Origin: Cypionkella aquatica
GTDB taxonomy: Bacteria; Pseudomonadota; Alphaproteobacteria; Rhodobacterales; Rhodobacteraceae
Direction of reading: 5' to 3'
Assembly: GCF_030161095.1 (NCBI RefSeq)
Contig: NZ_BSPP01000004.1
Coordinates: 1-64,000 of the forward strand
Length of the DNA: 64,000 nt
Positions within the stretch are counted from its first letter, which is position 1. Each line of letters begins with the position of its first letter. This document shows positions 1-64,000 of this stretch, piece after piece. The position numbers were made by a program, and so were the translations under genes. The notes beneath the pieces were generated by a model that did no database searches, had not been told where the DNA came from, and saw nothing but the letters and a program-made list of their open reading frames with translations.

Positions 1-632
1 CGCCCCCAGAACCCGAAGCCCCCAACCCCGACGCCGCAATCTTTGAGGCCCGCGCGGCAGCCAGCCAATGTGAAACCCTTGAAGCCCTGCGCGAAGCCAT
101 CGCAGCGTTCGAGCATTGCGATCTCAAGCGCGGCGCGCGCAATCTGGTCTTCGCCGACGGCAACCCCAAGGCCCGCGTGCTGATCCTCGGCGAAGCACCG
201 GGCGTCGAAGAAGACCGCGAAGGCCGCCCCTTCGTCGGTCGCGCCGGGCAACTTCTGGACAAAATGTTCGCCGCCATCGGCCTGTCGCGCAGCGCGCCCG
301 ACCCCGAAGCCGCGCTTTATATCACCAACACCCTGCCATGGCGTCCACCGCAAAACCGCGACCCCTCGCCCGCGGAAATCGCCATGATGCGCCCGTTTGT
401 GGAACGCCACATCGCCCTGATCAATCCCGATGTGATCGTCTTGGTCGGCAATACCCCGTTGCAAACCATCCTGAACACCAAAGGCATCTTGCGGGCGCGC
501 GGCACTTGGGCCGAAGCACTCGGCAAGCCTGTGCTGCCAATGACCCACCCGGCATACCTGCTGCGCAACCCGGTCGCCAAGCGCGAGGCTTGGGCCGACC
601 TGCTGTCGCTGCAGGCCAAACTGCGCAGCTAA
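1..632 (+). CDS. Uracil-DNA glycosylase, family 4 type (5' end outside window)
   Basis: The reading frame is already open at base 3 and runs to the TAA at 630-632, so the N-terminus lies upstream of the window. The visible part carries the family 4 UDG hallmarks. These are motif A GEAPGVEEDREGRPFVGRAG just after the LVFADGNPKARVLIL strand, an NTLPWRPPQNRDPSPAEI segment, and the motif B region THPAYLLRNP. A Cys followed by DLKRGARN near the visible start fits one ligand of the family's [4Fe-4S] cluster. Such enzymes remove uracil from deaminated DNA to start base excision repair. The GTG at 177 lies inside the conserved domain and cannot be the true start. Confidence 0.9.
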   Translation, partial: PPEPEAPNPDAAIFEARAAASQCETLEALREAIAAFEHCDLKRGARNLVFADGNPKARVLILGEAPGVEEDREGRPFVGRAGQLLDKMFAAIGLSRSAPDPEAALYITNTLPWRPPQNRDPSPAEIAMMRPFVERHIALINPDVIVLVGNTPLQTILNTKGILRARGTWAEALGKPVLPMTHPAYLLRNPVAKREAWADLLSLQAKLRS

Positions 633-759
633 ACCAGCCAGCGCATCAACCTATTGTGGCCCGAAAATGCAAATCCACATCCTACAGAAATTTGTCCCAG
701 CTGGGACAAAATTAGGCCCAAGTACAGCCCTGAAACCGCGCCAACCAAAAGCGCCCTTC

Positions 760-795
760 GGTCATCCTCTCTGCAAAAATATCCCCGCCGGAGGC
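760..795. repeat. Dispersed palindromic element, single arm
   Basis: The segment runs from GGTCATCCTCTCTG to ATATCCCCGCCGGAGGC and closely matches one arm of the long inverted repeat at 7890-7985, differing only in the few bases between those two blocks. It lies between the 3' ends of two convergent genes. There is no strong second arm here. Confidence 0.7.
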
Positions 796-830
796 ATCCC
801 GCAGCCCCACCAAAACGGGCCCCTCAAGCC

Positions 831-1616
831 TCACGGCGCAGGGCAGCCTGCAATCTCGACAGACCCACCCGCGCCCAACACGGTCACCACCACGCCCGAA
901 CGGTCCAGCGCGAATGGCGCACCACTCTGCGCCACCAGATCCACCGCCGCCGTCAGCCGCCCGCCCTTGCGCACAGCAACAGCCTCACCCACCCAGACGC
1001 TGGCATCGGCGGTTTCAAACACCACCGTCTCGGCCCCGCGCTGCGGCAAATCCAGCACCGCCGTCAGCCGCAAGCCATCGTCAATCGGCGTGACTTCACA
1101 AGAAATCGCCCGCAACCCCGCCGCCTTGGCGCCCGCAGGCTGCGCCTTCAACGCGGCTTTGATCGACGCATCCGGCCCGCCCTGATCCAAAACCGCCGAC
1201 AATTGCACCGCCGCAGGCATGCAGATCTGATTGCACACCCCCAGATCGACGCCCGCGCGCAACTTCACAGGCTTGGACGCATCCAACGGCACCACCTCTA
1301 ACGGCAATACCACGCCGTCATGATAGCCAATCGTCTGCATGCCATTGGTGTGAAACACCACCGGGCTCGGCCAATGCACCCGCACCGATTTCACATTCAC
1401 CGATCCCGCCCAGTTGAGCAGCGGTGGAATCCCGGCCTCACCGGGGCTGCGCCAATAGGTTTTCCAATCGGGGGCCAACTGCAACCGCAACCCCGCCATG
1501 TGATGCCCGTTCTGCATCTGCCAACCGGGAAGCAGATCGGCCTGCAAGACATCATCTTGCGTGGTCGCCCAAGCGGGCGCTGCGAAACTAAGGGCGGCGA
1601 TCAGAATTTTCCACAT
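831..1616 (-). CDS. DsbD N-terminal-domain (thiol-disulfide interchange) protein
   Basis: Translates to 261 residues with a clear Sec signal peptide (MWKILIAALSFAAPAWA, cleavage near residue 17). The mature part resembles the periplasmic N-terminal domain of DsbD: a WKTYWRSPGEAGIPP stretch, immunoglobulin-like beta strands, and a Cys pair in VDLGVCNQICMPA around residue 130. There are no membrane segments and no thioredoxin domain, so it is a free-standing exported DsbD-alpha-like protein and not a full transmembrane reductase. Its electron donor is not evident here. The gene is convergent with the glycosylase and divergent from the YqgE gene. Confidence 0.75.
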   Translation of the reverse strand: MWKILIAALSFAAPAWATTQDDVLQADLLPGWQMQNGHHMAGLRLQLAPDWKTYWRSPGEAGIPPLLNWAGSVNVKSVRVHWPSPVVFHTNGMQTIGYHDGVVLPLEVVPLDASKPVKLRAGVDLGVCNQICMPAAVQLSAVLDQGGPDASIKAALKAQPAGAKAAGLRAISCEVTPIDDGLRLTAVLDLPQRGAETVVFETADASVWVGEAVAVRKGGRLTAAVDLVAQSGAPFALDRSGVVVTVLGAGGSVEIAGCPAP

Positions 1617-1748
1617 GCCCCCGTCATAAGCAAAGCCTCGCCTCTGGGGAAATCACGATGCGGCGAGAGGCTTGTAACCAAATCCCGCTTTGCCCATCTT
1701 GAAGCCAAGCGGCAGCAAAGGGCGCGATTCGATAAGGGGCGCGATTCG

Positions 1749-2303
1749 ATGGATCTGTGTGGAAAGCTATTGGTGGCGATGCCCGGCATGGGGGATTCCC
1801 GGTTCGAGCATAGCGTTATTCTGGTCTGCGCCCATACGCCCGAAGGGGCGATGGGCCTGATCATCAACAAAACGCTGCCCGATATGTCGTTCTCTGGCCT
1901 GCTCGAACATCTGAAAATCCCGCTGGGCGAAGACAGCCGCAAGATCGCGGTGCATTTCGGCGGCCCGGTCGAACGCGGTCGCGGCTTTGTGCTGCACTCG
2001 CCCGATTACATCGGCGGCCCGGCGACCCTGCAGATCGAGGGCGGCTACGGCATGACCGCGACGCTGGATGTGCTGGAAGCGATGGCGCAAGGCCAAGGCC
2101 CTGACAAAGCGCTGCTGGCCTTGGGGTATTCCGGCTGGGGTCCGGGTCAGCTAGAGGCCGAGATCACCCGCAACGACTGGCTGACCGTCGATCCCAGCGC
2201 GGCGCTGATCTTCGCCGAAGATGCCAGCACCAAATGGTCCGCCGCCCTGCGCGGCATGGGGATAGAGCCGCTCAGCCTCTCGGCCACATCGGGCCGCGCC
2301 TGA
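1749..2303 (+). CDS. YqgE/AlgH family protein
   Basis: A 184-residue protein beginning MDLCGKLLVAMPGMGDSRF. The conserved blocks FEHSVILVCAHTPEGAMGLIINK, the HFGGPVERGRGFVLHS stretch and the C-terminal GYSGWGPGQLEAEI are diagnostic of the YqgE/AlgH family (UPF0301). The family's molecular function is unsettled. The frame is open further upstream (to about 1320), but homology starts at this ATG and the upstream part is antisense to the DsbD-like gene, so I chose 1749. Confidence 0.88.
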   Translation: MDLCGKLLVAMPGMGDSRFEHSVILVCAHTPEGAMGLIINKTLPDMSFSGLLEHLKIPLGEDSRKIAVHFGGPVERGRGFVLHSPDYIGGPATLQIEGGYGMTATLDVLEAMAQGQGPDKALLALGYSGWGPGQLEAEITRNDWLTVDPSAALIFAEDASTKWSAALRGMGIEPLSLSATSGRA

Positions 2304-2394
2304 ACCGCCCCCCCCCGGCCGCGTCTGATACGACCACACAGCGCAACCGATTTTCGCCCCGAAAATCGTGCACGAATTCCGCTGCGGAATTCGC

Positions 2395-2553
2395 TTACCG
2401 CTTGGGCCGCTCGTCCCAATCCTTCATCAAGATCCGATTGGCATCGCCCGACGGATCCTCAAACTGCCTGCTGCTCAGCGCCCAGAGAAACCCGATCAGC
2501 CCGGCCCCGCCCAAAGCCAATGACACCGGAATAAGCACCGACAATATCTGCAT
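2395..2553 (-). CDS. ccoS: cbb3 oxidase maturation protein CcoS
   Basis: A 52-residue protein starting MQILSVLIPVSLALGG, with one transmembrane helix (about residues 4-26) and a short charged tail ending KDWDERPKR. Size, topology and a FLWALSSRQFEDP boundary match CcoS/FixS, needed for cofactor insertion into cbb3 oxidase. Its ATG overlaps the ccoI stop codon by one base (TGATG), so it is the last gene of a ccoGHIS operon. Confidence 0.88.
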   Translation of the reverse strand: MQILSVLIPVSLALGGAGLIGFLWALSSRQFEDPSGDANRILMKDWDERPKR

Positions 2554-4736
2554 CACTTCAACCTCATCGCATTCAGCGACACCGAAATCGACGACAAAGA
2601 CATCGCCAAAGCCGCAGCCAAGGGCGTCGCCGACCCAATCAACGCCAAAGGCACCGCGATCACGTTATAGCCCGCCGAGATCGCAAAATTCTCGACCATC
2701 CGCCGCGTCGCTTGCCGCGCGATCCGCACCGCATCGCCAATCGCCGCCATATCCTGCCCCAGCAGCACAATGTCCGACGCCACGCGCGCCGCATCCAACG
2801 CCGTCGCGGGTGAGATGCTGACATGCGCCACCGCCAGCGCCGCCGTGTCGTTCAACCCATCGCCAACCATCAGCACGCGCTGCCCCGCCTCGGTCAAGTC
2901 CCGCACCAGTGCCAGCTTTTGCGCAGGCAAAGCCCCCGCCACCCAATCGGCAATCCCCAGCCGCGCCGCCAGCTCCGCCACAGCCGCCTCAACATCGCCC
3001 GAGATCAGCTTGATCCGCAGCCCCTGCGCTTTCAGCGCCGCAATCGCCGCCTCTGCCCCCGGTCGCAGATGGTCGGCAAACCCAAAACCACGCACCGCAT
3101 CCCCCACCCGCAGATAGGTCGCCGTCACCGCCAGCGGCTCGGCCCCGCACCAATCCGCGCGGCCCAACCGCACCACCTCGCCCCGCCAGATGCCCTCGAT
3201 GCCGTAACCCGGCACCTCACGCAGGTCCGAAATCTCGGCCGCAGCAATGCCCTGCGCACGCGCCGCCGCAGCCAATCCCTGCGCCAACGGATGCGACGAT
3301 GCTGCCGCCAGCCCTGCCGCCACCGCCACCAACCCCACCGGATGCGCCGCCAGATCCACCACCTCGGGCGCGCCCAAAGTCAGCGTGCCGGTCTTGTCAA
3401 ACACCACCGTGTCAACCTCGGCCAACCGCTCCAAAGCCGTGCCGTGCTTGATCAGCAGCCCCTTGCGAAACAGCCGCCCAGAGGCCGAAGTGACCACCGC
3501 AGGCACCGCCAATCCCAAGGCGCAGGGGCAGGTGATGATCAGCACCGCAGCCGAGATATTGACCGCAAAGCGCAGATCACCCGCCGTCGCCCACATCCAA
3601 TACCCAAAGGCAGAGGCCGACAGCAGATGCACCAAGGGCGAATAATATCGCGCCGCCCGTTCCGCCAGCGTCGTGTATTTCGTCTTGGCACCTTCAGCCA
3701 CCGCCACCAGATCAGCCATCCGGTGCAGACTGGAATCACGCCCCGCCGCCGTCACCCGCAGCGTCAAGGGCCCGGTCAGATTGACCTCTCCCGCCGCCAC
3801 CGTGCTGCCCGCCCCCACAAATACCGGCAGGCTTTCCCCGGTCAGCAAACTGCGATCCACCTCTGATGCACCCGCCTCCACCACCCCATCCACCGGCATC
3901 CGCCCCCCCGGACGCACCCGCACCAGATCGCCCGCCGCCACCTCGGAAATCGCCCGCACCACCTCGACGCCCTCCACCAGCACCATAGCCCGAGGCACCT
4001 CCAACGCCGCCAATTCCTCGGCAGCCGACCGCGCCACCGCCCGCGTGCGATGATCCAGATAGCGCCCCAGCAGCAGGAAAAAGCACAGCATCACGGCGGC
4101 ATCGAAATAGGCGTGATGGCCCGATTTGATCGTCTCAAACACCGAAATCATCGACGCCAACACCAAAGCCAGCGAGATCGGAAAATCCATCCCAAACCGC
4201 CCGACACGCAGCCCCGCGGCAGCCGAGCGGAAAAACGGCTGGCCACAGAACACCACTGTCGGCACCGCAATCGCCGCCGAGATCCAGTGGAACATATCGC
4301 GCGTCGCCCCCTCTGCCCCCGACCACACCGCGACCGATAGCAGCATCACGTTCATCATCGCAAAAAACGCCACCCCCAGCCGCATCAGCAGGTCGCGGCC
4401 CTGCCGATCGGTCTCGGTGGCAGACAAAAGCCCGGCGTCCAGCTCATGCGCCTCAAAGCCCACCCGCGCCAAGGCCGCGACCAGATCGGCGGCGCTGACG
4501 CCAGCGGCCTCGACCGACACCCGCTTCATCGTCAGATTGACCCGCGACGATGCCACCCCCGGCACCGCCGCCAATGCGCCCTCGACGGTTGAAATACAGG
4601 CCGCGCAATGCGCCGCAGGCAGCGACAACATCAGCCGCCCCGCCGCCGCCACCGCAGCCAAATCCCGCGCTGCAGGCACCACAACGCAGGCCGGGCACGC
4701 CACCAAGCCGCCATGTTCAAACTCGACCACCGCCAT
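2553..4736 (-). CDS. ccoI: Copper-translocating P-type ATPase CcoI/FixI
   Basis: A 727-residue P1B-type ATPase that supplies copper for cbb3 oxidase assembly. Visible in order: an N-terminal CPAC near residue 14, a heavy-metal-associated domain with HCAACIST (about residue 43), the TGES actuator loop, the membrane metal site CPC in ITCPCALGLAVP, the phosphorylation motif DKTGTLT, the HP motif in SSHPLAQG, and the hinge MVGDGLNDTAAL. The extra N-terminal Cys pair is usual in FixI. It lies three bases downstream of ccoH and overlaps ccoS, so expression is probably coupled. Confidence 0.95.
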   Translation of the reverse strand: MAVVEFEHGGLVACPACVVVPAARDLAAVAAAGRLMLSLPAAHCAACISTVEGALAAVPGVASSRVNLTMKRVSVEAAGVSAADLVAALARVGFEAHELDAGLLSATETDRQGRDLLMRLGVAFFAMMNVMLLSVAVWSGAEGATRDMFHWISAAIAVPTVVFCGQPFFRSAAAGLRVGRFGMDFPISLALVLASMISVFETIKSGHHAYFDAAVMLCFFLLLGRYLDHRTRAVARSAAEELAALEVPRAMVLVEGVEVVRAISEVAAGDLVRVRPGGRMPVDGVVEAGASEVDRSLLTGESLPVFVGAGSTVAAGEVNLTGPLTLRVTAAGRDSSLHRMADLVAVAEGAKTKYTTLAERAARYYSPLVHLLSASAFGYWMWATAGDLRFAVNISAAVLIITCPCALGLAVPAVVTSASGRLFRKGLLIKHGTALERLAEVDTVVFDKTGTLTLGAPEVVDLAAHPVGLVAVAAGLAAASSHPLAQGLAAAARAQGIAAAEISDLREVPGYGIEGIWRGEVVRLGRADWCGAEPLAVTATYLRVGDAVRGFGFADHLRPGAEAAIAALKAQGLRIKLISGDVEAAVAELAARLGIADWVAGALPAQKLALVRDLTEAGQRVLMVGDGLNDTAALAVAHVSISPATALDAARVASDIVLLGQDMAAIGDAVRIARQATRRMVENFAISAGYNVIAVPLALIGSATPLAAALAMSLSSISVSLNAMRLK

Positions 4737-4739
4737 CGC

Positions 4740-5207
4740 CTAGCCCTTCACAAACAGGTTCAAGCGCTGCTGAAACAGCACGCCATCGCCGGAGCGCGCC
4801 GTGACATGCAGCATCCATTTGCCAGGTTGCAGCTGCACTGCGGCGACATAGGCCCCGGCCTTGTAGGCAAATTGCGGCGTCTGATCCTCGCGCGCCTCGG
4901 TCACGCGCCCCAGCAGCACCGTCAGCGCCTCTACCACCACCGGCTTGGCCGCCGCGTCGGTGAAGGCCAAGCTCAACGCCCCTGCAGCGCCGTCATAGCG
5001 GGGCGCAACCTGCCAGCCCAAGGCCAGCTGCGCGCGCCGATCCGCGTCAAAGCTTTGGCTTGCGACGTAAGAATTCGCCACCTCCAACCCCGGAAATGTG
5101 CTGATCGCCTTGTATGCCATCAGCACATTCACCGCGATGATCAGCCCAAACGCTGCTAAGGTAAAGGCCAGCACATGCCGCCCAGTGATTTCATGCGCTT
5201 CTGCCAT
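4740..5207 (-). CDS. ccoH: cbb3 oxidase assembly protein CcoH/FixH
   Basis: A 155-residue membrane-anchored protein. One N-terminal transmembrane helix (HVLAFTLAAFGLIIAVNVLMAYKAI, about residues 11-35) is followed by a periplasmic domain with SQSFDADRRAQLALGW and a C-terminal beta-rich stretch ending QQRLNLFVKG, as in FixH. The family associates with cbb3 oxidase and CcoI during assembly. The ATG follows the ccoG stop directly. Confidence 0.88.
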   Translation of the reverse strand: MAEAHEITGRHVLAFTLAAFGLIIAVNVLMAYKAISTFPGLEVANSYVASQSFDADRRAQLALGWQVAPRYDGAAGALSLAFTDAAAKPVVVEALTVLLGRVTEAREDQTPQFAYKAGAYVAAVQLQPGKWMLHVTARSGDGVLFQQRLNLFVKG

Positions 5208-6659
5208 CTATTCGGCCTTTCCTTCAATATCGCCCCGGCCATTGAACACACTGTCATAATGCACGCGGTCGTTGCTTGGGTTGGCTTGTGTTCCCAGATC
5301 CTGCACCCAGAACCGCAGATCAGTCCTTGCGGCCTGCGCAGCACTTGACCCTGCAGCAGCCGTCACAAACAGCCGCTGGGTCTTGGTTTCATTGGCAGGC
5401 ACCAAGACCTTCAGCCCTGCCGCACCCTCCAGCGCCAACCCGAACGCCGCATCCGAGGTGGCAGCAAAGGTGAACCAACGATCCTCGCCATGCTTGTTGC
5501 GCAACCGCAGCTCGTAAGTGTTGCGGATCGCACCATCCGACAGCGTCACAAACAGCGGATTGCGCAGCGGCGTCACATTCACATCAATCGAGGCGCGCAG
5601 GAACAAAGCCGCGACCAGCGCCACTCCGATCCCAGCCCATAGCACCGCGTAAAGCATGGTTCTGGGCCGGAACACATGGCTCCAGATCGACTTGGGCGCT
5701 GCTCCGGCACGCTCGCGCACCTCATCGGTCAAAGCCATATAGCTGATCAGGTTCAGCGGCTTGTCGATCTTGGCCATCACATCGTTGCAGGCATCAATGC
5801 ACAAACCGCAAGTGATGCAGGCCATCTGCTGCCCGTCCCGAATATCAATCCCCATCGGGCAGACGTTGACGCAGGCCATACAATCAATGCAATCGCCGTG
5901 GCCTTCGACACTGGCCTTGCCCCGAGGCTCGCCACGCCAGTCGCGGTAGCCAATCGTCAGCGTATCCTCATCAACCATCGCCGCCTGAATCCGTGGCCAC
6001 GGGCAGGCGTAAATGCAGATCTGCTCGCGCGCAAAGCCGCCAAACACAAAGGTCGTCGCGGTCAGAATAGCCATCGTGGTATAGGCCACCGGATGCGCTG
6101 TGCCCTGAATCAGATTGGCCGCCAAAGTCGGCGCATCGGTGAAATAGAAGACCCAAGCCCCGCCGGTGGCCAAACCAATCAGCAACCAGACCGCCCATTT
6201 CAACAGCCGCTTGCGCGCCTTTTCCAGATCCCAAGCTTGCCGATGCAGCCGCAGCCGCGCATTGCGGTCGCCCTCAATCCAACGCTCCACCAGAATGTAA
6301 AGATCAGTCCAGACCGTCTGCGGACAGGCATAACCGCACCAAACCCGCCCTGCGGCGCTGGTGAACAAGAACAGCCCCAACCCCGCCATGATCAAAAGGC
6401 CCGCGACGAAATAGAATTCGTAGGGCCAAATCTCGATCATGAAGAAAAAGAACCGCCGATGCGCCAGATCGACCAGCACCGCCTGATCCGGCAGGCTTGG
6501 CCCACGATCCCAGCGCAGCCACGGCGTGACGTAGTAGATCGCCAGCATCAGCCCCATCAACGCCCATTTCAAGCTGCGAAACGTGCCTTTCACCCGGCGC
6601 GGAAAGATCGGCTCGCGGGCGGCATACAGGCTGGGCGGTGGGACATCAGGGCTTTGCAC
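5208..6659 (-). CDS. ccoG: cbb3 oxidase accessory iron-sulfur protein CcoG (RdxA/FixG)
   Basis: A 483-residue polyferredoxin-like membrane protein. Several transmembrane helices carry the WCGYACPQTVWTD motif. They are followed by two [4Fe-4S] motif sets (CIDCMACVNVCP and CITCGLCIDACN, around residues 260-310) and a C-terminal periplasmic Ig-like domain. CcoG is implicated in copper reduction/handling for cbb3 biogenesis. It is the first gene of ccoGHIS, and an FNR-type box lies 58 bp upstream of its ATG. Confidence 0.95.
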   Translation of the reverse strand: MQSPDVPPPSLYAAREPIFPRRVKGTFRSLKWALMGLMLAIYYVTPWLRWDRGPSLPDQAVLVDLAHRRFFFFMIEIWPYEFYFVAGLLIMAGLGLFLFTSAAGRVWCGYACPQTVWTDLYILVERWIEGDRNARLRLHRQAWDLEKARKRLLKWAVWLLIGLATGGAWVFYFTDAPTLAANLIQGTAHPVAYTTMAILTATTFVFGGFAREQICIYACPWPRIQAAMVDEDTLTIGYRDWRGEPRGKASVEGHGDCIDCMACVNVCPMGIDIRDGQQMACITCGLCIDACNDVMAKIDKPLNLISYMALTDEVRERAGAAPKSIWSHVFRPRTMLYAVLWAGIGVALVAALFLRASIDVNVTPLRNPLFVTLSDGAIRNTYELRLRNKHGEDRWFTFAATSDAAFGLALEGAAGLKVLVPANETKTQRLFVTAAAGSSAAQAARTDLRFWVQDLGTQANPSNDRVHYDSVFNGRGDIEGKAE

Positions 6660-6716
6660 GGGGTTCTCGGATGGCTGGCGTTGCGCCCGCTATGCGCCGA
6701 TCCTGCGCGTCAGACT

Positions 6717-6730
6717 TTGACCTGTATCAA
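6717..6730 (-). promoter_or_regulatory. FNR-type box upstream of ccoG
   Basis: TTGACCTGTATCAA fits the FNR/FnrL/Anr consensus TTGAT-N4-ATCAA with one substitution. It lies 58-71 bp upstream of the ccoG start, a typical place for an activator of a class II or class I promoter. Known relatives (rdxBHIS of Rhodobacter) are FnrL-controlled; binding here is inferred. Confidence 0.75.
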
Positions 6731-6749
6731 TAAACCCTGCGACAGTTTG

Positions 6750-7637
6750 TCAGCCAACAGCCCCGCGCCCGCTTGCCTGCTTCAAGACCCAATCGCAAAA
6801 CAGCTGCAAGGATGGCCGCAGCATCCCCGACCGCGTCACCATGAAATAGCCCTCGCGGCCATGATCCTCATGCAGCAAGCGCAGCCGTCCAGCGGCCAGA
6901 TCGGCCTCCATAAAGGTGCGCACTGCGATGGCCACGCCATGCCCATCCCGCGCCGCATCCAACAGCAAAGTGCCCGGCATCGTGGTCATGCCCACACCCT
7001 GATCGCGCTGTAGCCCATGCCGCTGCAAGAACGCCGTCGCTTCCGACGTGCCCAACTCTTGCAACCACGGCAGTTTCGCCAGATCAGCCAACGAGGATGG
7101 CGCGCCATCAGGCACCAGTTTGGGCGCAGCCACCACCACAACCCCGGCCCGCAACACCAGCTTTGCCACCAGCCCCGGCCAATCGCCATTGCCATAGCGG
7201 ATGCCCAGATCCGCCTCGCGGCCAATATCGCGCGACTCAGAGGTCGGGTCGATCACCAGATCAATCGCCGGATGCCGCGCCCGGAAATCCGCCAAACGCG
7301 GCAACAGCCAGCCACTGGCAAAGGTCGAAGTGGTGGTGATCCGCAACACCCGCGCCGCATCCGCCCCGGTCAATTCAGCGATCGTGCTGGCAATCGCGGC
7401 AAAACTGCCCTGCAAGGTTTCCGCCAACCGCCGCCCCTCGGCTGTCAGACTTAACCGCCGCCCGCCACGTTCCACCAAAACCAAGCCCAGATGCGCCTCA
7501 AGCCCCCGGATCTGCTGACTGATCGCGGCATGGGTCACGCCAATCCGCGCGCCCGCTTCCTCTACCCCGCCCGCCTGCGCAAAAGCCGAGAACGCCCGCA
7601 GTGCCGAAAGCGGAGGCATATGCCGCCATTCGTTCAT
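6750..7637 (-). CDS. LysR-family transcriptional regulator (GcvA-like)
   Basis: A 295-residue LysR protein. The N-terminal winged helix-turn-helix (MPPLSALRAFSAFAQAGGVEEAGARIGVTHAAISQQI...) resembles GcvA-type members; a periplasmic-binding-like effector domain follows (TTTSTFASGWLLPRLADF...). I start at ATG 7637 because AAGGTGGGG lies just before it; upstream codons lack a ribosome site. It sits between ccoGHIS and ccoNOQP, where no regulator is usual, and is divergent from a 49-aa gene, the usual LysR arrangement with its target. The effector is unknown. Confidence 0.9.
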   Translation of the reverse strand: MNEWRHMPPLSALRAFSAFAQAGGVEEAGARIGVTHAAISQQIRGLEAHLGLVLVERGGRRLSLTAEGRRLAETLQGSFAAIASTIAELTGADAARVLRITTTSTFASGWLLPRLADFRARHPAIDLVIDPTSESRDIGREADLGIRYGNGDWPGLVAKLVLRAGVVVVAAPKLVPDGAPSSLADLAKLPWLQELGTSEATAFLQRHGLQRDQGVGMTTMPGTLLLDAARDGHGVAIAVRTFMEADLAAGRLRLLHEDHGREGYFMVTRSGMLRPSLQLFCDWVLKQASGRGAVG

Positions 7638-7731
7638 GAAACCCCACCTTACATGGAAAAAAGCTTGCTGTGTGGAAACCTGCGCAATCATGGCAGATAT
7701 TACCAGCATCAAGCAACATCAGGAGATCATC

Positions 7732-7881
7732 ATGTTAGGAATTCTTGCCGCCGCCTTCGGCTATGCCACCCGCACCGACACCCGCAGCAGCCGTGAAAGA
7801 ATCGCCGCTCAGCGCCGTTGGGAGGAAGAGTATTTCTGGCAAGGCCGCACCACCCTGCCCCGCGACGGGTCTGGGGATTGA
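7732..7881 (+). CDS. Small protein of unknown function divergent from LysR gene
   Basis: A 49-residue product, MLGILAAAFGYATRT... followed by an Arg/Glu-rich segment (SSRERIAAQRRWEEEYFW). AGGAG lies 8 bases before the ATG. An alternative in-frame ATG at 7690 has no ribosome site. The first dozen residues are hydrophobic and the middle is a probable amphipathic helix, so a peripheral membrane peptide is possible. I do not recognise the family. Its position opposite the LysR gene suggests it is the regulator's target. Confidence 0.55.
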   Translation: MLGILAAAFGYATRTDTRSSRERIAAQRRWEEEYFWQGRTTLPRDGSGD

Positions 7882-7889
7882 AGGGGCGC

Positions 7890-7985
7890 TTGGTCATCCT
7901 CTCTGTCTAAATATCCCCGCCGGAGGCTCACTACGCATAGGGAGGATGCCTCCGGCGGGGATATTTAGACAGAGAGGATGACCAA
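7890..7985. repeat. Perfect 38-bp inverted repeat (extragenic palindrome)
   Basis: Arms 7890-7927 and 7948-7985 are exact reverse complements separated by 20 bases. The inner core is CCCCGCCGGAGGC, followed outward by AAATA and a TCATCCTCTCTG-like end. It lies between convergent genes (small CDS ending 7881, ccoP ending 8056). Related copies occur at 760, 14729, 28162, 38530, 47610, 56505 and 63727. As RNA it would form a very stable hairpin on either strand, so it may act as a bidirectional terminator. Confidence 0.9.
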
Positions 7986-8055
7986 AACAGCCAAAAGCCC
8001 GTGGCGCGATCTGCCACGGGCTTTTGAGATTTCGGGATGTGTCGTGCCGATAGGG

Positions 8056-8934
8056 TTACTCTCCACCGCCCAGACTGTGCACATAGACCGCCACCGCGCG
8101 GATTTCATCCTCGGACAGCTTATCCCCCCAAGCGGGCATCACGCCGAAGCGGGCTTTGCTGACGGTTTCCGTCAAGGTCGCCACATCGCCGCCATAAAGC
8201 CAGATCGCATCGGTCAGATCAGGGGCACCCTGTGTGCGGTCGCCCTTGCCCGCCTCGCCATGACATGACGCGCAGTTATCGGCGAAGACCGTGACCCCCG
8301 ACGCAGCCAACGCGGCGTCAAAATCCTGACCCGAGATGCGCCGCACAAATTGCACCACTTCGGCGATCTGCGGCTTTTCCAGAATCCCATCCACGCCAAA
8401 CGCTGGCATCTGGCTATAGCGCGCATCTTCGTCGGCGCTGTTCCTGATGCCATGCGTCACCGTTGCATGGATCGCCGCCATATCACCGCCCCACAGCCAA
8501 TCATTGTCCAGAAGGTTTGGATAGCCCTTGCCCTGCACCCCCGCCGCCCCCGCACCATGACATTGCGCGCAGTTATTCTTGAACACCGACGCCCCGGCGG
8601 AAACCGCGAAGGTTTTCAGCTCGTCCTGCGTGGGAATAGCCGCCAGATCTGCCGCCACCAGCTTGGCCTTGATCCCGGCATTGGCATCATCAAACCGCTG
8701 AATCTCTGCCGCCACATCGGCCCGCTGATCCGATCCGATCAAACCTTGGGTATGCCCCGAGATCAACGGCCAAGCCGGATAGGCGATGGTATAAGCCACA
8801 CCCCAGAGGATCGTCAGATACAACACCCACAGCCACCAGCGCGGCATCGGATTGTCATATTCCTGAATACCGTCCCAGACATGCCCTGTCGTCGGCACAT
8901 CTTTGGCCGCCGGTTTCACTTGCTTGGCGCACAT
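8056..8934 (-). CDS. ccoP: cbb3 oxidase diheme cytochrome c subunit CcoP
   Basis: A 292-residue subunit with an N-terminal membrane anchor ([21 protein letters not shown], about residues 33-53) and two cytochrome c domains marked by CAQCHGAG and CASCHGEAG heme c sites. It passes electrons from the cytochrome c pool via CcoO to CcoN. It is the last gene of ccoNOQP, three bases after the ccoQ stop. Confidence 0.96.
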
Positions 8935-8937
8935 GGC

Positions 8938-9129
8938 TTACGCCTCCTTGGTTTGCGACGCGACGGCCGCAGGTTTCAGATCATGGCGAAAGATGGACTG
9001 GGCGATATCATCATGCGTGGCCCGCGATCCGGGCCGCCACGCCCAGACAAACACCGCCAGAAACACCAAGGTCAGGAACAACAGCACCCAGCTGTCGGCA
9101 AATTCGCGCAGCAAAGAATAGGTATCCAT
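8938..9129 (-). CDS. ccoQ: cbb3 oxidase small subunit CcoQ
   Basis: A 63-residue protein starting MDTYSLLREFADSWVLLFL, with one transmembrane helix and the FVWAWRPGSR boundary typical of CcoQ. I prefer the ATG at 9129 (G-rich ribosome site just upstream) over the GTG at 9135. It lies between ccoO and ccoP. Relatives stabilise the oxidase complex. Confidence 0.9.
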   Translation of the reverse strand: MDTYSLLREFADSWVLLFLTLVFLAVFVWAWRPGSRATHDDIAQSIFRHDLKPAAVASQTKEA

Positions 9130-9138
9130 GCCCACCCC

Positions 9139-9864
9139 CTAGCGCTTCGGGTCGGGAATAAAGGTCGAGAAATCGACCATCGTGCCCAACACTTGCAAAT
9201 AGGCCACCAGCGCATCCATCTCGGTCAGTGCAGGCTGGCCATCGAAATTCGACACCACAACCTTGCCATAGCGCTCTTCCAGCCCCGCGCTATCGGCGTT
9301 CGGGTCGGCTTGCGCTGCGAAATCCGCCTTTGCATTGGCCATGTCATCATCGGTGTAAGGCACGCCGACCATCCGATGCACCGCCATGATGTCGGCGATA
9401 TAGCGGCCATCAATCTCGGCATCTGACAGGAAATTATACTTCGGCATCACCGATTCCGGCACCACCGCCTGCGGGTCGATCAAGTGATCCACATGCCAGG
9501 CGTCAGAGTATTTGCCGCCCACCCGCGCCAGATCCGGCCCGGTGCGCTTTGATCCCCATTGAAACGGGTGGTCATACATGGACTCGGCGGCGAGGCTGTA
9601 ATGGCCGTAACGCTCCACTTCGTCGCGCATCGGGCGGATCATCTGGCTGTGGCAGTTGTAACAGCCCTCGCGGATGTAGATATCCCGCCCCGCAAGTTCC
9701 AGCGGCGTGTAGGGTCGCACGCCTTCCACCTTTTCAATCGTGTTCTGCAGATAGAACAACGGGGCGATTTCCACGATGCCGCCGATGCTGACCACCAGCA
9801 GGCTGAGAACCAACAGCAGCGTTGCATGGGTTTCGATCTTCTTGTGTTTGTCCAGAAAAGCCAT
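9139..9864 (-). CDS. ccoO: cbb3 oxidase monoheme cytochrome c subunit CcoO
   Basis: A 241-residue subunit with an N-terminal transmembrane helix (about residues 14-36) and one heme c motif, [11 protein letters not shown], at about residue 67. The [30 protein letters not shown] stretch, which includes the distal Met ligand region, is characteristic. Second gene of ccoNOQP, 9 bases after ccoN. Confidence 0.96.
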
Positions 9865-9873
9865 CGCTGCCCC

Positions 9874-11481
9874 CTATTCCGCCGGAACCAAATTATTGGC
9901 GTTCTGTGGGGCCCGCGCCTCTTGGCCGCGCACCGTCATCCACAAATTGTAAGCCATGATCAGCGCGCCCAGCAGGAACATGCCACCGCCCAAGCCGCGC
10001 ACCACATACATCGGGAACTTCGCCGCCACCGTGTCGGAGAACGCGTTGACCAAGAAGCCGTTGGCGTCAACCTCGCGCCACATCAGCCCTTCCATGATGC
10101 CCGACACCCACATCGAGGCCGCGTAAAGCACGATGCCAATTGTCGCGAGCCAGAAGTGCCAGCTGACCAGCTTGAGGCTGTAAAGACCGCTGCGGTTCCA
10201 AAGCCTTGGCGTCAGGAAATACAAAGCGCCAAAGGTGATCATGCCGTTCCAGCCCAAAGCGCCGGAGTGAACATGGCCAATGGTCCAATCGGTGTAATGG
10301 CTTAGGCTGTTGACCGCCTTGATGCTCATCACCGGGCCTTCAAAGGTCGACATGCCGTAGAACCCGATCGACACAACCATCATCCGCACCACAGGATCGG
10401 TGCGCAGCTTGTCCCAAGCGCCTGAAAGCGTCATCAGCCCGTTGATCATGCCGCCCCAGCTGGGCATCCACAGGATGATTGAGAACACCATGCCCAACGT
10501 CCCCGCCCATTCCGGCAAAGCCGTGTAGTGCAAATGGTGCGGCCCGGCCCAGATATACAGGAAGATCAGTGCCCAAAAGTGAATGATCGACAGCTTGTAG
10601 CTGTAGACCGGACGCTCCACCTGTTTGGGGACGAAGTAATACATCATGCCCAGAAAGCCCGCCGTCAGGAAAAAGCCGACCGCATTATGGCCATACCACC
10701 ATTGCGTCATCGCATCTTGCACGCCGGAAAACACCGGCACTGATTGCGAAGACAGGATGCTGACAGGGATCGCCATGTTGTTGACCAGATGCAGCATGGC
10801 CACGGTGATGATCATGCTGAGCAGGAACCAGTTGGCGACATAGATATGCGGTTCGCGGCGCTGCCAAAGCGTGCCGATGAACACAAGAAGGAACGCCACC
10901 CAAACCACCGTTATCACGATGTCGATGTACCACACCGTCTCGGCATATTCTTTGCCCTGCGTGCCGCCGGTGACATAAGACGTCGCTGCCAGCACGATCA
11001 TCAACTGCCAGCCCCAGAACACGAACCACGCCAGATTGCCGCCCCACAGCCTTGTGCCACAGGTGCGCTGCACGATGTAGAAGGCTGACATGATCAACGC
11101 GTTGCCGCCAAAGGCAAAGATCACGGCGCTGGTGTGCAGCGGGCGCAGGCGGCCAAAGTTCAGCACACCATCGGTGATATTGCCCAGGTTCAGCGCCGGA
11201 AACGCCAGCTGAAACGCGATCACCACGCCAACCAGAAAGCCGACAATCCCCCAGAACGTCGTCGCAATCACCCCGGCGCGCACCACGCCATCCATATATT
11301 CATCCGCCGGATGCAATCTGGGCTCTCCGACATGACGGATCTCCCAGACAAAGGCCGCCGCAGCCGCCAGCATCACCACCCAGGCATTGACCATATAGGC
11401 CAGATCATGCGCGAAATTGGCTGCAATCGCCGCCAGAACCGCGCTGATCCCCAGCACAATCAGTTTAATATAATCCCACAT
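9874..11481 (-). CDS. ccoN: cbb3-type cytochrome c oxidase catalytic subunit CcoN
   Basis: A 535-residue heme-copper oxidase subunit I. The metal-ligand histidines are visible in [22 protein letters not shown] (Cu-B), WAGPHHLHY and [12 protein letters not shown]. Twelve or more membrane helices fit the class. I start at ATG 11479-11481 (protein [10 protein letters not shown]), the length expected for CcoN; the frame is open upstream, but that part is intergenic sequence carrying FNR boxes. It is the high-affinity terminal oxidase for low oxygen. Confidence 0.97.
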
Positions 11482-11586
11482 TCCGCACCCTTTCGGCTGT
11501 GCCCCGCAGCACCGCAGCGCATGCGACAAATCAGGCGCACAGCGCCCTCGACTGCGCTCTTTTGCCCAAGCGCGCGGCAAGCGGCC

Positions 11587-11600
11587 TTGATCCATGTCAA
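11587..11600 (-). promoter_or_regulatory. FNR-type box upstream of ccoN
   Basis: TTGATCCATGTCAA differs from TTGAT-N4-ATCAA at one half-site base. It lies 106 bp upstream of the ccoN ATG in the divergent ccoN/usp region and most likely activates ccoNOQP under low oxygen. Confidence 0.75.
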
Positions 11601-11644
11601 GAACCCGGGGGCAAAAGCAGGGAACCAGAGTTTTGTTGGCGCGT

Positions 11645-11658
11645 TTGATCAGGGTCAA
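11645..11658 (+). promoter_or_regulatory. FNR-type box upstream of usp
   Basis: TTGATCAGGGTCAA is a second FNR-like site in the same divergent region, 65 bp before the usp ATG. The two boxes are 44 bp apart, so each divergent promoter has its own site. Confidence 0.7.
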
Positions 11659-11722
11659 AGCGGCGCACGCGCGCCACAGTGCATCGTCGCACCGGAACAC
11701 CACCGCAAAGGGAGATTCTGTG

Positions 11723-12571
11723 ATGGGCTACAAAACCATTCTGACCGTTCTCACCAACCCCGCACAAGCCAAGCTGTCGATCAGTGCGGCGGCGAAACTC
11801 GCCCGCCAGCAAGACGCCCATCTTGATGTGCTGGTGCTGGGGGTCGACCGCACCCAAATGGGCTATTCCTACATCGGCACCGGCGCCGTGATCATGCAGG
11901 TCGGCATCGACACCGCCGAGGCAGATTCCGCGGCATTGGAGCTTGAGGCCCGCGCCGCCCTTGCCGTCGAAGGCGCCGACCTGCGCTATGGCTTGGAAAC
12001 CGTGATCACCCAACTGGGTGCTTTGACCGATGTTGTTGCCGCACGCGCCCGCTTTGCCGATCTGGTGGTGCAGCCGCTTCCTTACGGCGACGCCGTTGGT
12101 GCGGAAGCCGAAGCTGCAGTCGAAGCGGCCCTGTTTGAGGCCAAAGCCCCGGTTCTTGTGCTGCCCGCCACGGGTCTGGCCGAGAACATCCAGCCCAAAC
12201 GCATAATCATCGCATGGAACCGCAGCACCGAAGCCCTGACCGCCGTGCGCCGCGCCTTGCCGTTCCTGAAAGCCGCCGACAGCGTCACCATCACGTTGAT
12301 CGACCCGCCAAGCCAATCCGAAACCCGGCCCGAGCCCGGCACCATGCTGTGCCAGATGCTGACCCGCCACGGTGTCCATGCCGAAATCTCGGTTCTGGCG
12401 CGCAGCTTGCCGCAGGTTTCTGATGTGTTGAACCAGCAGGCCCGCGATCTGAATGCCGATCTCTTGGTGATGGGGGCTTACGGCCATTCGCGCCTGCGCG
12501 AGGCGATCTTGGGCGGTGCCACCCGCAGCATGCTGGAAGCCGCAGCGGTGCCGGTGCTGATGGCGCATTGA
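11723..12571 (+). CDS. Universal stress protein, tandem Usp domains
   Basis: A 282-residue protein with two Usp repeats (about 1-140 and 155-282). The second ends with the nucleotide-binding signature [22 protein letters not shown]; the first is more degenerate. Start at ATG 11723 after AAGGGAGA. Divergence from ccoN with its own FNR-type box matches the usp gene beside ccoN in Rhodobacter, so low-oxygen induction is likely. The biochemical role is unknown. Confidence 0.9.
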
Positions 12572-12638
12572 CGCCAGCTTCACCCCTGATTTCACGCCCC
12601 CGATTTTACCCCCGGCGCTTCACGCCCGGCGGCAAAAC

Positions 12639-12669
12639 AAAACCCCGGCCTATTAAGGGCCGGGGTTTT
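12639..12669. terminator. Bidirectional rho-independent terminator
   Basis: AAAACCCCGGCC pairs with GGCCGGGGTTTT around a 7-base loop, giving A and T tracts on both sides. It lies between convergent usp and trcR and can serve both. Confidence 0.85.
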
Positions 12670-12706
12670 CATTTCTGTGCCGTTTCAGGCTGCTTGCGCC
12701 AAAAGC

Positions 12707-13459
12707 TCAACGACGGATATCGTCGTCCTCTTCCTCGTCATCATCGCCATGCGGCAAGTTGAAAAAGCTGTCAGCATCCGAGAAATCTGCCGGCTTTTCT
12801 TCCTGCTCATCGCGGCTGAACTGTGCCAGCGCGCCCAGACCCGACGGCATCTTGGCCTCGGTATCCATGCCCAAGGATTGCTCGGTCGAGACCAGCTTGC
12901 GCCGCTCATCATCCGACATCACCCCGCCTTCCGCCGCTTTCTTGCGCACAGCGATCTGCACCGCAGCGTCCAGTTCGGATTGCTTGCACAGCCCCAAAGC
13001 CACCGGATCAATCGCGGTGATGTTGTTGATGTTCCAATGCGTCCGCTCACGGATCGCGGCAATCGTCGGCTTGGTGGTGCCGACCAGCTTGCCAATCGCG
13101 CCGTCCGACAATTCCGGGTGGAACTTGACGAGCCACAGGATGGAGGCCGGACGATCCTGACGCTTGGACAAAGGCGTATAACGCGGCCCGCGGCGCTTTT
13201 CCTCGCCGACGGCGCTGGCGTTGAACTTCAACTTCAGCTTGTACAGCGGATCTTTCTGGCCGCGCTCAATCTCGATCGCATCCAGCTGGTTGTTGCCAAC
13301 CGGATCGAATCCCTTCACCCCGGTCGCCACATCGCCATCGGCAATGCCCTGCACTTCCAATTCGTGCATCCCGCAGAACTCTGCCACCTGACGGAAGGTC
13401 AGCGTGGTATTGTCCACCAGCCAAACGGCGGTCGCTTTGGACATCAAAGGCTTCGACAT
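12707..13459 (-). CDS. trcR: TrcR/DUF1013 cell-cycle transcriptional regulator
   Basis: A 250-residue protein matching the alphaproteobacterial DUF1013/TrcR family. The N-terminal part contains MSKATAVWLVDNTTLTFRQV and GMHELEVQGIADGD, followed by RRGPRYTPLSKRQDRP and a DNA-binding-like segment (LSDGAIGKLVGTTKPTI). The C-terminus is very acidic (DDDEEEDDDIRR). Known members are transcription regulators associated with RNA polymerase in Caulobacter. I start at ATG 13459, preceded by AAAGGATT; an upstream in-frame start at 13477 is less likely. Confidence 0.85.
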   Translation of the reverse strand: MSKPLMSKATAVWLVDNTTLTFRQVAEFCGMHELEVQGIADGDVATGVKGFDPVGNNQLDAIEIERGQKDPLYKLKLKFNASAVGEEKRRGPRYTPLSKRQDRPASILWLVKFHPELSDGAIGKLVGTTKPTIAAIRERTHWNINNITAIDPVALGLCKQSELDAAVQIAVRKKAAEGGVMSDDERRKLVSTEQSLGMDTEAKMPSGLGALAQFSRDEQEEKPADFSDADSFFNLPHGDDDEEEDDDIRR

Positions 13460-13638
13460 CGGAAATCCTTTCAGCATCTGCCCGTCTACACGGGCGGGTC
13501 AACATTTGCCCGCAGACAGACGGGACTTTACAAATCTTCCCCGAGCCGGGAAAACGGCTGCGACCGAGGCCGCGAAGTTTTCGTTTTCAGGGAAATCTTG
13601 GCCCATATACTGCGGTTTGTCGTAAAGGGAAAGTGGTA

Positions 13639-14277
13639 ATGCGTCTGGCTTGGTTGGTGTTCACAGCAATATTTATAGGCTCTGCCGCACAAGCCCAAGG
13701 CGAAAAGGCCGGTGATTTTGATTATTATGTGATGTCGTTGGGCTGGTCATCAAACTGGTGCGCGCTGACCGGGGACGCCCGCCGCGACCCGCAATGCGAC
13801 GCAGGGCGCGGTCTGACCTGGACGCTGCACGGGCTTTGGCCGCAATATGAACGCGGCTACCCGTCCGATTGCCGAACCGTGCACACCGACCCAAACCGCA
13901 GCGATTCCGCGCAGATGGCCGATATCATGGGCGGCGCAGGGCTGGCGTTCTACGAGTGGAAAAAGCATGGCCGCTGCTCGGGGCTGTCGGCAAAATCCTA
14001 CTACAGCACCATGCGCAAAGCCTACCAAGCCGTGGTGATCCCGCCGATTTTCGCCAAGATCAGCAAGGATTTGCGTGTCCCTGCTGCGGTGATCGAGGAT
14101 GCGTTTTTCGAATCGAACCCCGGCATCGCCCGCGATCAAATGACCGTCACCTGCAAATCCGGCATGATCCAGGAACTGCGGATCTGCTTGACCAAAGACC
14201 TGGAGCCGCGCCGCTGCGGTGCCGACACGATCAAAGACTGCAGCCTGAAAGACGCGGGCCTGGACGCTGTGCGTTGA
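13639..14277 (+). CDS. Secreted ribonuclease T2
   Basis: A 212-residue exported RNase T2. A Sec signal peptide (MRLAWLVFTAIFIGSAAQAQ) precedes the two catalytic segments: CAS I WTLHGLWPQ (about residue 60) and CAS II EWKKHGRCSG (about residue 110), with the active-site histidines in place. T2 enzymes cut RNA with little base specificity in the periplasm or outside the cell. ATG 13639 follows an AAAGGGAAAG ribosome site. Confidence 0.92.
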   Translation: MRLAWLVFTAIFIGSAAQAQGEKAGDFDYYVMSLGWSSNWCALTGDARRDPQCDAGRGLTWTLHGLWPQYERGYPSDCRTVHTDPNRSDSAQMADIMGGAGLAFYEWKKHGRCSGLSAKSYYSTMRKAYQAVVIPPIFAKISKDLRVPAAVIEDAFFESNPGIARDQMTVTCKSGMIQELRICLTKDLEPRRCGADTIKDCSLKDAGLDAVR

Positions 14278-14286
14278 CACCCACTT

Positions 14287-14353
14287 GCCGCCCCGGACTT
14301 GATCCGAGGCCCGTTCCCGCAGCCCAGAGGCCCCGGATCAAGTCCGGGGCGGC
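14287..14353. repeat. Dispersed palindrome, second family (copy 1)
   Basis: Arms 14287-14310 and 14330-14353 are reverse complements with one mismatch, core CCCCGGATCAAGTCCGGGG. It lies between the convergent 3' ends of the RNase T2 gene and the small gene at 14383. A second copy is at 45361-45426. Probably a bidirectional terminator or REP-like element. Confidence 0.85.
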
Positions 14354-14382
14354 GTGCGAGCGGGTTCGGCCTACAGCGACGC

Positions 14383-14550
14383 TTATTTGACCGCCTTGGC
14401 CGCCGCCGCTGCCTTCATGCGTGCCACCAATTCTTCCTTGCTGGCCTTGCCGCCCGTCGCCGAACGCTCGGCACCAAGCCCCTTCTTGCCAACCTTGCGC
14501 TGCGGCTCGTTCTTGTCGGCTTTGGGATTGCCCGATTTGCCATAATCCAT
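14383..14550 (-). CDS. Small basic protein of unknown function
   Basis: A 55-residue product, MDYGKSGNPKADKNEPQRKV..., very rich in Lys, Ala and Gly and ending KAAAAAKAVK. The N-terminal two-thirds look disordered and basic; the C-terminus is probably a helix (SKEELVARMKAAAAAKAV). Composition suggests nucleic-acid or ribosome binding. I do not recognise the family. Codon use fits the neighbourhood and it ends next to an extragenic palindrome, which supports a real gene. Confidence 0.65.
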   Translation of the reverse strand: MDYGKSGNPKADKNEPQRKVGKKGLGAERSATGGKASKEELVARMKAAAAAKAVK

Positions 14551-14728
14551 CGTAAATCCTCACATTCCGGCGGTCATAGCCCGCCATCCATAATCCGCCG
14601 TCATGCCCCAATCCGCGCCCGCCTGCAAGTCACGCCACCCGGATCACCACCGTGATGGTGCAAACAGGAGTAAAATTTGCGTCCCGCCCCAGCAGCCTCG
14701 CCCCTTCGGGTCTTGGCTGCTGAAGGGG

Positions 14729-14814
14729 TTTCATACTGGCTTAAATACTCCCGCCGGAGGCTCTTGCGGCCCATGCAGTGAGCCTCCGGCGGGAGTATTT
14801 AAGCCAGTATGAAA
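14729..14814. repeat. Perfect 35-bp inverted repeat (same family as 7890-7985)
   Basis: Arms 14729-14763 and 14780-14814 are exact reverse complements around a 16-base loop. The inner part CTCCCGCCGGAGGCTC and the AAATA block match the element at 7890; the outer end (TTTCATACTGGC) differs. It lies between the small gene at 14383 and the 3' end of the adenosine kinase gene. Confidence 0.9.
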
Positions 14815-14914
14815 TGCCGGTGCCCTTTAACGTCAACGTGTAACGGAAGGTGAAAGGCTGCCGTTAGCGCATCGATTTTACAGACGACCAGTATCTGTCC
14901 AGGGTGGAGGCTCG

Positions 14915-15898
14915 TCAGATCAGCCCTTCAGCGGCAAACAGATCCGCCAAATTCGCCTCTGGCCGCGCCCCGAAATGGCCGATCACCTCAGCCGCCGCCA
15001 CGCAGCCCATCCGGCCCGAAATCTCCAATGACCGCCCCGTGGCTATGCCATAGAGGAATCCTGCCGCGAACTGATCGCCGGCCCCGGTGGCATCAACGGG
15101 CACGACGCGGCGCACCGGGACCACGGCGCGTTCTTCGCCGCGGATCACGATCACCTCATCGCCAGACCGTGTGCAGGCCACCAGCCCGACCTCGGCTGCG
15201 GCCTGTTTCAAGGCAGAGTTCAGATCGGTCTGGTACAGGCTGGACCATTCGTGTTCGTTGCCGATCACGTAATCCAGATCCTTGACCAAACGGCGGAAGT
15301 CGTCGCGGTGGCGGTCTACGCAGAACGGGTCTGACAGGGCGATTCCCGCCTGCCCGCCAGCGGCCTGACACAGCTTGGCCGCGCGTTCAAACGCCTGCAT
15401 CCCCTTTGGTTTGTCGTAAAGATAGCCTTCAAGAAACAGCACCGCCGCATCGCCTGCGACCGCGTCCGAGACATCCTCTGGCCCGAGTTCCGAGGAAATC
15501 CCCAGATAGGTGTTCATCGACCGCTCGCCATCCGGGGCCACGAAAATCATCGAGCGCGAGGTCGGAAGCTCGCCCCCCGGCACCGGCGCGTTGACAAAAT
15601 CGGTGCCGCCAGCCGCCATCGTCGTCGCGTAGAACCGCCCCAAGGCATCGTCATGCACCCGGCCAATGAATGCCGTGGTCAGCCCCAGATTGCCCAGACC
15701 GGCCAGCGTGTTCGCAACCGAGCCGCCCGGCGCCTGCACGCGGTCTTTCATCGCCGCATAGAGCAATTCGCCACGCTCGCGCTCGACCAGCTGCATGATG
15801 CCTTTCTCGATGCCCATAAGTTCGAGAAAGCTGTCATCGGCTTGGGCGAACACGTCGACAATCGCATTGCCGATGCCGACAACCTGATAGCGTTTCAT
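14915..15898 (-). CDS. Adenosine kinase (PfkB/ribokinase family)
   Basis: A 327-residue PfkB-family sugar/nucleoside kinase. It opens YQVVGIGNAIVDVFAQADDSFL and contains GGSVANTLAGLGNLG (PfkB signature 1). The C-terminal DATGAGDQFAAGFLYG (signature 2) carries the catalytic Asp and anion hole. The sequence pattern is that of alphaproteobacterial adenosine kinases, which convert adenosine to AMP. Its ATG overlaps the nth stop by four bases, so the two are translated from one message. Confidence 0.85.
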   Translation of the reverse strand: MKRYQVVGIGNAIVDVFAQADDSFLELMGIEKGIMQLVERERGELLYAAMKDRVQAPGGSVANTLAGLGNLGLTTAFIGRVHDDALGRFYATTMAAGGTDFVNAPVPGGELPTSRSMIFVAPDGERSMNTYLGISSELGPEDVSDAVAGDAAVLFLEGYLYDKPKGMQAFERAAKLCQAAGGQAGIALSDPFCVDRHRDDFRRLVKDLDYVIGNEHEWSSLYQTDLNSALKQAAAEVGLVACTRSGDEVIVIRGEERAVVPVRRVVPVDATGAGDQFAAGFLYGIATGRSLEISGRMGCVAAAEVIGHFGARPEANLADLFAAEGLI

Positions 15899-16539
15899 TG
15901 AGTCTTTTCCTCGAACAGGCAGTCATCAGCGATCGGGCAGATGCCGCATTTGGGTTTGCGCGCGATGCAGATATACCGCCCGTGCAGAATTAGCCAGTGA
16001 TGCGCGTGGCGTTGAAATTCGGCGGGAACGTTGTCTTCGATGGCACGCTCTACCGCTGTCTCGTCTTTCCCCGGAGCAATCCCCGAACGATTTCCCAACC
16101 GGAAGATATGGGTGTCGACCGCTTGCGAGGGTTGGCCGAACCACATGTTCAGTACCACATTCGCGGTTTTGCGCCCCACGCCCGGCAACGACACCAAGGC
16201 GGCGCGACTGGAGGGCACCTCGCCGCCGAAATTGTCGATCAAAAGCTGGCTCAGCTTGATCACATTCTTGGCCTTGTTGCGGTAAAGCCCGATCGTCTTG
16301 ATGTGTTCGATCACGCCGTCCTCGCCCAAGGCCAGCATCTTGGCGGGCGTATCGGCGATTTCAAACAACTTGCGCGTCGCCTTGTTCACGCCGACGTCGG
16401 TCGCCTGCGCCGACAGCGCCACGGCCACCACCAGCGTGAAAGCATTGGTATGATCCAGTTCGCCCTTCGGCTCGGCTTCCAGTGCCTGAAACCGAGAGAA
16501 AATGCGCTGCATGGCGGGGTAGTCGAGCTGGCGTGTCAT
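15895..16539 (-). CDS. nth: Endonuclease III
   Basis: A 214-residue DNA glycosylase/AP lyase for oxidised pyrimidines. It shows the helix-hairpin-helix LPGVGRKTANVVL, the catalytic Asp in VDTHIFRLGNR, the catalytic Lys just before it in the hairpin region, and the C-terminal cluster ligands C-x6-C-x2-C-x5-C (CIARKPKCGICPIADDC). I start at ATG 16539 (MTRQLDYPAM), where family length fits; an in-frame ATG at 16578 is possible. Neither has a strong ribosome site. Confidence 0.93.
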   Translation of the reverse strand: MTRQLDYPAMQRIFSRFQALEAEPKGELDHTNAFTLVVAVALSAQATDVGVNKATRKLFEIADTPAKMLALGEDGVIEHIKTIGLYRNKAKNVIKLSQLLIDNFGGEVPSSRAALVSLPGVGRKTANVVLNMWFGQPSQAVDTHIFRLGNRSGIAPGKDETAVERAIEDNVPAEFQRHAHHWLILHGRYICIARKPKCGICPIADDCLFEEKTQ

Positions 16540-16675
16540 GGCTTGGATATGCCCGATTGCCCGAGAGCGGGCAAGCATCTCGGTTTCGCGTCTTGAGGTC
16601 AAACTTTTGTCCCAGCGGGGACAGACTTGTGTTTTTTGGCGCATTTTGGCCATAATTACACAACATGTAGTGGTT

Positions 16676-16693
16676 TTTGCGAAATATCGCAAA
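16676..16693. promoter_or_regulatory. Operator-like palindrome between nth and the Ada-like gene
   Basis: TTTGCGAAATATCGCAAA is a perfect palindrome with 7-bp arms around AATA. It lies in an AT-rich part of a divergent intergenic region, about 135 bp from each start. The binding protein is unknown. Confidence 0.5.
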
Positions 16694-16826
16694 TATTGGC
16701 TTTGCCGATCTTGGTTATCGCAGCACATAGGGCCCACAAACTTACCCCCCGCTTTGCGATGTAAGCCGCAGGATCCGGGTCGATTGCAGCGTCCTTCCGG
16801 CCTATGATCCCGGCAAGGAGACCGAC

Positions 16827-17657
16827 ATGACCGACCAGACCAGCTATCATTACGCCGTCATTGCCCGCGCCCTGAAGATCATTGACGCGGGTGGCCCCGG
16901 GCAAAGCCTTGATGATCTGGCCGCCCAGATGGGGATGAGCACTGCGCATTTCCAGCGCACGTTTTCGCAATGGGTCGGGGTCAGCCCGAAACGCTATCAG
17001 CAATATCTGACGCTGGATCACGCCCGCCGCCTGCTTGCCGACCGTTTTACCGTGCTGGACACCGCGCTTGCTTCGGGCCTGTCAGGGGGGGGCCGCCTGC
17101 ACGATCTGTTTCTGACTTGGGAGGCGATGAGCCCCGGCGAATATGCCACGGGCGGCGCAGGCCTGCTGATCCGCTGGGGCTATTTCCAGACCCCGTTTGG
17201 CGAAGCTTTGGTGATGGCGACCGATCGCGGCATCTGCGGTTTGGGCTTTACCGAGGAGTTTGGCCGCGATTGGTCGATGCACGATTTGACGCGCCGCTGG
17301 CCCAACGCCACCTATATCGAGGATCACAGCATCGCGCCTTTGGTCGAGGATGCGATGGCCGGGCGGGCTGCCCGCCTGCATCTGATCGGTGCGCCGTTTC
17401 AGCTGAAAGTGTGGGAGGCCTTGCTGCAAGTGCCGTCGGGCCATGTCACCACCTATTCCGAACTTGGCAAGGTCGTGGGCCACCCCACGGCACAGCGGGC
17501 GGTTGGCACGGCAGTGGGGCGTAATCCGATCAGCTTTCTGGTGCCATGCCACCGGGCGTTGCGCAAATCCGGCGGGCTTGGCGGCTATCACTGGGGGCTT
17601 CCGGTCAAGCGCGCGATCCTTGCATGGGAATCCGCGCGCGAGGATGCAGGGGGTTAG
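16827..17657 (+). CDS. Ada-like methylated-DNA-protein cysteine methyltransferase with AraC domain
   Basis: A 276-residue two-domain protein. Residues about 10-95 form an AraC-type helix-turn-helix (SLDDLAAQMGMSTAHFQRTFSQWVGVSPKRYQQ); residues about 110-276 form an O6-alkylguanine methyltransferase with acceptor Cys in VPCHRAL and the helix motif TTYSELGKVVGHP upstream. It lacks the N-terminal zinc-Cys phosphotriester sensor of E. coli Ada. It therefore can repair O6-methylguanine but probably cannot be activated in the classical way. It is divergent from nth, another repair gene. Confidence 0.9.
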   Translation: MTDQTSYHYAVIARALKIIDAGGPGQSLDDLAAQMGMSTAHFQRTFSQWVGVSPKRYQQYLTLDHARRLLADRFTVLDTALASGLSGGGRLHDLFLTWEAMSPGEYATGGAGLLIRWGYFQTPFGEALVMATDRGICGLGFTEEFGRDWSMHDLTRRWPNATYIEDHSIAPLVEDAMAGRAARLHLIGAPFQLKVWEALLQVPSGHVTTYSELGKVVGHPTAQRAVGTAVGRNPISFLVPCHRALRKSGGLGGYHWGLPVKRAILAWESAREDAGG

Positions 17658-17792
17658 GCGGACGGTTCTGACAGCGTTTCACAACTGCGCGATAAATTGC
17701 CAATCTTGCGCGGGAACCATCCCGCGCGATCTGCGTTACTGTATAGAGAGGTTGAGGCCAAAGCGGCCCAATCAGACATTTCAGAGGCAGTC

Positions 17793-18446
17793 ATGAAGTT
17801 CAAAACCCCGGTTATCATCTCCACCGCCGCACTTATGGCGCTGACCGCTTGCGTCAATCCCGATGCCTACCCGAATGATCCGAACGCCCGCGCCAAGAAT
17901 GGCGCTATCGTGGGCGGTTTGCTGGGTGCTGTGGCTGGTGGCACCAGCAAAGGCGATGACCGTCTGGCGAAAGCTGTGATCGGCGGCGCTTTGGGTGCAG
18001 CTGTTGGTGGCGCGATTGGCTCTAGCCTTGACGCACAGGCGGCTGATCTGCGCGGTTCGCTGTCGTCGAACATCGGTGTGACCAACAACGGCTCTTATCT
18101 GACCGTCAACATGCCGCAGGATCTGCTGTTTGCGTCTGACAGCGCCAACCTGCGCTCGGATCTGACGTCGGATCTGCGCGCCGTTGCGGCATCGCTGAAC
18201 CGTTACCCGAATTCGACCATCGAGGTGATCGGCCATACCGACAACACCGCCTCGGCAGCCTATAACCAAGACCTGTCGCAGCGTCGCGCTTCGGCTGTGG
18301 CCAACGTGCTGCGTGACAGCGGCGTGCCGGGCGGTCGTATCTCGGCCTATGGTCGCGGCGAGGATCAACCGATTGCGTCGAACCAGACCACTTCGGGCCG
18401 CGCACAGAACCGTCGGGTTGAGATCATCATTCGCCCGACGCGGTAA
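17793..18446 (+). CDS. OmpA-family lipoprotein with glycine zipper
   Basis: A 217-residue envelope protein. A lipoprotein signal with lipobox ALTAC gives a lipidated Cys near residue 20. A glycine-zipper region follows (GAIVGGLLGAVAGG and AVIGGALGAAVGGAIG, about residues 37-75). The C-terminal OmpA domain (about 105-217) contains the peptidoglycan-binding pattern GHTDNTASAAYNQDLSQRRA and NRRVEI. It probably ties the outer membrane to peptidoglycan. ATG 17793 follows AGAGGCAG; the open frame upstream has no start with a ribosome site. Confidence 0.9.
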   Translation: MKFKTPVIISTAALMALTACVNPDAYPNDPNARAKNGAIVGGLLGAVAGGTSKGDDRLAKAVIGGALGAAVGGAIGSSLDAQAADLRGSLSSNIGVTNNGSYLTVNMPQDLLFASDSANLRSDLTSDLRAVAASLNRYPNSTIEVIGHTDNTASAAYNQDLSQRRASAVANVLRDSGVPGGRISAYGRGEDQPIASNQTTSGRAQNRRVEIIIRPTR

Positions 18447-18462
18447 GCTTTCAACATCGCGC

Positions 18463-18490
18463 AAAGGGCCGGGGGAAACCTCGGCCCTTT
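18463..18490 (+). terminator. Rho-independent terminator after OmpA-family gene
   Basis: AAAGGGCCG pairs with CGGCCCTTT around a 10-base loop, with a T-rich end, 17 bases after the stop codon. Confidence 0.8.
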
Positions 18491-18563
18491 TGCTATTCGG
18501 GCTTTGTCGTTTGCGGCACCTCGCGATTGGTCATATATTCACACCAATCAGCCGGAGCCGCCC

Positions 18564-19331
18564 ATGCCTTTCCTGAAAATAGACGCCGAAAAACTGTCGC
18601 AATCGGTGGTGCAGCAGATCGAATTGTTGATCCTGCGCGGCATCCTGCGCCCCGGAGAACGCCTGCCGTCCGAGCGCGAGCTGTCCGAGCGTATGGGCGT
18701 GTCGCGGCCCAGTTTGCGCGAGGCTGTGGCCGATTTGCAAAGCCGTGGGCTGCTCAGCAGTCGTCCCAATGCCGGGATCTTCGTGGCGGATGTGTTGGGT
18801 TCGGCTTTCTCGCCTGCGCTGATCGGGCTGTTTTCGGCCCATGACGAGGCGGTGTTTGATTACCTGGACTTTCGCCGCGATATGGAAGGTTTGGCGGCCG
18901 AGCGGGCGGCGCGGCTGGGATCTGACACCGATCTTGCGGTGATCGCCGCGATCTTCACCAAGATGGAGGCCGCCCATTCCAAGCGTGACCCATCGGACGA
19001 GGCCGAGCTTGATGCCAATTTCCACATGGCGATCATCGAGGCCAGCCATAACGTGGTGATGCTGCATATGATGCGCTCGATGTATGATCTGTTGCGGCAA
19101 GGCGTGTTCTACAATCGGCAGGTGATGTTCAAGAACCGGCTGACCCGCGATCACTTGCTGGACCAACACCGCGCGATCAATGCCGCGATCCAAAGCCGCG
19201 ATCCGGTGGCTGCGCGCGAGGCTGTGACCGCACATCTGGGCTTTGTCGAAACGGCGATGGCGGATCAGATCAAAGCCAACCGGAATGAAGCGATAGCCCG
19301 CCAGCGGCTGCAACACGAACAGTCAAAATGA
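18564..19331 (+). CDS. GntR/FadR-family transcriptional regulator
   Basis: A 255-residue regulator. The winged helix (GERLPSERELSERMGVSRPSLREAVADLQSRGLL, residues about 30-70) is followed by an all-helical FCD effector domain whose metal-binding pattern is visible (D..FH..I..ASHN and later H.A.I). Subfamily is FadR/PdhR/LldR-like; ligands are usually small organic acids. No target operon is adjacent. The ATG at 18564 is chosen because homology begins with SVVQQIELLIL right after. Confidence 0.88.
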   Translation: MPFLKIDAEKLSQSVVQQIELLILRGILRPGERLPSERELSERMGVSRPSLREAVADLQSRGLLSSRPNAGIFVADVLGSAFSPALIGLFSAHDEAVFDYLDFRRDMEGLAAERAARLGSDTDLAVIAAIFTKMEAAHSKRDPSDEAELDANFHMAIIEASHNVVMLHMMRSMYDLLRQGVFYNRQVMFKNRLTRDHLLDQHRAINAAIQSRDPVAAREAVTAHLGFVETAMADQIKANRNEAIARQRLQHEQSK

Positions 19332-19362
19332 AAAGGCCCGGCGCAGCGCACCGGGCCTTTTT
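19332..19362. terminator. Bidirectional terminator between GntR gene and atpF
   Basis: AAAGGCCCGG pairs with CCGGGCCTTT around a 9-base loop, with T5 on the plus strand and A4 mirroring it. It lies between the convergent GntR stop and the atpF stop at 19381. Confidence 0.85.
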
Positions 19363-19380
19363 CCGAAGAGTGTCACAGCC

Positions 19381-19938
19381 TTAGTGGAACTTCGCATCCA
19401 CCGTGGCAATCGCCGCGTCAATCGAAGCCGACGCGGATTCCGCTGTGGCTTGCTTGGCCAGAACTTCACCAGCTGCGGCTACTGCCACCGAAATCGCGCT
19501 TTCGCGGACTTGGCGCAAAGCCGAGGCTTCTGCCGAAGCAATCTGATCCTCTGCCGCAGCCAGACGGCGCGCGATCGAGTCTTTCAGATCAGCCTTGGCT
19601 TGCTTTGCAGCGGCCTCGGCCTCTTCCTTGGCGGAAGCGATGATGCGGGCAGATTGCTCGATCACTTCCTGATGCTTGGCATCGTAAGATGCCAGCAGGG
19701 CGCGGGCTTCGTCGCGCAATGCTTTCGCTTCGGCCAGATCAGCTTTGATCTGCGCCGCGCGCGCATCAAGCATGCTTGCGATTTTGCCGGGCACGCCGAA
19801 TTTCAGCAGGATGCCAACAAACAGCAGGAACGCCAGCAACACGATGAAGTTGGTGTTGTGCAGCGAAAAGAACGCGCCGCCTGCGGCCAAAGCCGGGGTA
19901 GCCGACAGCATAAGGATGGTTGCGATCAGTTTTTTCAT
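19381..19938 (-). CDS. atpF: F0 ATP synthase subunit b
   Basis: A 185-residue stator subunit. It has an N-terminal signal-like/transmembrane part and a second hydrophobic helix (NTNFIVLLAFLLFVGILLKFG). A long charged coiled coil (MLDARAAQIKADLAEAKALRDEARALL...) runs to the end and reaches up to F1. It is the last gene of the F0 operon, after the b' gene. Confidence 0.93.
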   Translation of the reverse strand: MKKLIATILMLSATPALAAGGAFFSLHNTNFIVLLAFLLFVGILLKFGVPGKIASMLDARAAQIKADLAEAKALRDEARALLASYDAKHQEVIEQSARIIASAKEEAEAAAKQAKADLKDSIARRLAAAEDQIASAEASALRQVRESAISVAVAAAGEVLAKQATAESASASIDAAIATVDAKFH

Positions 19939-19942
19939 CGCT

Positions 19943-20488
19943 TTACCCTTTCAACCGAGCGGTTACAGCAGCGGTGATGGTGCGGGCATCTGCCTTGCCA
20001 CCCAACGCTGCCACCAGTTCTTTGGCAGTGTCTTTTGCCACTTCCGCGATGGCCTCTTGAGCGCCAGCCCGGATTTCATCAATGCGCCCAGCCGATTCAG
20101 TCGCTTTGGCGGCGATCTGCGCATCTGCCTTGGCAATCGCTTTGTTCAGGTCAGCCTGAATGTCAGCCTTGGCAGCGGCGGCGATCTTGCCAGCCTCTGC
20201 GCGGGCAGAAGTCAGTGCGTCTGCGTAAGCTTTCTCAGCCGCCACGACTTTCAGCTTCAGCTCTTCAGCTGCGGCAAGGTCGTTGGTGATGGTGCCGCGC
20301 CGCGTTGCAAGCGTGCCACCAATGCGCGGCAAAGCGATCAGCTTCAGCGCGAGAAAGATCACCAGCAAAGTGACGACAAGCCAGAAAATCTGGTTCGGGA
20401 AGTGCGAGAATTCCAGCTGCGGCATCCCTGCCTTAGCGGTCTCGTGTGCGCCAGTTACGGCGGCTTCAGTGGTGGTCGTGGTCGCCAT
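19943..20488 (-). CDS. atpX: F0 ATP synthase subunit b'
   Basis: A 181-residue second stator subunit. A single transmembrane helix ([32 protein letters not shown], about residues 27-58) precedes an Ala/Glu/Lys-rich coiled coil. Position directly after the c-subunit gene and the N-terminal Thr-rich extension fit AtpX of Rhodobacter. It pairs with subunit b as a heterodimer. The ribosome site GGAGGG is clear. Confidence 0.92.
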
Positions 20489-20571
20489 TTTGCCCTCCGC
20501 CGGACCCTTTTGAAAGTTCAGGGACGCCGCACTGTGGCGCCGTCCCTGACCGTAAGGATGCGAACGTCAGA

Positions 20572-20808
20572 TCAGACTGCGAACATCAACAGCAGAGCGA
20601 CGAGGAACGAGAAGATCCCCAGAGCTTCTGCGAATGCCAGACCGATGAACAGGGTCGCGGTTTGCGAGCCAGCTGCCGACGGGTTGCGCAGAGCGCCAGC
20701 CAGGAAGTTGGAGGCCACGTTGCCCACGCCGACAGCCGCGATGCCCGAACCGATTGCAGCGAGACCAGCGCCAAGGAACTGGCCGAGTTCTGCGATATTG
20801 CCTTGCAT
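20572..20808 (-). CDS. atpE: F0 ATP synthase subunit c
   Basis: A 78-residue hairpin proteolipid with two helices. The conserved polar loop is ALRNPSAAG. The proton-carrying Glu lies in the second helix ([23 protein letters not shown]). The [13 protein letters not shown] glycine-rich first helix allows ring packing. Confidence 0.96.
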
Positions 20809-20858
20809 GGTATTCTCCTTAAGGTGGTATGAGTTAGGGTGATTTACAGACGTGCGGA

Positions 20859-21611
20859 TCAGTGACCCGGATGCAGCGCATCCTTGAGGTAAACGCAGGT
20901 CAGCATGGTGAACACATAGGCTTGGATAAAGGCGACAAGCACCTCAAGCCCATACATAGCGGTGATTGCGACGATGGCGGCGGGCGAGATCGCAGCAATC
21001 GCGGCAAAGCCTGCGAACACTTTGATCACGGCATGGCCTGCCATGATGTTGCCAGCCAAACGAATGGAATGGGTCACAGGACGCACGAAGTAAGAGATCA
21101 CTTCGATGATCGCGATGACCGGGCGCAGCGCCAAGGGCGCGTCTTTCATCCAGAACAGGCCGAGGAAGCCGAAGCCGTGTTTGAACAGGCCCAACAGGGT
21201 GACAAACAGGAACACGCCAAAGCCCAGCACCGCCGTGACAGCGATATGCGAGGTGGTGGTGAACGACATCGGCAGCAGGCCAAGCATGTTTGCCGACAGG
21301 ATGAACAGGAACAGGGTCATCACAACGGGGAAGTATTTCGCGCCGTCATGGCCCGCCACATCTTCAACCATCTTGTAGATGAAATCGTAAGCAAGCTCGC
21401 CAACCGACTGAATACGCGAAGGAATAAGTTTGCGGCCCGACGAACCAATCACGAAAACCGCGATGATCAGCAGCGCTGCAAGGCCAAGCCACAGGGTGAC
21501 GTTGGTGATTGTGTACCAATGCACCGGGCCGTCGCCGAACAGCGGATAGACGTTAAACTGGTCGAACGGGTGAAAAACCAATCCGCCTTCGCTGTGTTCT
21601 TCGGTTGCCAC
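20859..21611 (-). CDS. atpB: F0 ATP synthase subunit a
   Basis: A 250-residue membrane subunit with five or six helices. The essential Arg is in [12 protein letters not shown] (about residue 190); [24 protein letters not shown] near the C-terminus is also typical. With the c ring it forms the proton channel. Confidence 0.96.
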
Positions 21612-21612
21612 G

Positions 21613-21942
21613 TCAGTCTTCCTTTTGCTGGTCGACCACCACGGCGGCCGCTTTTTCCTGCATCTCTTTTGCCGACAACAGCATGGTTTTCACCCCTGCC
21701 GCAAAGCCAGCCAACACGAACAGCACCAGAAAGATCGGCATGGTCCCAAACAGGGTATCCAGACCGTATCCGATGCCGAAACCGATCATCAGACCGGCCA
21801 CAAGCTCTAACACCATCCGCCAAGCCAACTGGGCCTGAAAATGGCGATCATCCTGAGTGCGCTCACGCGGCGCATACGCGCCTTTTGCCTGATCAATCCG
21901 CTTTTCCAGCGCCGCAAGGCGGTCTCGATCTGCGTCCGACAC
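21613..21942 (-). CDS. atpI: ATP synthase protein AtpI
   Basis: A 109-residue protein with two transmembrane helices ([22 protein letters not shown] and [18 protein letters not shown]) after a charged N-terminus. It is the first gene of the F0 operon, as in Rhodobacter. AtpI is an accessory factor for c-ring assembly. Its stop is directly before atpB. Confidence 0.9.
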
Positions 21943-21972
21943 TGCGGCAAAGCCCCCAGATGGTTCGAGCGA

Positions 21973-22001
21973 TACCTACGGATTGGGGGCCACTGAGTCA
22001 A
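21973..22001 (-). promoter_or_regulatory. Putative sigma-70 promoter of the F0 operon
   Basis: On the minus strand TTGACT (21996-22001) and TAGGTA (21973-21978) are separated by exactly 17 bp, which puts the start site about 25 bases before atpI. The elements are close to consensus for a housekeeping promoter. Confidence 0.6.
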
Positions 22002-22102
22002 GCGGGGAAAGCTGTCGGTAAATCACTGAAATTACAGCCATTTCCTGCAAGGCGACACAGTGCCGCGCCTGAAATTAGCTGATCTGACGGGGCTTTGCAT
22101 AT

Positions 22103-22118
22103 TCAACCATTTGGTTGA
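22103..22118. promoter_or_regulatory. Operator palindrome at the ArsR-family gene
   Basis: TCAACCATTTGGTTGA is a perfect 16-bp palindrome (TCAACCA-TT-TGGTTGA) ending 10 bases before the ATG of the ArsR-family gene. The location over the likely transcription start fits autorepression. Confidence 0.65.
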
Positions 22119-22128
22119 CGATCTTGTG

Positions 22129-22500
22129 ATGCAGCCCGATACTGTCGCCATGACAGCAAATCTCGACACGGTTTTCTCGGCACTGGCCGACCCGACGCGG
22201 CGGAGCATTCTGGCGATGTTGCTGGAAGATGATATGGCCGTGACCGATGTGGCAGAGCCGTTTCAGATGAGTTTGACGGCGATTTCAAAGCATCTTGGGA
22301 TTTTGGCCGAGGCCGGTTTGATCAGCCGCGAAAAGCGGGGGCGGGTGATCTGGTGCAAGCTGGAGCCGGATGCGATGCGCGCGGCTTCGGTCTGGATGCA
22401 GGGATTTGGCCAGTTTGAACCCGTCGATCTGGACGCGTTCGAGCGGTTTTTGGAGGGCGAGTTGACAGACTCCGAAACCCCCGTTGAAACGCAGGGTTAA
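22129..22500 (+). CDS. ArsR-family transcriptional regulator
   Basis: A 123-residue winged-helix regulator. VFSALADPTRRSILAMLL and the recognition helix MSLTAISKHLGILAEAGLISREKRGRVIWCKL are typical of ArsR proteins of the metal-independent type; no metal-binding Cys pair is visible. Members are often paired with an SRPBCC gene, but here the next gene is transaldolase on the opposite strand. Start is ATG 22129 or 22150; neither has a good ribosome site, so the message may be nearly leaderless. Confidence 0.88.
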   Translation: MQPDTVAMTANLDTVFSALADPTRRSILAMLLEDDMAVTDVAEPFQMSLTAISKHLGILAEAGLISREKRGRVIWCKLEPDAMRAASVWMQGFGQFEPVDLDAFERFLEGELTDSETPVETQG

Positions 22501-22530
22501 CCTTTGAAAATACTGGGATTTTGTCTGTCT

Positions 22531-22566
22531 GGAAAACGGCCATAAACCGTAAGGAAAGCGGCCATA
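22531..22566 (+). repeat. Tandem 14-bp motif with 22-bp period, locus 1
   Basis: GGAAAACGGCCATA (22531-22544) and GGAAAGCGGCCATA (22553-22566) start 22 bp apart. The same tandem pair, with the same spacing, occurs on the minus strand at 56317-56352. TTAACC lies downstream in both. It lies after the ArsR gene and before the 3' end of transaldolase. Confidence 0.6.
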
Positions 22567-22634
22567 CGCGCGACGGGGGAAATCGGCGTTAACCTTGCTG
22601 CCAGAAATCGTGAGGTTACCGCAAGAAAGGTGGT

Positions 22635-22662
22635 GGTCAGCGCAGCCAAAGCCGCGCTGACC
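22635..22662 (-). terminator. Hairpin after transaldolase gene
   Basis: GGTCAGCGC pairs with GCGCTGACC, extended by an inner GGC/GCT-like stem, 15 bases past the tal stop. There is no long T run, so its strength as an intrinsic terminator is uncertain. Confidence 0.5.
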
Positions 22663-22676
22663 CGGTTCAAATCAGC

Positions 22677-23621
22677 TTAGGCCAGCTTTTGACGCACGAT
22701 GTCGCGCAGCTTGCCCAGATCTTTGGCAAAGCCACGGATGCCAGATGCCAGCATTTCGGTCGCCATCGGGTCTTCGTTCATCGCCCAGCGGAAAGCGCGC
22801 TCGTCCATTTTGACTTTGGGCTCTGCGGTGAAGCTTTCGGGTGAGAGTTTGCGCGCCAAGGTGCCTTCGGCCTCACCCAGCTGTTGCAGCAAGGCGGGGC
22901 TGATGGTCAGACGGTCGCACCCTGCCAAAGCCTCGAGTTGGCCGGTGGAGCGGAACGAGGCCCCCATCACCACAGTCTTGATGCCGTGGGCTTTGTAATA
23001 ATTGTAGATCTCGCGCACCGATTGCACACCCGGGTCTTCATCCGGGGTGAAAGTGCGGTTTTGGGCTTTGCTGTACCAATCGGTGATCCGGCCCACGAAA
23101 GGCGAGATCAGGAACACGCCCGCATCGGCGCAAGCGATGGCTTGGGCTTTGGCGAAAATCAGCGTCAGGTTGCAATCAATGCCATCTTTTTGCAGCACTT
23201 CGGCGGCACGGATACCTTCCCAAGTGGCGGCGAGCTTCACCAGAATACGCTCGCGCCCGATGCCGCGATCGGCATAGGCTTGGATCATCTTGCGCGCGCT
23301 GGCGATCGAGGCTTCGGTGTCAAACGACAGATCGGCGTCCACTTCGGTCGAAACCCGGCCCGGCACCAGACCCGCCAAAGCCGCACCAACCGAAACCGCC
23401 AGACGGTCAGCGATCTGCTGTTCGCGGTCGCCCGACTGTTTGGCGCCCCAAGCGACCGCTTCGGTCATCGCTTCGGCGAAATCGGGTGATTCGAGGGCCT
23501 TGAGAACAATGGACGGGTTGGTGGTGCAATCGACCGGCTTCAGGCGGCGAACAGCCTCGATATCGCCGGTATCGGCCACCACGGTGGTCATGCTGCGCAA
23601 TTGGTCTAGTTTCGATGACAT
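22677..23621 (-). CDS. tal: Transaldolase
   Basis: A 314-residue TalB-type transaldolase of the pentose phosphate pathway. Seen: [15 protein letters not shown] near the N-terminus, the Schiff-base Lys in [14 protein letters not shown] (about residue 130), [31 protein letters not shown], and [13 protein letters not shown] start at MSSKLDQL (ATG 23621) with GGGAGA upstream; the ATG at 23639 overlaps that ribosome site. It links C5 sugars such as xylulose-5-phosphate to glycolysis, relevant to xylAB in the window. Confidence 0.95.
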
Positions 23622-23757
23622 TTGAATCTCGTCTCCCATAACAATCAGTCATTCCGGTGGCATGTGCGCGCGGGTGGTTCCCGCCCGTTGCTGCCGTGGC
23701 CCGCAAACAGTCTGGCATTTTTCAGCGCCAGATCACAGACCGCTTTTCGGGTTGCGC

Positions 23758-25266
23758 TCAGCTTTGCTGAAACCAATCCGCATATTCAGCGCGCAGCAGG
23801 TTCTTTTGCACCTTGCCCATGGTGTTGCGCGGCAGGTCGGCAACAACAACGGCGGCTTTCGGGTGTTTGAAGCGGGCAAGGCTGGGGGCGATGGCGGCCA
23901 AGACCGCGGCGGGATCAAGGCGCGCCCCCTTGCGCGGGGTTAGCACGGCAAAGACCGCCTCGCCGAAATCGGGGTGCGGCAGGCCGATCACGGCAGATTC
24001 CAGCACGCCGGGGACGTCGTCCAGCAACAGTTCCAACTCTTTGGGATAGACGTTGTAGCCGCCGGTGATGATCAGATCCTTGGCGCGTCCAACGATGCTG
24101 ATATAGCCATCGGCGTCGCGGGTGGCGAGATCGCCGGTCAGGAACCAGCCGTCGGGGGTCAGTTCCTCGGCGGTTTTCTCGGGCATTTGCCAATAGCCTG
24201 CGAACACATTCGGGCCGCGCACCTCGATCATGCCGACCTCGCCTTGTGCGACCTCGGCCCCTTGGGCGGTGATGCGGATGTCAACGCCGGGCAAGGGCAA
24301 GCCAACGGTGCCAGCGCGGCGGTCGCCATCATAGGGGTTCGAGGTGTTCATGTTGGTTTCGGTCATGCCGTAGCGTTCAAGGATACGGTGGCCGGTTTGC
24401 GACTGAAACGCGGTGTGGGTTTCGGCCAACAGCGGGGCCGAGCCAGAGATGAACAGGCGCATGTGCCGGGCGGCCTGCGCCAGACCGGGGCTGTCGAGCA
24501 GCCGGGTGTAAAAGGTCGGCACCCCCATCAGCACCGTGGCTTTCGGCAGCAGGCGCAGGGTGGTTTCGGCATCGAACCCCGGCAGAAAGATCATCTGCGC
24601 GCCCGAAAGCAGGCTGACATTCGAGGCGACGAACAGGCCATGGGTGTGGAAGATCGGCAAGGCGTGCAGCAAAGTGTCATTGGCGGTGAAGCGCCAGAGC
24701 TGCGCAAGGCTTTCGGCGTTGGACAAAAGGTTGCGATGGCTGAGCATCGCGCCTTTCGAGCGGCCCGTGGTCCCCGAGGTATACAGGATCGCCGCGAGAT
24801 CATCCGGGGCGCAATCGGTAGGCGTGAAGCTGGGGCTGTGCTGGGTGGCAAGATCGGGCAAGTTGCCCTCGCCCTTGGCACCCAAAGTCAGCAGTTGCGC
24901 GTCATGGTCGGTTGCAATGGTGGCAAGCGCTGCGGCATGGGCGGGATCACACAGGAACACCCGCGGCGTGGCATTGCCGATGAAATATGCCAGCTCGGCT
25001 GCGGTATAGGCGGTGTTCAGGGGCAGAAAGACCGCGCCGATGCTGACAGTTGCCGCATAGACTGCCAAAGCGGCGGGGGATTTGGCGATCTGCACCGCGA
25101 CACGATCCCCCGGCCGCACGCCAAGCTGGCGCAAGGCATGGGCAAAGCGGGCGATGTCTGCGTGAAACGCCGCCCCGCTGATCTGGCTGCCATCCGCCAG
25201 CAACAAAAGCGGGCCGCTGCGCTGCTGCAAGGCGGCGAAAAGCGCGTCATAAAGCGGGTTTGCCAT
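23758..25266 (-). CDS. matB: Malonyl-CoA synthetase (acyl-CoA synthetase family)
   Basis: A 502-residue ANL-superfamily enzyme. The AMP-binding signature is ILYTSGTTGRSKGAMLSHRNL (quoted in part), followed by ERYGMTETNMNTSNPYDGDRR, the GWFLTGDLATRD hinge and the C-terminal catalytic Lys in PRNTMGKVQKN. The TETNMNTSNPY pattern is typical of malonyl-CoA synthetases (malonate + CoA + ATP). The start MANPLYDALF at 25266 has GAGGA upstream. No malonyl-CoA decarboxylase gene is adjacent, so the substrate is inferred from family resemblance. Confidence 0.85.
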   Translation of the reverse strand: MANPLYDALFAALQQRSGPLLLLADGSQISGAAFHADIARFAHALRQLGVRPGDRVAVQIAKSPAALAVYAATVSIGAVFLPLNTAYTAAELAYFIGNATPRVFLCDPAHAAALATIATDHDAQLLTLGAKGEGNLPDLATQHSPSFTPTDCAPDDLAAILYTSGTTGRSKGAMLSHRNLLSNAESLAQLWRFTANDTLLHALPIFHTHGLFVASNVSLLSGAQMIFLPGFDAETTLRLLPKATVLMGVPTFYTRLLDSPGLAQAARHMRLFISGSAPLLAETHTAFQSQTGHRILERYGMTETNMNTSNPYDGDRRAGTVGLPLPGVDIRITAQGAEVAQGEVGMIEVRGPNVFAGYWQMPEKTAEELTPDGWFLTGDLATRDADGYISIVGRAKDLIITGGYNVYPKELELLLDDVPGVLESAVIGLPHPDFGEAVFAVLTPRKGARLDPAAVLAAIAPSLARFKHPKAAVVVADLPRNTMGKVQKNLLRAEYADWFQQS

Positions 25267-25449
25267 GGTCTGTCCTCGGCTGATTTGCGGCATTTATCGC
25301 CCAAGCGCCGCGCCAAAGCCAAGGCCGAAACCGGGTGTGTGGTTTTCCCTCACCGTGAAAAGGGCCCGAAACCACCCTAGAGCGGCCTTTTTGCTGCCGC
25401 GATTCAACTCCAGATTGGGCGTATCGAAATGAGATCGCAGGAGATCGCC

Positions 25450-25617
25450 ATGAAATTCGGATACGCCCTGTTCGCCCGCTTTGGCCTGTTCACTGGCAAA
25501 GCAGAGGCTGGCCCGGATATGTTTGAGATGCGGCTGGAGCGTACACGCACCCGCGAAGCGCGCCGGGAAGCCATCCCGATGCTGTTCAAAACGAGACTGT
25601 CACCCCTGGAAGCCTAA
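25450..25617 (+). CDS. Small protein of unknown function overlapping the mipZ 3' end
   Basis: A 55-residue product starting MKFGYALFARFGLFTGK with AGGAG eight bases before the ATG. The rest is charged (MRLERTRTREARREA). Its last 32 bases overlap the end of mipZ on the opposite strand. The N-terminus could be an amphipathic membrane helix. Family not recognised; the ribosome site is the best evidence. Confidence 0.45.
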   Translation: MKFGYALFARFGLFTGKAEAGPDMFEMRLERTRTREARREAIPMLFKTRLSPLEA

Positions 25618-26395
25618 GCTCTTTCATCAGATCGCGCAGCTCTTGCCGCGCGGCGATGTTCGACAGGTTCAGCTGATCGACACCGGTATCTTTCAGATCC
25701 AGCAGGGTCAGGCCACGCGGAAACAGCTCGCGGAAGATCACCCGTTCCGAAAAACCGGGCGAGACGCGGAAGCCGATGCGCTTGGAAAGCTCTTCCAAGG
25801 CAGCCCCCACCTTCTTTTTGTTGTGCATCTGTTGCGCGCCCAAACGATTGCGCAGCACGATCCAGTCGATGGGCTTCAGCCCCGCCTGCGCGCGCAACTG
25901 CCGCGCATTCCACACCATTTCCGAATAGATCGACGGACCTTTGACCTTTCCGGTTTCAGCATCGACGCGGGCCAGCAGGTCAAAGTCGATAAAGCTGTCG
26001 TTCAGCGGCGTGATCAGCGTATCGGCCAAGGAGTGTGCCACCTGCGACAGCCGGGTATGGCTGCCGGGGCAGTCGATCAGGATGAAATCCGACACAGACT
26101 CCAGCTGCGCCACAGCCGCCGACAGGCGGGCGTCAAAGGCGTTTTCGCCCTGCGCCAGCGATCCGGCTTCTACCTCGGGCAGATCGCGGTAATCGGGGGT
26201 GGGCAGATCAAGACCGGCGCGGGCAAGGAATGCTCGGCGGTTTTCGACATAGCGACCGAAGGATTTCTGCCGCAGATCAAGGTCCAACGCCCCCACCCGA
26301 TGCCCCATGCGGCACAGCGCTGTCGCGACATGCATGCAGGTGGTCGATTTGCCCGAGCCGCCCTTTTCATTGCCGACAACGATGATATGCGCCAT
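25586..26395 (-). CDS. mipZ: Division-plane positioning ATPase MipZ
   Basis: A 269-residue ParA-superfamily ATPase. The deviant Walker A is GNEKGGSGKST right after MAHIIVV; FILIDCPG is the Walker B/switch II. DLDLRQKSFGRYVENR and the PLNDSFIDFDLLARVD segment distinguish MipZ from chromosomal ParA. MipZ forms a gradient from the poles that inhibits FtsZ, so division occurs at midcell in alphaproteobacteria. No parB lies next to it. ATG 26395 is where homology starts. Confidence 0.93.
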   Translation of the reverse strand: MAHIIVVGNEKGGSGKSTTCMHVATALCRMGHRVGALDLDLRQKSFGRYVENRRAFLARAGLDLPTPDYRDLPEVEAGSLAQGENAFDARLSAAVAQLESVSDFILIDCPGSHTRLSQVAHSLADTLITPLNDSFIDFDLLARVDAETGKVKGPSIYSEMVWNARQLRAQAGLKPIDWIVLRNRLGAQQMHNKKKVGAALEELSKRIGFRVSPGFSERVIFRELFPRGLTLLDLKDTGVDQLNLSNIAARQELRDLMKELRLPGVTVSF

Positions 26396-26472
26396 GCCAC
26401 GTCCCCTTTGGTCTTTGGTGCTTCCTATACGGATAGCGGCGGAGAGGGGAAGTGGGTTTGCAGGCGGCAATG

Positions 26473-26499
26473 AAAAAGGGCGCATCCGAAGATGCGCCC
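26473..26499 (-). terminator. Rho-independent terminator after rpmE
   Basis: On the minus strand GGGCGCATC pairs with GATGCGCCC around a 4-base loop and is followed by T5, 24 bases after the rpmE stop. It separates rplS-rpmE from mipZ. Confidence 0.9.
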
Positions 26500-26522
26500 C
26501 AATCCTTGCCAGTGGTCTAAGA

Positions 26523-26744
26523 TCAGAAACCCAGACCGGCGTATTTGTTTTTGAACTTCGACACGCGGCCGCCGGTGTCCATCAGTTTGGCCGAGCCGCC
26601 GGTCCATGCCGGGTGTGCCAGCGGGTCGATGTCCAGCGCCATTTGGTCGCCTTCTTTGCCCCAGGTGGTTTTGGTCTGGAACAGGGTGCCATCGGTCATT
26701 TTGACGTTGATGGTGTGATAGTCGGGGTGAATTCCGTCTTTCAT
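26523..26744 (-). CDS. rpmE: 50S ribosomal protein L31
   Basis: 73 residues: [19 protein letters not shown]..., with [18 protein letters not shown] near the C-terminus. It lacks the CxxC zinc pairs of the other L31 type, as is usual in alphaproteobacteria. It follows rplS by 11 bases. Confidence 0.95.
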
Positions 26745-26755
26745 CGCTCTGCTCC

Positions 26756-27130
26756 TTACTCGGACTTGGGTTTGTAGTTGGTATCTTCGACGATCCGGGC
26801 CGATTTGCCGCGACGATCGCGCAGGTAATACAGCTTGGCGCGACGCACGCGGCCACGACGGACCACTTCGATGCTGTCGATGTTGGTCGAATACAGCGGG
26901 AACACACGCTCCACACCTTCGCCAAACGAAATTTTGCGGACGGTGAACGAAGCCGCGATGGTCGAGCCGCCTTTACGGGCGATGCACACACCTTCGTAGT
27001 TCTGCACGCGCGAGCGGGTGCCTTCGGTCACTTTGAAACCGACTTTCACGGTATCACCGGCTTTGAAATCCGGGATTTTCTTGCCAAGCGCAGCGATCTG
27101 CTCGGCTTCGATGATGGCGATCAAGTTCAT
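26756..27130 (-). CDS. rplS: 50S ribosomal protein L19
   Basis: 124 residues with [28 protein letters not shown] and [37 protein letters not shown] (quoted in part), diagnostic of L19, which sits at the subunit interface. In related genomes it follows trmD closely; here 1.1 kb containing an opposite-strand orphan gene separates them. Confidence 0.96.
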
Positions 27131-27634
27131 CGCAGTTCCTTTATATGCAGGGTTTTCCCTGACGTGATGCAGCCGTAGAGCTTCTGGTCTTCGATCGGGT
27201 CGCTACCTGTCCGGCCTAAACCCGGATGTGATAACCCCGCCAGAGATGCGGCTTGCGTTTATAGTCCGCGCCTTTGTCCAGGCTTGCAGAAGAAGGCAAG
27301 CATTGCGGCAAAAGGAATCGGGCCCGATGGGCTTTTGACCCCGGACAGGCGGCGTATAGGCGGCGGCCAAGGGGGTGTCAAGGTAAGGTCAGCCGGACCC
27401 TGCTGCGGCGTTCAAATTGCACGCAATGCTTGTGTGAAAATCAGCTCTGCCGTATGTTTATGGCAATTATTCAGCGCCAATGCGCGCCTATTCTGTTTGC
27501 ACTTGACCGATCTGCACCTTGCCCACGGCCTTTGCGCCGAACTTTGTAACCGCCTGTTTTCGATTTCTGGCAGAGCCAGAGTGACCGCACTTTACATATC
27601 CATTGGATAAAATTGCATAAAAAGGAGTTTTCTT
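27131..27634. other. Noncoding region between rplS and the orphan gene
   Basis: About 500 bases without a credible gene. The part near rplS should hold its promoter and leader. The part from about 27420 to 27634 is AT-richer than the surroundings (runs such as TTTATGGCAATTATT and GATAAAATTGCATAAAAAGG) and probably holds the orphan gene's promoter. Short open frames here overlap each other and lack ribosome sites. Confidence 0.6.
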
Positions 27635-28129
27635 ATGGCGACTTATCGACATGACTGGGAGCTTGGACCCGTCTCTCCCACCGTTACGGCGCTGCGCGCG
27701 ATGGCCATTCTGCAAGCGCGCCCGAACGATATTTTTCCGTTTACTGTCTCGGGGCGTGGCGGGGTTTCGTCGATTCGGTTGGGGATCATCTATGATTTGA
27801 TTGATACGGTCGGGCCGTTCAACAACATGGGCACCGGGTCAGATCCGGTTCAGGTCAGCGTTGTGACAAGCCTGATGTTCACCTTCAATACCTTGGCCGG
27901 GCATCACCGTGGCGCGGGGCAGACGATTTCGTTTGAATGTGCCGAGGTTGGCGGCAACGTCCAGCTGTCGCAATACGGCACCTATGTCAGCACCTTGGCG
28001 CATCCGCTGACGTCGCTGTTCAATCTGGGGGCCAATGCGGGGGCATCGGGGGCTTGGGCCTTGCAGGCCCATAATCTGCGGCTGGCCTTGGGCATTGCGA
28101 CGGTGCCGGTGCGCTTTACGGTCTGGTAA
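27635..28129 (+). CDS. Orphan protein of unknown function inside the trmD-rplS cluster
   Basis: A 164-residue protein, MATYRHDWELGPVSPTVTAL..., with a strong ribosome site (AAAAAGGAG) 8 bases before the ATG. It has no signal peptide or transmembrane segment, no lysine at all and a single Cys. The pattern is beta-rich and weakly charged, ending VPVRFTVW. It is on the opposite strand to the conserved trmD and rplS genes that flank it and has an AT-rich upstream region, which suggests insertion by transfer. I cannot assign a family. Confidence 0.7.
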   Translation: MATYRHDWELGPVSPTVTALRAMAILQARPNDIFPFTVSGRGGVSSIRLGIIYDLIDTVGPFNNMGTGSDPVQVSVVTSLMFTFNTLAGHHRGAGQTISFECAEVGGNVQLSQYGTYVSTLAHPLTSLFNLGANAGASGAWALQAHNLRLALGIATVPVRFTVW

Positions 28130-28161
28130 CGGCCGCTGGCGGCGCTGCCGAAGCCTTTCGT

Positions 28162-28226
28162 GGGGATATCCTTACACAGAGGATGACCGAAGGATTTGCT
28201 CTTTTTGAAATACTCGCCGCGGAGCG
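28162..28226. repeat. Degenerate copy of the dispersed palindrome
   Basis: GGGGATATCCTTACACAGAG plus GATGACC (28162-28188) resembles the right arm of the 7890 element. CTTTTTGAAATACTCGCCGC (from about 28200) resembles the variant arms at 14729 and 47659. It lies between the convergent orphan gene and trmD. Confidence 0.6.
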
Positions 28227-28240
28227 TTCAACAGCAGCCG

Positions 28241-29059
28241 TCAGGCCTTGCGCCGCAAGTAGGCTTGCCACAGATCGGGGCGGCGGGTCTTCGTAATCTC
28301 CTCGGCCTGAGCCTGCCGCCATTTCGCGATGGCGGCGTGGTTGCCCGATTGCAGAACCTCGGGGATCGGCAGATCGTTCCAGATGGCAGGGCGGGTGTAT
28401 TGAGGGTGCTCTAGCAGGCCATCCGAGAACGATTCCTCGACCGTCGATTCGTGGTTGCCCAGCACCTTTGGCAGCAGCCGCACGGTGGCGTCGATCAGCG
28501 CCGAGGCCGCAATTTCGCCCCCGGTCAGCACGAAATCACCCAAAGAGACTTCTTCGATGTCGTGGTGATCAAGCAGGCGTTGATCGACACCTTCAAACCG
28601 ACCACACAGCAGCGTCACGCCATCGCAGGCGGCAAAGCGGCGGGCCATCGCCTGATTGAACGGCTTGCCGCGCGGCGACAGGTAAATCACTGGCCAGCGG
28701 TTGCGGTCGCGCGGCGTGTGCTGGGCCGCTTCACCCAGCGCCGCGTCCAGCACATCGGCGCGCAAAACCATGCCCGCGCCACCGCCTGCCGGGGTGTCAT
28801 CGACGTTCAGGTGCTTGCCCTGCCCAAAGCTGCGCAGATTGATCACATCCAGCGCCCACAGGCCCAGATCAAGCGCCTTGCCGGTCAGCGAAATGCCCAG
28901 AATACCGGGAAAGGCATCGGGCATCAGGGTGATGATCTTGGCCCGCCACGCATTTTTGACATGCAACGGATCTTCCATCAGATCGCGTGGCTTGAGGCTG
29001 GCGCGGATCGAGATGCGGCCATGCGATTTGTTCGGCGGGGTTTCAAAGCTGTCGGTCAT
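28241..29059 (-). CDS. trmD: tRNA (guanine37-N1)-methyltransferase
   Basis: A 272-residue SPOUT methyltransferase. It has TLMPDAFPGILG near the N-terminus, DDTPAGGGAGMVLRADVL, the knot segments YLSPRGKPFNQ and LCGRFEGVDQR, FVLTGGEIAA and GNHESTVEESFSDGLLEHP. It modifies G37 next to the anticodon and prevents frameshifting. I start at MTDSFETPP (29059), which leaves about 35 extra N-terminal residues compared with E. coli TrmD. Confidence 0.95.
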   Translation of the reverse strand: MTDSFETPPNKSHGRISIRASLKPRDLMEDPLHVKNAWRAKIITLMPDAFPGILGISLTGKALDLGLWALDVINLRSFGQGKHLNVDDTPAGGGAGMVLRADVLDAALGEAAQHTPRDRNRWPVIYLSPRGKPFNQAMARRFAACDGVTLLCGRFEGVDQRLLDHHDIEEVSLGDFVLTGGEIAASALIDATVRLLPKVLGNHESTVEESFSDGLLEHPQYTRPAIWNDLPIPEVLQSGNHAAIAKWRQAQAEEITKTRRPDLWQAYLRRKA

Positions 29060-29090
29060 GGGGGCTTTTAGCCTTTGGCTCGCAAGATCG

Positions 29091-29993
29091 CTAGGCCAAT
29101 CCATCTTCGGGCTCGGCGGCATTGGTGGCATTGATCAGATCGCGGAGCGGGGCTTCGGCCTCGGAATTGTCAAAGCGGGCGGCAAGCTCGGTCAGATAAT
29201 CGACGCTGGGCGATTTGCCCCAAAGATCGGCATCCTGTTGCAACGCGGCGGTCAGGCGGGTGGCGAACAAGGCAATCAGGCCGGGGTCTTCGGGCAGCAG
29301 CCTCAACACCATGGTCGGGCCATCGCCGGGCACAATTTCGGCCAAACGGCCATCGGTGGCATGCAGGATCAGCGCGATCGTCTCGGCGCGGCTGGGGTTC
29401 GCATCGCGCATCCGCTCGAACAAGGCGCTGCGGATATGGTCGGGATGCGCATGGGCGGACAAGGCCACCAGATGCTGCGCGATCACACCGGGGTCGGTCT
29501 CATCGGGCAGATCCGCCAGCGGCGCGATCATCCGGCGGGCGGTCTCAAGCCCCGCGCCCCCGGTCGAGGTTTCGGGATGCGAGATTTTGCGGATCGCGTC
29601 ATCGAGGAAATTGTTCATCTCAATGGCTTGCCACGGATTCCAGATCATCCGCGCCAAAGGGATCGACAGAAAGGAAATCGCGACAGGCAGCATTTCAGGA
29701 TAGGGCGGGATAAAGCCCAAGGCCCCGCCGATGCCACGACCAACCCCGAACAGCAGCGCCACGAACAGCGTCTGGATTGCGGCATTGCTGCCAAGGGTGG
29801 CCCAAGCCTGATACTGCGTCCATTCGTGAAAGGTGCGCGGCCATTGATGCGGGCGCAGGATGAATTGCCACAGCACGAACAGCACCACGAACACCGGCAC
29901 CAAGGGCCAGCCATAGCCGCCCAAACCCGCCAACAGCGGGCCGATATACAGCAGGGCCGTGGCTCCCATCAGCCAGCGCAAGCGGTTGTGCAT
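29091..29993 (-). CDS. Membrane protein of unknown function
   Basis: 300 residues. Roughly residues 1-125 hold about four transmembrane helices (LRWLMGATALLYIGPLLAGLGGY, PVFVVLFVLWQFIL, IQTLFVALLFGVG, EMLPVAISFLSIP). The remaining 175 residues are cytoplasmic, helical and rich in Ala, Asp and Leu. AAGGGG precedes ATG 29993. It lies between rimM and trmD in the same direction, so it is probably co-transcribed with them. I do not recognise a functional family. Confidence 0.75.
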   Translation of the reverse strand: MHNRLRWLMGATALLYIGPLLAGLGGYGWPLVPVFVVLFVLWQFILRPHQWPRTFHEWTQYQAWATLGSNAAIQTLFVALLFGVGRGIGGALGFIPPYPEMLPVAISFLSIPLARMIWNPWQAIEMNNFLDDAIRKISHPETSTGGAGLETARRMIAPLADLPDETDPGVIAQHLVALSAHAHPDHIRSALFERMRDANPSRAETIALILHATDGRLAEIVPGDGPTMVLRLLPEDPGLIALFATRLTAALQQDADLWGKSPSVDYLTELAARFDNSEAEAPLRDLINATNAAEPEDGLA

Positions 29994-30190
29994 GTGATCC
30001 CCTTTTTCAGCGCAGAGTGGCGCGGCGGCTTGCTTTAGTCCAGCCCCTGCGGGTGCAGCGCCGCCCAAACTCGGCGGCACAGAAACACGCAAAGAGGGCT
30101 GCGCACGAGAAAGGAGAGGCACCCATTTGGCGTCTGCTTCCGCAATCGCCTTTGTCTATGGACCAAGCGAAAAAGGATTGGCCCGAGCGC

Positions 30191-30700
30191 TTACTCAAGC
30201 CCTTCTGGCGGGTCGATGATGATGCGCCCGGCGGTCAGATCGACGGTCGGCACAGCGGCCAGCGTGAACGGCAGCAATAGCGAGGTTTTCAGGCCCGGCC
30301 CTGCGACTTCGATCAGATCGCCCGCGCCATGATTATGCACCGCCTGCACACGGCCCAATTCCGCGCCGCCAGTATCGAACACCGCAAGGCCGATCAGATC
30401 GGCATGGTAGAATTCATCATCGGGCAGGTTCGGCAGCTTTTTCTTGTCAACATAAAGGCTTACGCCTTTGAGGGCATCGGCCTGTTCTTTGGTCTCAACG
30501 CCGCTGATGCGCGCGCCAAGGCCGCCTGCGACTGGCTTTGTCAGTTTGATTTTATAGCTGGTCTGGCCATCTTCGGTGAACAAGGGGCCGTAAGAGGCAA
30601 TCGCCTCGGGGTCGGTGCAAAAGCTTTTCAGCCGCACTTCGCCCTGCACGCCGAAAGAGCCTGCGATGGCGCCGACGCAGATATGGTCTGGGTTGGGCAT
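30191..30700 (-). CDS. rimM: 16S rRNA processing protein RimM
   Basis: 169 residues: [21 protein letters not shown] at the N-terminus, [13 protein letters not shown] at the start of the PRC-barrel domain, and [15 protein letters not shown] near the end. RimM helps mature the 30S head and binds S19. I start at MPNPDHI (ATG 30700), preceded by a GGAGAAG ribosome site. It follows rpsP by 53 bases. Confidence 0.94.
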
Positions 30701-30753
30701 AGGCTTCTCCGGGGTGAAGGGTGGCGGCCTTGTTACCAAGGCCGCCGACAGGA

Positions 30754-31107
30754 TTATTCTGCAGCCGGTGCTTCAGCGCGCGCGGCTTTCTTCTTCGCCA
30801 GCTCGGCCATACGCTTGCCGGGGACTGCCGATTTCGGGTTCGAGCGGACCTTTTTGGTCAGCACGCCAGCGGCTTCCAGCATACGCGAAATACGGTCGGT
30901 CGGCTGTGCGCCTTGGCCCAGCCAGTACTGCACGCGCTCCATGTTCATTTTCACGCGCTCTTCGCTGTCTTTGGCCAGCAGCGGGTTATAGGTGCCCAGC
31001 TTTTCCAGAAAGCGGCCATCGCGCGGGTTGCGGCTGTCGGTGGCGACGATCGAGTAGTGCGGGCGCTTTTTGGAACCACCACGGGCGAGGCGAATTTTCA
31101 TGGACAT
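30754..31107 (-). CDS. rpsP: 30S ribosomal protein S16
   Basis: 117 residues: [31 protein letters not shown]..., with [26 protein letters not shown], and an Ala/Lys-rich C-terminal extension typical of alphaproteobacteria. GGAG lies 9 bases upstream of ATG 31107; a second ATG at 31101 is possible. Confidence 0.96.
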
Positions 31108-31149
31108 AGTGTAGTCTCCTTCAGGTTTTGGTTGGAACCGGATGTCCGG

Positions 31150-31446
31150 TTATTTCTGTAGTTGTTCGTGATGCCTGATGACTTCCGAGATGATGAAGGT
31201 CAGGAATTTCTTGGCAAATTCGGGGTCGAGTTCGGCTTCTTTGGAAAGCCACTCCAGCCGCTCGATCTGGCGCGCTTCGCGGGTCGGATCGGACGGGGGA
31301 AGATCGTGTTCCGCTTTCAGGCGGCCCACAGCTTGGGTGCGCTTGAAGCGTTCGGCCAGCGTATAGACCAGAATAGCATCCAGACGGTCGATGCTTTCGC
31401 GGTGGTCTTTCAGCACTTCGGCGGCGATGGCGGTGGCGTCGGTCAT
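31150..31446 (-). CDS. Chorismate mutase (AroQ type)
   Basis: 98 residues of a single-domain AroQ-class mutase, chorismate to prephenate. RESIDRLDAILVYTLAERFKRTQAVGRLKAEHDLPPSD (quoted in part) gives the long first helix with the active-site Arg and Lys; EFAKKFLTFIISEVIRHHEQL forms the last helix. It lies between ffh/GNAT and rpsP and overlaps the GNAT stop by four bases, so it is coupled to translation genes and not to other aromatic genes. Confidence 0.9.
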   Translation of the reverse strand: MTDATAIAAEVLKDHRESIDRLDAILVYTLAERFKRTQAVGRLKAEHDLPPSDPTREARQIERLEWLSKEAELDPEFAKKFLTFIISEVIRHHEQLQK

Positions 31447-31973
31447 TGCAGATACTCCGGGGCTGGGTGACGCCAGATCTGGCTGGCACCGAAGGTTTCG
31501 TGGCTAAAGCTGCCGTCGCGGGTGCAGCCCAAGCGGCGGGCAAGCGCTTGGCTGCGCAGGTTGTCGTCGGCGATCAAGCTGATCGCGGTTTTCCAGCCAA
31601 GCGCGTCATAGGCATGGGCGCGGGCGGCAACGGCTGCCTCATGCGCAAGGCCGTGGCCTTCGCTGTCAGCGTCCCAGATCGACCAGCCGAGTTCGGGTTC
31701 GGGCCAGCCTTCGGGGAACCAAGGGCCCGCCATGCCAAGCGCGGCATCGGTGGATTTGTCAGCCAGAATGAACATTGAATAGCCGCGATGCAGCCAATGC
31801 CCGGTCAGATGGCAAAAGCTGCGCCATGCCTGCCCCGAAGATACTGGGCCGCCGACAAAAGCGCTGCGGGGAGAGCCGAGGAACGCCGCCATCGCGTCAA
31901 AATCAGACGTTTTCGGTCCGCGCAAGCGCAGCCGATCCGTCTCAATCTCTGGGATGCCGACGAGGGTGATCAT
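31443..31973 (-). CDS. GNAT-family N-acetyltransferase
   Basis: 176 residues of the RimJ/RimL-like GNAT type. It opens IETDRLRLRGPKTSDFDAM and has GWSIWDADSEGHGLAHEAAVA, the acetyl-CoA-binding region, then ISLIADDNLRSQALARRLGCTRDG, the conserved asparagine region. The substrate is unknown, but the ffh-rpsP context suggests a role around translation. Its ATG overlaps the ffh stop by four bases. Confidence 0.88.
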   Translation of the reverse strand: MITLVGIPEIETDRLRLRGPKTSDFDAMAAFLGSPRSAFVGGPVSSGQAWRSFCHLTGHWLHRGYSMFILADKSTDAALGMAGPWFPEGWPEPELGWSIWDADSEGHGLAHEAAVAARAHAYDALGWKTAISLIADDNLRSQALARRLGCTRDGSFSHETFGASQIWRHPAPEYLQ

Positions 31974-33478
31974 TTCTTTTTCATCAACCCCGACAGGCCA
32001 GCCGGCAGCTGCAATCCGCGCGGCATGCCGGGGAAACCGCCGCCCATGCCAGAGCCGATGCCAAGACCTTGCTTCATGCCCTTGGCGGCTTCTTCCATTT
32101 GTTCGGGCGACAGGTTGGCAAGATCAGCGGCGCCTTTGCCGCCGATCATCTGCTTGATGGCATTTTTCATCATGCCACCTTTGCCCATTTTCTTCATCAT
32201 ATCGGCCATTTGCTTGTGCTGTTTCAAAAGCTTGTTCACTTCGGAAACCTCAAGCCCCGCCCCTGCCGCGATGCGCTTTTTGCGGCTGGCGGCCAGCAGA
32301 TCGGGATTGGCGCGTTCTTTCTTGGTCATCGAGTTGACCAAGGCAATCTGATGCACCAGCATTTTGTCATTGAAACCAGCGGCTTCGGCTTTCTTGGCCA
32401 TGCCGCCCATGCCCGGCATCATGCCCATCAGGCCCTGCATGCCGCCCATTTTCTGCATCTGTTCCAGCTGCGATTTCAGGTCGTTCATGTTGAACAAACC
32501 CTTGGCAAAGCGCTTGGCCATGCGTTCGGCCTGTTCGGCCTCAAACGTCTCGCGGGCCTTTTCGACCAGCGCCACAATATCGCCCATGCCAAGGATGCGG
32601 CCTGCGACACGTTCAGCCTCGAACGTCTCGAGCGCGTCCATCTTTTCGCCAAGACCGACAAAGCGGATCGGTTTGCCGGTGACAGCGCGCATCGACAGCG
32701 CCGCACCGCCGCGACCGTCGCCGTCCATCCGGGTGAGGACGACGCCGGAAATCCCGACTTTGGCGTTGAACTCCGACGCCACGTTGACCGCGTCTTGCCC
32801 GGTCAGACCATCAACGACCAGCAGGGTTTCGCGCGGCTGCGCAATATCGCGCACCGCCTGAATTTCGTCCATCAACACTTCGTCGATGTGCAGACGGCCC
32901 GCGGTGTCAAAGAACACCACATCATAGCCACCCATCGCAGCCTGCGTTTTCGCGCGTTTGGCGATCTGCACCGCGCTTTCGCCCTTGACGATCGGCAGGC
33001 TGTCGACACCGACTTGCGCCGCCAAAATCGCCAACTGTTCCATAGCTGCCGGGCGGTTGGTGTCCAGAGACGCCAGCAACACGCGCTTGCCGTTGCGGTC
33101 TTTCAGGCGTTTCGCAAGCTTGGCCGTCGTCGTCGTCTTACCCGACCCTTGCAGACCCACCATCAGGATGGCGGAGGGCGGGTTGTCGATCTTCAGCGCT
33201 TCGGGCTCGCCGTCGCCCGCCAGCACCCGCACCAATTCATCATGCACGATCTTGACGACCTGCTGACCCGGCGTGATCGACTTGGTGACAGCTTGGCCAA
33301 TGGCGCGGACTTTGACCGCCTTGACGAAGTTGCGCGCAACCTCCAGCGACACGTCGGCTTCCAGCAGGGCGACGCGCACTTCGCGCAGCGCGGTATCGAC
33401 ATCGGCTTCGGACAGCGCACCGGCTTTGGTCAAGCGGTCGAAGACGCCACCAAGGCGTTCTGACAGGCTTTCAAACAT
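31970..33478 (-). CDS. ffh: Signal recognition particle protein Ffh
   Basis: 502 residues: N domain (1-90), G domain with P-loop GLQGSGKTTTTAKLA, DTAGRL and TRMDGDGRGGAAL, then a Met-rich M domain (about 300-450; MGGMQGLMGMMPGMGG) that binds 4.5S RNA and signal sequences. It is the first gene of a cluster reaching rimM and probably trmD. Confidence 0.97.
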   Translation of the reverse strand: MFESLSERLGGVFDRLTKAGALSEADVDTALREVRVALLEADVSLEVARNFVKAVKVRAIGQAVTKSITPGQQVVKIVHDELVRVLAGDGEPEALKIDNPPSAILMVGLQGSGKTTTTAKLAKRLKDRNGKRVLLASLDTNRPAAMEQLAILAAQVGVDSLPIVKGESAVQIAKRAKTQAAMGGYDVVFFDTAGRLHIDEVLMDEIQAVRDIAQPRETLLVVDGLTGQDAVNVASEFNAKVGISGVVLTRMDGDGRGGAALSMRAVTGKPIRFVGLGEKMDALETFEAERVAGRILGMGDIVALVEKARETFEAEQAERMAKRFAKGLFNMNDLKSQLEQMQKMGGMQGLMGMMPGMGGMAKKAEAAGFNDKMLVHQIALVNSMTKKERANPDLLAASRKKRIAAGAGLEVSEVNKLLKQHKQMADMMKKMGKGGMMKNAIKQMIGGKGAADLANLSPEQMEEAAKGMKQGLGIGSGMGGGFPGMPRGLQLPAGLSGLMKKK

Positions 33479-33757
33479 CGCGCTCTCCTAGATCAAAACC
33501 CCAAGATGGGGGGCTACGGCGGGTTTCCCAAGGCCAATGCGAAACGGCACCTGTGGGCGCAACGCGCTGACAGGTGGCGATCCCAGGCTATGGCCTAAGG
33601 GACCGGAAGCGTTTGCCTCCGGGGGAATTGGGTCGGGCGATACGCGCTTGGGGGGTGAGAGTCAAGCAGGGTTGGTCGTGGCGACGGGTTCTTAGGCATT
33701 TGCGAACAGTGCGGGTCTGGCGACCTTGGCTGCTGCCCGGATGCGGAGCCCTGTGCT

Positions 33758-33775
33758 TGTTAGCGCAAACCTAAC
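33758..33775. promoter_or_regulatory. Operator-like site upstream of the LysR gene
   Basis: TGTTAGCGCAAAC (33758-33770) recurs exactly at 35713-35725 upstream of xylB. Here GTTAG (33759-33763) and CTAAC (33771-33775) also form an inverted repeat with a 7-base spacer. It is 100 bp before the LysR ATG. Confidence 0.45.
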
Positions 33776-33874
33776 CATTGCTTCGGGCAACCCTAAGCTC
33801 AAATTCGACAAATCCCTTGCTATATCGCCGCTATTTTCCGATTTATGTGCGCAAATGCACAAGGGGTCTGCAAG

Positions 33875-34756
33875 ATGGACAACTGGGACGAGATCAGGAC
33901 TGCCTTTCAGGTTGCGCGGATGGGCACGGTTTCGGGCGCAGCCGAGGTGATGGGTGTCCACCATGCGACCGTGATCCGCCATATCGACAGCCTTGAGAAA
34001 CGCTTGGGGGCCAAGCTGTTTCAGCGCCATGCACGCGGCTATACCCCCACCGAATCTGGCCGCGATCTTTTGTCTGTGGCGCAGACCACCGATGATCAGT
34101 TCGGCCAGCTGGCCAGCCGCATCAAGGGTCAGGGCGAAACCGTGGCGGGCGAATTGGTGGTCACGTCAATCACCGGCATCGCGCATCTGCTTGCGCCCGT
34201 GTTCGCCACGTTTCAGGAAGCGCATCCGGCGGTGGTGATCCGTTTTCTGACCGATATGCGGCTGTTCCGGCTGGATTACGGCGAGGCGCATGTGGCGATC
34301 CGCGCCGGGGCTGCACCGCAGGAACCCGACAACGTGGCGCTGCCCTTGGTGAAATTGCAAACCGGGCTTTATGCGGCGAAATCCTACATCGCCCAGCACG
34401 GCATGCCGAACAACGAGGCCGAACTGATGCAGCACCGCTTCATCGGGCTGGATAACCCCGACAACCGCGCGCCGTTCTATCGCTGGCTGCGCGAAAGGGT
34501 GCCGCAAGACCGCATGACCTTCCGCGTCAACGAACCTGCCGCGTCAGAAGCCGCGTTGAAAGCCGGGATGGGTCTGGGCTTTATGCGGGCGCACGAAGCC
34601 CAGCTTGATCCCGATCTGATCGAGGTGATGGCCCCGATCCCGGAATGGGACGCGCCTTTGTGGATCGTCACCCATGTCGATTTGCACCGCACCTTGAAGG
34701 TGCAGAGCTTTCTGAACTGTCTGCGCCATGCTGCGGCAAGCTGGTGCAGTGCTTAG
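33875..34756 (+). CDS. LysR-family transcriptional regulator
   Basis: 293 residues. The winged helix (WDEIRTAFQVARMGTVSGAAEVMGVHHATVIRHIDSLEKRLG, quoted in part) starts right after MDN; the effector domain follows from about residue 90. AAGGGG lies 8 bases upstream of ATG 33875. It has the same direction as the EamA, xylB and xylA genes and shares an upstream 13-mer with xylB. The effector is unknown. Confidence 0.9.
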   Translation: MDNWDEIRTAFQVARMGTVSGAAEVMGVHHATVIRHIDSLEKRLGAKLFQRHARGYTPTESGRDLLSVAQTTDDQFGQLASRIKGQGETVAGELVVTSITGIAHLLAPVFATFQEAHPAVVIRFLTDMRLFRLDYGEAHVAIRAGAAPQEPDNVALPLVKLQTGLYAAKSYIAQHGMPNNEAELMQHRFIGLDNPDNRAPFYRWLRERVPQDRMTFRVNEPAASEAALKAGMGLGFMRAHEAQLDPDLIEVMAPIPEWDAPLWIVTHVDLHRTLKVQSFLNCLRHAAASWCSA

Positions 34757-34786
34757 GGCGGCAGGCATGACGGACGGATTGCAGCC

Positions 34787-35689
34787 GTGAAACTTTGGGC
34801 GCAGCTGAGCCAGCCGATGCGCGGCCATGTGGCGATGCTGGCGTTTTCGGCACTGGTGGCGGGCAGCTTTAGCCTTGGGGCTGCCGCGGCGCGCTATGTC
34901 TCGCCCTCGGCATTGACGGTGGCGCGGTTTGCCTTGGCGGGCGCGCTGGTGGGCTTAGCTGCGTTTGTCACGGTGGGCGTGCCGCGCAAAACCTGGGTCG
35001 CCCCTTGGCGCTATGTCATCTTGGGCGGGCTGCTCGCCTGCTATTTCGTGCTGATGTTCTGGGGCCTGCAAACCGCAACAGCCGTGCCAATGGCCGCCGT
35101 CTTCACCCTGACGCCACTGATGGCCGCAGGATTTGGCTGGCTGCTGCTGGGCCAGATCACCACGGCGCGGATGGCCTTGGCCTTGGGGCTTGGCGCGACG
35201 GGGGCGTTGTGGGTGATCTTTCGCGGTGATCTTGCCGCCCTGACGCGGCTAGAGGTTGGTCGGGGCGAGATTATCTATTTCTTCGGCTGCGTCGCGCACG
35301 CCGTCTACGCCCCGATGGTGCGCAAACTGAACCGAGGCGAACCTGCCTTGGTGTTCACCTTTGGCATGATGCTGGCTGGCTTTGGTATTCTGTGCCTTTG
35401 GGGTTGGCGCGATGTTTTGGCCACCGATTGGGCGGCCCTGCCCGCGATCGTTTGGGTTTGCCTGATCTATGTCTCGGTTGCGGCCAGTGCGATGACCTTC
35501 GTTTTGCTGCAATTCGCCACGCTGCGGCTGCCATCGGCCAAGGTGATGGCCTACACCTATCTGGTGCCAGCTTGGGTTATCCTGTGGGAAATCGCCAGCG
35601 GCAGACCCGCGCCGCCGATAAATGTTCTGGGTGGCGTAATTCTAACCGCTTTGGCACTATTCCTGCTGTTGAAGGATGAAACGGCATAG
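34787..35689 (+). CDS. EamA/DMT-family transporter
   Basis: 300 residues with about ten transmembrane helices in two EamA repeats (about 10-140 and 150-290). Typical pieces are ALTVARFALAGALVGL, TATAVPMAAVFTLTPLMAA and LRLPSAKVMAYTYLVPAWVILWE. These are metabolite or amino-acid exporters; substrate unknown. It lies 30 bases after the LysR gene and 63 before xylB. Confidence 0.9.
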   Translation: MKLWAQLSQPMRGHVAMLAFSALVAGSFSLGAAAARYVSPSALTVARFALAGALVGLAAFVTVGVPRKTWVAPWRYVILGGLLACYFVLMFWGLQTATAVPMAAVFTLTPLMAAGFGWLLLGQITTARMALALGLGATGALWVIFRGDLAALTRLEVGRGEIIYFFGCVAHAVYAPMVRKLNRGEPALVFTFGMMLAGFGILCLWGWRDVLATDWAALPAIVWVCLIYVSVAASAMTFVLLQFATLRLPSAKVMAYTYLVPAWVILWEIASGRPAPPINVLGGVILTALALFLLLKDETA

Positions 35690-35690
35690 C

Positions 35691-35725
35691 GTAAACGTTT
35701 TCATGGCTGACATGTTAGCGCAAAC
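35691..35725 (+). promoter_or_regulatory. Putative operator region of xylBA
   Basis: Two operator-like elements lie just before xylB. GTAAACGTTTTC (35691-35702) is a near palindrome centred on CG, the style of LacI-family operators. TGTTAGCGCAAAC (35713-35725) resembles one half of the TGTTAGCGCTAACA pattern I recall for alphaproteobacterial XylR. Neither a LacI-family nor another xylose regulator is adjacent. Confidence 0.45.
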
Positions 35726-35752
35726 TGCGGCCAGGTTCTGGGGAGGACATAT

Positions 35753-37189
35753 ATGTATATCGGGCTTGATCTGGGCACATCCGGGCTGAAAGGCATCTTG
35801 ATGGATGACCGTCAGCAGGTGCTGGCCGAAGCCACCGCCCCCCTGACGGTTGAGCGCCCTGCCGAGGGGTGGTCTGAACAAGCCCCGGCCAGTTGGATTG
35901 CCGCTGCTGAGATTGTGATGGGCAAACTCGCCGCCCATGGTTTGGGCGCGGTGAAGGGCATTGGGCTGTCGGGCCACATGCACGGCGCGACCTTGCTGGA
36001 CGCCTCTGACGCCGTGCTGCGCCCCTGCATCCTGTGGAACGATACCCGCAGCTTTGCCGAAGCCGCCAGTTTGGACGCCCGCCCGGAATTCCGCCGCCTG
36101 TCTGGCAATATCGTGTTTCCCGGCTTTACCGCGCCGAAACTCGACTGGCTGCGCAAGCACGAGCCGAGCTTGTGGGACAAGGTGGCGATGGTCTTGCTGC
36201 CGAAAGATTACCTGCGGCTGTGGTTGACCGGCGAGCATGTATCCGAGATGTCGGATGCCGCAGGCACCGCGTGGCTGGATACCGGCAAGCGCGATTGGTC
36301 GGAACAGTTGCTGGCTGATTGTGGACTAAGCCGCGCGCAGATGCCGCGTCTGGTCGAAGGGTCCGAGGTTTCCGGCCAACTGCGCCCCGAGCTTGCCAGC
36401 CGTTTCGGCATGGCGGCGAGCGTGGTGGTGGCAGGCGGCGGCGGGGACAATGCGGCCTCGGGCGTCGGTGTCGGTGTGGTGCGCGCGGGCGAGGCGTTTG
36501 TGTCTTTGGGCACTTCGGGCGTGCTCTTCGCCGCCAATGACGGCTATCAGCCCGACCCTGCGACGGCGGTGCATACCTTCTGCCACGCGCTGCCGAACAC
36601 ATGGCATCAGATGGGCGTGATTTTGGCCGCCACTGATGCGCTGAACTGGTATTCCAAACTGGTGGGTGCCGATGCAGCCACCCTGACCGGCGAATTGGGC
36701 GCGCTGCAAGCCCCCGGCAAAACCACCTTCCTGCCCTATCTGGGCGGCGAGCGCACACCGTTGAACTCTGCCTCGATCCGGGGTGCGTTCACCGGGCTGG
36801 AACATGCCACCGACCGCGCCGCAGGCACCCGCGCCGTGCTGGAGGGCGTGACCTTTGCCTTCCGCGACAGCCGCGACGCCTTGGCCGCAACCGGGACCAA
36901 ACTGCAACATCTGCTGGCGGTGGGCGGTGGCTCGCGCTCTGACTACTGGCTGCGCGCGATTGCGACGGCGCTGGATTGCCCGGTCAGCCTGCCCGTCGCG
37001 GGCGACTTTGGCGGTGCTTTCGGTGCCGCCCGGCTTGGCCTGATGGCCGCCACCGGGGCGGGTGCCGAAATCGCCAGCCTGCCTGCAATCGCGCGGGAAA
37101 TCCTGCCCGACCCTGCCCTGAAAGACGCCTTTGATGCGGGCTACGCCCGTTATCGCGCTGCACAAACTGCGATTAGGAGCCTCGCATGA
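35753..37189 (+). CDS. xylB: Xylulokinase
   Basis: 478 residues of the FGGY carbohydrate-kinase family; phosphorylates D-xylulose. It shows the N-terminal phosphate motif [30 protein letters not shown] (typical of xylulokinases), [13 protein letters not shown] and the adenine-binding [26 protein letters not shown] precedes the ATG. Its stop overlaps the xylA start by four bases. Confidence 0.94.
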
Positions 37190-38487
37190 CCGATTTCTTC
37201 AAGAACATCCCTCAGATCAAATACGAGGGCGAAAACAGCACCAATGAATTCGCCTTCCGCCACTACGACCCCGAGGAAATCATCCTTGGCAAGCGGATGG
37301 AGGACCATCTGCGCTTTGCAGTCGCCTATTGGCACTCTTTCGCATGGCCGGGCGGCGACCCGTTTGGCGGGCAGACCTTTGACCGCCCGTGGTTCGGCGA
37401 CACTATGGCGCTGGCCAAACTGAAGGCCGATGTGGCGTTTGAGATGTTCGATATTCTAGGCGCGCCGTTCTATGCCTTCCACGATGCCGATGCGCGGCCC
37501 GAGGGCGCGACTTTCGCGGAATCCCTGCGCAATCTGGAAGAAATCGTCGACTACCTTGGCGAAAAGCAAGCAACCCATAAGGCCAAGCTGCTGTGGGGCA
37601 CCGCCAACATGTTCAGCCACAAGCGCTGGATGTCGGGCGCTGCCACCAACCCCGACCCGGAAGTCTACGCCTATGCCGCCGCCACGGTGAAATCCTGCAT
37701 GGATGCCACGCATAAACTCGGCGGCGCGAACTATGTGCTCTGGGGTGGCCGTGAGGGCTATGAGACGCTGCTGAACACCGACCTGAAAGCCGAGCGCGCC
37801 CATGCTGGCCGCTTCCTGCAATCGGTGGTCGAGTATAAGTATAAAATCGGCTTCAAAGGCGCGATCCTGATTGAACCGAAACCGCAAGAGCCGTCAAAGC
37901 ACCAGTATGATTACGACGTGGCGACGGTTTACGGTTTCCTGAAAGATTTCGGGCTGGAGAAAGAAGTTCAGACCAATATCGAGCAGGGCCATGCGATCTT
38001 GGCGGGCCATAGTTTCGAGCATGAAATCGCCACCGCTGCGGCCTTGGGGATTTTCGGCTCGATCGACATGAACCGCAATGATTACCAATCCGGCTGGGAC
38101 ACCGACCAGTTCCCGAACAACCACGCCGAGAAAGCCGTGGCGTTCTATGAGATTTTGCGCGCGGGCGGCTATACCACGGGCGGCACCAACTTTGACGCCA
38201 AGGTGCGGCGTCAATCGCTGGACCCGGAAGATCTGATCCTCGCGCATGTCGGCGGCATGGACACCTGCGCGCGGGCGCTGAAAGCGGCGGCCTATCTGTT
38301 GGAAGACGACACGATGGAAGCCGCCCGTCGCGCGCGGTATGCAGGGTGGGAGAAGGATGGCGCGAAGGCCATGCTGACGCAGCCGTTGGAGGTGATTGCC
38401 GAAGCGGTGATTGCGAACAACATCAACCCGCAGCCGCGCTCGGGCCGTCAGGAACGGTTGGAGAACTTGTGGAACCACTACATCTGA
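37186..38487 (+). CDS. xylA: Xylose isomerase
   Basis: 433 residues, the usual length. The catalytic His is in [13 protein letters not shown] (about residue 100). Metal ligands are in [18 protein letters not shown] and [20 protein letters not shown], and [13 protein letters not shown] is near the end. It converts D-xylose to D-xylulose. The order xylB-xylA without a linked xylose transporter means uptake must come from elsewhere. Confidence 0.97.
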
Positions 38488-38529
38488 GGTGCTTCTTGCC
38501 ACGGCTGGGGGTTTCACCCCCCCCCCAGA

Positions 38530-38556
38530 CCCCCGTGGGATATTTAGAAACAGATG
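38530..38556. repeat. Partial copy of the dispersed palindrome
   Basis: CCCCCGTGGGATATTTAG followed by AAACAGATGA resembles the arm of the 7890 element. It is preceded by a run of ten C (38517-38526) just after xylA. Confidence 0.45.
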
Positions 38557-38589
38557 AAAACTTTTAGATAAGTTTTAGGCAAATTGAAG

Positions 38590-38622
38590 CGGGCGTCGGG
38601 AAACGGGCGCCCGTTTTCGTTT
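38590..38622 (+). terminator. Terminator after xylBA
   Basis: CGGGCG pairs with CGCCCG around a 12-base loop that may fold further, followed by TTTTCGTTTT. It lies 103 bases after the xylA stop and before ureD. Confidence 0.7.
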
Positions 38623-38756
38623 TGCCTATCGGTTGGGCGTTACGCGCGAAAATCGTGCGATTTTCGGGCGGATTGCGGTAATTTTGGGCGGTTCTGGGGG
38701 CGGAGCATTTCGGCTTGGCCGGGGCAGGTGTTGAAGTTGCGGGCAAGGAGACTCTG

Positions 38757-39572
38757 ATGCTCGCCAGCCAAGCTACCCCAATGCAGCGCAGCCGTGGCTC
38801 GGCTTTCGCCAGCTTTCGCTGTCTGGATGGGCGCGCGCGGTTGGTGGATCTGGCACAGAGCGGCTCGGCCAAGGCGATGCTGCCACGGGTGTCGGGCGTG
38901 CCAGAGGTGGTGTTTCTGAATACTTCTGGCGGGCTTACTGATGGCGATGCCTTGTCTTATGGCTTGGATTTGGCGGCGGGGTGCCGGATTACCGCAACAA
39001 CGCAAACCGCCGAGCGGGTCTATGCCAGCAGGGGTGCCCCCGCGCGCGCAGAGGTGCGCTGCGTTGTCGGTGCGGGCGGCCATCTTGATTGGTTGCCGCA
39101 AGAGACAATCTTGTTTGAAAACAGCTATTTGGCTCGTGACACCCAGATTGATATGGCCGCCGATGCCAGCTGTCTGTTGTCGGAAACCGTCACTCTGGGT
39201 CGTCACGCGATGGGCGAAACCCTGAGTGATGCGCGGCTGACAGATGCCCGCATGGTGCGGTGCGCAGGCGTTCCGGTCTGGGCCGAGACCTTTCATCTTG
39301 ACCCCAATGTGCTTGCCGATGCGCAGGCGGCTTTGCTGGGCGGGGCCCGCGCCTTTGCGGTGATCGCCTTGGTGGCACAGGGGGCCGAGGATGCCTTGCC
39401 GCGTCTGCGCGCCGCTTTGACGGTGGTGGGCTGCGAGGCTGCGGCCTCGGGTTGGGATGGAAAATGTATTGCCCGGATTGTGGCCCGTGATGGCTGGCCA
39501 CTGAAACAACAAATAGCGCTGGCACTGGCGGCTTTGCGGGCTGGCCCGCTGCCCCGCGTCTGGCAGATGTAG
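38757..39572 (+). CDS. ureD: Urease accessory protein UreD
   Basis: 271 residues: FLNTSGGLTDGDALSYGLDLAAGC is the signature block, followed by TTQTAERVYASRG and LPQETILFENS. UreD forms the apo-urease activation complex with UreF and UreG. ATG 38757 follows AAGGAGA. It is the first gene of the urease cluster. Confidence 0.93.
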   Translation: MLASQATPMQRSRGSAFASFRCLDGRARLVDLAQSGSAKAMLPRVSGVPEVVFLNTSGGLTDGDALSYGLDLAAGCRITATTQTAERVYASRGAPARAEVRCVVGAGGHLDWLPQETILFENSYLARDTQIDMAADASCLLSETVTLGRHAMGETLSDARLTDARMVRCAGVPVWAETFHLDPNVLADAQAALLGGARAFAVIALVAQGAEDALPRLRAALTVVGCEAAASGWDGKCIARIVARDGWPLKQQIALALAALRAGPLPRVWQM

Positions 39573-39581
39573 GAGAAGCCG

Positions 39582-39884
39582 ATGAACCTGACCCCGCGAG
39601 AGCGTGAGAAACTGCTGATCTCTGTTGCCGCTATGGTCGCGCGGGGACGATTGGCGCGGGGGGTGAAGCTGAACCACCCCGAGGCGATTGCTTTGATCAC
39701 CGATTTCGTCGTCGAAGGCGCGCGCGATGGCCGCACGGTGGCTGACCTCATGCAGGCGGGCGCGCATGTGATCACCGCCGAGCAATGCATGGATGGCATC
39801 CCGTCGATGATCCATTCGGTGCAGGTTGAGGCGACCTTTCCTGATGGGACAAAGCTTGTCACCGTCCACCACCCCATTCGCTAA
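39582..39884 (+). CDS. ureA: Urease gamma subunit
   Basis: 100 residues: [20 protein letters not shown]..., ending in the typical [42 protein letters not shown] is conserved. It is the small subunit of the urease trimer. Confidence 0.97.
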
Positions 39885-39893
39885 GAGGTTCAG

Positions 39894-40451
39894 ATGAAAC
39901 GTATTCTTTCGATAGTGCCACTTCTGCTGATCCCTACGACAGCCCTCGCGCATCCGGGCCATGGCGTCGGATTTGAGGCCGGATTCCTGCACCCTTTCAC
40001 CGGGGCAGATCACTTGCTGGCGATGGTCGGAGTTGGGCTTTGGGCGGCGATTCTGGGCGGGCGGGCGCGGATGGCGCTGCCCGCAACTTTCCTGACCGCG
40101 ATGGCGATAGGTGGCGCATCTGCGGTGAATATCGGCCTTGGCGCAGGCGCTGTGGCGGTGGAGCCTGCCATTCTGGCCTCGGTGATCCTGCTGGGGGCCG
40201 TGGTGGCGCTGGCCCTGCGCGCGCCTTTGGGCTTGGCCGTGCCGCTGGTCGGGCTGTTCGGTCTGGCGCATGGTGCGGCGCACGGGGCCGAGATGGTTGG
40301 CAATGGCTTGGCGTTTGGCGCGGCGATGCTGACGGCGACGGCGCTGCTGCACGCTGCGGGGCTGGGCTTGGGTCTGGCGCTGAATGGAAAGATCGCCCGC
40401 GTTTTCGGTGGGGTTTCTGCACTGGCGGGCCTTGCGCTCGCGCTTGCATAG
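39894..40451 (+). CDS. ureJ: HupE/UreJ family nickel transporter
   Basis: 185 residues with a signal peptide or first helix (RILSIVPLLLIPTTALAHPGHG) and about six more helices. The metal-handling motif HPFTGADHLLAM follows the N-terminal HPGHG. HupE/UreJ proteins import nickel, the urease cofactor. Placement between ureA and ureB supports this role. Confidence 0.88.
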   Translation: MKRILSIVPLLLIPTTALAHPGHGVGFEAGFLHPFTGADHLLAMVGVGLWAAILGGRARMALPATFLTAMAIGGASAVNIGLGAGAVAVEPAILASVILLGAVVALALRAPLGLAVPLVGLFGLAHGAAHGAEMVGNGLAFGAAMLTATALLHAAGLGLGLALNGKIARVFGGVSALAGLALALA

Positions 40452-40460
40452 GGGGCCGCG

Positions 40461-40766
40461 ATGATCCCCGGAGAAATCTTCCCCGCCGAAGGCACGATAG
40501 AGTTGAACGCAGGCCAGCCCAGCATCACGCTGATGGTCGCCAACACTGGTGACCGTCCGGTGCAGGTGGGCAGTCACTACCACTTTGCCGAAACCAACCC
40601 CGGCCTGAGTTTTGACCGCACCGCCGCGCGCGGCATGCGTCTGGACATCGCCGCAGGCACGGCTGTGCGGTTCGAGCCGGGGCAAAGCCGCGAAGTCCGC
40701 CTGACGCCTTATGGCGGTTTGCGCCGGGTGTTCGGCTTTAACTCTGCCGTGATGGGAGATCTGTAA
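40461..40766 (+). CDS. ureB: Urease beta subunit
   Basis: 101 residues: [18 protein letters not shown], then [18 protein letters not shown] and [17 protein letters not shown], all hallmark pieces. Its stop directly abuts the ureC start. Confidence 0.97.
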
Positions 40767-42473
40767 ATGGCCACACGCATCGCCCGCGCCGATTATGCCG
40801 CCATGTATGGGCCGACCACCGGAGATCGCATCCGGTTGGGCGACACTGATCTGATCATCGAGGTGGAACGCGATCTGACCACCTACGGCGAGGAAGTGAA
40901 GTTCGGTGGCGGCAAGGTGATCCGCGATGGCATGGGGCAATCGCAGATTCCACGCGCTGGCGGGGCGGTCGATACCGTGATCACCAATGCGCTGATCCTG
41001 GATCACTCCGGCATCTACAAGGCTGACGTCGGCCTGCGCGATGGCTTGATCCACAAGATCGGCAAGGCGGGCAACCCCGACACCCAGCCGAATGTTGATA
41101 TCATCATCGGCCCGTCCACCGAGATCATCGCAGGCGAGGGCCGCATCCTGACCCCCGGCGGCATGGATGCACATATTCATTTCATTTGCCCGCAGCAGGC
41201 CGAGGATGCGCTGCACTCCGGCGTCACCACCTTGTTCGGCGGCGGCACTGGCCCGGCGCATGGCACGCTTGCCACCACCTGCACCCCCGGCCCGTGGCAT
41301 ATCGGGCGGATGCTGATGGCGCTGGACAGCATCCCGATGAACTTCGGGATTTCTGGCAAGGGCAATGCCAGCCAGCCCGCTGGCCTGATCGAGATGGTCA
41401 AGGCGGGCGCGTCTGCCCTGAAGCTGCACGAGGATTGGGGCACTACCCCCGCCGCCATCGACTGCTGCCTGTCGGTGGCGGATGATATGGATGTGCAGGT
41501 GATGATCCACACCGACACACTTAATGAGTCGGGCTTTGTCGAGAACACCTTGGCGGCGATCAAGGGCCGCACCATCCACGCCTTTCACACCGAGGGCGCG
41601 GGCGGCGGTCATGCCCCGGATATTCTGCGGGTGGTCGGCCACGCCAATATCATCCCGTCCTCGACCAACCCCACCATGCCCTACACCCGCAACACGGTGG
41701 AAGAGCATCTGGATATGCTGATGGTCTGCCATCATCTGGATAAATCCATCCCCGAGGATGTGGCTTTTGCTGAATCCCGCATCCGGCGTGAGACGATTGC
41801 GGCAGAAGATATCCTGCACGACATGGGGGCGCTTTCGATCCTGTCGTCGGACAGTCAGGCGATGGGGCGGATTGGCGAGGTGATCATCCGCACCTGGCAA
41901 ACCGCGCATAAGATGAAAGTCCAGCGCGGTCGCCTCGCCGATGAAACCGGGCAAAACGACAATATCCGCGCCCGCCGCTATGTGGCTAAATACACGATCA
42001 ACCCGGCGATCACCCATGGGGTTTCCGCGCATATCGGCAGCATCGCCGAAGGCAAACGCGCCGATCTGGTGCTGTGGAACCCGGCGTTTTTTGGGGCCAA
42101 GCCGGAAATGGTGCTGATGGGCGGCATGATTGTGGTTGCACAAATGGGCGACCCCAATGGCTCGATCCCGGTGCAGCCGATGTATTCACGGCCGATGTTC
42201 GGGGCCTTGGGCCGCGCCATGCACGCCAGTTCCGCGACCTTCGTCAGCCAAGCTGCTTTGGCCGATGATGTCGGCAGCAAATTGGGACTTGGCAAGACGG
42301 TGCTGGCGGTGAAGAACACCCGCACGATTGGCAAGGCCGACATGATCCTGAACAACGCCCGCCCCGAGATCACCGTGAATCCCGAAACCTACGAAGTCCG
42401 CGCCGATGGCGAGTTGCTGACCTGCGAGCCCGCCAGCGAACTCCCCCTCGCCCAGCGCTATTTCCTGTTCTGA
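40767..42473 (+). CDS. ureC: Urease alpha (catalytic) subunit
   Basis: 568 residues. The dinickel site is visible: HIHFICPQ, the carbamylated Lys in [33 protein letters not shown] and the flap Cys/His in [24 protein letters not shown] (quoted in part). It hydrolyses urea to ammonia and carbamate. No key residue is missing. Confidence 0.98.
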
Positions 42474-42596
42474 TGCACGCCCGTAGCCATGCAAATGCTG
42501 CAACGCAGCAATACCCAATAGGGCGTTGTTTCATCACGCATTTGCCCCCAACTTATAGCCAGGGAGGAAGCACTCCGATCATATCAGAGGTTTCCA

Positions 42597-42821
42597 ATGA
42601 CACAGACAGCAACACTGACCACAAGCCCCAGATCGCTGCGCCTCATTCTGGCAGCACCCTTTGCAGGCTTTGCAAAGAGCTTGGCGAAATTGGTCGCGGC
42701 CAATCCGCGCCTGCAACAAGCCGAGCGTCTGAGCGCCACGACCGACGCGCAGCTTGCAACCATCGGCAAGACCCGCGCCAGCGAGATTTACCGGATTTTC
42801 GGGCCGCAAATGTATATCTAA
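42597..42821 (+). CDS. Small protein, DUF1127-like
   Basis: 74 residues, MTQTATLTTSPRSLRLILAA..., ending LSATTDAQLATIGKTRASEIYRIFG. The C-terminal pattern (L..TDAQLA.IG.TR..I) resembles short DUF1127 proteins, some of which are small regulators; the match is by eye. AGAGG precedes the ATG. It lies between ureC and ureE in the same direction. Confidence 0.6.
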   Translation: MTQTATLTTSPRSLRLILAAPFAGFAKSLAKLVAANPRLQQAERLSATTDAQLATIGKTRASEIYRIFGPQMYI

Positions 42822-42939
42822 ACTTTGGTGAAAACCCAAAGCAGACTGGTGGCTTTCCGCCCGCCCCCACCCCTGCGTTGCGTTGCAGCGCGGGCTATTC
42901 CGGCATAGGTTTTCGGCATTTCCGCTTAAAGGAACTGCC

Positions 42940-43581
42940 ATGAAACACCTCGCCCTCTGCGCTTTGCTGCTGACAGCCCTGCCCGCCGCTGCCGAATGTG
43001 TCACCCCGGCAAACCTTGCCAAGGGCGTGAGCTTCACGCGCGATGACGGTCGCCAAGGTCTGATCCGCAGCGAAGATAAGCGCTTTGCCATTGATTATGC
43101 CGTGAATTCCAACACCGCTTGGGCTGACAAGCGCCAGTCGTGGCTGGGGATTTACGATGCCGAATGGACATGGGTGCCCACTGACACCTATCAGGCCGAG
43201 GGCGGCCCCGGCGGCACCTACAGCTACCGCTTCGCCACCAAACCGCCGATGCCTGCCGCTGGCACCACATGGGACACCACCGTCACCGAGCGTGGCGCGC
43301 AAGCGGTGCGCTTCAAGCTTGGCCCCGTCGCGATCTCACAACGTGACCGCACCAGCTATACCGTGAACTACCGCTTCATGGCCGAAACGGCGGCGAAAAT
43401 CTCGGGCTGCACCTATCGCGTCATGCCCATCGAGGCGATTTTCAAGAACCAGACCACCGACCTCACCCGCCGCTGGATCTACTTCCCCGATCTGGGCTTT
43501 GGTCTGGAAACCCAAGTCACCGACCGCAAAGGCGCGACCAGCCGCGCGCTGGGTCTGACCTCGCTTACCCCGAAAGGCTAA
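42940..43581 (+). CDS. Exported protein of unknown function in the urease cluster
   Basis: 213 residues with a Sec signal peptide (MKHLALCALLLTALPAAAEC, cleaved around AAA-EC). The mature part is beta-rich with two Cys (start and KISGCTYRV), possibly a disulfide, and contains WLGIYDAEWTWVPTD and RRWIYFPDLGFGLETQV. AAAGGA precedes ATG 42940. It is four bases before ureE, so it is probably co-expressed. No family recognised; not a standard urease gene. Confidence 0.75.
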   Translation: MKHLALCALLLTALPAAAECVTPANLAKGVSFTRDDGRQGLIRSEDKRFAIDYAVNSNTAWADKRQSWLGIYDAEWTWVPTDTYQAEGGPGGTYSYRFATKPPMPAAGTTWDTTVTERGAQAVRFKLGPVAISQRDRTSYTVNYRFMAETAAKISGCTYRVMPIEAIFKNQTTDLTRRWIYFPDLGFGLETQVTDRKGATSRALGLTSLTPKG

Positions 43582-43584
43582 ACC

Positions 43585-44067
43585 ATGCTGCCAGCCCGAT
43601 CCCTTTTGCGAAATGCCTCTGTTGGCGCGATAGATCGGGTGATCCTGTCCTATGACGAACGCTTCCTGCGCCGCAAACGTCTGACTTGCGAGAGTGGCGC
43701 CAGTTTCATGGTCGATCTGGCCGAGACGATTTCGGTCGAGGATGGCGATGCCTTCCTGCTGGACGATGGCCGCAAGGTGGCGGTGGTGGCCGCCGAAGAA
43801 CCCGTGGTGCGGGTAGAGGGCAATCTGCCGCGTTTGGCATGGCATATCGGCAACCGCCACACCCCCTGTCAGGTGGCCACGGGCCATCTGGTGATCCGCC
43901 GCGACCCGGTCATCGAGTCGATGTTGAAGGGCCTTGGCGCGAACCTGACCCTGCACATCGCACCCTTCCGCCCCGAAGGCGGCGCCTATGGCCACGGCCG
44001 CACCATGGGCCACGACCACGGCCCCGCAGGCCATTTCGCGCTGAACTTTGGGGGCGCGCATGGTTGA
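43585..44067 (+). CDS. ureE: Urease accessory protein UreE
   Basis: 160 residues. NLPRLAWHIGNRHTPCQV holds the interdomain metal-site His. The His-rich C-terminus (YGHGRTMGHDHGPAGH) binds nickel. UreE delivers nickel to the UreDFG-apoprotein complex. It overlaps ureF by eight bases. Confidence 0.94.
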   Translation: MLPARSLLRNASVGAIDRVILSYDERFLRRKRLTCESGASFMVDLAETISVEDGDAFLLDDGRKVAVVAAEEPVVRVEGNLPRLAWHIGNRHTPCQVATGHLVIRRDPVIESMLKGLGANLTLHIAPFRPEGGAYGHGRTMGHDHGPAGHFALNFGGAHG

Positions 44068-44701
44068 TGCAACCGACCGCTTGCGGCTTGTGCAATGGCT
44101 TTCGCCCGCCTTCCCAATCGGCGCTTTCGCCTATTCGCAGGGGCTAGAGGTCGCCATAACCGACGGTGACATCAAAACTGCCACCGACCTAGAGGCTTGG
44201 ATCGCCGCCATCCTGCGCCACGGATCAGGCCGCATCGACGCGATCCTGCTGGCCCATGCCCGCAAACCCGGTGCCGATCTGGCGGGCCTGACTGCCCTGA
44301 TCCTCGCCCTCGCCCCCAGCGCCGAGCGGTTGACCGAACTGCAAGAACAAGGCCGCGCTTTCGCTTTGGCGATTTCAGCGATCACAGGCACCGATCACCC
44401 CGCCCGCCCCTACCCCATCGCCGTCGGTGCCGCCACCGCCGCCCTGAACGTGACCACCGCCGAAGTCCTCACCCTTTGGCTGCAGGGGCTCGCGGCCCAA
44501 CTCACCTCCGCCGCCGTCCGCTTTGTGCCTTTGGGTCAAACCGATGGTCAAAAGGTGCTGGCGCGCCTTGCCCCCCGCATCACCGCCCTTGCCGCCGAAT
44601 ATGCCGAAGCCCCGCTCTCAGCCCTCCATTCCAGCGCCATCCGCGCCGACATCGCCGCGATGCGCCACGAAACCCTTCCCGTGCGGATTTTCCGCACATG
44701 A
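44060..44701 (+). CDS. ureF: Urease accessory protein UreF
   Basis: 213 residues: [26 protein letters not shown] at the N-terminus is the UreF signature; helical throughout. It gates GTP hydrolysis by UreG in the activation complex. ATG 44060 lies within the end of ureE. Confidence 0.94.
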
Positions 44702-44727
44702 ACGCCACACCACAGGATTTTCCACAC

Positions 44728-45348
44728 ATGACAAACCCAAACGGCCCCCTGCGCGTCGGCATCGGCGGCCCGGTCGGCGCGGGCAAAACCACGCTGACCG
44801 AACATCTCTGCCGCGCTTTGGCCAACCGCTGCTCGATGGCCGCGATCACCAATGACATCTACACCCGCGAAGACGCCGACTACCTGACCCGCGCCCAAGT
44901 CTTGCCCGCCGCCCGCATCCGTGGGGTGGAAACTGGCGGCTGCCCGCACACCGCGATCCGCGAGGATGCCAGCATCAACCTCGCCGCCATCGCCGATCTG
45001 CGAGCGAACTTCCCCGATCTGGACCTGATCCTGATCGAATCCGGCGGCGATAACCTTGCCGCCACCTTCAGCCCCGAACTCGCCGACATCACCATCTACG
45101 TCATCGACACTGCCGCAGGCCAAGACATCCCGCGCAAACGCGGCCCCGGCGTGACGCGCTCTGATCTGCTGGTCGTCAACAAAACCGACCTCGCGCCCTA
45201 TGTTGGCGTCGATCTTGCCCTGCTGGAGTCCGACACCAAAACCGCCCGGCAGCACCGCCCCTATGTGTTGGCACAGTTGCGCAACGGCAAAGGCATCGAA
45301 CAAGTGGTGGCATTTTTGGAACGCGAAGGCGGGCTGGTGCTGAGCTGA
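44728..45348 (+). CDS. ureG: Urease accessory GTPase UreG
   Basis: 206 residues: P-loop [40 protein letters not shown] with the CPH nickel motif, [12 protein letters not shown] and the base motif [11 protein letters not shown] start at ATG 44728 ([12 protein letters not shown]), where homologues begin. An in-frame ATG at 44698 that overlaps the ureF stop (ATGA) is the alternative and adds ten residues; the two starts sit in a 30-bp duplication. Confidence 0.95.
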
Positions 45349-45360
45349 CACCCGCGCCCC

Positions 45361-45426
45361 GCCGCGCCGGACTTGATCCGGGGCGGCGGGGCGTGATCAG
45401 ATGCCCCGGATCAAGTCCGGGGCGGC
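45361..45426. repeat. Dispersed palindrome, second family (copy 2)
   Basis: Arms 45361-45384 and 45403-45426 pair with one mismatch, with the same CCCCGGATCAAGTCCGGGG core as 14287-14353. It separates convergent ureG and the ProC-like gene. Confidence 0.85.
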
Positions 45427-45439
45427 TTGGGGATTGCTT

Positions 45440-46207
45440 TCAACGCCCCGGCACCATCCGCGACAGCACCGCATCCATCGCCTGATCCCAAGCCAGCAGC
45501 GCCCCCCGGCTGTCCAAAATGCCCACCAACTGTTCGGTAATCCCACCCGGAGTCGTCACCCCCACCGCGATTGCGTCCAGCCCCAGATCAGACTGCAACA
45601 ACACCTCGGCATTGCCGCGCAAAGTCTCGGCCACCAAGGCGCGCGCCATCCCGGGCTCCAAGCCTTGCCGCTCATACCAGCGCACCAGATGCCGCAGGAA
45701 ATAGATCGACGCCCCGGACATCGCGCCAAACACCGCCGCCGTCTCGAACGCCTCTGCCTCGGCAAAGCAATGCACCGGGCCAAGCAGCGCCAAAAATGCC
45801 TGCCATTCCACATCGCCGGGATAAAGCAAACTTGGCCCTGCCGAGAACGCATTGGCAAACCCCGGCATCATCGCGCAAAACGCCTGCGCCGGGGCCACCG
45901 CCGCCCGCAGCGGCGCAATCAAAGCCCCCGCCATTGCCGAACACACCGATTGACCATCGCGAAACCGCAATCCCTGCAACACCGACAGCCCCTCTGCCGC
46001 TGGCAGGCAGACCAGCACCAGATCGCACTGATCGACCACCGCCTGATTGCTTTCCGCCACCGCACAGCGATAGGTTTCGGCCAGTCGCGCCGCCTTTGCG
46101 CCCGAGCGCGGGCTCAGCACAAACTCCACCGCGGCAGGATCTGCCCGACTGGCACCTTGCACCAGATATTCCGCCAGATGCCCGACGCCAAGGAGACCGA
46201 TCTTCAC
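45440..46207 (-). CDS. Pyrroline-5-carboxylate reductase-like protein
   Basis: 255 residues of the ProC superfamily. The N-terminal Rossmann motif is MKIGLLGVGHLAEYLVQGA and the C-terminal all-helical part carries GVTTPGGITEQLVGIL, which resembles the ProC signature. It differs from housekeeping ProC in several stretches, so the substrate may be another cyclic imine or oxo-amino acid. Translation starts with GTG at 46207, overlapping the stop of the aminotransferase gene by four bases, so the two act together. Confidence 0.8.
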   Translation of the reverse strand: MKIGLLGVGHLAEYLVQGASRADPAAVEFVLSPRSGAKAARLAETYRCAVAESNQAVVDQCDLVLVCLPAAEGLSVLQGLRFRDGQSVCSAMAGALIAPLRAAVAPAQAFCAMMPGFANAFSAGPSLLYPGDVEWQAFLALLGPVHCFAEAEAFETAAVFGAMSGASIYFLRHLVRWYERQGLEPGMARALVAETLRGNAEVLLQSDLGLDAIAVGVTTPGGITEQLVGILDSRGALLAWDQAMDAVLSRMVPGR

Positions 46208-47523
46208 GGCATCTCCTCCAACACCTGCGCAATCGCCACGCCCGTCGCCGCAATATCCGCCTCGGTATGCACCACCGACGACAGCGAGTGCAAAGTGGCA
46301 GACGGGTTCATGTAAATCCCCTTGTCCATCAGCCGCAGCGCGAAATCGCGGAACTTCGCCCGATCCACATGGCCGCAGAAATCGCGGTAGTCCGTCACCT
46401 CATCCAGATCGGTGAAGAAAATCTGGAACATCGAATTCACCCCCTGCACCACGATCTTGTGCCGGTTGGAGTGTTTGGCGACCTTGCGCACCTCATCCGC
46501 CATTGCCTTGCCAAGGTTTTTGATGCGCCGGAACCCGGCCTGATCATCGGCCAGCATCGTCTGCAACATCACCTTGGTCACATGCAACGCCAGCCGCCCG
46601 GCATTATGGGTGCCAAAGTGCAAAACCTTGCCCCACTCCAGCCCCGCCATCACATCAGCCCGCCCGCCGATCATCGCCATAGGCAAACCGCCCCCCAAAG
46701 CCTTGCCATAAGTGACAATATCGGGGGTCAGCCCGTACAACTCGGCACAGCCCCCCGCCGCCAGACGGAAGCCCGTCACCGTTTCATCCAGATAGAACAG
46801 CGCGCCATACTGCTGGCACAGCTCTTGCATCCGCATCAGATAGCCCGGCGCGGGCGGGATCACCCCCATGTTTGACATCACCCCTTCGGTGACAACACAG
46901 GCCGCTTGCGCCCCGTGCAGCGCCATCACCCGCTCCAGCGCTTCCACATCATTCCAGCGGCAAACGATGGTATCCGCCTGCGCCTCTGGTGGGATACCTG
47001 ACGAGTCACAAATACGAATAGGATCATTCGGATGCCCCAAAGCCGCAATCGGCATCGGGTTGGTGTTCAGCAGGATATTGTCGGCCCAGCCGTGATAATG
47101 CCCCTCAAACTTGATGATCTTGCGCCGCCCGGTATGGCCGCGCGCAAGGCGAAACGCCGCCATACAGGCCTCGGTCCCGGTGTTGGCAAAACGCACCTTG
47201 TCAACATGCGGCAGCATGCCGACAAGGATCTCGGCCACCTCCACCTCAACCTCCAGCGCTGTGGCGAAATGACTGCCGCGCAGGATTTCGCGGCTGACCA
47301 CCTCGACAATCGCCGGATGCGCATGGCCCAAAGGCAGCGCGCCAAATGCCATCATCCAATCAATATATTCCCGGCCATCGACATCATACAGCCGCGCCCC
47401 CGCACCATGGCTCATATAGCGCGGGGCCCCGCCAAAGGTCGCAGGCCCCCGCGACGCCGAGGATACCCCCTCGACCAAAACTTTCATCCCGCGCTCGAAC
47501 AGGCTTTGCGATGTATTGGCCAT
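46204..47523 (-). CDS. Class III aminotransferase, glutamate-1-semialdehyde aminomutase-like
   Basis: 439 residues, PLP-dependent fold type I. Visible are GARLYDVDGREYIDWMMAFG, KVRFANTGTEACMAAFRLAR, FEGHYHGWAD, the cofactor Asp in LDETVTGFRLA and the Schiff-base Lys in DIVTYGKALGGGLPMAMIGG. The overall pattern is that of HemL-like enzymes. Rhodobacteraceae make 5-aminolevulinate by the ALA synthase route, so a heme role is unlikely. Coupling to a ProC-like reductase suggests a separate amino-acid pathway. GGAGAG precedes the ATG. Confidence 0.82.
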   Translation of the reverse strand: MANTSQSLFERGMKVLVEGVSSASRGPATFGGAPRYMSHGAGARLYDVDGREYIDWMMAFGALPLGHAHPAIVEVVSREILRGSHFATALEVEVEVAEILVGMLPHVDKVRFANTGTEACMAAFRLARGHTGRRKIIKFEGHYHGWADNILLNTNPMPIAALGHPNDPIRICDSSGIPPEAQADTIVCRWNDVEALERVMALHGAQAACVVTEGVMSNMGVIPPAPGYLMRMQELCQQYGALFYLDETVTGFRLAAGGCAELYGLTPDIVTYGKALGGGLPMAMIGGRADVMAGLEWGKVLHFGTHNAGRLALHVTKVMLQTMLADDQAGFRRIKNLGKAMADEVRKVAKHSNRHKIVVQGVNSMFQIFFTDLDEVTDYRDFCGHVDRAKFRDFALRLMDKGIYMNPSATLHSLSSVVHTEADIAATGVAIAQVLEEMP

Positions 47524-47609
47524 ATCTATCTCTCCAGATTTTTGCGCAACTATCGCGCCGCAGACAGGGATAAATCAACACCACCAGCGACGGCGGACGC
47601 GCCGCATTT

Positions 47610-47680
47610 GAGTATTTAAGAAAGAGCAAATCCCAGAACGCAGCACGCTTTCTTGTCGTTGCTCTTTTGGAAATACTCCG
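47610..47680. repeat. Imperfect inverted repeat, variant of the dispersed palindrome
   Basis: GAGTATTTAAGAAAGAGCAA (about 47610-47629) pairs imperfectly with TTGCTCTTTTGGAAATACTC (about 47659-47678); the inner arms carry the shared AATACTC block. A GC-rich GGGTCCGGGGCTGGCCCCGG stretch follows. It lies between adenine deaminase and the aminotransferase gene. Confidence 0.6.
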
Positions 47681-47779
47681 GGGTCCGGGGCTGGCCCCGG
47701 CGGCCTCAAGCGGGCGCAAAGGTTAACAATGTGTTACTGACACCATGCTAACCCATTGATTTCATATACATCCGGTCCC

Positions 47780-47795
47780 TGTCCACGCGTGGACA
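47780..47795. promoter_or_regulatory. Perfect 16-bp palindrome after the adenine deaminase gene
   Basis: TGTCCACGCGTGGACA lies two bases past the deaminase stop codon. With no loop and no T run it is a poor terminator; it looks more like a protein-binding site. Function unknown. Confidence 0.35.
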
Positions 47796-47797
47796 TC

Positions 47798-49498
47798 TTA
47801 CGGCATCACCTCAAACCGGTCCACGTCCACCATGCCATGATCGGTGATTTTCAGATGCGGGATCACTGGCAGGCACAGGAAAGCCAGCTGCAAAAACGGC
47901 TCTTCCAGCGTCACCCCCAACGATGCCGCCGCCGCCCGCAGCGCCACCAGATCCGCCCGCACGTCCTCAAAGCTTTTCAGGCTCATCAGCCCCGCCACAG
48001 GCAGCGCCAGTTCAGCCAGCACGCGGCCATTTTCAACCACCACAAAGCCGCCCTCAATCTCACCCAAACGCTGCACCGCCAGCGCCATATCGCCATAATC
48101 CGCCCCCACCACCGCGATATTGTGGTGATCGTGGCAGACCGTCGATCCAATCGCGCCCCGTTGCAGACCAAAGCCTTTCACGAAACCAGTGGCGCGGTTC
48201 CCATTCACCCCGTGGCGTTCAATCACCGCGATTTTCACCAGATCGCGGGCAATATCGGGCCGCTTGTCGCCATCTTCGGGGGCAATCTGATAGGTCAAAT
48301 GTTCGGTGATGATCTTGCCGGGCAATATCCCGATCACCGGGGTTTCCACCCGATTGCCGCCGGTGCGGAAGTGGTGCGGCTCGATCTTGGGGGCCTTGAC
48401 CGAGTGGCGGGCAACAGGCGCAATCTCTTGCCGCCCCGCAAACGCCGCCTCATTGATCTCAACGCCCCCGGTAAACACGCGCGCCACACGGCAGCTTTCC
48501 AGACTGTCGATCACCGCAATATCGGCGCGTTTGCCGGGCGCGATCAGGCCACGATCTTTCAACCCGAACGCCTCGGCTGCAGACAGGCTGGCCGCGCGAT
48601 AGACCGCCAAAGGCGGCGCGCCCAAAGTAATTGCGGTGCGGATCAGGTAATCCATATGGCCATGCTCGGCAATATCAAGGGGGTTGCGATCATCGGTGCA
48701 GAAGCACAGATAGGGCGCGTGCCGCTCGGTCAGCAGGCCAACCAGCGCATGCAGATCCTTGGAAACCGAGCCTTCCCGGATCAGCACCCGCATGCCCTTG
48801 CGCAGCTTTTCCAAACCCTCGTCATACGAGGTCGCCTCGTGCTCGGTCCTGATCCCAGCCGCGATATAGCCGTTCAGATCGCGGCCCCGCAACAACGGCG
48901 CATGGCCGTCGATATGCCTGCCCTGAAACGCCTCTAGCTTGGCCATGCAGCCGGGGTCTTTGAACAGAACACCGGGGTAGTTCATGAATTCTGCCAGCCC
49001 GATCACCCGCGGATGATCCATCAGCGGCACCAGATCGGCAGCCTCCAGCCGCGCCCCGGTCGTCTCCATATGGGTCGAGGGCACGCAGGACGACAGGTTG
49101 ACGCGAATATCCATCAGAGTGCGCGCAGAAGCTTCAAGGAAATAGGTGATCCCGGTCAGCCCGCAAACATTGGCGATCTCATGCGGATCGCAAATCGCCG
49201 TGGTCACGCCATGCGGCGACACGCAGCGGTCAAACTCAAAGGGCGTCACAAGACTGGATTCGATGTGCAGATGGGTGTCGATAAACCCCGGAACCAGCAC
49301 TTGGCCCGAGACATCAATCTCAACCCGGCCCGCGTAGTCGCCAAACACGCCCACAATGGTATCGCCGCAGATCGCCACATCTGACGCTACCAACTCGCCG
49401 CTGATCAAGTCATAGACAAGGCCACCTTTCAGCACGATATCGGCGGGCGCGACGCCTCGGCCCTGATCAATTCTGTCGGCAAGCGCTGCTTTCGGCAT
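47798..49498 (-). CDS. ade: Adenine deaminase
   Basis: 566 residues of the amidohydrolase superfamily. [20 protein letters not shown] carries the first metal ligands, then [46 protein letters not shown] and the FCTDDRNP Asp. The C-terminal [17 protein letters not shown] is typical. It converts adenine to hypoxanthine and ammonia. I start at [10 protein letters not shown] (ATG 49498) with AAAGGGGA upstream; the longer open frame has no family resemblance. Confidence 0.93.
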
Positions 49499-49561
49499 GG
49501 TAATCCCCTTTCGGATAGGGAAGCTTAAGCCACAGGCTTCGTCCAGTGCCGATTTGCCGAT

Positions 49562-50530
49562 ATGCCAAAACCCGAGGCTGCCATGACCCAACCCGCCCCA
49601 CCGCCAAGCCGCCCTTTGCATGGTATCGCACTGAAACTTGGCTCGGTGCTGGTGTTCATCGTGATGTCGTCGTTGATCAAGGTGACCGCCCAGCATGTGC
49701 CGCCGGGGCAAACCGTGTTCTTTCGGTCGTTCTTTGCGATGCCGGTGATCGTGGCCTGGCTGGCGATGCGGCATGAACTGGCCACCGGCTTTCGCGCGCA
49801 TAATCTGTTTGGCCATTTCTGGCGCGGGCTGATGGGGACGATGGCGATGGGGCTTGGCTTTGCCGGGCTGGCCTATCTGCCGCTGCCCGAGGTGACGGCC
49901 ATCGGCTATGCCTCCCCCCTGTTGGTGGTGGTGTTCGCGGCGATGTTTCTGGGCGAGGATGTCCGGCTGTTTCGCATCGCCTCGGTGGCTTTGGGGCTGA
50001 CCGGGGTGATGGTGGTTTTGTCGCCGCGGCTGACGATGGTGTCGGGCGATGCGGCCTCTACGCGCGAGGCTTTTGGCGCGATGCTGGTGTTGTGCGGCGC
50101 GTTTTGCGCGGCTTTGGCGCAGGTGTTTGTGCGCAAGCTGGTGCAGAACGAAAAGACCGCCGCGATCGTGTTTTACTTCTCACTGTCGTCATCCCTGCTG
50201 GCGCTGCTGACAATTCCGTTCGGCTGGGTGATGCCAACGCCGTTGGAGTCGGCGCTGCTGATTTCTTGCGGGCTTTTGGGCGGGGTCGGGCAGATCTTGC
50301 TGACATCCAGCTACCGCGAGGCGGATGCATCGCTGGTGGCACCGTTTGATTATGCCTCGATGCTGTTCGCGCTGCTGATCGGCTATTTCGCCTTTGACGA
50401 GGTGCCAACGCAGACCATGCTGCTGGGCGCGGGGCTGGTGATCTTCGCCGGAATTCTGATCATCTGGCGCGAGCGTAAACTGGGGCTGGAACGCGCCAAG
50501 GGCCGCAAGGCGATGACGCCGCAGGGATGA
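49562..50530 (+). CDS. EamA/DMT-family transporter
   Basis: 322 residues, ten predicted membrane helices in two EamA repeats. [40 protein letters not shown] and [20 protein letters not shown] are characteristic. Divergent from adenine deaminase with 63 bases between. A second ATG at 49583 (MTQPAPPPS) is an equally plausible start. Substrate unknown. Confidence 0.9.
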
Positions 50531-50642
50531 GGCTCTGTTTCGAGCCGAAAGAAAACTCTGCGGGGCAGAGTTTTCCGGTTCGTCGCGCGTAAGGCCGCAG
50601 GCCGTCGTGCAAGGGGAGTTGCCACGCAAACCATCGCCTGCC

Positions 50643-50710
50643 AATCTGGCCGCGCCTGACTGGGCTGGCGCAATCGCGCCTGCCTCAGGGCAGGCAGGCG
50701 CGGCCAGATT
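50643..50710. repeat. 16-bp-arm inverted repeat between convergent genes
   Basis: AATCTGGCCGCGCCTG (50643-50658) and CAGGCGCGGCCAGATT (50695-50710) are exact reverse complements separated by 36 bases that include a further GCGCCTGCCTCAGGGCAGGC palindrome. It lies between the EamA and frcK 3' ends and is unrelated to the other two palindrome families. Confidence 0.75.
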
Positions 50711-50760
50711 TGTCTGCGGCCAATTCTGGCAAGACAAAAAGCGTCGTGATTAATGTCCGC

Positions 50761-51369
50761 TCAACCCCAGCGGATATTCAAATCAGCCGCCCGACTGTTC
50801 TGAGTTACCCGGCGGATATTCGGCATGTCATTGCTGTCGATCCACGCCCGCGCTTCGGCAGGGGTCTTGCCGTAATGCGCCCAGCGGGCTTGCAGGCGGC
50901 GGTCGAGTTCATGCTCGGCCACGTCGATCCACACCGTCAGATCGAACAGCGGGGCGGCTTCGGGCCACGGCGCTTCGTTCAGCAACAAATAGTTGCCTTC
51001 GACCACCAGCAGACGATCCGCCGCCGTGACGATATCCGCGCCGGCGCGGCTGATTTCCAGATCGCGGTCGAACAGCGGGATCGCCACTTCATCCTCTACC
51101 CGCAACCGCCGCAGCAAATGGAAAAAGCCCTGCGCATCAAAGGTATCGGGGGCACCCTTGCGATCTCGGGCCCCACGCGCAAGCAAAACGGCATCGTCAT
51201 AATGAAAGCCATCCATCGGCACGGCCTTGGCACCCTGCCCCAAGGCCGCCACCAGCTCTGCCGCCAAAGTCGATTTCCCCGCACCCGGCGGGCCAGCAAG
51301 GGCGGTCAAAAACCGCCCCTGCCCTTGGGCCTTGGCCCGGATCACCTCTGCCAGTTCTGCCGGAGTCAT
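50761..51369 (-). CDS. frcK: FrcK-like kinase of the sugar ABC operon
   Basis: 202 residues of a P-loop kinase (uridine/pantothenate kinase-like fold). Walker A is GPPGAGKST; PMDGFHYDD and LLVVEGNYLLL follow the pattern of phosphoribulokinase/uridine kinases. It occupies the position of frcK in rhizobial frcBCAK, where its substrate is not firmly known. The ATG overlaps the frcA stop by four bases. Confidence 0.82.
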   Translation of the reverse strand: MTPAELAEVIRAKAQGQGRFLTALAGPPGAGKSTLAAELVAALGQGAKAVPMDGFHYDDAVLLARGARDRKGAPDTFDAQGFFHLLRRLRVEDEVAIPLFDRDLEISRAGADIVTAADRLLVVEGNYLLLNEAPWPEAAPLFDLTVWIDVAEHELDRRLQARWAHYGKTPAEARAWIDSNDMPNIRRVTQNSRAADLNIRWG

Positions 51370-52151
51370 GCCTGTTCGGTCACGCCTTCGGGCAGCTTTG
51401 CCCCGGTCATGAACGCCACCGCATCAGACATCGAATAGTCCTTCGGGCTGATCTCGCACAGCCGTCGCCCCAGACGGTGGATGTGGATACGGTCCGCCAC
51501 CTCGAACACATGCGGCATGTTGTGGCTGATCAAGATGATCGGAATGCCGCGCGCCCGCACGTCGCGGATCAACTCCAACACCCGGCGGCTTTCCTTGACG
51601 CCCAGTGCAGCCGTCGGCTCATCCAGGATCACGACTTTCGAGCCAAACGCCGCCGCACGCGCCACCGCCACGCCCTGACGCTGACCACCGGACAGGGTTT
51701 CCACCGCCTGATGGATGTTCTGAATCGTCATCAGCCCCAGTTCAGACAGCTTGTCACGGGCGAATTTCTCCATCCGGGGGCGGTCCATCTGGCGGAACAC
51801 CGATCCCATGATGCCGGGCTTGCGCCATTCGCGGCCCAGAAACATGTTGTCGGCAATCGACAGCGCCGGCGACATCGCAAGGTTCTGATACACGGTCTCG
51901 ATGCCTTCGGCGCGCGCATCCTCTGGCCCACGGAAATGCACCGGGCGGCCATCCAGCTCAATCGTGCCGTGGTCCGGGGTGACGGCCCCCGACAAAGCCT
52001 TGATCAGGGTCGATTTGCCCGCGCCGTTGTCACCGATCACGGCGACAATCTCGCCCGCGTTCAGATCAAAGTCGGCCCCGTTCATGGCGACAACCGTGCC
52101 ATAGCGCTTCATCAGCCCGCGTGCGCGCAGGATAGGAGTTCCAGTCGTCAT
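51366..52151 (-). CDS. frcA: Sugar ABC transporter ATP-binding protein
   Basis: 261 residues, a single ATPase domain: Walker A GDNGAGKST, Q-loop TVYQNLAM, signature LSGGQRQ, Walker B VVILDEPTAALG, switch ISHNMPHVFEVADR. Unlike RbsA or XylG it has only one nucleotide-binding domain, which is the FrcA type. Start at MTTGTPILRA (52151), overlapping frcC by four bases. Confidence 0.92.
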   Translation of the reverse strand: MTTGTPILRARGLMKRYGTVVAMNGADFDLNAGEIVAVIGDNGAGKSTLIKALSGAVTPDHGTIELDGRPVHFRGPEDARAEGIETVYQNLAMSPALSIADNMFLGREWRKPGIMGSVFRQMDRPRMEKFARDKLSELGLMTIQNIHQAVETLSGGQRQGVAVARAAAFGSKVVILDEPTAALGVKESRRVLELIRDVRARGIPIILISHNMPHVFEVADRIHIHRLGRRLCEISPKDYSMSDAVAFMTGAKLPEGVTEQA

Positions 52152-53224
52152 TGCGAAGCCCTCCGCAGCCATTGATCCAAAGCAACGGCGATGATCACAA
52201 GGCAACCTGCCGCGAACATCTGCCAGTAGTCATCGACGCCCGCAAGCGACAGGCCAGTGTTGAACACGCCCACAATGAACGCCCCCAGAACCGAGCCGAT
52301 GATCGAGCCACGCCCGCCGAACAACGAGGTGCCGCCAATCACCACAGCGGTGATCGAGCCCAGATTTACCGTCTCAAACGCGATGGGCGAGATGGAGCCC
52401 ACCCGGCCAATCGCAATCCACGCCGCAAAGCCGCAGATCAGACCAGCCGCAGCATAGACCGAAATCAGGGTGCGGTTGACGTTGATACCCGACAGCATCG
52501 CAGCATCCTGATCATCGCCGATGGCATGAACATGACGCCCCCAAGCGGTGTGGTTCAACACATACCACAGCACCGCAGCCAGCAGGATCAACGTGATACC
52601 GCCGTAGGAAATCGACGCCCCGCTGACGTTGAACCCATTGCCGAACCACAAAAGCCCCGGTGCGGATTTTTCAATATCGACGTTGCGGATCGATTCAGAC
52701 TGCGAATACCACAGCTTCAACGCATTGAAGATCGACAAAGTGCCAAGCGTCACGATGAACGGCGGCAGCTTGACCTTTGCCACCAGCACGCCATTCACAA
52801 AGCCCATCAAGGCACCAAAGAACAGGCCGATCAGCACTGCGATTGCCACCGGCAGCCCCGAGACCACCGCCATGTTGCCCATGATCAGCGAACAGACCAC
52901 AAGGATCGCGCCTACCGACAGATCAATGCCAGCCGTCAGGATGATCAAGGTCTGCGCCAAGGCAACAAAACCCGTGACCGTCACCTGTTTCAGCACGATG
53001 GACAGCGCACCCACACCCAGAAAACGCGGCGCGATGATGCTGAAACCGATCACCGAAACCAGCAGCACAAGCGCCGGGATCATGGTGGGATAGTTGCGCA
53101 GATAGCCGCGCAGCATTGGAATGAAAGATCTGTCGTCCCGCTCGAAGGCCGCGACAGCCGTATCGGCTTTGGTCAGCGTCGCCTCGTAGTCCGAGATGGT
53201 TTTGGTCGGTTTATCTGTGCTCAT
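52148..53224 (-). CDS. frcC: Sugar ABC transporter permease
   Basis: 358 residues with an N-terminal cytoplasmic extension and about eight to ten helices. LIILTAGIDLSVGAILVVCSLI, LPPFIVTLGTLSIFNAL and LGSITAVVIGGTSLFGGRGSIIGSVLGAFIVG (quoted in part) are typical of ribose/fructose-class (CUT2) permeases. Start at MSTDKPTKT (53224) with GGAGGGG upstream. Confidence 0.92.
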   Translation of the reverse strand: MSTDKPTKTISDYEATLTKADTAVAAFERDDRSFIPMLRGYLRNYPTMIPALVLLVSVIGFSIIAPRFLGVGALSIVLKQVTVTGFVALAQTLIILTAGIDLSVGAILVVCSLIMGNMAVVSGLPVAIAVLIGLFFGALMGFVNGVLVAKVKLPPFIVTLGTLSIFNALKLWYSQSESIRNVDIEKSAPGLLWFGNGFNVSGASISYGGITLILLAAVLWYVLNHTAWGRHVHAIGDDQDAAMLSGINVNRTLISVYAAAGLICGFAAWIAIGRVGSISPIAFETVNLGSITAVVIGGTSLFGGRGSIIGSVLGAFIVGVFNTGLSLAGVDDYWQMFAAGCLVIIAVALDQWLRRASQ

Positions 53225-53287
53225 CGCTTCGGCTTCCCCTCCGGTGATGATCTCCGAAACCTGCTGACAGGTTTCGCTTAAGAAGAG

Positions 53288-53309
53288 GGGCGACTGTAAA
53301 GCCGCCCCG
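53288..53309 (-). terminator. Hairpin between frcB and frcC (possible attenuator)
   Basis: GGGGCG pairs with CGCCCC around a 10-base loop, 32 bases after the frcB stop. There is no U tract. Such hairpins commonly stabilise or partly end the binding-protein message so that the binding protein is made in excess. Confidence 0.5.
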
Positions 53310-53340
53310 CTTTTAATCAACTTATATCAGCCGATGTGGC

Positions 53341-54354
53341 TTAGCCCCAGCACAGCTCGGTGCCTTTGGTGCTGTCGATCGACTCGACACCTTCAACCGG
53401 CTTGTCGGTGACAAGGTTCACGCCGGTGTTGAAGAAGGTCAGCCCGTCGGTCGCCGCCGGTTTGGTGCCGTCTTTGGCGAAAGCCACGATAGCCTCAATG
53501 CCTTTCGACGCCATCAACAGCGGGTATTGCTGCGAGGTCGCGCCAATCGTGCCAGCCTTGACCGAAGCGATGCCCGGGCAGCCGCCGTCAACCGAAACGA
53601 TGATCGCCTGGTTTTCTTTGCCAGCGTTTTTCAGCGCTTGATAAGCGCCTTCAGCGGTCGGCTCGTTGATGGTGTAGACCACGTTGATATCCGGGTCTTT
53701 CGCCAGCAGGGTTTCCATGCCGCGCAGACCGCCCTCGGGGCTTGCATCGGTCGATTCGTGGCCGATGACGCGCGGATCGGTTTCCGACGCCAGCACGGTC
53801 AGATCCGGCACTTCAACGCCAAAGCCCTGCAAGAAGCCGGTGTCGCGCTGCACGTCAACCGACACGTTGTCTTTGTTGATGTCGAGCATGGCGATCTTGG
53901 CGGTTGCCGCGCCTTCGCCCATCGTGGCTTTGGCCCACTGACCGATCAGGATACCGGCTTGAAAGTTGTCGGTCGCAAAGGTCATGTCTTGCGCATCGGC
54001 ATCACCCAAAGCGGTGTCCAAAGCAATCACCAGCACGCCAGCCGCGCGGGCGTCTTTCAGTGCCGGACCAACCGAGTCGTTCGATGCGGTGATCAGGATA
54101 CCTTTGGCACCAGCCGCCACGCAGTTTTCAATCGCGTTGATCTGGGTTGCCGAGTCGCCGTCTTTTTCGCCAGCAAACGCTTGGAAATCAAGGCCAGCGT
54201 CCGCAGCGGCTTTCTCAGCGCCTTCTTTCATCTTCACGAAGAAGGGGTTGGTGTTGTTCTTGGTGATCAGGCAAGCCAGATCAGCCGCAGATGCCGAACC
54301 CGCGATCAGCGCGATGGCAGCAGCACCCAGCAAAGCTTTGGTGTTGAATTTCAT
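53341..54354 (-). CDS. frcB: Sugar ABC transporter substrate-binding protein
   Basis: 337 residues with a Sec signal peptide (MKFNTKALLGAAAIALIAGSASAA). The mature protein is a class I sugar-binding fold: ACLITKNNTNPFFVKMKEG, AKGILITASNDSVGPALKDA, VVYTINEPTAEGAYQALKNAG and VSVDGGCPGI. Similarity of the whole set to FrcB suggests fructose, with ribose or mannose also possible. GGGAGGA precedes ATG 54354. First gene of frcBCAK. Confidence 0.92.
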   Translation of the reverse strand: MKFNTKALLGAAAIALIAGSASAADLACLITKNNTNPFFVKMKEGAEKAAADAGLDFQAFAGEKDGDSATQINAIENCVAAGAKGILITASNDSVGPALKDARAAGVLVIALDTALGDADAQDMTFATDNFQAGILIGQWAKATMGEGAATAKIAMLDINKDNVSVDVQRDTGFLQGFGVEVPDLTVLASETDPRVIGHESTDASPEGGLRGMETLLAKDPDINVVYTINEPTAEGAYQALKNAGKENQAIIVSVDGGCPGIASVKAGTIGATSQQYPLLMASKGIEAIVAFAKDGTKPAATDGLTFFNTGVNLVTDKPVEGVESIDSTKGTELCWG

Positions 54355-54469
54355 TGGTCGTCCTCCCAAGGATTTCGGGGTTTATTCCCCTGTCGCAAAC
54401 AGTCGCCAAGAGCCTCTCCTGCCCGGCGATGGCGCTAGATGGCCTGATTCCCCCCCCTGCGTCAAGATA

Positions 54470-54490
54470 AATAAATCAGAGTGATTTATT
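54470..54490. promoter_or_regulatory. 21-bp operator palindrome between frcB and the RbsD/ROK genes
   Basis: AATAAATCA (54470-54478) and TGATTTATT (54482-54490) are exact reverse complements around GAG. It is the AT-rich centre of the divergent region, 115 bp from frcB and 84 bp from the plus-strand gene. The ROK regulator two genes away is the obvious candidate to bind it. Confidence 0.7.
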
Positions 54491-54574
54491 ATTGACAGAG
54501 CCGCTGACAGGCCGCAGTCTCGCGACCAAGAGCGGGATAAATACCCGTGGAATCGCTTGGGAGGCGGCCTTGTT

Positions 54575-55000
54575 ATGTTGATCGGAATTTCTCCTCTGTT
54601 GGGGCCGGAACTGCTGCACACATTGCGCGCGATGGGGCACGGCGACGAGATCGCTTTGGTCGATGGCAACTACCCGGCGGCGGAACATGCGCGCCGGCTG
54701 ATCCGCGCCGATGGTATCCTGCTGATGCCAATGCTGCGCGCGATGCTGAAAATTCTGCCGGTCGAGGCCGGCTTCCGCGCCAGCCTGCACAATGATGCCG
54801 CCCAGCGCGGCGTGATCCATCAGGCGGTCGATGATCTGTGCCACACCTGCGGGCAGAAATTCACCATGACACCGCTGAATGGCGATCAGCTTTACCCGCG
54901 CATCAAATCCGCCTACGCGATTGTTGCCACCTCTGAAGCCGAGTTTTTCGCCAACGTCATCCTGCGCAAGGCAGCCTTGCCTCCCTCTGTTACAGAATAG
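54575..55000 (+). CDS. RbsD/FucU family mutarotase
   Basis: 141 residues: MLIGISPLLGPELLHTLRAMGHGDEIALVDGNYPA is the family signature (His and Asp of the active site; quoted in part), with Tyr/Ala pattern YAIVATSEAEFFANVILRKA at the end. It interconverts sugar anomers (fucose, ribose or related). Start at ATG 54575 after GGGAGG. It precedes the ROK gene by 8 bases and is divergent from the transporter. Confidence 0.9.
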   Translation: MLIGISPLLGPELLHTLRAMGHGDEIALVDGNYPAAEHARRLIRADGILLMPMLRAMLKILPVEAGFRASLHNDAAQRGVIHQAVDDLCHTCGQKFTMTPLNGDQLYPRIKSAYAIVATSEAEFFANVILRKAALPPSVTE

Positions 55001-55008
55001 GGTCCAAA

Positions 55009-56232
55009 ATGCCCTCGGGCGCTGACATCCTCTCTGACCGCACCAGCGACGATTTAGGTCTGCGTGGCTCCAATCAATCGGGGATGCGCGACCATAATGA
55101 ACGCTTGGTGTTGTCCTTGGTGCGCCAGCAGGGCGGGCTTGCGAAATCCGATATTGCGCGGATCACCGGGCTGTCGGCGCAAACCGTGTCGGTGATCATG
55201 CGCGCGCTGGAACAAGACGGGCTGTTGCTGCGCGGCGAGCCTTTGCGTGGCCGCATCGGCCAGCCCTCGGTGCCGATGTTTCTGAACCCCGAGGGCGCTT
55301 TCTTCGTGGGGCTGAAGATCGGGCGACGCTCGGCTGATCTGACTTTGGTGGATTTCATGGGCCGGGTGCGCGCCAGCAAACGTCTGGTCTACCGCTATCC
55401 CGCGCCCAGCGCCGTGGTCGATTTCGTCGCCCAAAGCCTGCCCGAGATCATCGCGACCCTGTCGCCGCCCGAACGCGCCCGCGTCAGCGGCATGGGCGTG
55501 GCGATGCCATTTCAGCTATGGTCATGGGTGCAACTGATCGGTGCGCCCAAAGCAGATATGGAGGCGTGGCGGCACGTCGATATTCAGGCAGAGCTTGCCG
55601 CTGTCACCCGCCTGCCGGTCTATGTGCAAAACGACGCCACCTCGGCTTGCGGGGCCGAGTTGGTGTTCGGCACCGGGGATCGCCCGAAAGATTTCATGTA
55701 TTTCTACTTCGGCTATTTTGTCGGCGGTGGCTTGGTGCTGAACGGTCAGCTTTTCCTTGGCCGATCCGGCAATGCCGCAGGCGTCGGCCCGATGCCGGTG
55801 CCGGGCCGCGATGGCAAGATGGATCGCCTGATTTCGGCGGCCTCGATGTCCACGCTTGCCGCCGCGATGGAGGCCGCAGGCGAATCCTCGGATCATCTGT
55901 TCCAGCAACATGAACATTGGAACGTCTCGCCGCAGATCCTGTCCGATTGGTTGGATCAGGCCGCAAACGGTCTGGCTTGGGCCGCCCTGACCGCCGCCTC
56001 GTTGCTAGAGATCGAGGCCGTGATGATCGACGGCTGGATGCCCACCGAGATCCGGGCTGAGATCACCCGCCGCACCCATGCCGCTTTGCATGCGCTGGAT
56101 CTTGATGGCATCGACCCGCCCGCGATCCGCGAAGGCAGTCTCGGCGCGCAGGCCCGCGCCTTGGGCGCAGCCGCGATCCCACTGTCACAGCGCTACCTGA
56201 TCGACCAAAACGCCGCAGGCCGCGAAAGCTGA
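55009..56232 (+). CDS. ROK-family transcriptional regulator (FrcR-like)
   Basis: 407 residues. N-terminal winged helix (QQGGLAKSDIARITGLSAQTVSVIMRALEQDGLL, about residues 40-75) is followed by a ROK sugar-kinase-like domain with VYVQNDATSACGAELVFG and GYFVGGGLVLNG. The usual ROK zinc motif (CxCGxxGCxE) after GNAAGVGP is absent, so kinase activity is unlikely. Beside frcBCAK and the 54470 palindrome it is probably their regulator, responding to the imported sugar. Confidence 0.88.
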   Translation: MPSGADILSDRTSDDLGLRGSNQSGMRDHNERLVLSLVRQQGGLAKSDIARITGLSAQTVSVIMRALEQDGLLLRGEPLRGRIGQPSVPMFLNPEGAFFVGLKIGRRSADLTLVDFMGRVRASKRLVYRYPAPSAVVDFVAQSLPEIIATLSPPERARVSGMGVAMPFQLWSWVQLIGAPKADMEAWRHVDIQAELAAVTRLPVYVQNDATSACGAELVFGTGDRPKDFMYFYFGYFVGGGLVLNGQLFLGRSGNAAGVGPMPVPGRDGKMDRLISAASMSTLAAAMEAAGESSDHLFQQHEHWNVSPQILSDWLDQAANGLAWAALTAASLLEIEAVMIDGWMPTEIRAEITRRTHAALHALDLDGIDPPAIREGSLGAQARALGAAAIPLSQRYLIDQNAAGRES

Positions 56233-56316
56233 TCCAGCCCCAAACCGCAGGCTGTTGCGACATTGATTCGGCAAACACGGTTAACCGCGAAATCCTGCTG
56301 CAAAACGTGACACAGC

Positions 56317-56352
56317 TATGGCCGCTTTCCAGATCAAAAATGGCCGCTTTCT
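56317..56352 (-). repeat. Tandem 14-bp motif with 22-bp period, locus 2
   Basis: TATGGCCGCTTTCC (56317-56330) and AATGGCCGCTTTCT (56339-56352) are reverse complements of the pair at 22531-22566, again 22 bp apart. The minus-strand order after the pair (GGATTTCGCGGTTAACC-like) also resembles locus 1. Confidence 0.6.
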
Positions 56353-56358
56353 GGGTCA

Positions 56359-56373
56359 TTAACCTTCGCTTAA
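56359..56373. promoter_or_regulatory. CtrA-type box
   Basis: TTAACCTTCGCTTAA fits the CtrA consensus TTAA-N7-TTAA exactly. It lies 7 bases from the tandem motif and 440 bp before mnhA. A short AT-rich stretch continues to 56393. Confidence 0.4.
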
Positions 56374-56504
56374 TCTGCCAATTAACAATGCGTTCTCAAG
56401 CTGTTAGCGTATAGCTGCAAGCCATCCCCAAAATAACCCTGTCACACCCACAAGACCGCCTGTCACCCTCCACCGCCGCAAACCCCAAACCTTCAAAAAC
56501 ACCC

Positions 56505-56533
56505 CTCCTCTCTGCACAAATATCCCACGGGGA
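56505..56533. repeat. Partial copy of the dispersed palindrome
   Basis: CCTCCTCTCTGCACAAATAT followed by CCCACGGGG matches the arm at 760 (TCCTCTCTGCAAAAATATCC) with a few changes. Confidence 0.55.
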
Positions 56534-56809
56534 ACGGCCAGATTTGCCCTGCCAAAATCAGGCCTCGGCGGTGTGAAACCCCCATGCAACCGCACGACCA
56601 AAGCACGGCCTTCCCGCTTTAGCCTTGATCCCCAATTCAAAATCCCTATCTTTGAACCCGCAGACATCCTGCGTCCAGCGCCCATCTCGCTACGCAAATA
56701 TCGCATAAGTCCAAGGGCTTGGCATTTTCTAACCTGATAGCGGCCTCATCCCCGCCATCGCCCGAACCGACACCAAGCGGCCCGCCGCACCAACGCCGAA
56801 GGGCAAAAC

Positions 56810-59596
56810 ATGTCACTCGCGTTGATCGCAAGCCTGCCCTTCGTCGCAGCCCTGACCCCGGCGCTGACCCAGCGCTTTGGCCGCAAGATAGCCACCCTGA
56901 TCGTCGCGGCCTTCACCGCATCAGCCTTGGCCCTGATCCTACAACACCTGCCCGCGATCATGGCCGGAGAGGTCGTCACCACCCAGATCAACTGGCTGCC
57001 AAATCTGGGGCTGAACGCCAACTTCCGCCTTGACGGCCTGACCCTGCTGTTCGCCCTTCTGATCCTTGGCATTGGCCTTCTGATCCAGACTTACGCCTGC
57101 TTTTATCTCGATAAATCCGAGCCTTACGCCCGCTTCCTGATATACCTCATGCTGTTCCAAGGGGCGATGTTGGGCATCATCCTGTCCGATAATATCCTGC
57201 TTTTGCTGGTGTTCTGGGAGCTGACCTCGCTCTCATCTTTCCTGCTGATCGGGTTCTGGAGCCACCTGCCCCAAGCCCGGCAAGGTGCCAGAATGGCGCT
57301 GGCCACCACAGGCGCAGGCGGCCTTGCAATGATCGCGGGCATGATGATTTTGGGCGATATTGCAGACAGTTACGACATCTCAACCATCCTCACCCAGAAA
57401 GCCGCGATCCAAGCCAGCCCGCTCTACCTGCCCGCTCTCATCCTGATCCTGCTGGGCGCTTTCACCAAATCCGCGCAATTCCCGTTTCATTTCTGGCTGC
57501 CCCACGCCATGGCCGCCCCCACCCCGGTCTCGGCCTATCTGCACTCGGCAACGATGGTAAAAGCCGGGCTTTTCCTGCTTGCGCGGCTGTGGCCGGTGCT
57601 GTCGGGCACGCCGGAGTGGTTCTGGATCGTCACCAGCGCAGGGCTGATCACCATGGCTTTTGCCGCCAAAGTGGCCCTGTTCAAGGATGATCTCAAAGCA
57701 ATCCTTGCCTATTCCACCGTCAGCCATCTGGGCCTGATCACCTTCCTTTTCGGCCTTGGAACGAAGGCCGCAGCCACCGCCGCGATCTTCCATATCCTCT
57801 GCCACGCCACGTTCAAAGCGGCCCTGTTCATGCTGGCAGGCATCGTTGATCATGCGACCCATACGCGCGATATCAAACACTTAGGCGGATTGCGCCGCGC
57901 CATGCCTATCACCTTTGCGCTGGCAAGCATCACCAGTTTGTCGATGGCAGGCATCCCGCCGCTGAACGGGTTTTTGTCGAAAGAGATGATGCTGGAAGAA
58001 GCCGCCCATAGCGCGCCGTGGATCATTCCGCTTCTGGCCACCCTTGCGGCCCTGCTGTCGGTTGCCTATTCGCTGCGGTTCCTAAGCTACACATTCCTTG
58101 GCGCCGCCCCCGCCTATGCCCATGCGCCGCACGACCCCGGCCCCGGCCTGTGGGCACCGCCTGCGCTGCTTGCCGCATTGGTGGTGGCGATCGGACTTGC
58201 GCCGATGCCAATGGCCGCTTGGCTGGTCGATGCCGCCGCGTCTGCGACCACAGCCCAGCCAGTTCACGCCCATATCGCGCTGTGGCATGGCCTGACATCC
58301 CCTGCGCTGTGGATGTCGCTGGCGGCGGTGGGTGGCGGTCTTGCCGCGCTCGGTCTTTACCCTGCATTGCGCCGGATCTGGGATGCCTCCCCGAAACCGC
58401 AAGCCAAACCGATCTTTGACAACTGCCTGAGTGCGCTGACAAAAATCGCGCAGGGTATCACCGCTGTCCATAATGGCAGCCTGTCGCGCGGCTTTGTGCT
58501 TGCGCTGCTGAGCGTGCTTGGCCTTGGGCTTTATGCCTTTCAAACCGCCCCTCACCTGCCCGGCAGCCGTGCCCTGACCCCCATCGCCCTTGCCCCCGCC
58601 ACAGGCTTTGCCCTGTTGATGGCCGCAACACTTGCCGCCACGATCCTGCACCGCCAACGTCTGCTGGCGCTGCTGCTGGTCGGCATTGTCGGTCTGATCC
58701 TGTCAGCAAGTTTTGCTTATCTTTCTGCCCCCGACCTTGCCCTGACTCAGATCACGGTCGAGGTGGTGACCGTCGCCCTGATGCTGCTTTGCCTGAACTT
58801 CCTGCCGAAAACCTCGCCACGCGAAACCGTCGCGCTGCGCAAAATCCGAGACGGCGCCATTGCCGCAAGTCTGGGGATCGCCACCGCAGCGCTGGCCTAT
58901 GCGCTGATGCTGCGCGATGCGGTTTTCCCGCCGATCTCGGCCTTTCATCTGGCGCAATCGCTGCCGGGTGCGGGGGGACATAATGCGGTCAACACCATCA
59001 TTGTCGATTTCCGCGGCTATGACACCTATGGCGAGATTATCGTGCTGGGCATCGCCGCGCTGTTGATCTTTGCGCTGACCGAAAGTCTGCTGGCCAGCAA
59101 ATGGGCGGTCGGCCCCGATCATGTGACTGGCGATGCCGGCGACCCGCATCCGATCATGTTGCAAACCGCCACCCGGCTGATCCTGCCGATGGCGATGCTG
59201 GTCGGCACCTATCTCTTTTTGCGCGGTCACAACGCGCCGGGTGGCGGCTTTGTCGCCGGGTTGGTGTTCGCCATCGGTCTGGTGATGCAATATATCGCCA
59301 GCGGGCAGGACTGGGCAGCCGCCCGCCGCCGCATCCCTTTTCATGCGATGATTGGCGCGGGCGTGCTGATCGCCAGCGCCACTGGGATCGGATCTTTCAT
59401 CGCGGGCCGCCCCTTCCTGACCTCAAACTACACCCATGTCCACTTGCCGCCATTTGAGGATTTTGAGCTTGCCACCGCCGCCTTGTTCGATCTTGGCGTG
59501 TTCCTCTGCGTGTTTGGTGCGGTAATGCTGGCACTGGATGCGCTGGCCCGGTTGGCCAAATCCAATGCCCAAGCCCAGCGCACGGAGACCACCTGA
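56810..59596 (+). CDS. mnhA: Monovalent cation/proton antiporter subunit A, fused to B
   Basis: 928 residues with about 21-24 helices. The N-terminal two-thirds are a proton-pumping NuoL-like domain (KSAQFPFHFWLPHAMAAPTPVSAYLHSATMVKAG; quoted in part). The C-terminal ~150 residues, from HPIMLQTATRLILPMAMLVGTYLFLRGHNAPGGGF, are an MnhB domain. Fusion of A and B is usual in alphaproteobacterial Pha/Mrp systems. First gene of a six-gene antiporter operon for Na+ or K+ and pH balance. Confidence 0.94.
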   Translation: MSLALIASLPFVAALTPALTQRFGRKIATLIVAAFTASALALILQHLPAIMAGEVVTTQINWLPNLGLNANFRLDGLTLLFALLILGIGLLIQTYACFYLDKSEPYARFLIYLMLFQGAMLGIILSDNILLLLVFWELTSLSSFLLIGFWSHLPQARQGARMALATTGAGGLAMIAGMMILGDIADSYDISTILTQKAAIQASPLYLPALILILLGAFTKSAQFPFHFWLPHAMAAPTPVSAYLHSATMVKAGLFLLARLWPVLSGTPEWFWIVTSAGLITMAFAAKVALFKDDLKAILAYSTVSHLGLITFLFGLGTKAAATAAIFHILCHATFKAALFMLAGIVDHATHTRDIKHLGGLRRAMPITFALASITSLSMAGIPPLNGFLSKEMMLEEAAHSAPWIIPLLATLAALLSVAYSLRFLSYTFLGAAPAYAHAPHDPGPGLWAPPALLAALVVAIGLAPMPMAAWLVDAAASATTAQPVHAHIALWHGLTSPALWMSLAAVGGGLAALGLYPALRRIWDASPKPQAKPIFDNCLSALTKIAQGITAVHNGSLSRGFVLALLSVLGLGLYAFQTAPHLPGSRALTPIALAPATGFALLMAATLAATILHRQRLLALLLVGIVGLILSASFAYLSAPDLALTQITVEVVTVALMLLCLNFLPKTSPRETVALRKIRDGAIAASLGIATAALAYALMLRDAVFPPISAFHLAQSLPGAGGHNAVNTIIVDFRGYDTYGEIIVLGIAALLIFALTESLLASKWAVGPDHVTGDAGDPHPIMLQTATRLILPMAMLVGTYLFLRGHNAPGGGFVAGLVFAIGLVMQYIASGQDWAAARRRIPFHAMIGAGVLIASATGIGSFIAGRPFLTSNYTHVHLPPFEDFELATAALFDLGVFLCVFGAVMLALDALARLAKSNAQAQRTETT

Positions 59597-59970
59597 TGGA
59601 GGTTTTGATCGCCATTGCCATCGGCACTCTGACCGCTTGCGGCATCTATCTGATGCTGCGCGCCCGCACATTCCCGGTGATCTTGGGATTGTCACTGCTG
59701 TCTTACGCGGTGAACCTGTTCATCTTCATCTCGAGCCGGATCAGGCTAAACGCAGCCCCCTTGATCACCGAGGGCGGCCAGTATTCCGACCCGTTGCCGC
59801 AAGCCTTGGTGCTGACCGCCATCGTGATATCCTTTGGCATGACGGCGGTGTTGGTGATCATGGCGCTGGGCGGCTATCTGACCTCTGGCCACGACCGGAT
59901 TGATACCGAAGATCAGCACGCGGATCGGCCCGAAGACCCGATTGCCCGCCAGATCGGGGATCAGCCATGA
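59596..59970 (+). CDS. mnhC: Monovalent cation/proton antiporter subunit C
   Basis: 124 residues, three helices, NuoK-like: GIYLMLRARTFPVILGLSLLSYAVNLFIFIS and PQALVLTAIVISFGMTAVLVIMAL. The ATG overlaps the mnhA stop by one base. Confidence 0.94.
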   Translation: MEVLIAIAIGTLTACGIYLMLRARTFPVILGLSLLSYAVNLFIFISSRIRLNAAPLITEGGQYSDPLPQALVLTAIVISFGMTAVLVIMALGGYLTSGHDRIDTEDQHADRPEDPIARQIGDQP

Positions 59971-61391
59971 GCCAGCTGCTGATCCTTCCCGTAGTCTTGC
60001 CCGCCGTGCTTGCCGGGGTGATTATTCTGTTTGCGGGCAAAACATTGGCGGTGCAGCGCGGCATCTCGGTGCTGGGCACTTTGGCGCTGCTGGCTTTGGC
60101 AATCACCCTGATCCAGGCCCCGACCCAAGCCTATTTCCTTGGCAATTGGCCCGCACCATTCGGCATCGTTCTGATGTTGGACGGGTTGTCGGCGCTGATG
60201 CTGCTGCTGACTGCAAGCCTTGCGCTGATCATCCTGATCCACACGATCCGCACCGGATGGGACGCCAAGGGCCGCCACTTTCACGCGCTTTATCTGTTCC
60301 AGTTGATGGGGCTGAACGGCGCTTTCCTGACCGGCGACGCCTTCAACCTGTTCGTCTTCTTCGAGGTGCTGCTGATCGCCTCATACGGGCTGATGGTGCA
60401 TGGCGGCGGGCAGGCCCGCATCCGCGTCGGGGTGCAATATGTGGCGTTCAACCTGCTGGGATCGACTCTGTTCCTGTTCGCGCTGGCGACGATTTACAGC
60501 ACCACGGGCACGCTGAACATGGCCGACCTTGCGCTGAAATTGCCGCAAATTCCCGCCGAGGATAGCGCGCTGATCCGCGTGGCAGCGGTGCTGCTGATGC
60601 TGGTTTTTGCGATCAAGGCAGCGCTCGTGCCCCTGCAATTCTGGCTGCCCGGCACCTATGCCAACGCCCCCGGCCCGGTCGCGGCATTGTTCGCAGTGAT
60701 GACCAAAGTGGGGGCCTATGCTCTGATCCGCTTTGGCACATTGGTGTTCCCGACCGACCTGCCCGCCACCACCACCCTGCTCGCCAACCTGATCTATCCG
60801 GCAGCGCTTGCCACCATCGCGGTCGGCGCGTTTGGCACGCTTGCCAGCCGCAACCTGCCGCGCCAGATCGCCTTTGCCGCCATCGGGTCGATGGGCACGC
60901 TGCTGCTGGCTGTGTCGGCCTTTACCCCACCTGCAACCAGCGCGGCGCTTTACTACCTGATCCACTCCACCCTCGCCACGGCGGCGCTGTTCCTGATCTC
61001 GGACCTTGCCCGCACCCGCCGCGACGGGCTAACTGCGGCCCTGTTCATGATCGCCGTCATCGCCATGGCTGGGATGCCACCCCTTTCAGGTTTTGTCGGC
61101 AAGCTGCTGATCTTAGATGCCCTGCGCACCGATCCGCTGGCTTGGGCCGCAATCCTGCTGGCATCGTTGCTGACGATGATCGGCTTTGCCCGCGCAGGCT
61201 CTGATCTGTTCTGGAAATCGCCCGATACCGAGGCCCCCGCCCAAAGCCAAGCCGCAGTGCTTTTGTGCCTGACCGCGCTGATTGCCCTGACCCTTGCCGC
61301 TGGCCCCGTCACAACCGCGCTGGATCAGACCGCACAAGCACTGCACAACCCAACCGCCTATATTGCGGCAAACCAGCTTGGAGGCCGATGA
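59967..61391 (+). CDS. mnhD: Monovalent cation/proton antiporter subunit D
   Basis: 474 residues, about 14 helices, NuoN/M-like. MLVFAIKAALVPLQFWLPGTYANAPGPVAALFAVMTKVGAYALIR (quoted in part) has the channel Lys residues; GDAFNLFVFFEVLLIASYGLMVHGG has the Glu. It overlaps mnhC by four bases. Confidence 0.95.
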   Translation: MSQLLILPVVLPAVLAGVIILFAGKTLAVQRGISVLGTLALLALAITLIQAPTQAYFLGNWPAPFGIVLMLDGLSALMLLLTASLALIILIHTIRTGWDAKGRHFHALYLFQLMGLNGAFLTGDAFNLFVFFEVLLIASYGLMVHGGGQARIRVGVQYVAFNLLGSTLFLFALATIYSTTGTLNMADLALKLPQIPAEDSALIRVAAVLLMLVFAIKAALVPLQFWLPGTYANAPGPVAALFAVMTKVGAYALIRFGTLVFPTDLPATTTLLANLIYPAALATIAVGAFGTLASRNLPRQIAFAAIGSMGTLLLAVSAFTPPATSAALYYLIHSTLATAALFLISDLARTRRDGLTAALFMIAVIAMAGMPPLSGFVGKLLILDALRTDPLAWAAILLASLLTMIGFARAGSDLFWKSPDTEAPAQSQAAVLLCLTALIALTLAAGPVTTALDQTAQALHNPTAYIAANQLGGR

Positions 61392-61879
61392 TGCGCCATC
61401 TGTTTCCGCATCCGATGCTGTCTGCGACGCTGCTGCTGGCGTGGCTGCTGCTGGCGGGCAGCCTGTCGCTGAACTCTGTGCTGATGGCCGCCATGCTCGC
61501 CATGCTGATTCCGCTGCTCACCCGCGCCTATTGGCCAAATCGCCCGCAGATCCGCCATCCGTTGCGGATGGTCAGCTATCTGGCATTGGTGCTTTGGGAT
61601 GTCATCATCGCCAACATTCAGGTCGCCCGCATCATCTTGTTCATGCCCGCCGCCCAGATCAAATCTGCATGGATCACTGTTCCGGTAGATCTGCCCTGCC
61701 CCGAAGCGCTGACCCTGCTGGCAGGCACCATCACCCTGACCCCCGGCACCCTGACGGCCGAGTTTTCCGCCGATAACAAGGCATTGCTGATCCACGCTCT
61801 GCATGCCCCCGACCCCGACGCCACCCGCGATGAGATCAAATCCCGCTACGAAAGCCGCTTGCAAAGGATATTCCGCTGA
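61388..61879 (+). CDS. mnhE: Monovalent cation/proton antiporter subunit E
   Basis: 163 residues: two or three N-terminal helices, then LALVLWDVIIANIQVARIIL and a cytoplasmic tail with TLLAGTITLTPGTLTAEF, diagnostic of MnhE. ATG 61388 follows GGAGG and overlaps mnhD. Confidence 0.93.
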   Translation: MMRHLFPHPMLSATLLLAWLLLAGSLSLNSVLMAAMLAMLIPLLTRAYWPNRPQIRHPLRMVSYLALVLWDVIIANIQVARIILFMPAAQIKSAWITVPVDLPCPEALTLLAGTITLTPGTLTAEFSADNKALLIHALHAPDPDATRDEIKSRYESRLQRIFR

Positions 61880-62148
61880 TGCTGAGCTATGCGCTGACCT
61901 TCGCCATTGCCTGCTTTGCGATGGCTTTGATCCTCAACCTGATCCGGCTTGCCACCGCCCCGACCAAGCCCGACCGCATCCTGACCATTGATACAATGGT
62001 GATCAACGTCATCGCCTTGATCGTGCTTTATGGCGTGCAAACCCAGTCTTCGGTCAACCTTGATGCCGCGCTTTTGCTGGCGATGACCGGGTTCATCTCG
62101 ACAATCGCCTTCTGCAAATTCCTACTGCGCGGAGGTATCATCGAATGA
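61879..62148 (+). CDS. mnhF: Monovalent cation/proton antiporter subunit F
   Basis: 89 residues with three helices and LIRLATAPTKPDRILTIDTMVINVIAL, the MnhF signature. Overlaps mnhE by one base and mnhG by four. Confidence 0.93.
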   Translation: MLSYALTFAIACFAMALILNLIRLATAPTKPDRILTIDTMVINVIALIVLYGVQTQSSVNLDAALLLAMTGFISTIAFCKFLLRGGIIE

Positions 62149-62498
62149 GCCTTGGCATTGAAATCCTGATCTCGGCCCTGCTGGTGATTGGCGGCAGCTT
62201 CGGGTTGATCGGCAGCCTTGGCCTGCTGAAACTGCCCGAACCGATGCAGCGCCTGCACGCGCCCACCAAAGCCACGACCGTGGGCGTCGGCGCATCGCTG
62301 ATCGCAGCCGCGCTGACCTTGGCTTGGCAAACCGGAGAGGCCAGCTGGCAAAGCGTGATGATCGCGGTGTTTCTGTTTTTGACCTCGCCACTGTCTGGCC
62401 TGATGCTGGCGAAAGCCCACCGCCACCTGTCGCGTCCTGCCGTGCCACCGACGGGAACCGAGGCACCTTGGGCCGGCGATACGCCACCAAAAGCCTGA
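62145..62498 (+). CDS. mnhG: Monovalent cation/proton antiporter subunit G
   Basis: 117 residues with three helices; GSLGLLKLPEPMQRLHAPTKATTVGVGASL is typical of MnhG. Last gene of the operon. The tail ends PPTGTEAPWAGDTPPKA. Confidence 0.93.
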   Translation: MSLGIEILISALLVIGGSFGLIGSLGLLKLPEPMQRLHAPTKATTVGVGASLIAAALTLAWQTGEASWQSVMIAVFLFLTSPLSGLMLAKAHRHLSRPAVPPTGTEAPWAGDTPPKA

Positions 62499-62679
62499 TC
62501 CGGGGCTGGTATCATCTTGGCATGGTTTCGGTCCGATGCGCCACCGCCACGGATTCGCCCAGTGCCTAAAAACCCGTCAGTCTGCGCCATCGCCCCCCTT
62601 GCCACCCCGCCCCTCGCGGCGCACTCTGCCCAAAACCCATCCCGTGCCAAAGGCGCAAAATCCACAAGGTTGAGGCCCA

Positions 62680-63666
62680 ATGCAAACCCTGACCGAGACC
62701 AAAACCCAGCTGCCCACACTGACCTACACCCGCAATCCCGGCATGGCGCTGGATCTCGATTGGGTCGCCTCAGTGCAAGCGAATACCTCGGCGATAGAGC
62801 GCCGCGCGGCCAGCCTGGGCGGCCGCCGCTCGGTGAAAAAGGATTTTCAGGCCGCATGGCTGTTGAAAGCCATCAGCCTGATTGATCTGACGACGCTGTC
62901 AGGCGATGACACCGAAGGCCGCGTCAAGCGGCTTTGCGCCAAAGCCCGGCAACCCGTCGCCCCTTGGATGCTGGACAGGCTTGGCCTGCAGGGCCTGACA
63001 ACCGGAGCAGTCTGCGTTTATCACGACATGGTCGGCACAGCGGTTCGCGCGCTGGAAGGCAGCAATATCCCCGTCGCCGCCGTCTCAACCGGCTTTCCTG
63101 CTGGCCTGTCCCCCTACCGCCTGCGCATCGCCGAAATCGGCGAAAGCGTGCGTGCCGGGGCGAAAGAAATCGACATCGTGATCTCGCGCCGCCATGTGCT
63201 GACCGGCAACTGGCAAGCGCTTTACGATGAGATGCGCGAGATGCGCGCCGAATGTGGCGACGCCCATGTCAAAGCGATCCTTGCAACCGGCGAACTCGCC
63301 ACGCTGCGCAACGTCGCCCGCGCGTCACTGGTTTGCATGATGGCCGGGGCCGATTTCATCAAAACCTCGACCGGCAAAGAAAACGTCAACGCCACCCTGC
63401 CCGTCACCTTGACCATGATCCGCTGCATCCGCGACTATCAAGACCGCACAGGCATCAAGGTCGGCTACAAACCCGCAGGCGGCATCGCAAAGGCGAAAGA
63501 CGCGCTGCTGTATCTCGCCCTGATGAAAGACGAACTCGGCCATCCATGGCTGCAACCCGACCTGTTCCGCTTTGGCGCGTCCTCGTTGCTGGGCGACATC
63601 GAGCGCCAGTTGGAACACCATCTGACCGGCCAATACTCTGCCGCCAACCGCCACGCTATGGGCTGA
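62680..63666 (+). CDS. deoC: Deoxyribose-phosphate aldolase
   Basis: 328 residues of the longer DeoC form. ISLIDLTTLSGDDTEGRVKRLC starts the barrel, VCVYHDMVGTAV and VAAVSTGFPAGLSPYRLRIAEI follow, the Schiff-base Lys is in ADFIKTSTGKENVNAT and the other active-site Lys in VGYKPAGGIAKAKDALL. It cleaves deoxyribose-5-phosphate to acetaldehyde and glyceraldehyde-3-phosphate. The downstream aldehyde dehydrogenase could oxidise the acetaldehyde. Confidence 0.94.
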   Translation: MQTLTETKTQLPTLTYTRNPGMALDLDWVASVQANTSAIERRAASLGGRRSVKKDFQAAWLLKAISLIDLTTLSGDDTEGRVKRLCAKARQPVAPWMLDRLGLQGLTTGAVCVYHDMVGTAVRALEGSNIPVAAVSTGFPAGLSPYRLRIAEIGESVRAGAKEIDIVISRRHVLTGNWQALYDEMREMRAECGDAHVKAILATGELATLRNVARASLVCMMAGADFIKTSTGKENVNATLPVTLTMIRCIRDYQDRTGIKVGYKPAGGIAKAKDALLYLALMKDELGHPWLQPDLFRFGASSLLGDIERQLEHHLTGQYSAANRHAMG

Positions 63667-63726
63667 ATATGTTTGGTTTTGATTCAATCCAAACCATACG
63701 CCCGCTAAGACTGCCAATTTCACATT

Positions 63727-63750
63727 GGTAAAAATATCTCCGCCGGAGGC
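63727..63750. repeat. Partial copy of the dispersed palindrome
   Basis: GGTAAAAATATCTCCGCCGG followed by AGGC is the inner arm of the 7890 family. It lies between deoC and the next gene, about 40 bases before that gene's ATG. Confidence 0.55.
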
Positions 63751-63789
63751 GCACCTCTGCCCCGGCGATCCCGCCAAAAGGACAAAGCC

Positions 63790-64000
63790 ATGACCACCCC
63801 AACCGTCCGCGATATCTTCGACAGCATGGCTTACGGCCCCGCCCCCGAAAGCAATGCCGAGGTGCTGGCTTGGCTGTCCAAACACAAATCCTTCGGCCAC
63901 TGGATCGACGGGGCCTTTACCAAACCCGGCAACACCTTCGAATCCCGCAACCCCGCCAGCGCCAAACCGCTCGCGCTTGTCACCCAAGGCAGCGCCTCAG
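63790..64000 (+). CDS. Aldehyde dehydrogenase family protein (3' end outside window)
   Basis: The first 70 residues, MTTPTVRDIFDSMAYGPAPE..., then FGHWIDGAFTKPGNTFESRNPASAKPLALV, match the N-terminal beta strands of aldehyde dehydrogenases. No catalytic residue is inside the window. In many alphaproteobacteria such a gene follows deoC and acts in deoxyribose breakdown. Confidence 0.75.
   Translation, partial: MTTPTVRDIFDSMAYGPAPESNAEVLAWLSKHKSFGHWIDGAFTKPGNTFESRNPASAKPLALVTQGSAS

Follow-up and report, generated by a model that had tools for sequence, protein, structure and literature searches.

How did a gene of 164 codons come to lie antisense between trmD and rplS in the window, the whole stretch of 64,000 nucleotides of Cypionkella aquatica DNA analysed here, and what does it encode? 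As an overall explanation, to which we give roughly one chance in three, a transferred accessory gene encodes a small cytosolic helix-grip protein that binds a ligand. The features on which the argument depends are the following.

26756 to 27130, minus strand: rplS (L19), NCBIfam match with 149 bits against a cut-off of 91.
27353 to 27381, minus strand: rplS promoter-like block, left intact; by eye, TTGACA and TATACG spaced by 17 nt.
About 27384 to 28149, no strand: DNA that the gene-free sites in three other genomes (G305, G297 and G247) lack, by blastn and MAFFT.
27435 to 27634, plus strand: AT-rich upstream stretch, GC 0.46.
27622 to 27627, plus strand: Shine-Dalgarno sequence AAGGAG, 7 nt from the ATG, read directly.
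27635 to 28129, plus strand: the orphan gene, with ATG at 27635 and a stop ending at 28129, 164 amino acids, conserved in the two relatives L002 and L003.
28241 to 29059, minus strand: trmD, NCBIfam match with 290 bits against a cut-off of 220.

The gene order at the locus is rpsP, rimM, a hypothetical gene, trmD and rplS. Both neighbours of the orphan gene are genuine by the NCBIfam cut-offs and lie on the minus strand, and the start codon, stop codon and AAGGAG at 7 nt agree with the original prediction of a 164-residue gene with a strong ribosome site, placed between trmD and rplS on the strand opposite to theirs.

Relatives were sought among 84,980 species genomes, with the requirement that at least one of six octapeptides be matched exactly, so that distant relatives would be missed. 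Two were found, L002 in a Cypionkella metagenome-assembled genome (MAG) and L003 in a MAG labelled Rhodobacter, with 81 and 82% identity over residues 1 to 164 and no gaps. L002 apparently comes from the same genome as G304 of the genus survey, and the copies known here thus number three. Substitutions at the first, second and third codon positions amount to 22/19/96, 23/23/81 and 25/14/89 in the three pairwise comparisons; third positions account for 96 of the 137 and 81 of the 127 differences between the window copy and its two relatives. None of the three copies has a stop within this frame, whereas each of the other five frames contains stops. Since the substitutions fall mainly at third positions and the proteins are 82% identical without gaps, the ORF is a genuine protein-coding gene. 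The values obtained by NG86 for the three copies (dN 0.11 to 0.14; dS 1.4 to 2.6, saturated) indicate strong purifying selection. Were the ORF spurious, or born de novo in an enlarged spacer, the orphan product and the unusual upstream composition would be accounted for, but this is next to impossible given that the protein recurs, 82% identical, in a different species and at a different locus, with substitutions mainly in third positions.

The protein had been predicted to be an orphan, and it has remained one in the libraries searched, with no clear similarity to a known family. Pfam, PHROGs, NCBIfam, PADLOC and the PDB sequences yielded no significant match; a single NCBIfam family appeared at E 0.19 for one member, and phmmer matches to PDB entries at E 0.15 to 0.88 vanished under a profile search. 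No description of the gene was found in the literature at the level of titles and the openings of abstracts.

The distribution of the gene was surveyed in overlapping sets of genomes (genus, family, order, phylum, class and relatives). In the genus a full-length copy occurs in 2 of 15 genomes, the window's own and G304, and is lacking in the other 13, five of which gave partial matches at E 0.02 to 0.4. The family set, 295 Rhodobacteraceae genomes from 294 genera with about one genome per genus, contains it in the own genome only, as do the sets for the order (390 genomes) and the phylum (398). The class set (385 genomes) added one partial 17-bit match to the own copy, and the set of relatives (389 genomes) contained the own copy and that of G304. 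Weak matches in G307, G306, G305, G247, G297, G560 and the viral sequence L004 were judged to be chance, as realignment left partial matches of 4 to 16 bits; the two strongest reached E 0.0002 and 0.0007, but in 435 stretches preselected for similarity, and the pieces from G247 and G297 did not reach E 1 on realignment. The searches run thus did not place the gene at the same site in most Rhodobacteraceae. As an accessory gene it belongs to an undescribed and very rare family, of which three copies are known here.

The sites at which these copies lie bear on how they were acquired. The L002 copy occupies the same trmD-rplS spacer as that of the window, whereas the L003 copy lies in a different spacer, between rpoC and a gene for an EamA transporter. 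At both types of site the orphan gene is antisense to two co-directional genes, and it ends on the side where the first of them has its 3' end. At the nucleotide level the three copies resemble one another only over the coding sequence and some twelve bases ahead of it; no convincing flanking repeats or conserved insertion site shared across the copies, and no mobile-element machinery beside the gene, were seen. In Cypionkella, too, the orthologues of rpoC and the EamA gene are near each other, with about 0.1 kb between them in G303 and 1.8 kb in the window's own genome (G000). The interval of about 1.8 kb in the own genome (L059, G000:C13:65800-71500) contains ORFs, including one of 130 residues without a Pfam match, and appears to be another insertion-prone spacer. 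In L003, a strong hairpin read by eye at 5517 to 5543 (GGCCCCCTGTC / GACAGGGGGCC) lies between the orphan gene and rpoC and is perhaps a shared terminator.

In the window, the limits of the extra DNA were set by the blocks shared with gene-free sites, which end by blastn at 27360 and, on the trmD side, at 28149 to 28155, and which MAFFT extends on the rplS side to about 27383. TTGAC and TATACG of the promoter-like block occur in 6 of 6 aligned genomes; the block was judged to be a promoter by eye and was not detected by a strict scan. The sequence upstream of rplS from 27131 to 27383 is well conserved in the genus (75 to 86% identity in blastn blocks). This stretch is longer than a promoter needs and could be a leader RNA; as a leader candidate it has no Rfam match.

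The original prediction held that trmD and rplS are usually adjacent in relatives. Of 61 genomes, 59 yielded trmD, and among the best 30 of these 59 loci, the own included, rplS was within reach of trmD in 25. The gap is at most 437 bases in 17 of the 25, as predicted, but it reaches 740 to 1114 bases in the other eight, two of which are the own genome and G304. Of the other six long spacers, two contain a BrnT/BrnA pair, one codes for a MAPEG protein and one for an EthD protein; the proteins encoded in the last two matched nothing in Pfam. The BrnT/BrnA toxin-antitoxin pair was recognized by Pfam in G295 (L025) and by resemblance in G303 (L026). The trmD-rplS spacer behaves as a place that tolerates insertions within a conserved translation cluster.

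Patchiness combined with different chromosomal sites, our mark of a horizontally acquired orphan gene, was found here, and mainly because of this patchy distribution and the two different sites we regard horizontal transfer as probable. According to this scenario the gene would have come into genomes of Cypionkella and of a "Rhodobacter" MAG and would have settled, antisense, in spacers between co-directional housekeeping genes, in the window sparing the promoter-like block of rplS. The arrival had been predicted to be recent. The gene is indeed an accessory insertion, absent from the site in most relatives examined, but the distance between the two copies in the same spacer lends recency no support: 54 of 82 fourfold sites differ between the window and L002 copies, versus 140 of 329 for trmD, rimM and a ParA-like gene pooled (Fisher p 0.0002), a test that left out rplS (15 of 65) and the hypothetical neighbour (60 of 125, closer to the figure for the orphan gene). 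Since these copies diverge more than the three pooled neighbours, they are old or arrived separately; weak expression could also have raised the divergence.

The comparison with L003 is less decisive. Window and L003 copies differ at 43 of 80 fourfold sites (0.54), versus 70 of 117 (0.60) for the EamA gene and 157 of 416 (0.38) for rpoC. This distance exceeds that of rpoC and does not fall clearly short of that of the EamA gene; taken alone it agrees with ancient vertical inheritance followed by loss and a move to a new site, and so it does not prove transfer. If the gene had long been inherited vertically in the Rhodobacteraceae, with loss in nearly all lineages and one relocation, this resemblance to genome orthologues would be explained, and the strong purifying selection would agree with it. 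However, such a history would have to be reconciled with a gene carried by the own genome only among the 295 of the family, with 13 of 15 genomes of the genus devoid of a full-length copy, and with same-spacer copies that have diverged beyond the pooled neighbours; we consider it unlikely.

Phages offer another rival explanation, in which a single cargo gene (a moron) has remained in the spacer and may serve, for instance, in superinfection exclusion or defence. In favour of it, the gene is lone and patchy, has an AT-rich upstream stretch and is placed outside the flanking genes. Yet there was no match in 50,697 phage records and none in PADLOC, and PHROGs gave one family without known function at E 0.076 for only one of the three members. 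Viral contigs yielded one partial stretch of 37% identity, which was judged to be chance (6 bits by profile), 12 candidates without any relative, and five stretches with the motif patterns, none of which was a relative by profile (best E 0.22). The viral-contig scans require exact short peptides and could miss remote relatives; at the sensitivity of the searches in phage records, PHROGs and viral contigs, no relative in a phage or prophage was found, and the library of viral structures gave a best E of 0.034 and nothing at 0.001. We consider an origin as a phage moron improbable, with about the same standing as old vertical descent. Plasmids gave protein matches only at E 0.8 to 9 and DNA matches that cover at most 10% of the gene; together with the lack of a match in phage records, this counts against transfer.

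Composition adds little to the case for transfer. GC is 0.46 in the 200 bases upstream of the gene, versus 0.613 in the whole window, and no other sampled 200-base stretch of the window (overlapping, in steps of 20) is so low, which bears out the predicted AT-richness. The promoter of its own that had been proposed for the gene gained no support, as a simple strict scan found no sigma-70-like site upstream. Codon usage is the lowest in comparison with nine chosen neighbours but comes tenth from the bottom in a broader list of 36, shadow ORFs included, which leaves a foreign codon usage ambiguous. An imperfect 17-base direct repeat (82%), possibly due to chance, was seen at 27811 to 27827 inside the gene and at 28220 to 28236 downstream, near the end of trmD.

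The lack of lysine noted in the original prediction holds for the window copy (0 of 164 residues). Given a mean of 2.9% lysine over the 59 non-overlapping stop-to-stop ORFs of the window, the p value is about 0.007 for a property chosen after the fact; two of the 59 ORFs are lysine-free, the stop-to-stop stretch of the orphan gene, which exceeds its coding sequence, not being among them. One relative has a single lysine and the other none, and the absence of lysine was accordingly dropped as a functional or family trait. The aromatic C-terminus RFTVW is identical in all three copies, and no signal peptide is evident by eye. The idea that this end might be an outer-membrane C-terminal signal was abandoned, as the alternation does not fit.

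The product had been thought of as a possible beta-sandwich; this guess has given way to a weak indication of a helix-grip fold, from AlphaFold2 models of low confidence. When the three sequences were modelled with the window copy in first place, pLDDT was 38; with the L003 copy leading, it was 42, with pTM 0.44, and the other four models of that run had 26 to 31. Among the 50 PDB matches listed for the second model, all those with a family name are of the PYR/PYL, PR-10/Bet v 1 or Aha1 type, the structural-genomics entries 3q63, 3uid and 2k5g bearing no family name; the best E is 9.1e-5 and TMq 0.43 to 0.56. With VIA, the pLDDT 42 model reached Z up to 10.6 (rmsd 3.2, 124 residues) to the helix-grip fold, where 7 to 8 is the best Z that the tool states as typical of models without a clear match. 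The first, poorer model gave mainly the helix-grip class, with Z up to 4.3 and other folds mixed in. A helix-grip fold (Bet v 1/SRPBCC-like) is thus a tentative assignment, short of even odds, and ligand binding by the protein is more doubtful still. If the models are right, the product would be a small soluble cytosolic protein whose helix-grip cavity might hold a small hydrophobic molecule.

At the sequence level this assignment found no echo. No member of the family matched an SRPBCC family in Pfam or NCBIfam (3 of 3 negative), and a profile comparison with 10 of the 28 SRPBCC proteins found scored 11.1 over a single column, less than any of the six highest among 60 shuffles. Such negative comparisons are weak because the orphan profile is shallow (Neff 1.2), and a control comparison of DUF1990 with the SRPBCC profile itself reached only a probability of 14.7% and a score of 26.1. 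Tests of strand parity and helix periodicity were not significant (p 0.17 and 0.28).

Residues 82 to 90 were likened to a motif of DUF1990, and the likeness was then tested with DUF1990 proteins. The stretch resembles "FAYGTLPGH" of the DUF1990 (PF09348) alignment, whereas the L003 copy has THAAH in place of TLAGH. hhalign aligned residues 80 to 147, including the motif region, with four DUF1990 proteins (among them L063; a fifth, a 90-residue Rhodococcus protein, was left out), but with a probability of 0.9% and a score of 17.5 that was beaten by 3 of 100 column shuffles, and the kinship was rejected as not convincing. PF09348 matched none of the three members and nothing in the own genome; of the 52 genomes and 14 control genomes scanned, one in each set contained it. 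Three partial viral matches to the L063 protein were set aside, and the same protein had no match among the PDB sequences.

Taken as a whole, the original prediction survives as to an orphan and an accessory insertion, the own promoter and the recent arrival gained no support, and the beta-sandwich gave way to another tentative fold; the absence of lysine is not a family trait. A bolder version, a new family that disperses as an isolated gene, repeatedly into ribosomal and RNA-polymerase operon spacers, and that forms a helix-grip ligand-binding branch unrecognisable by sequence, appears distinctly improbable. A transferred accessory gene, our preferred reading, is an ordinary kind of thing that does not overturn known biology; its merit is that of a clean small example, real, constrained, present at more than one site and with gene-free sites for comparison.

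Among known systems, the Bet v 1/START/SRPBCC proteins (AHSA1, PYR/PYL, PR-10) resemble the orphan protein in the order of elements in its low-confidence model, i.e. strand, helix, strands and C-terminal helix. They differ in that no sequence or profile similarity to them was found in the orphan protein, which continues for 13 further residues, ending in RFTVW, past the last helix. The taxonomically restricted orphan accessory genes of bacteria are the closer parallel: they too are single genes, patchily distributed and without homologues beyond a few genomes. The present gene does not differ from them in kind, and in its case two loci and strong constraint are documented.
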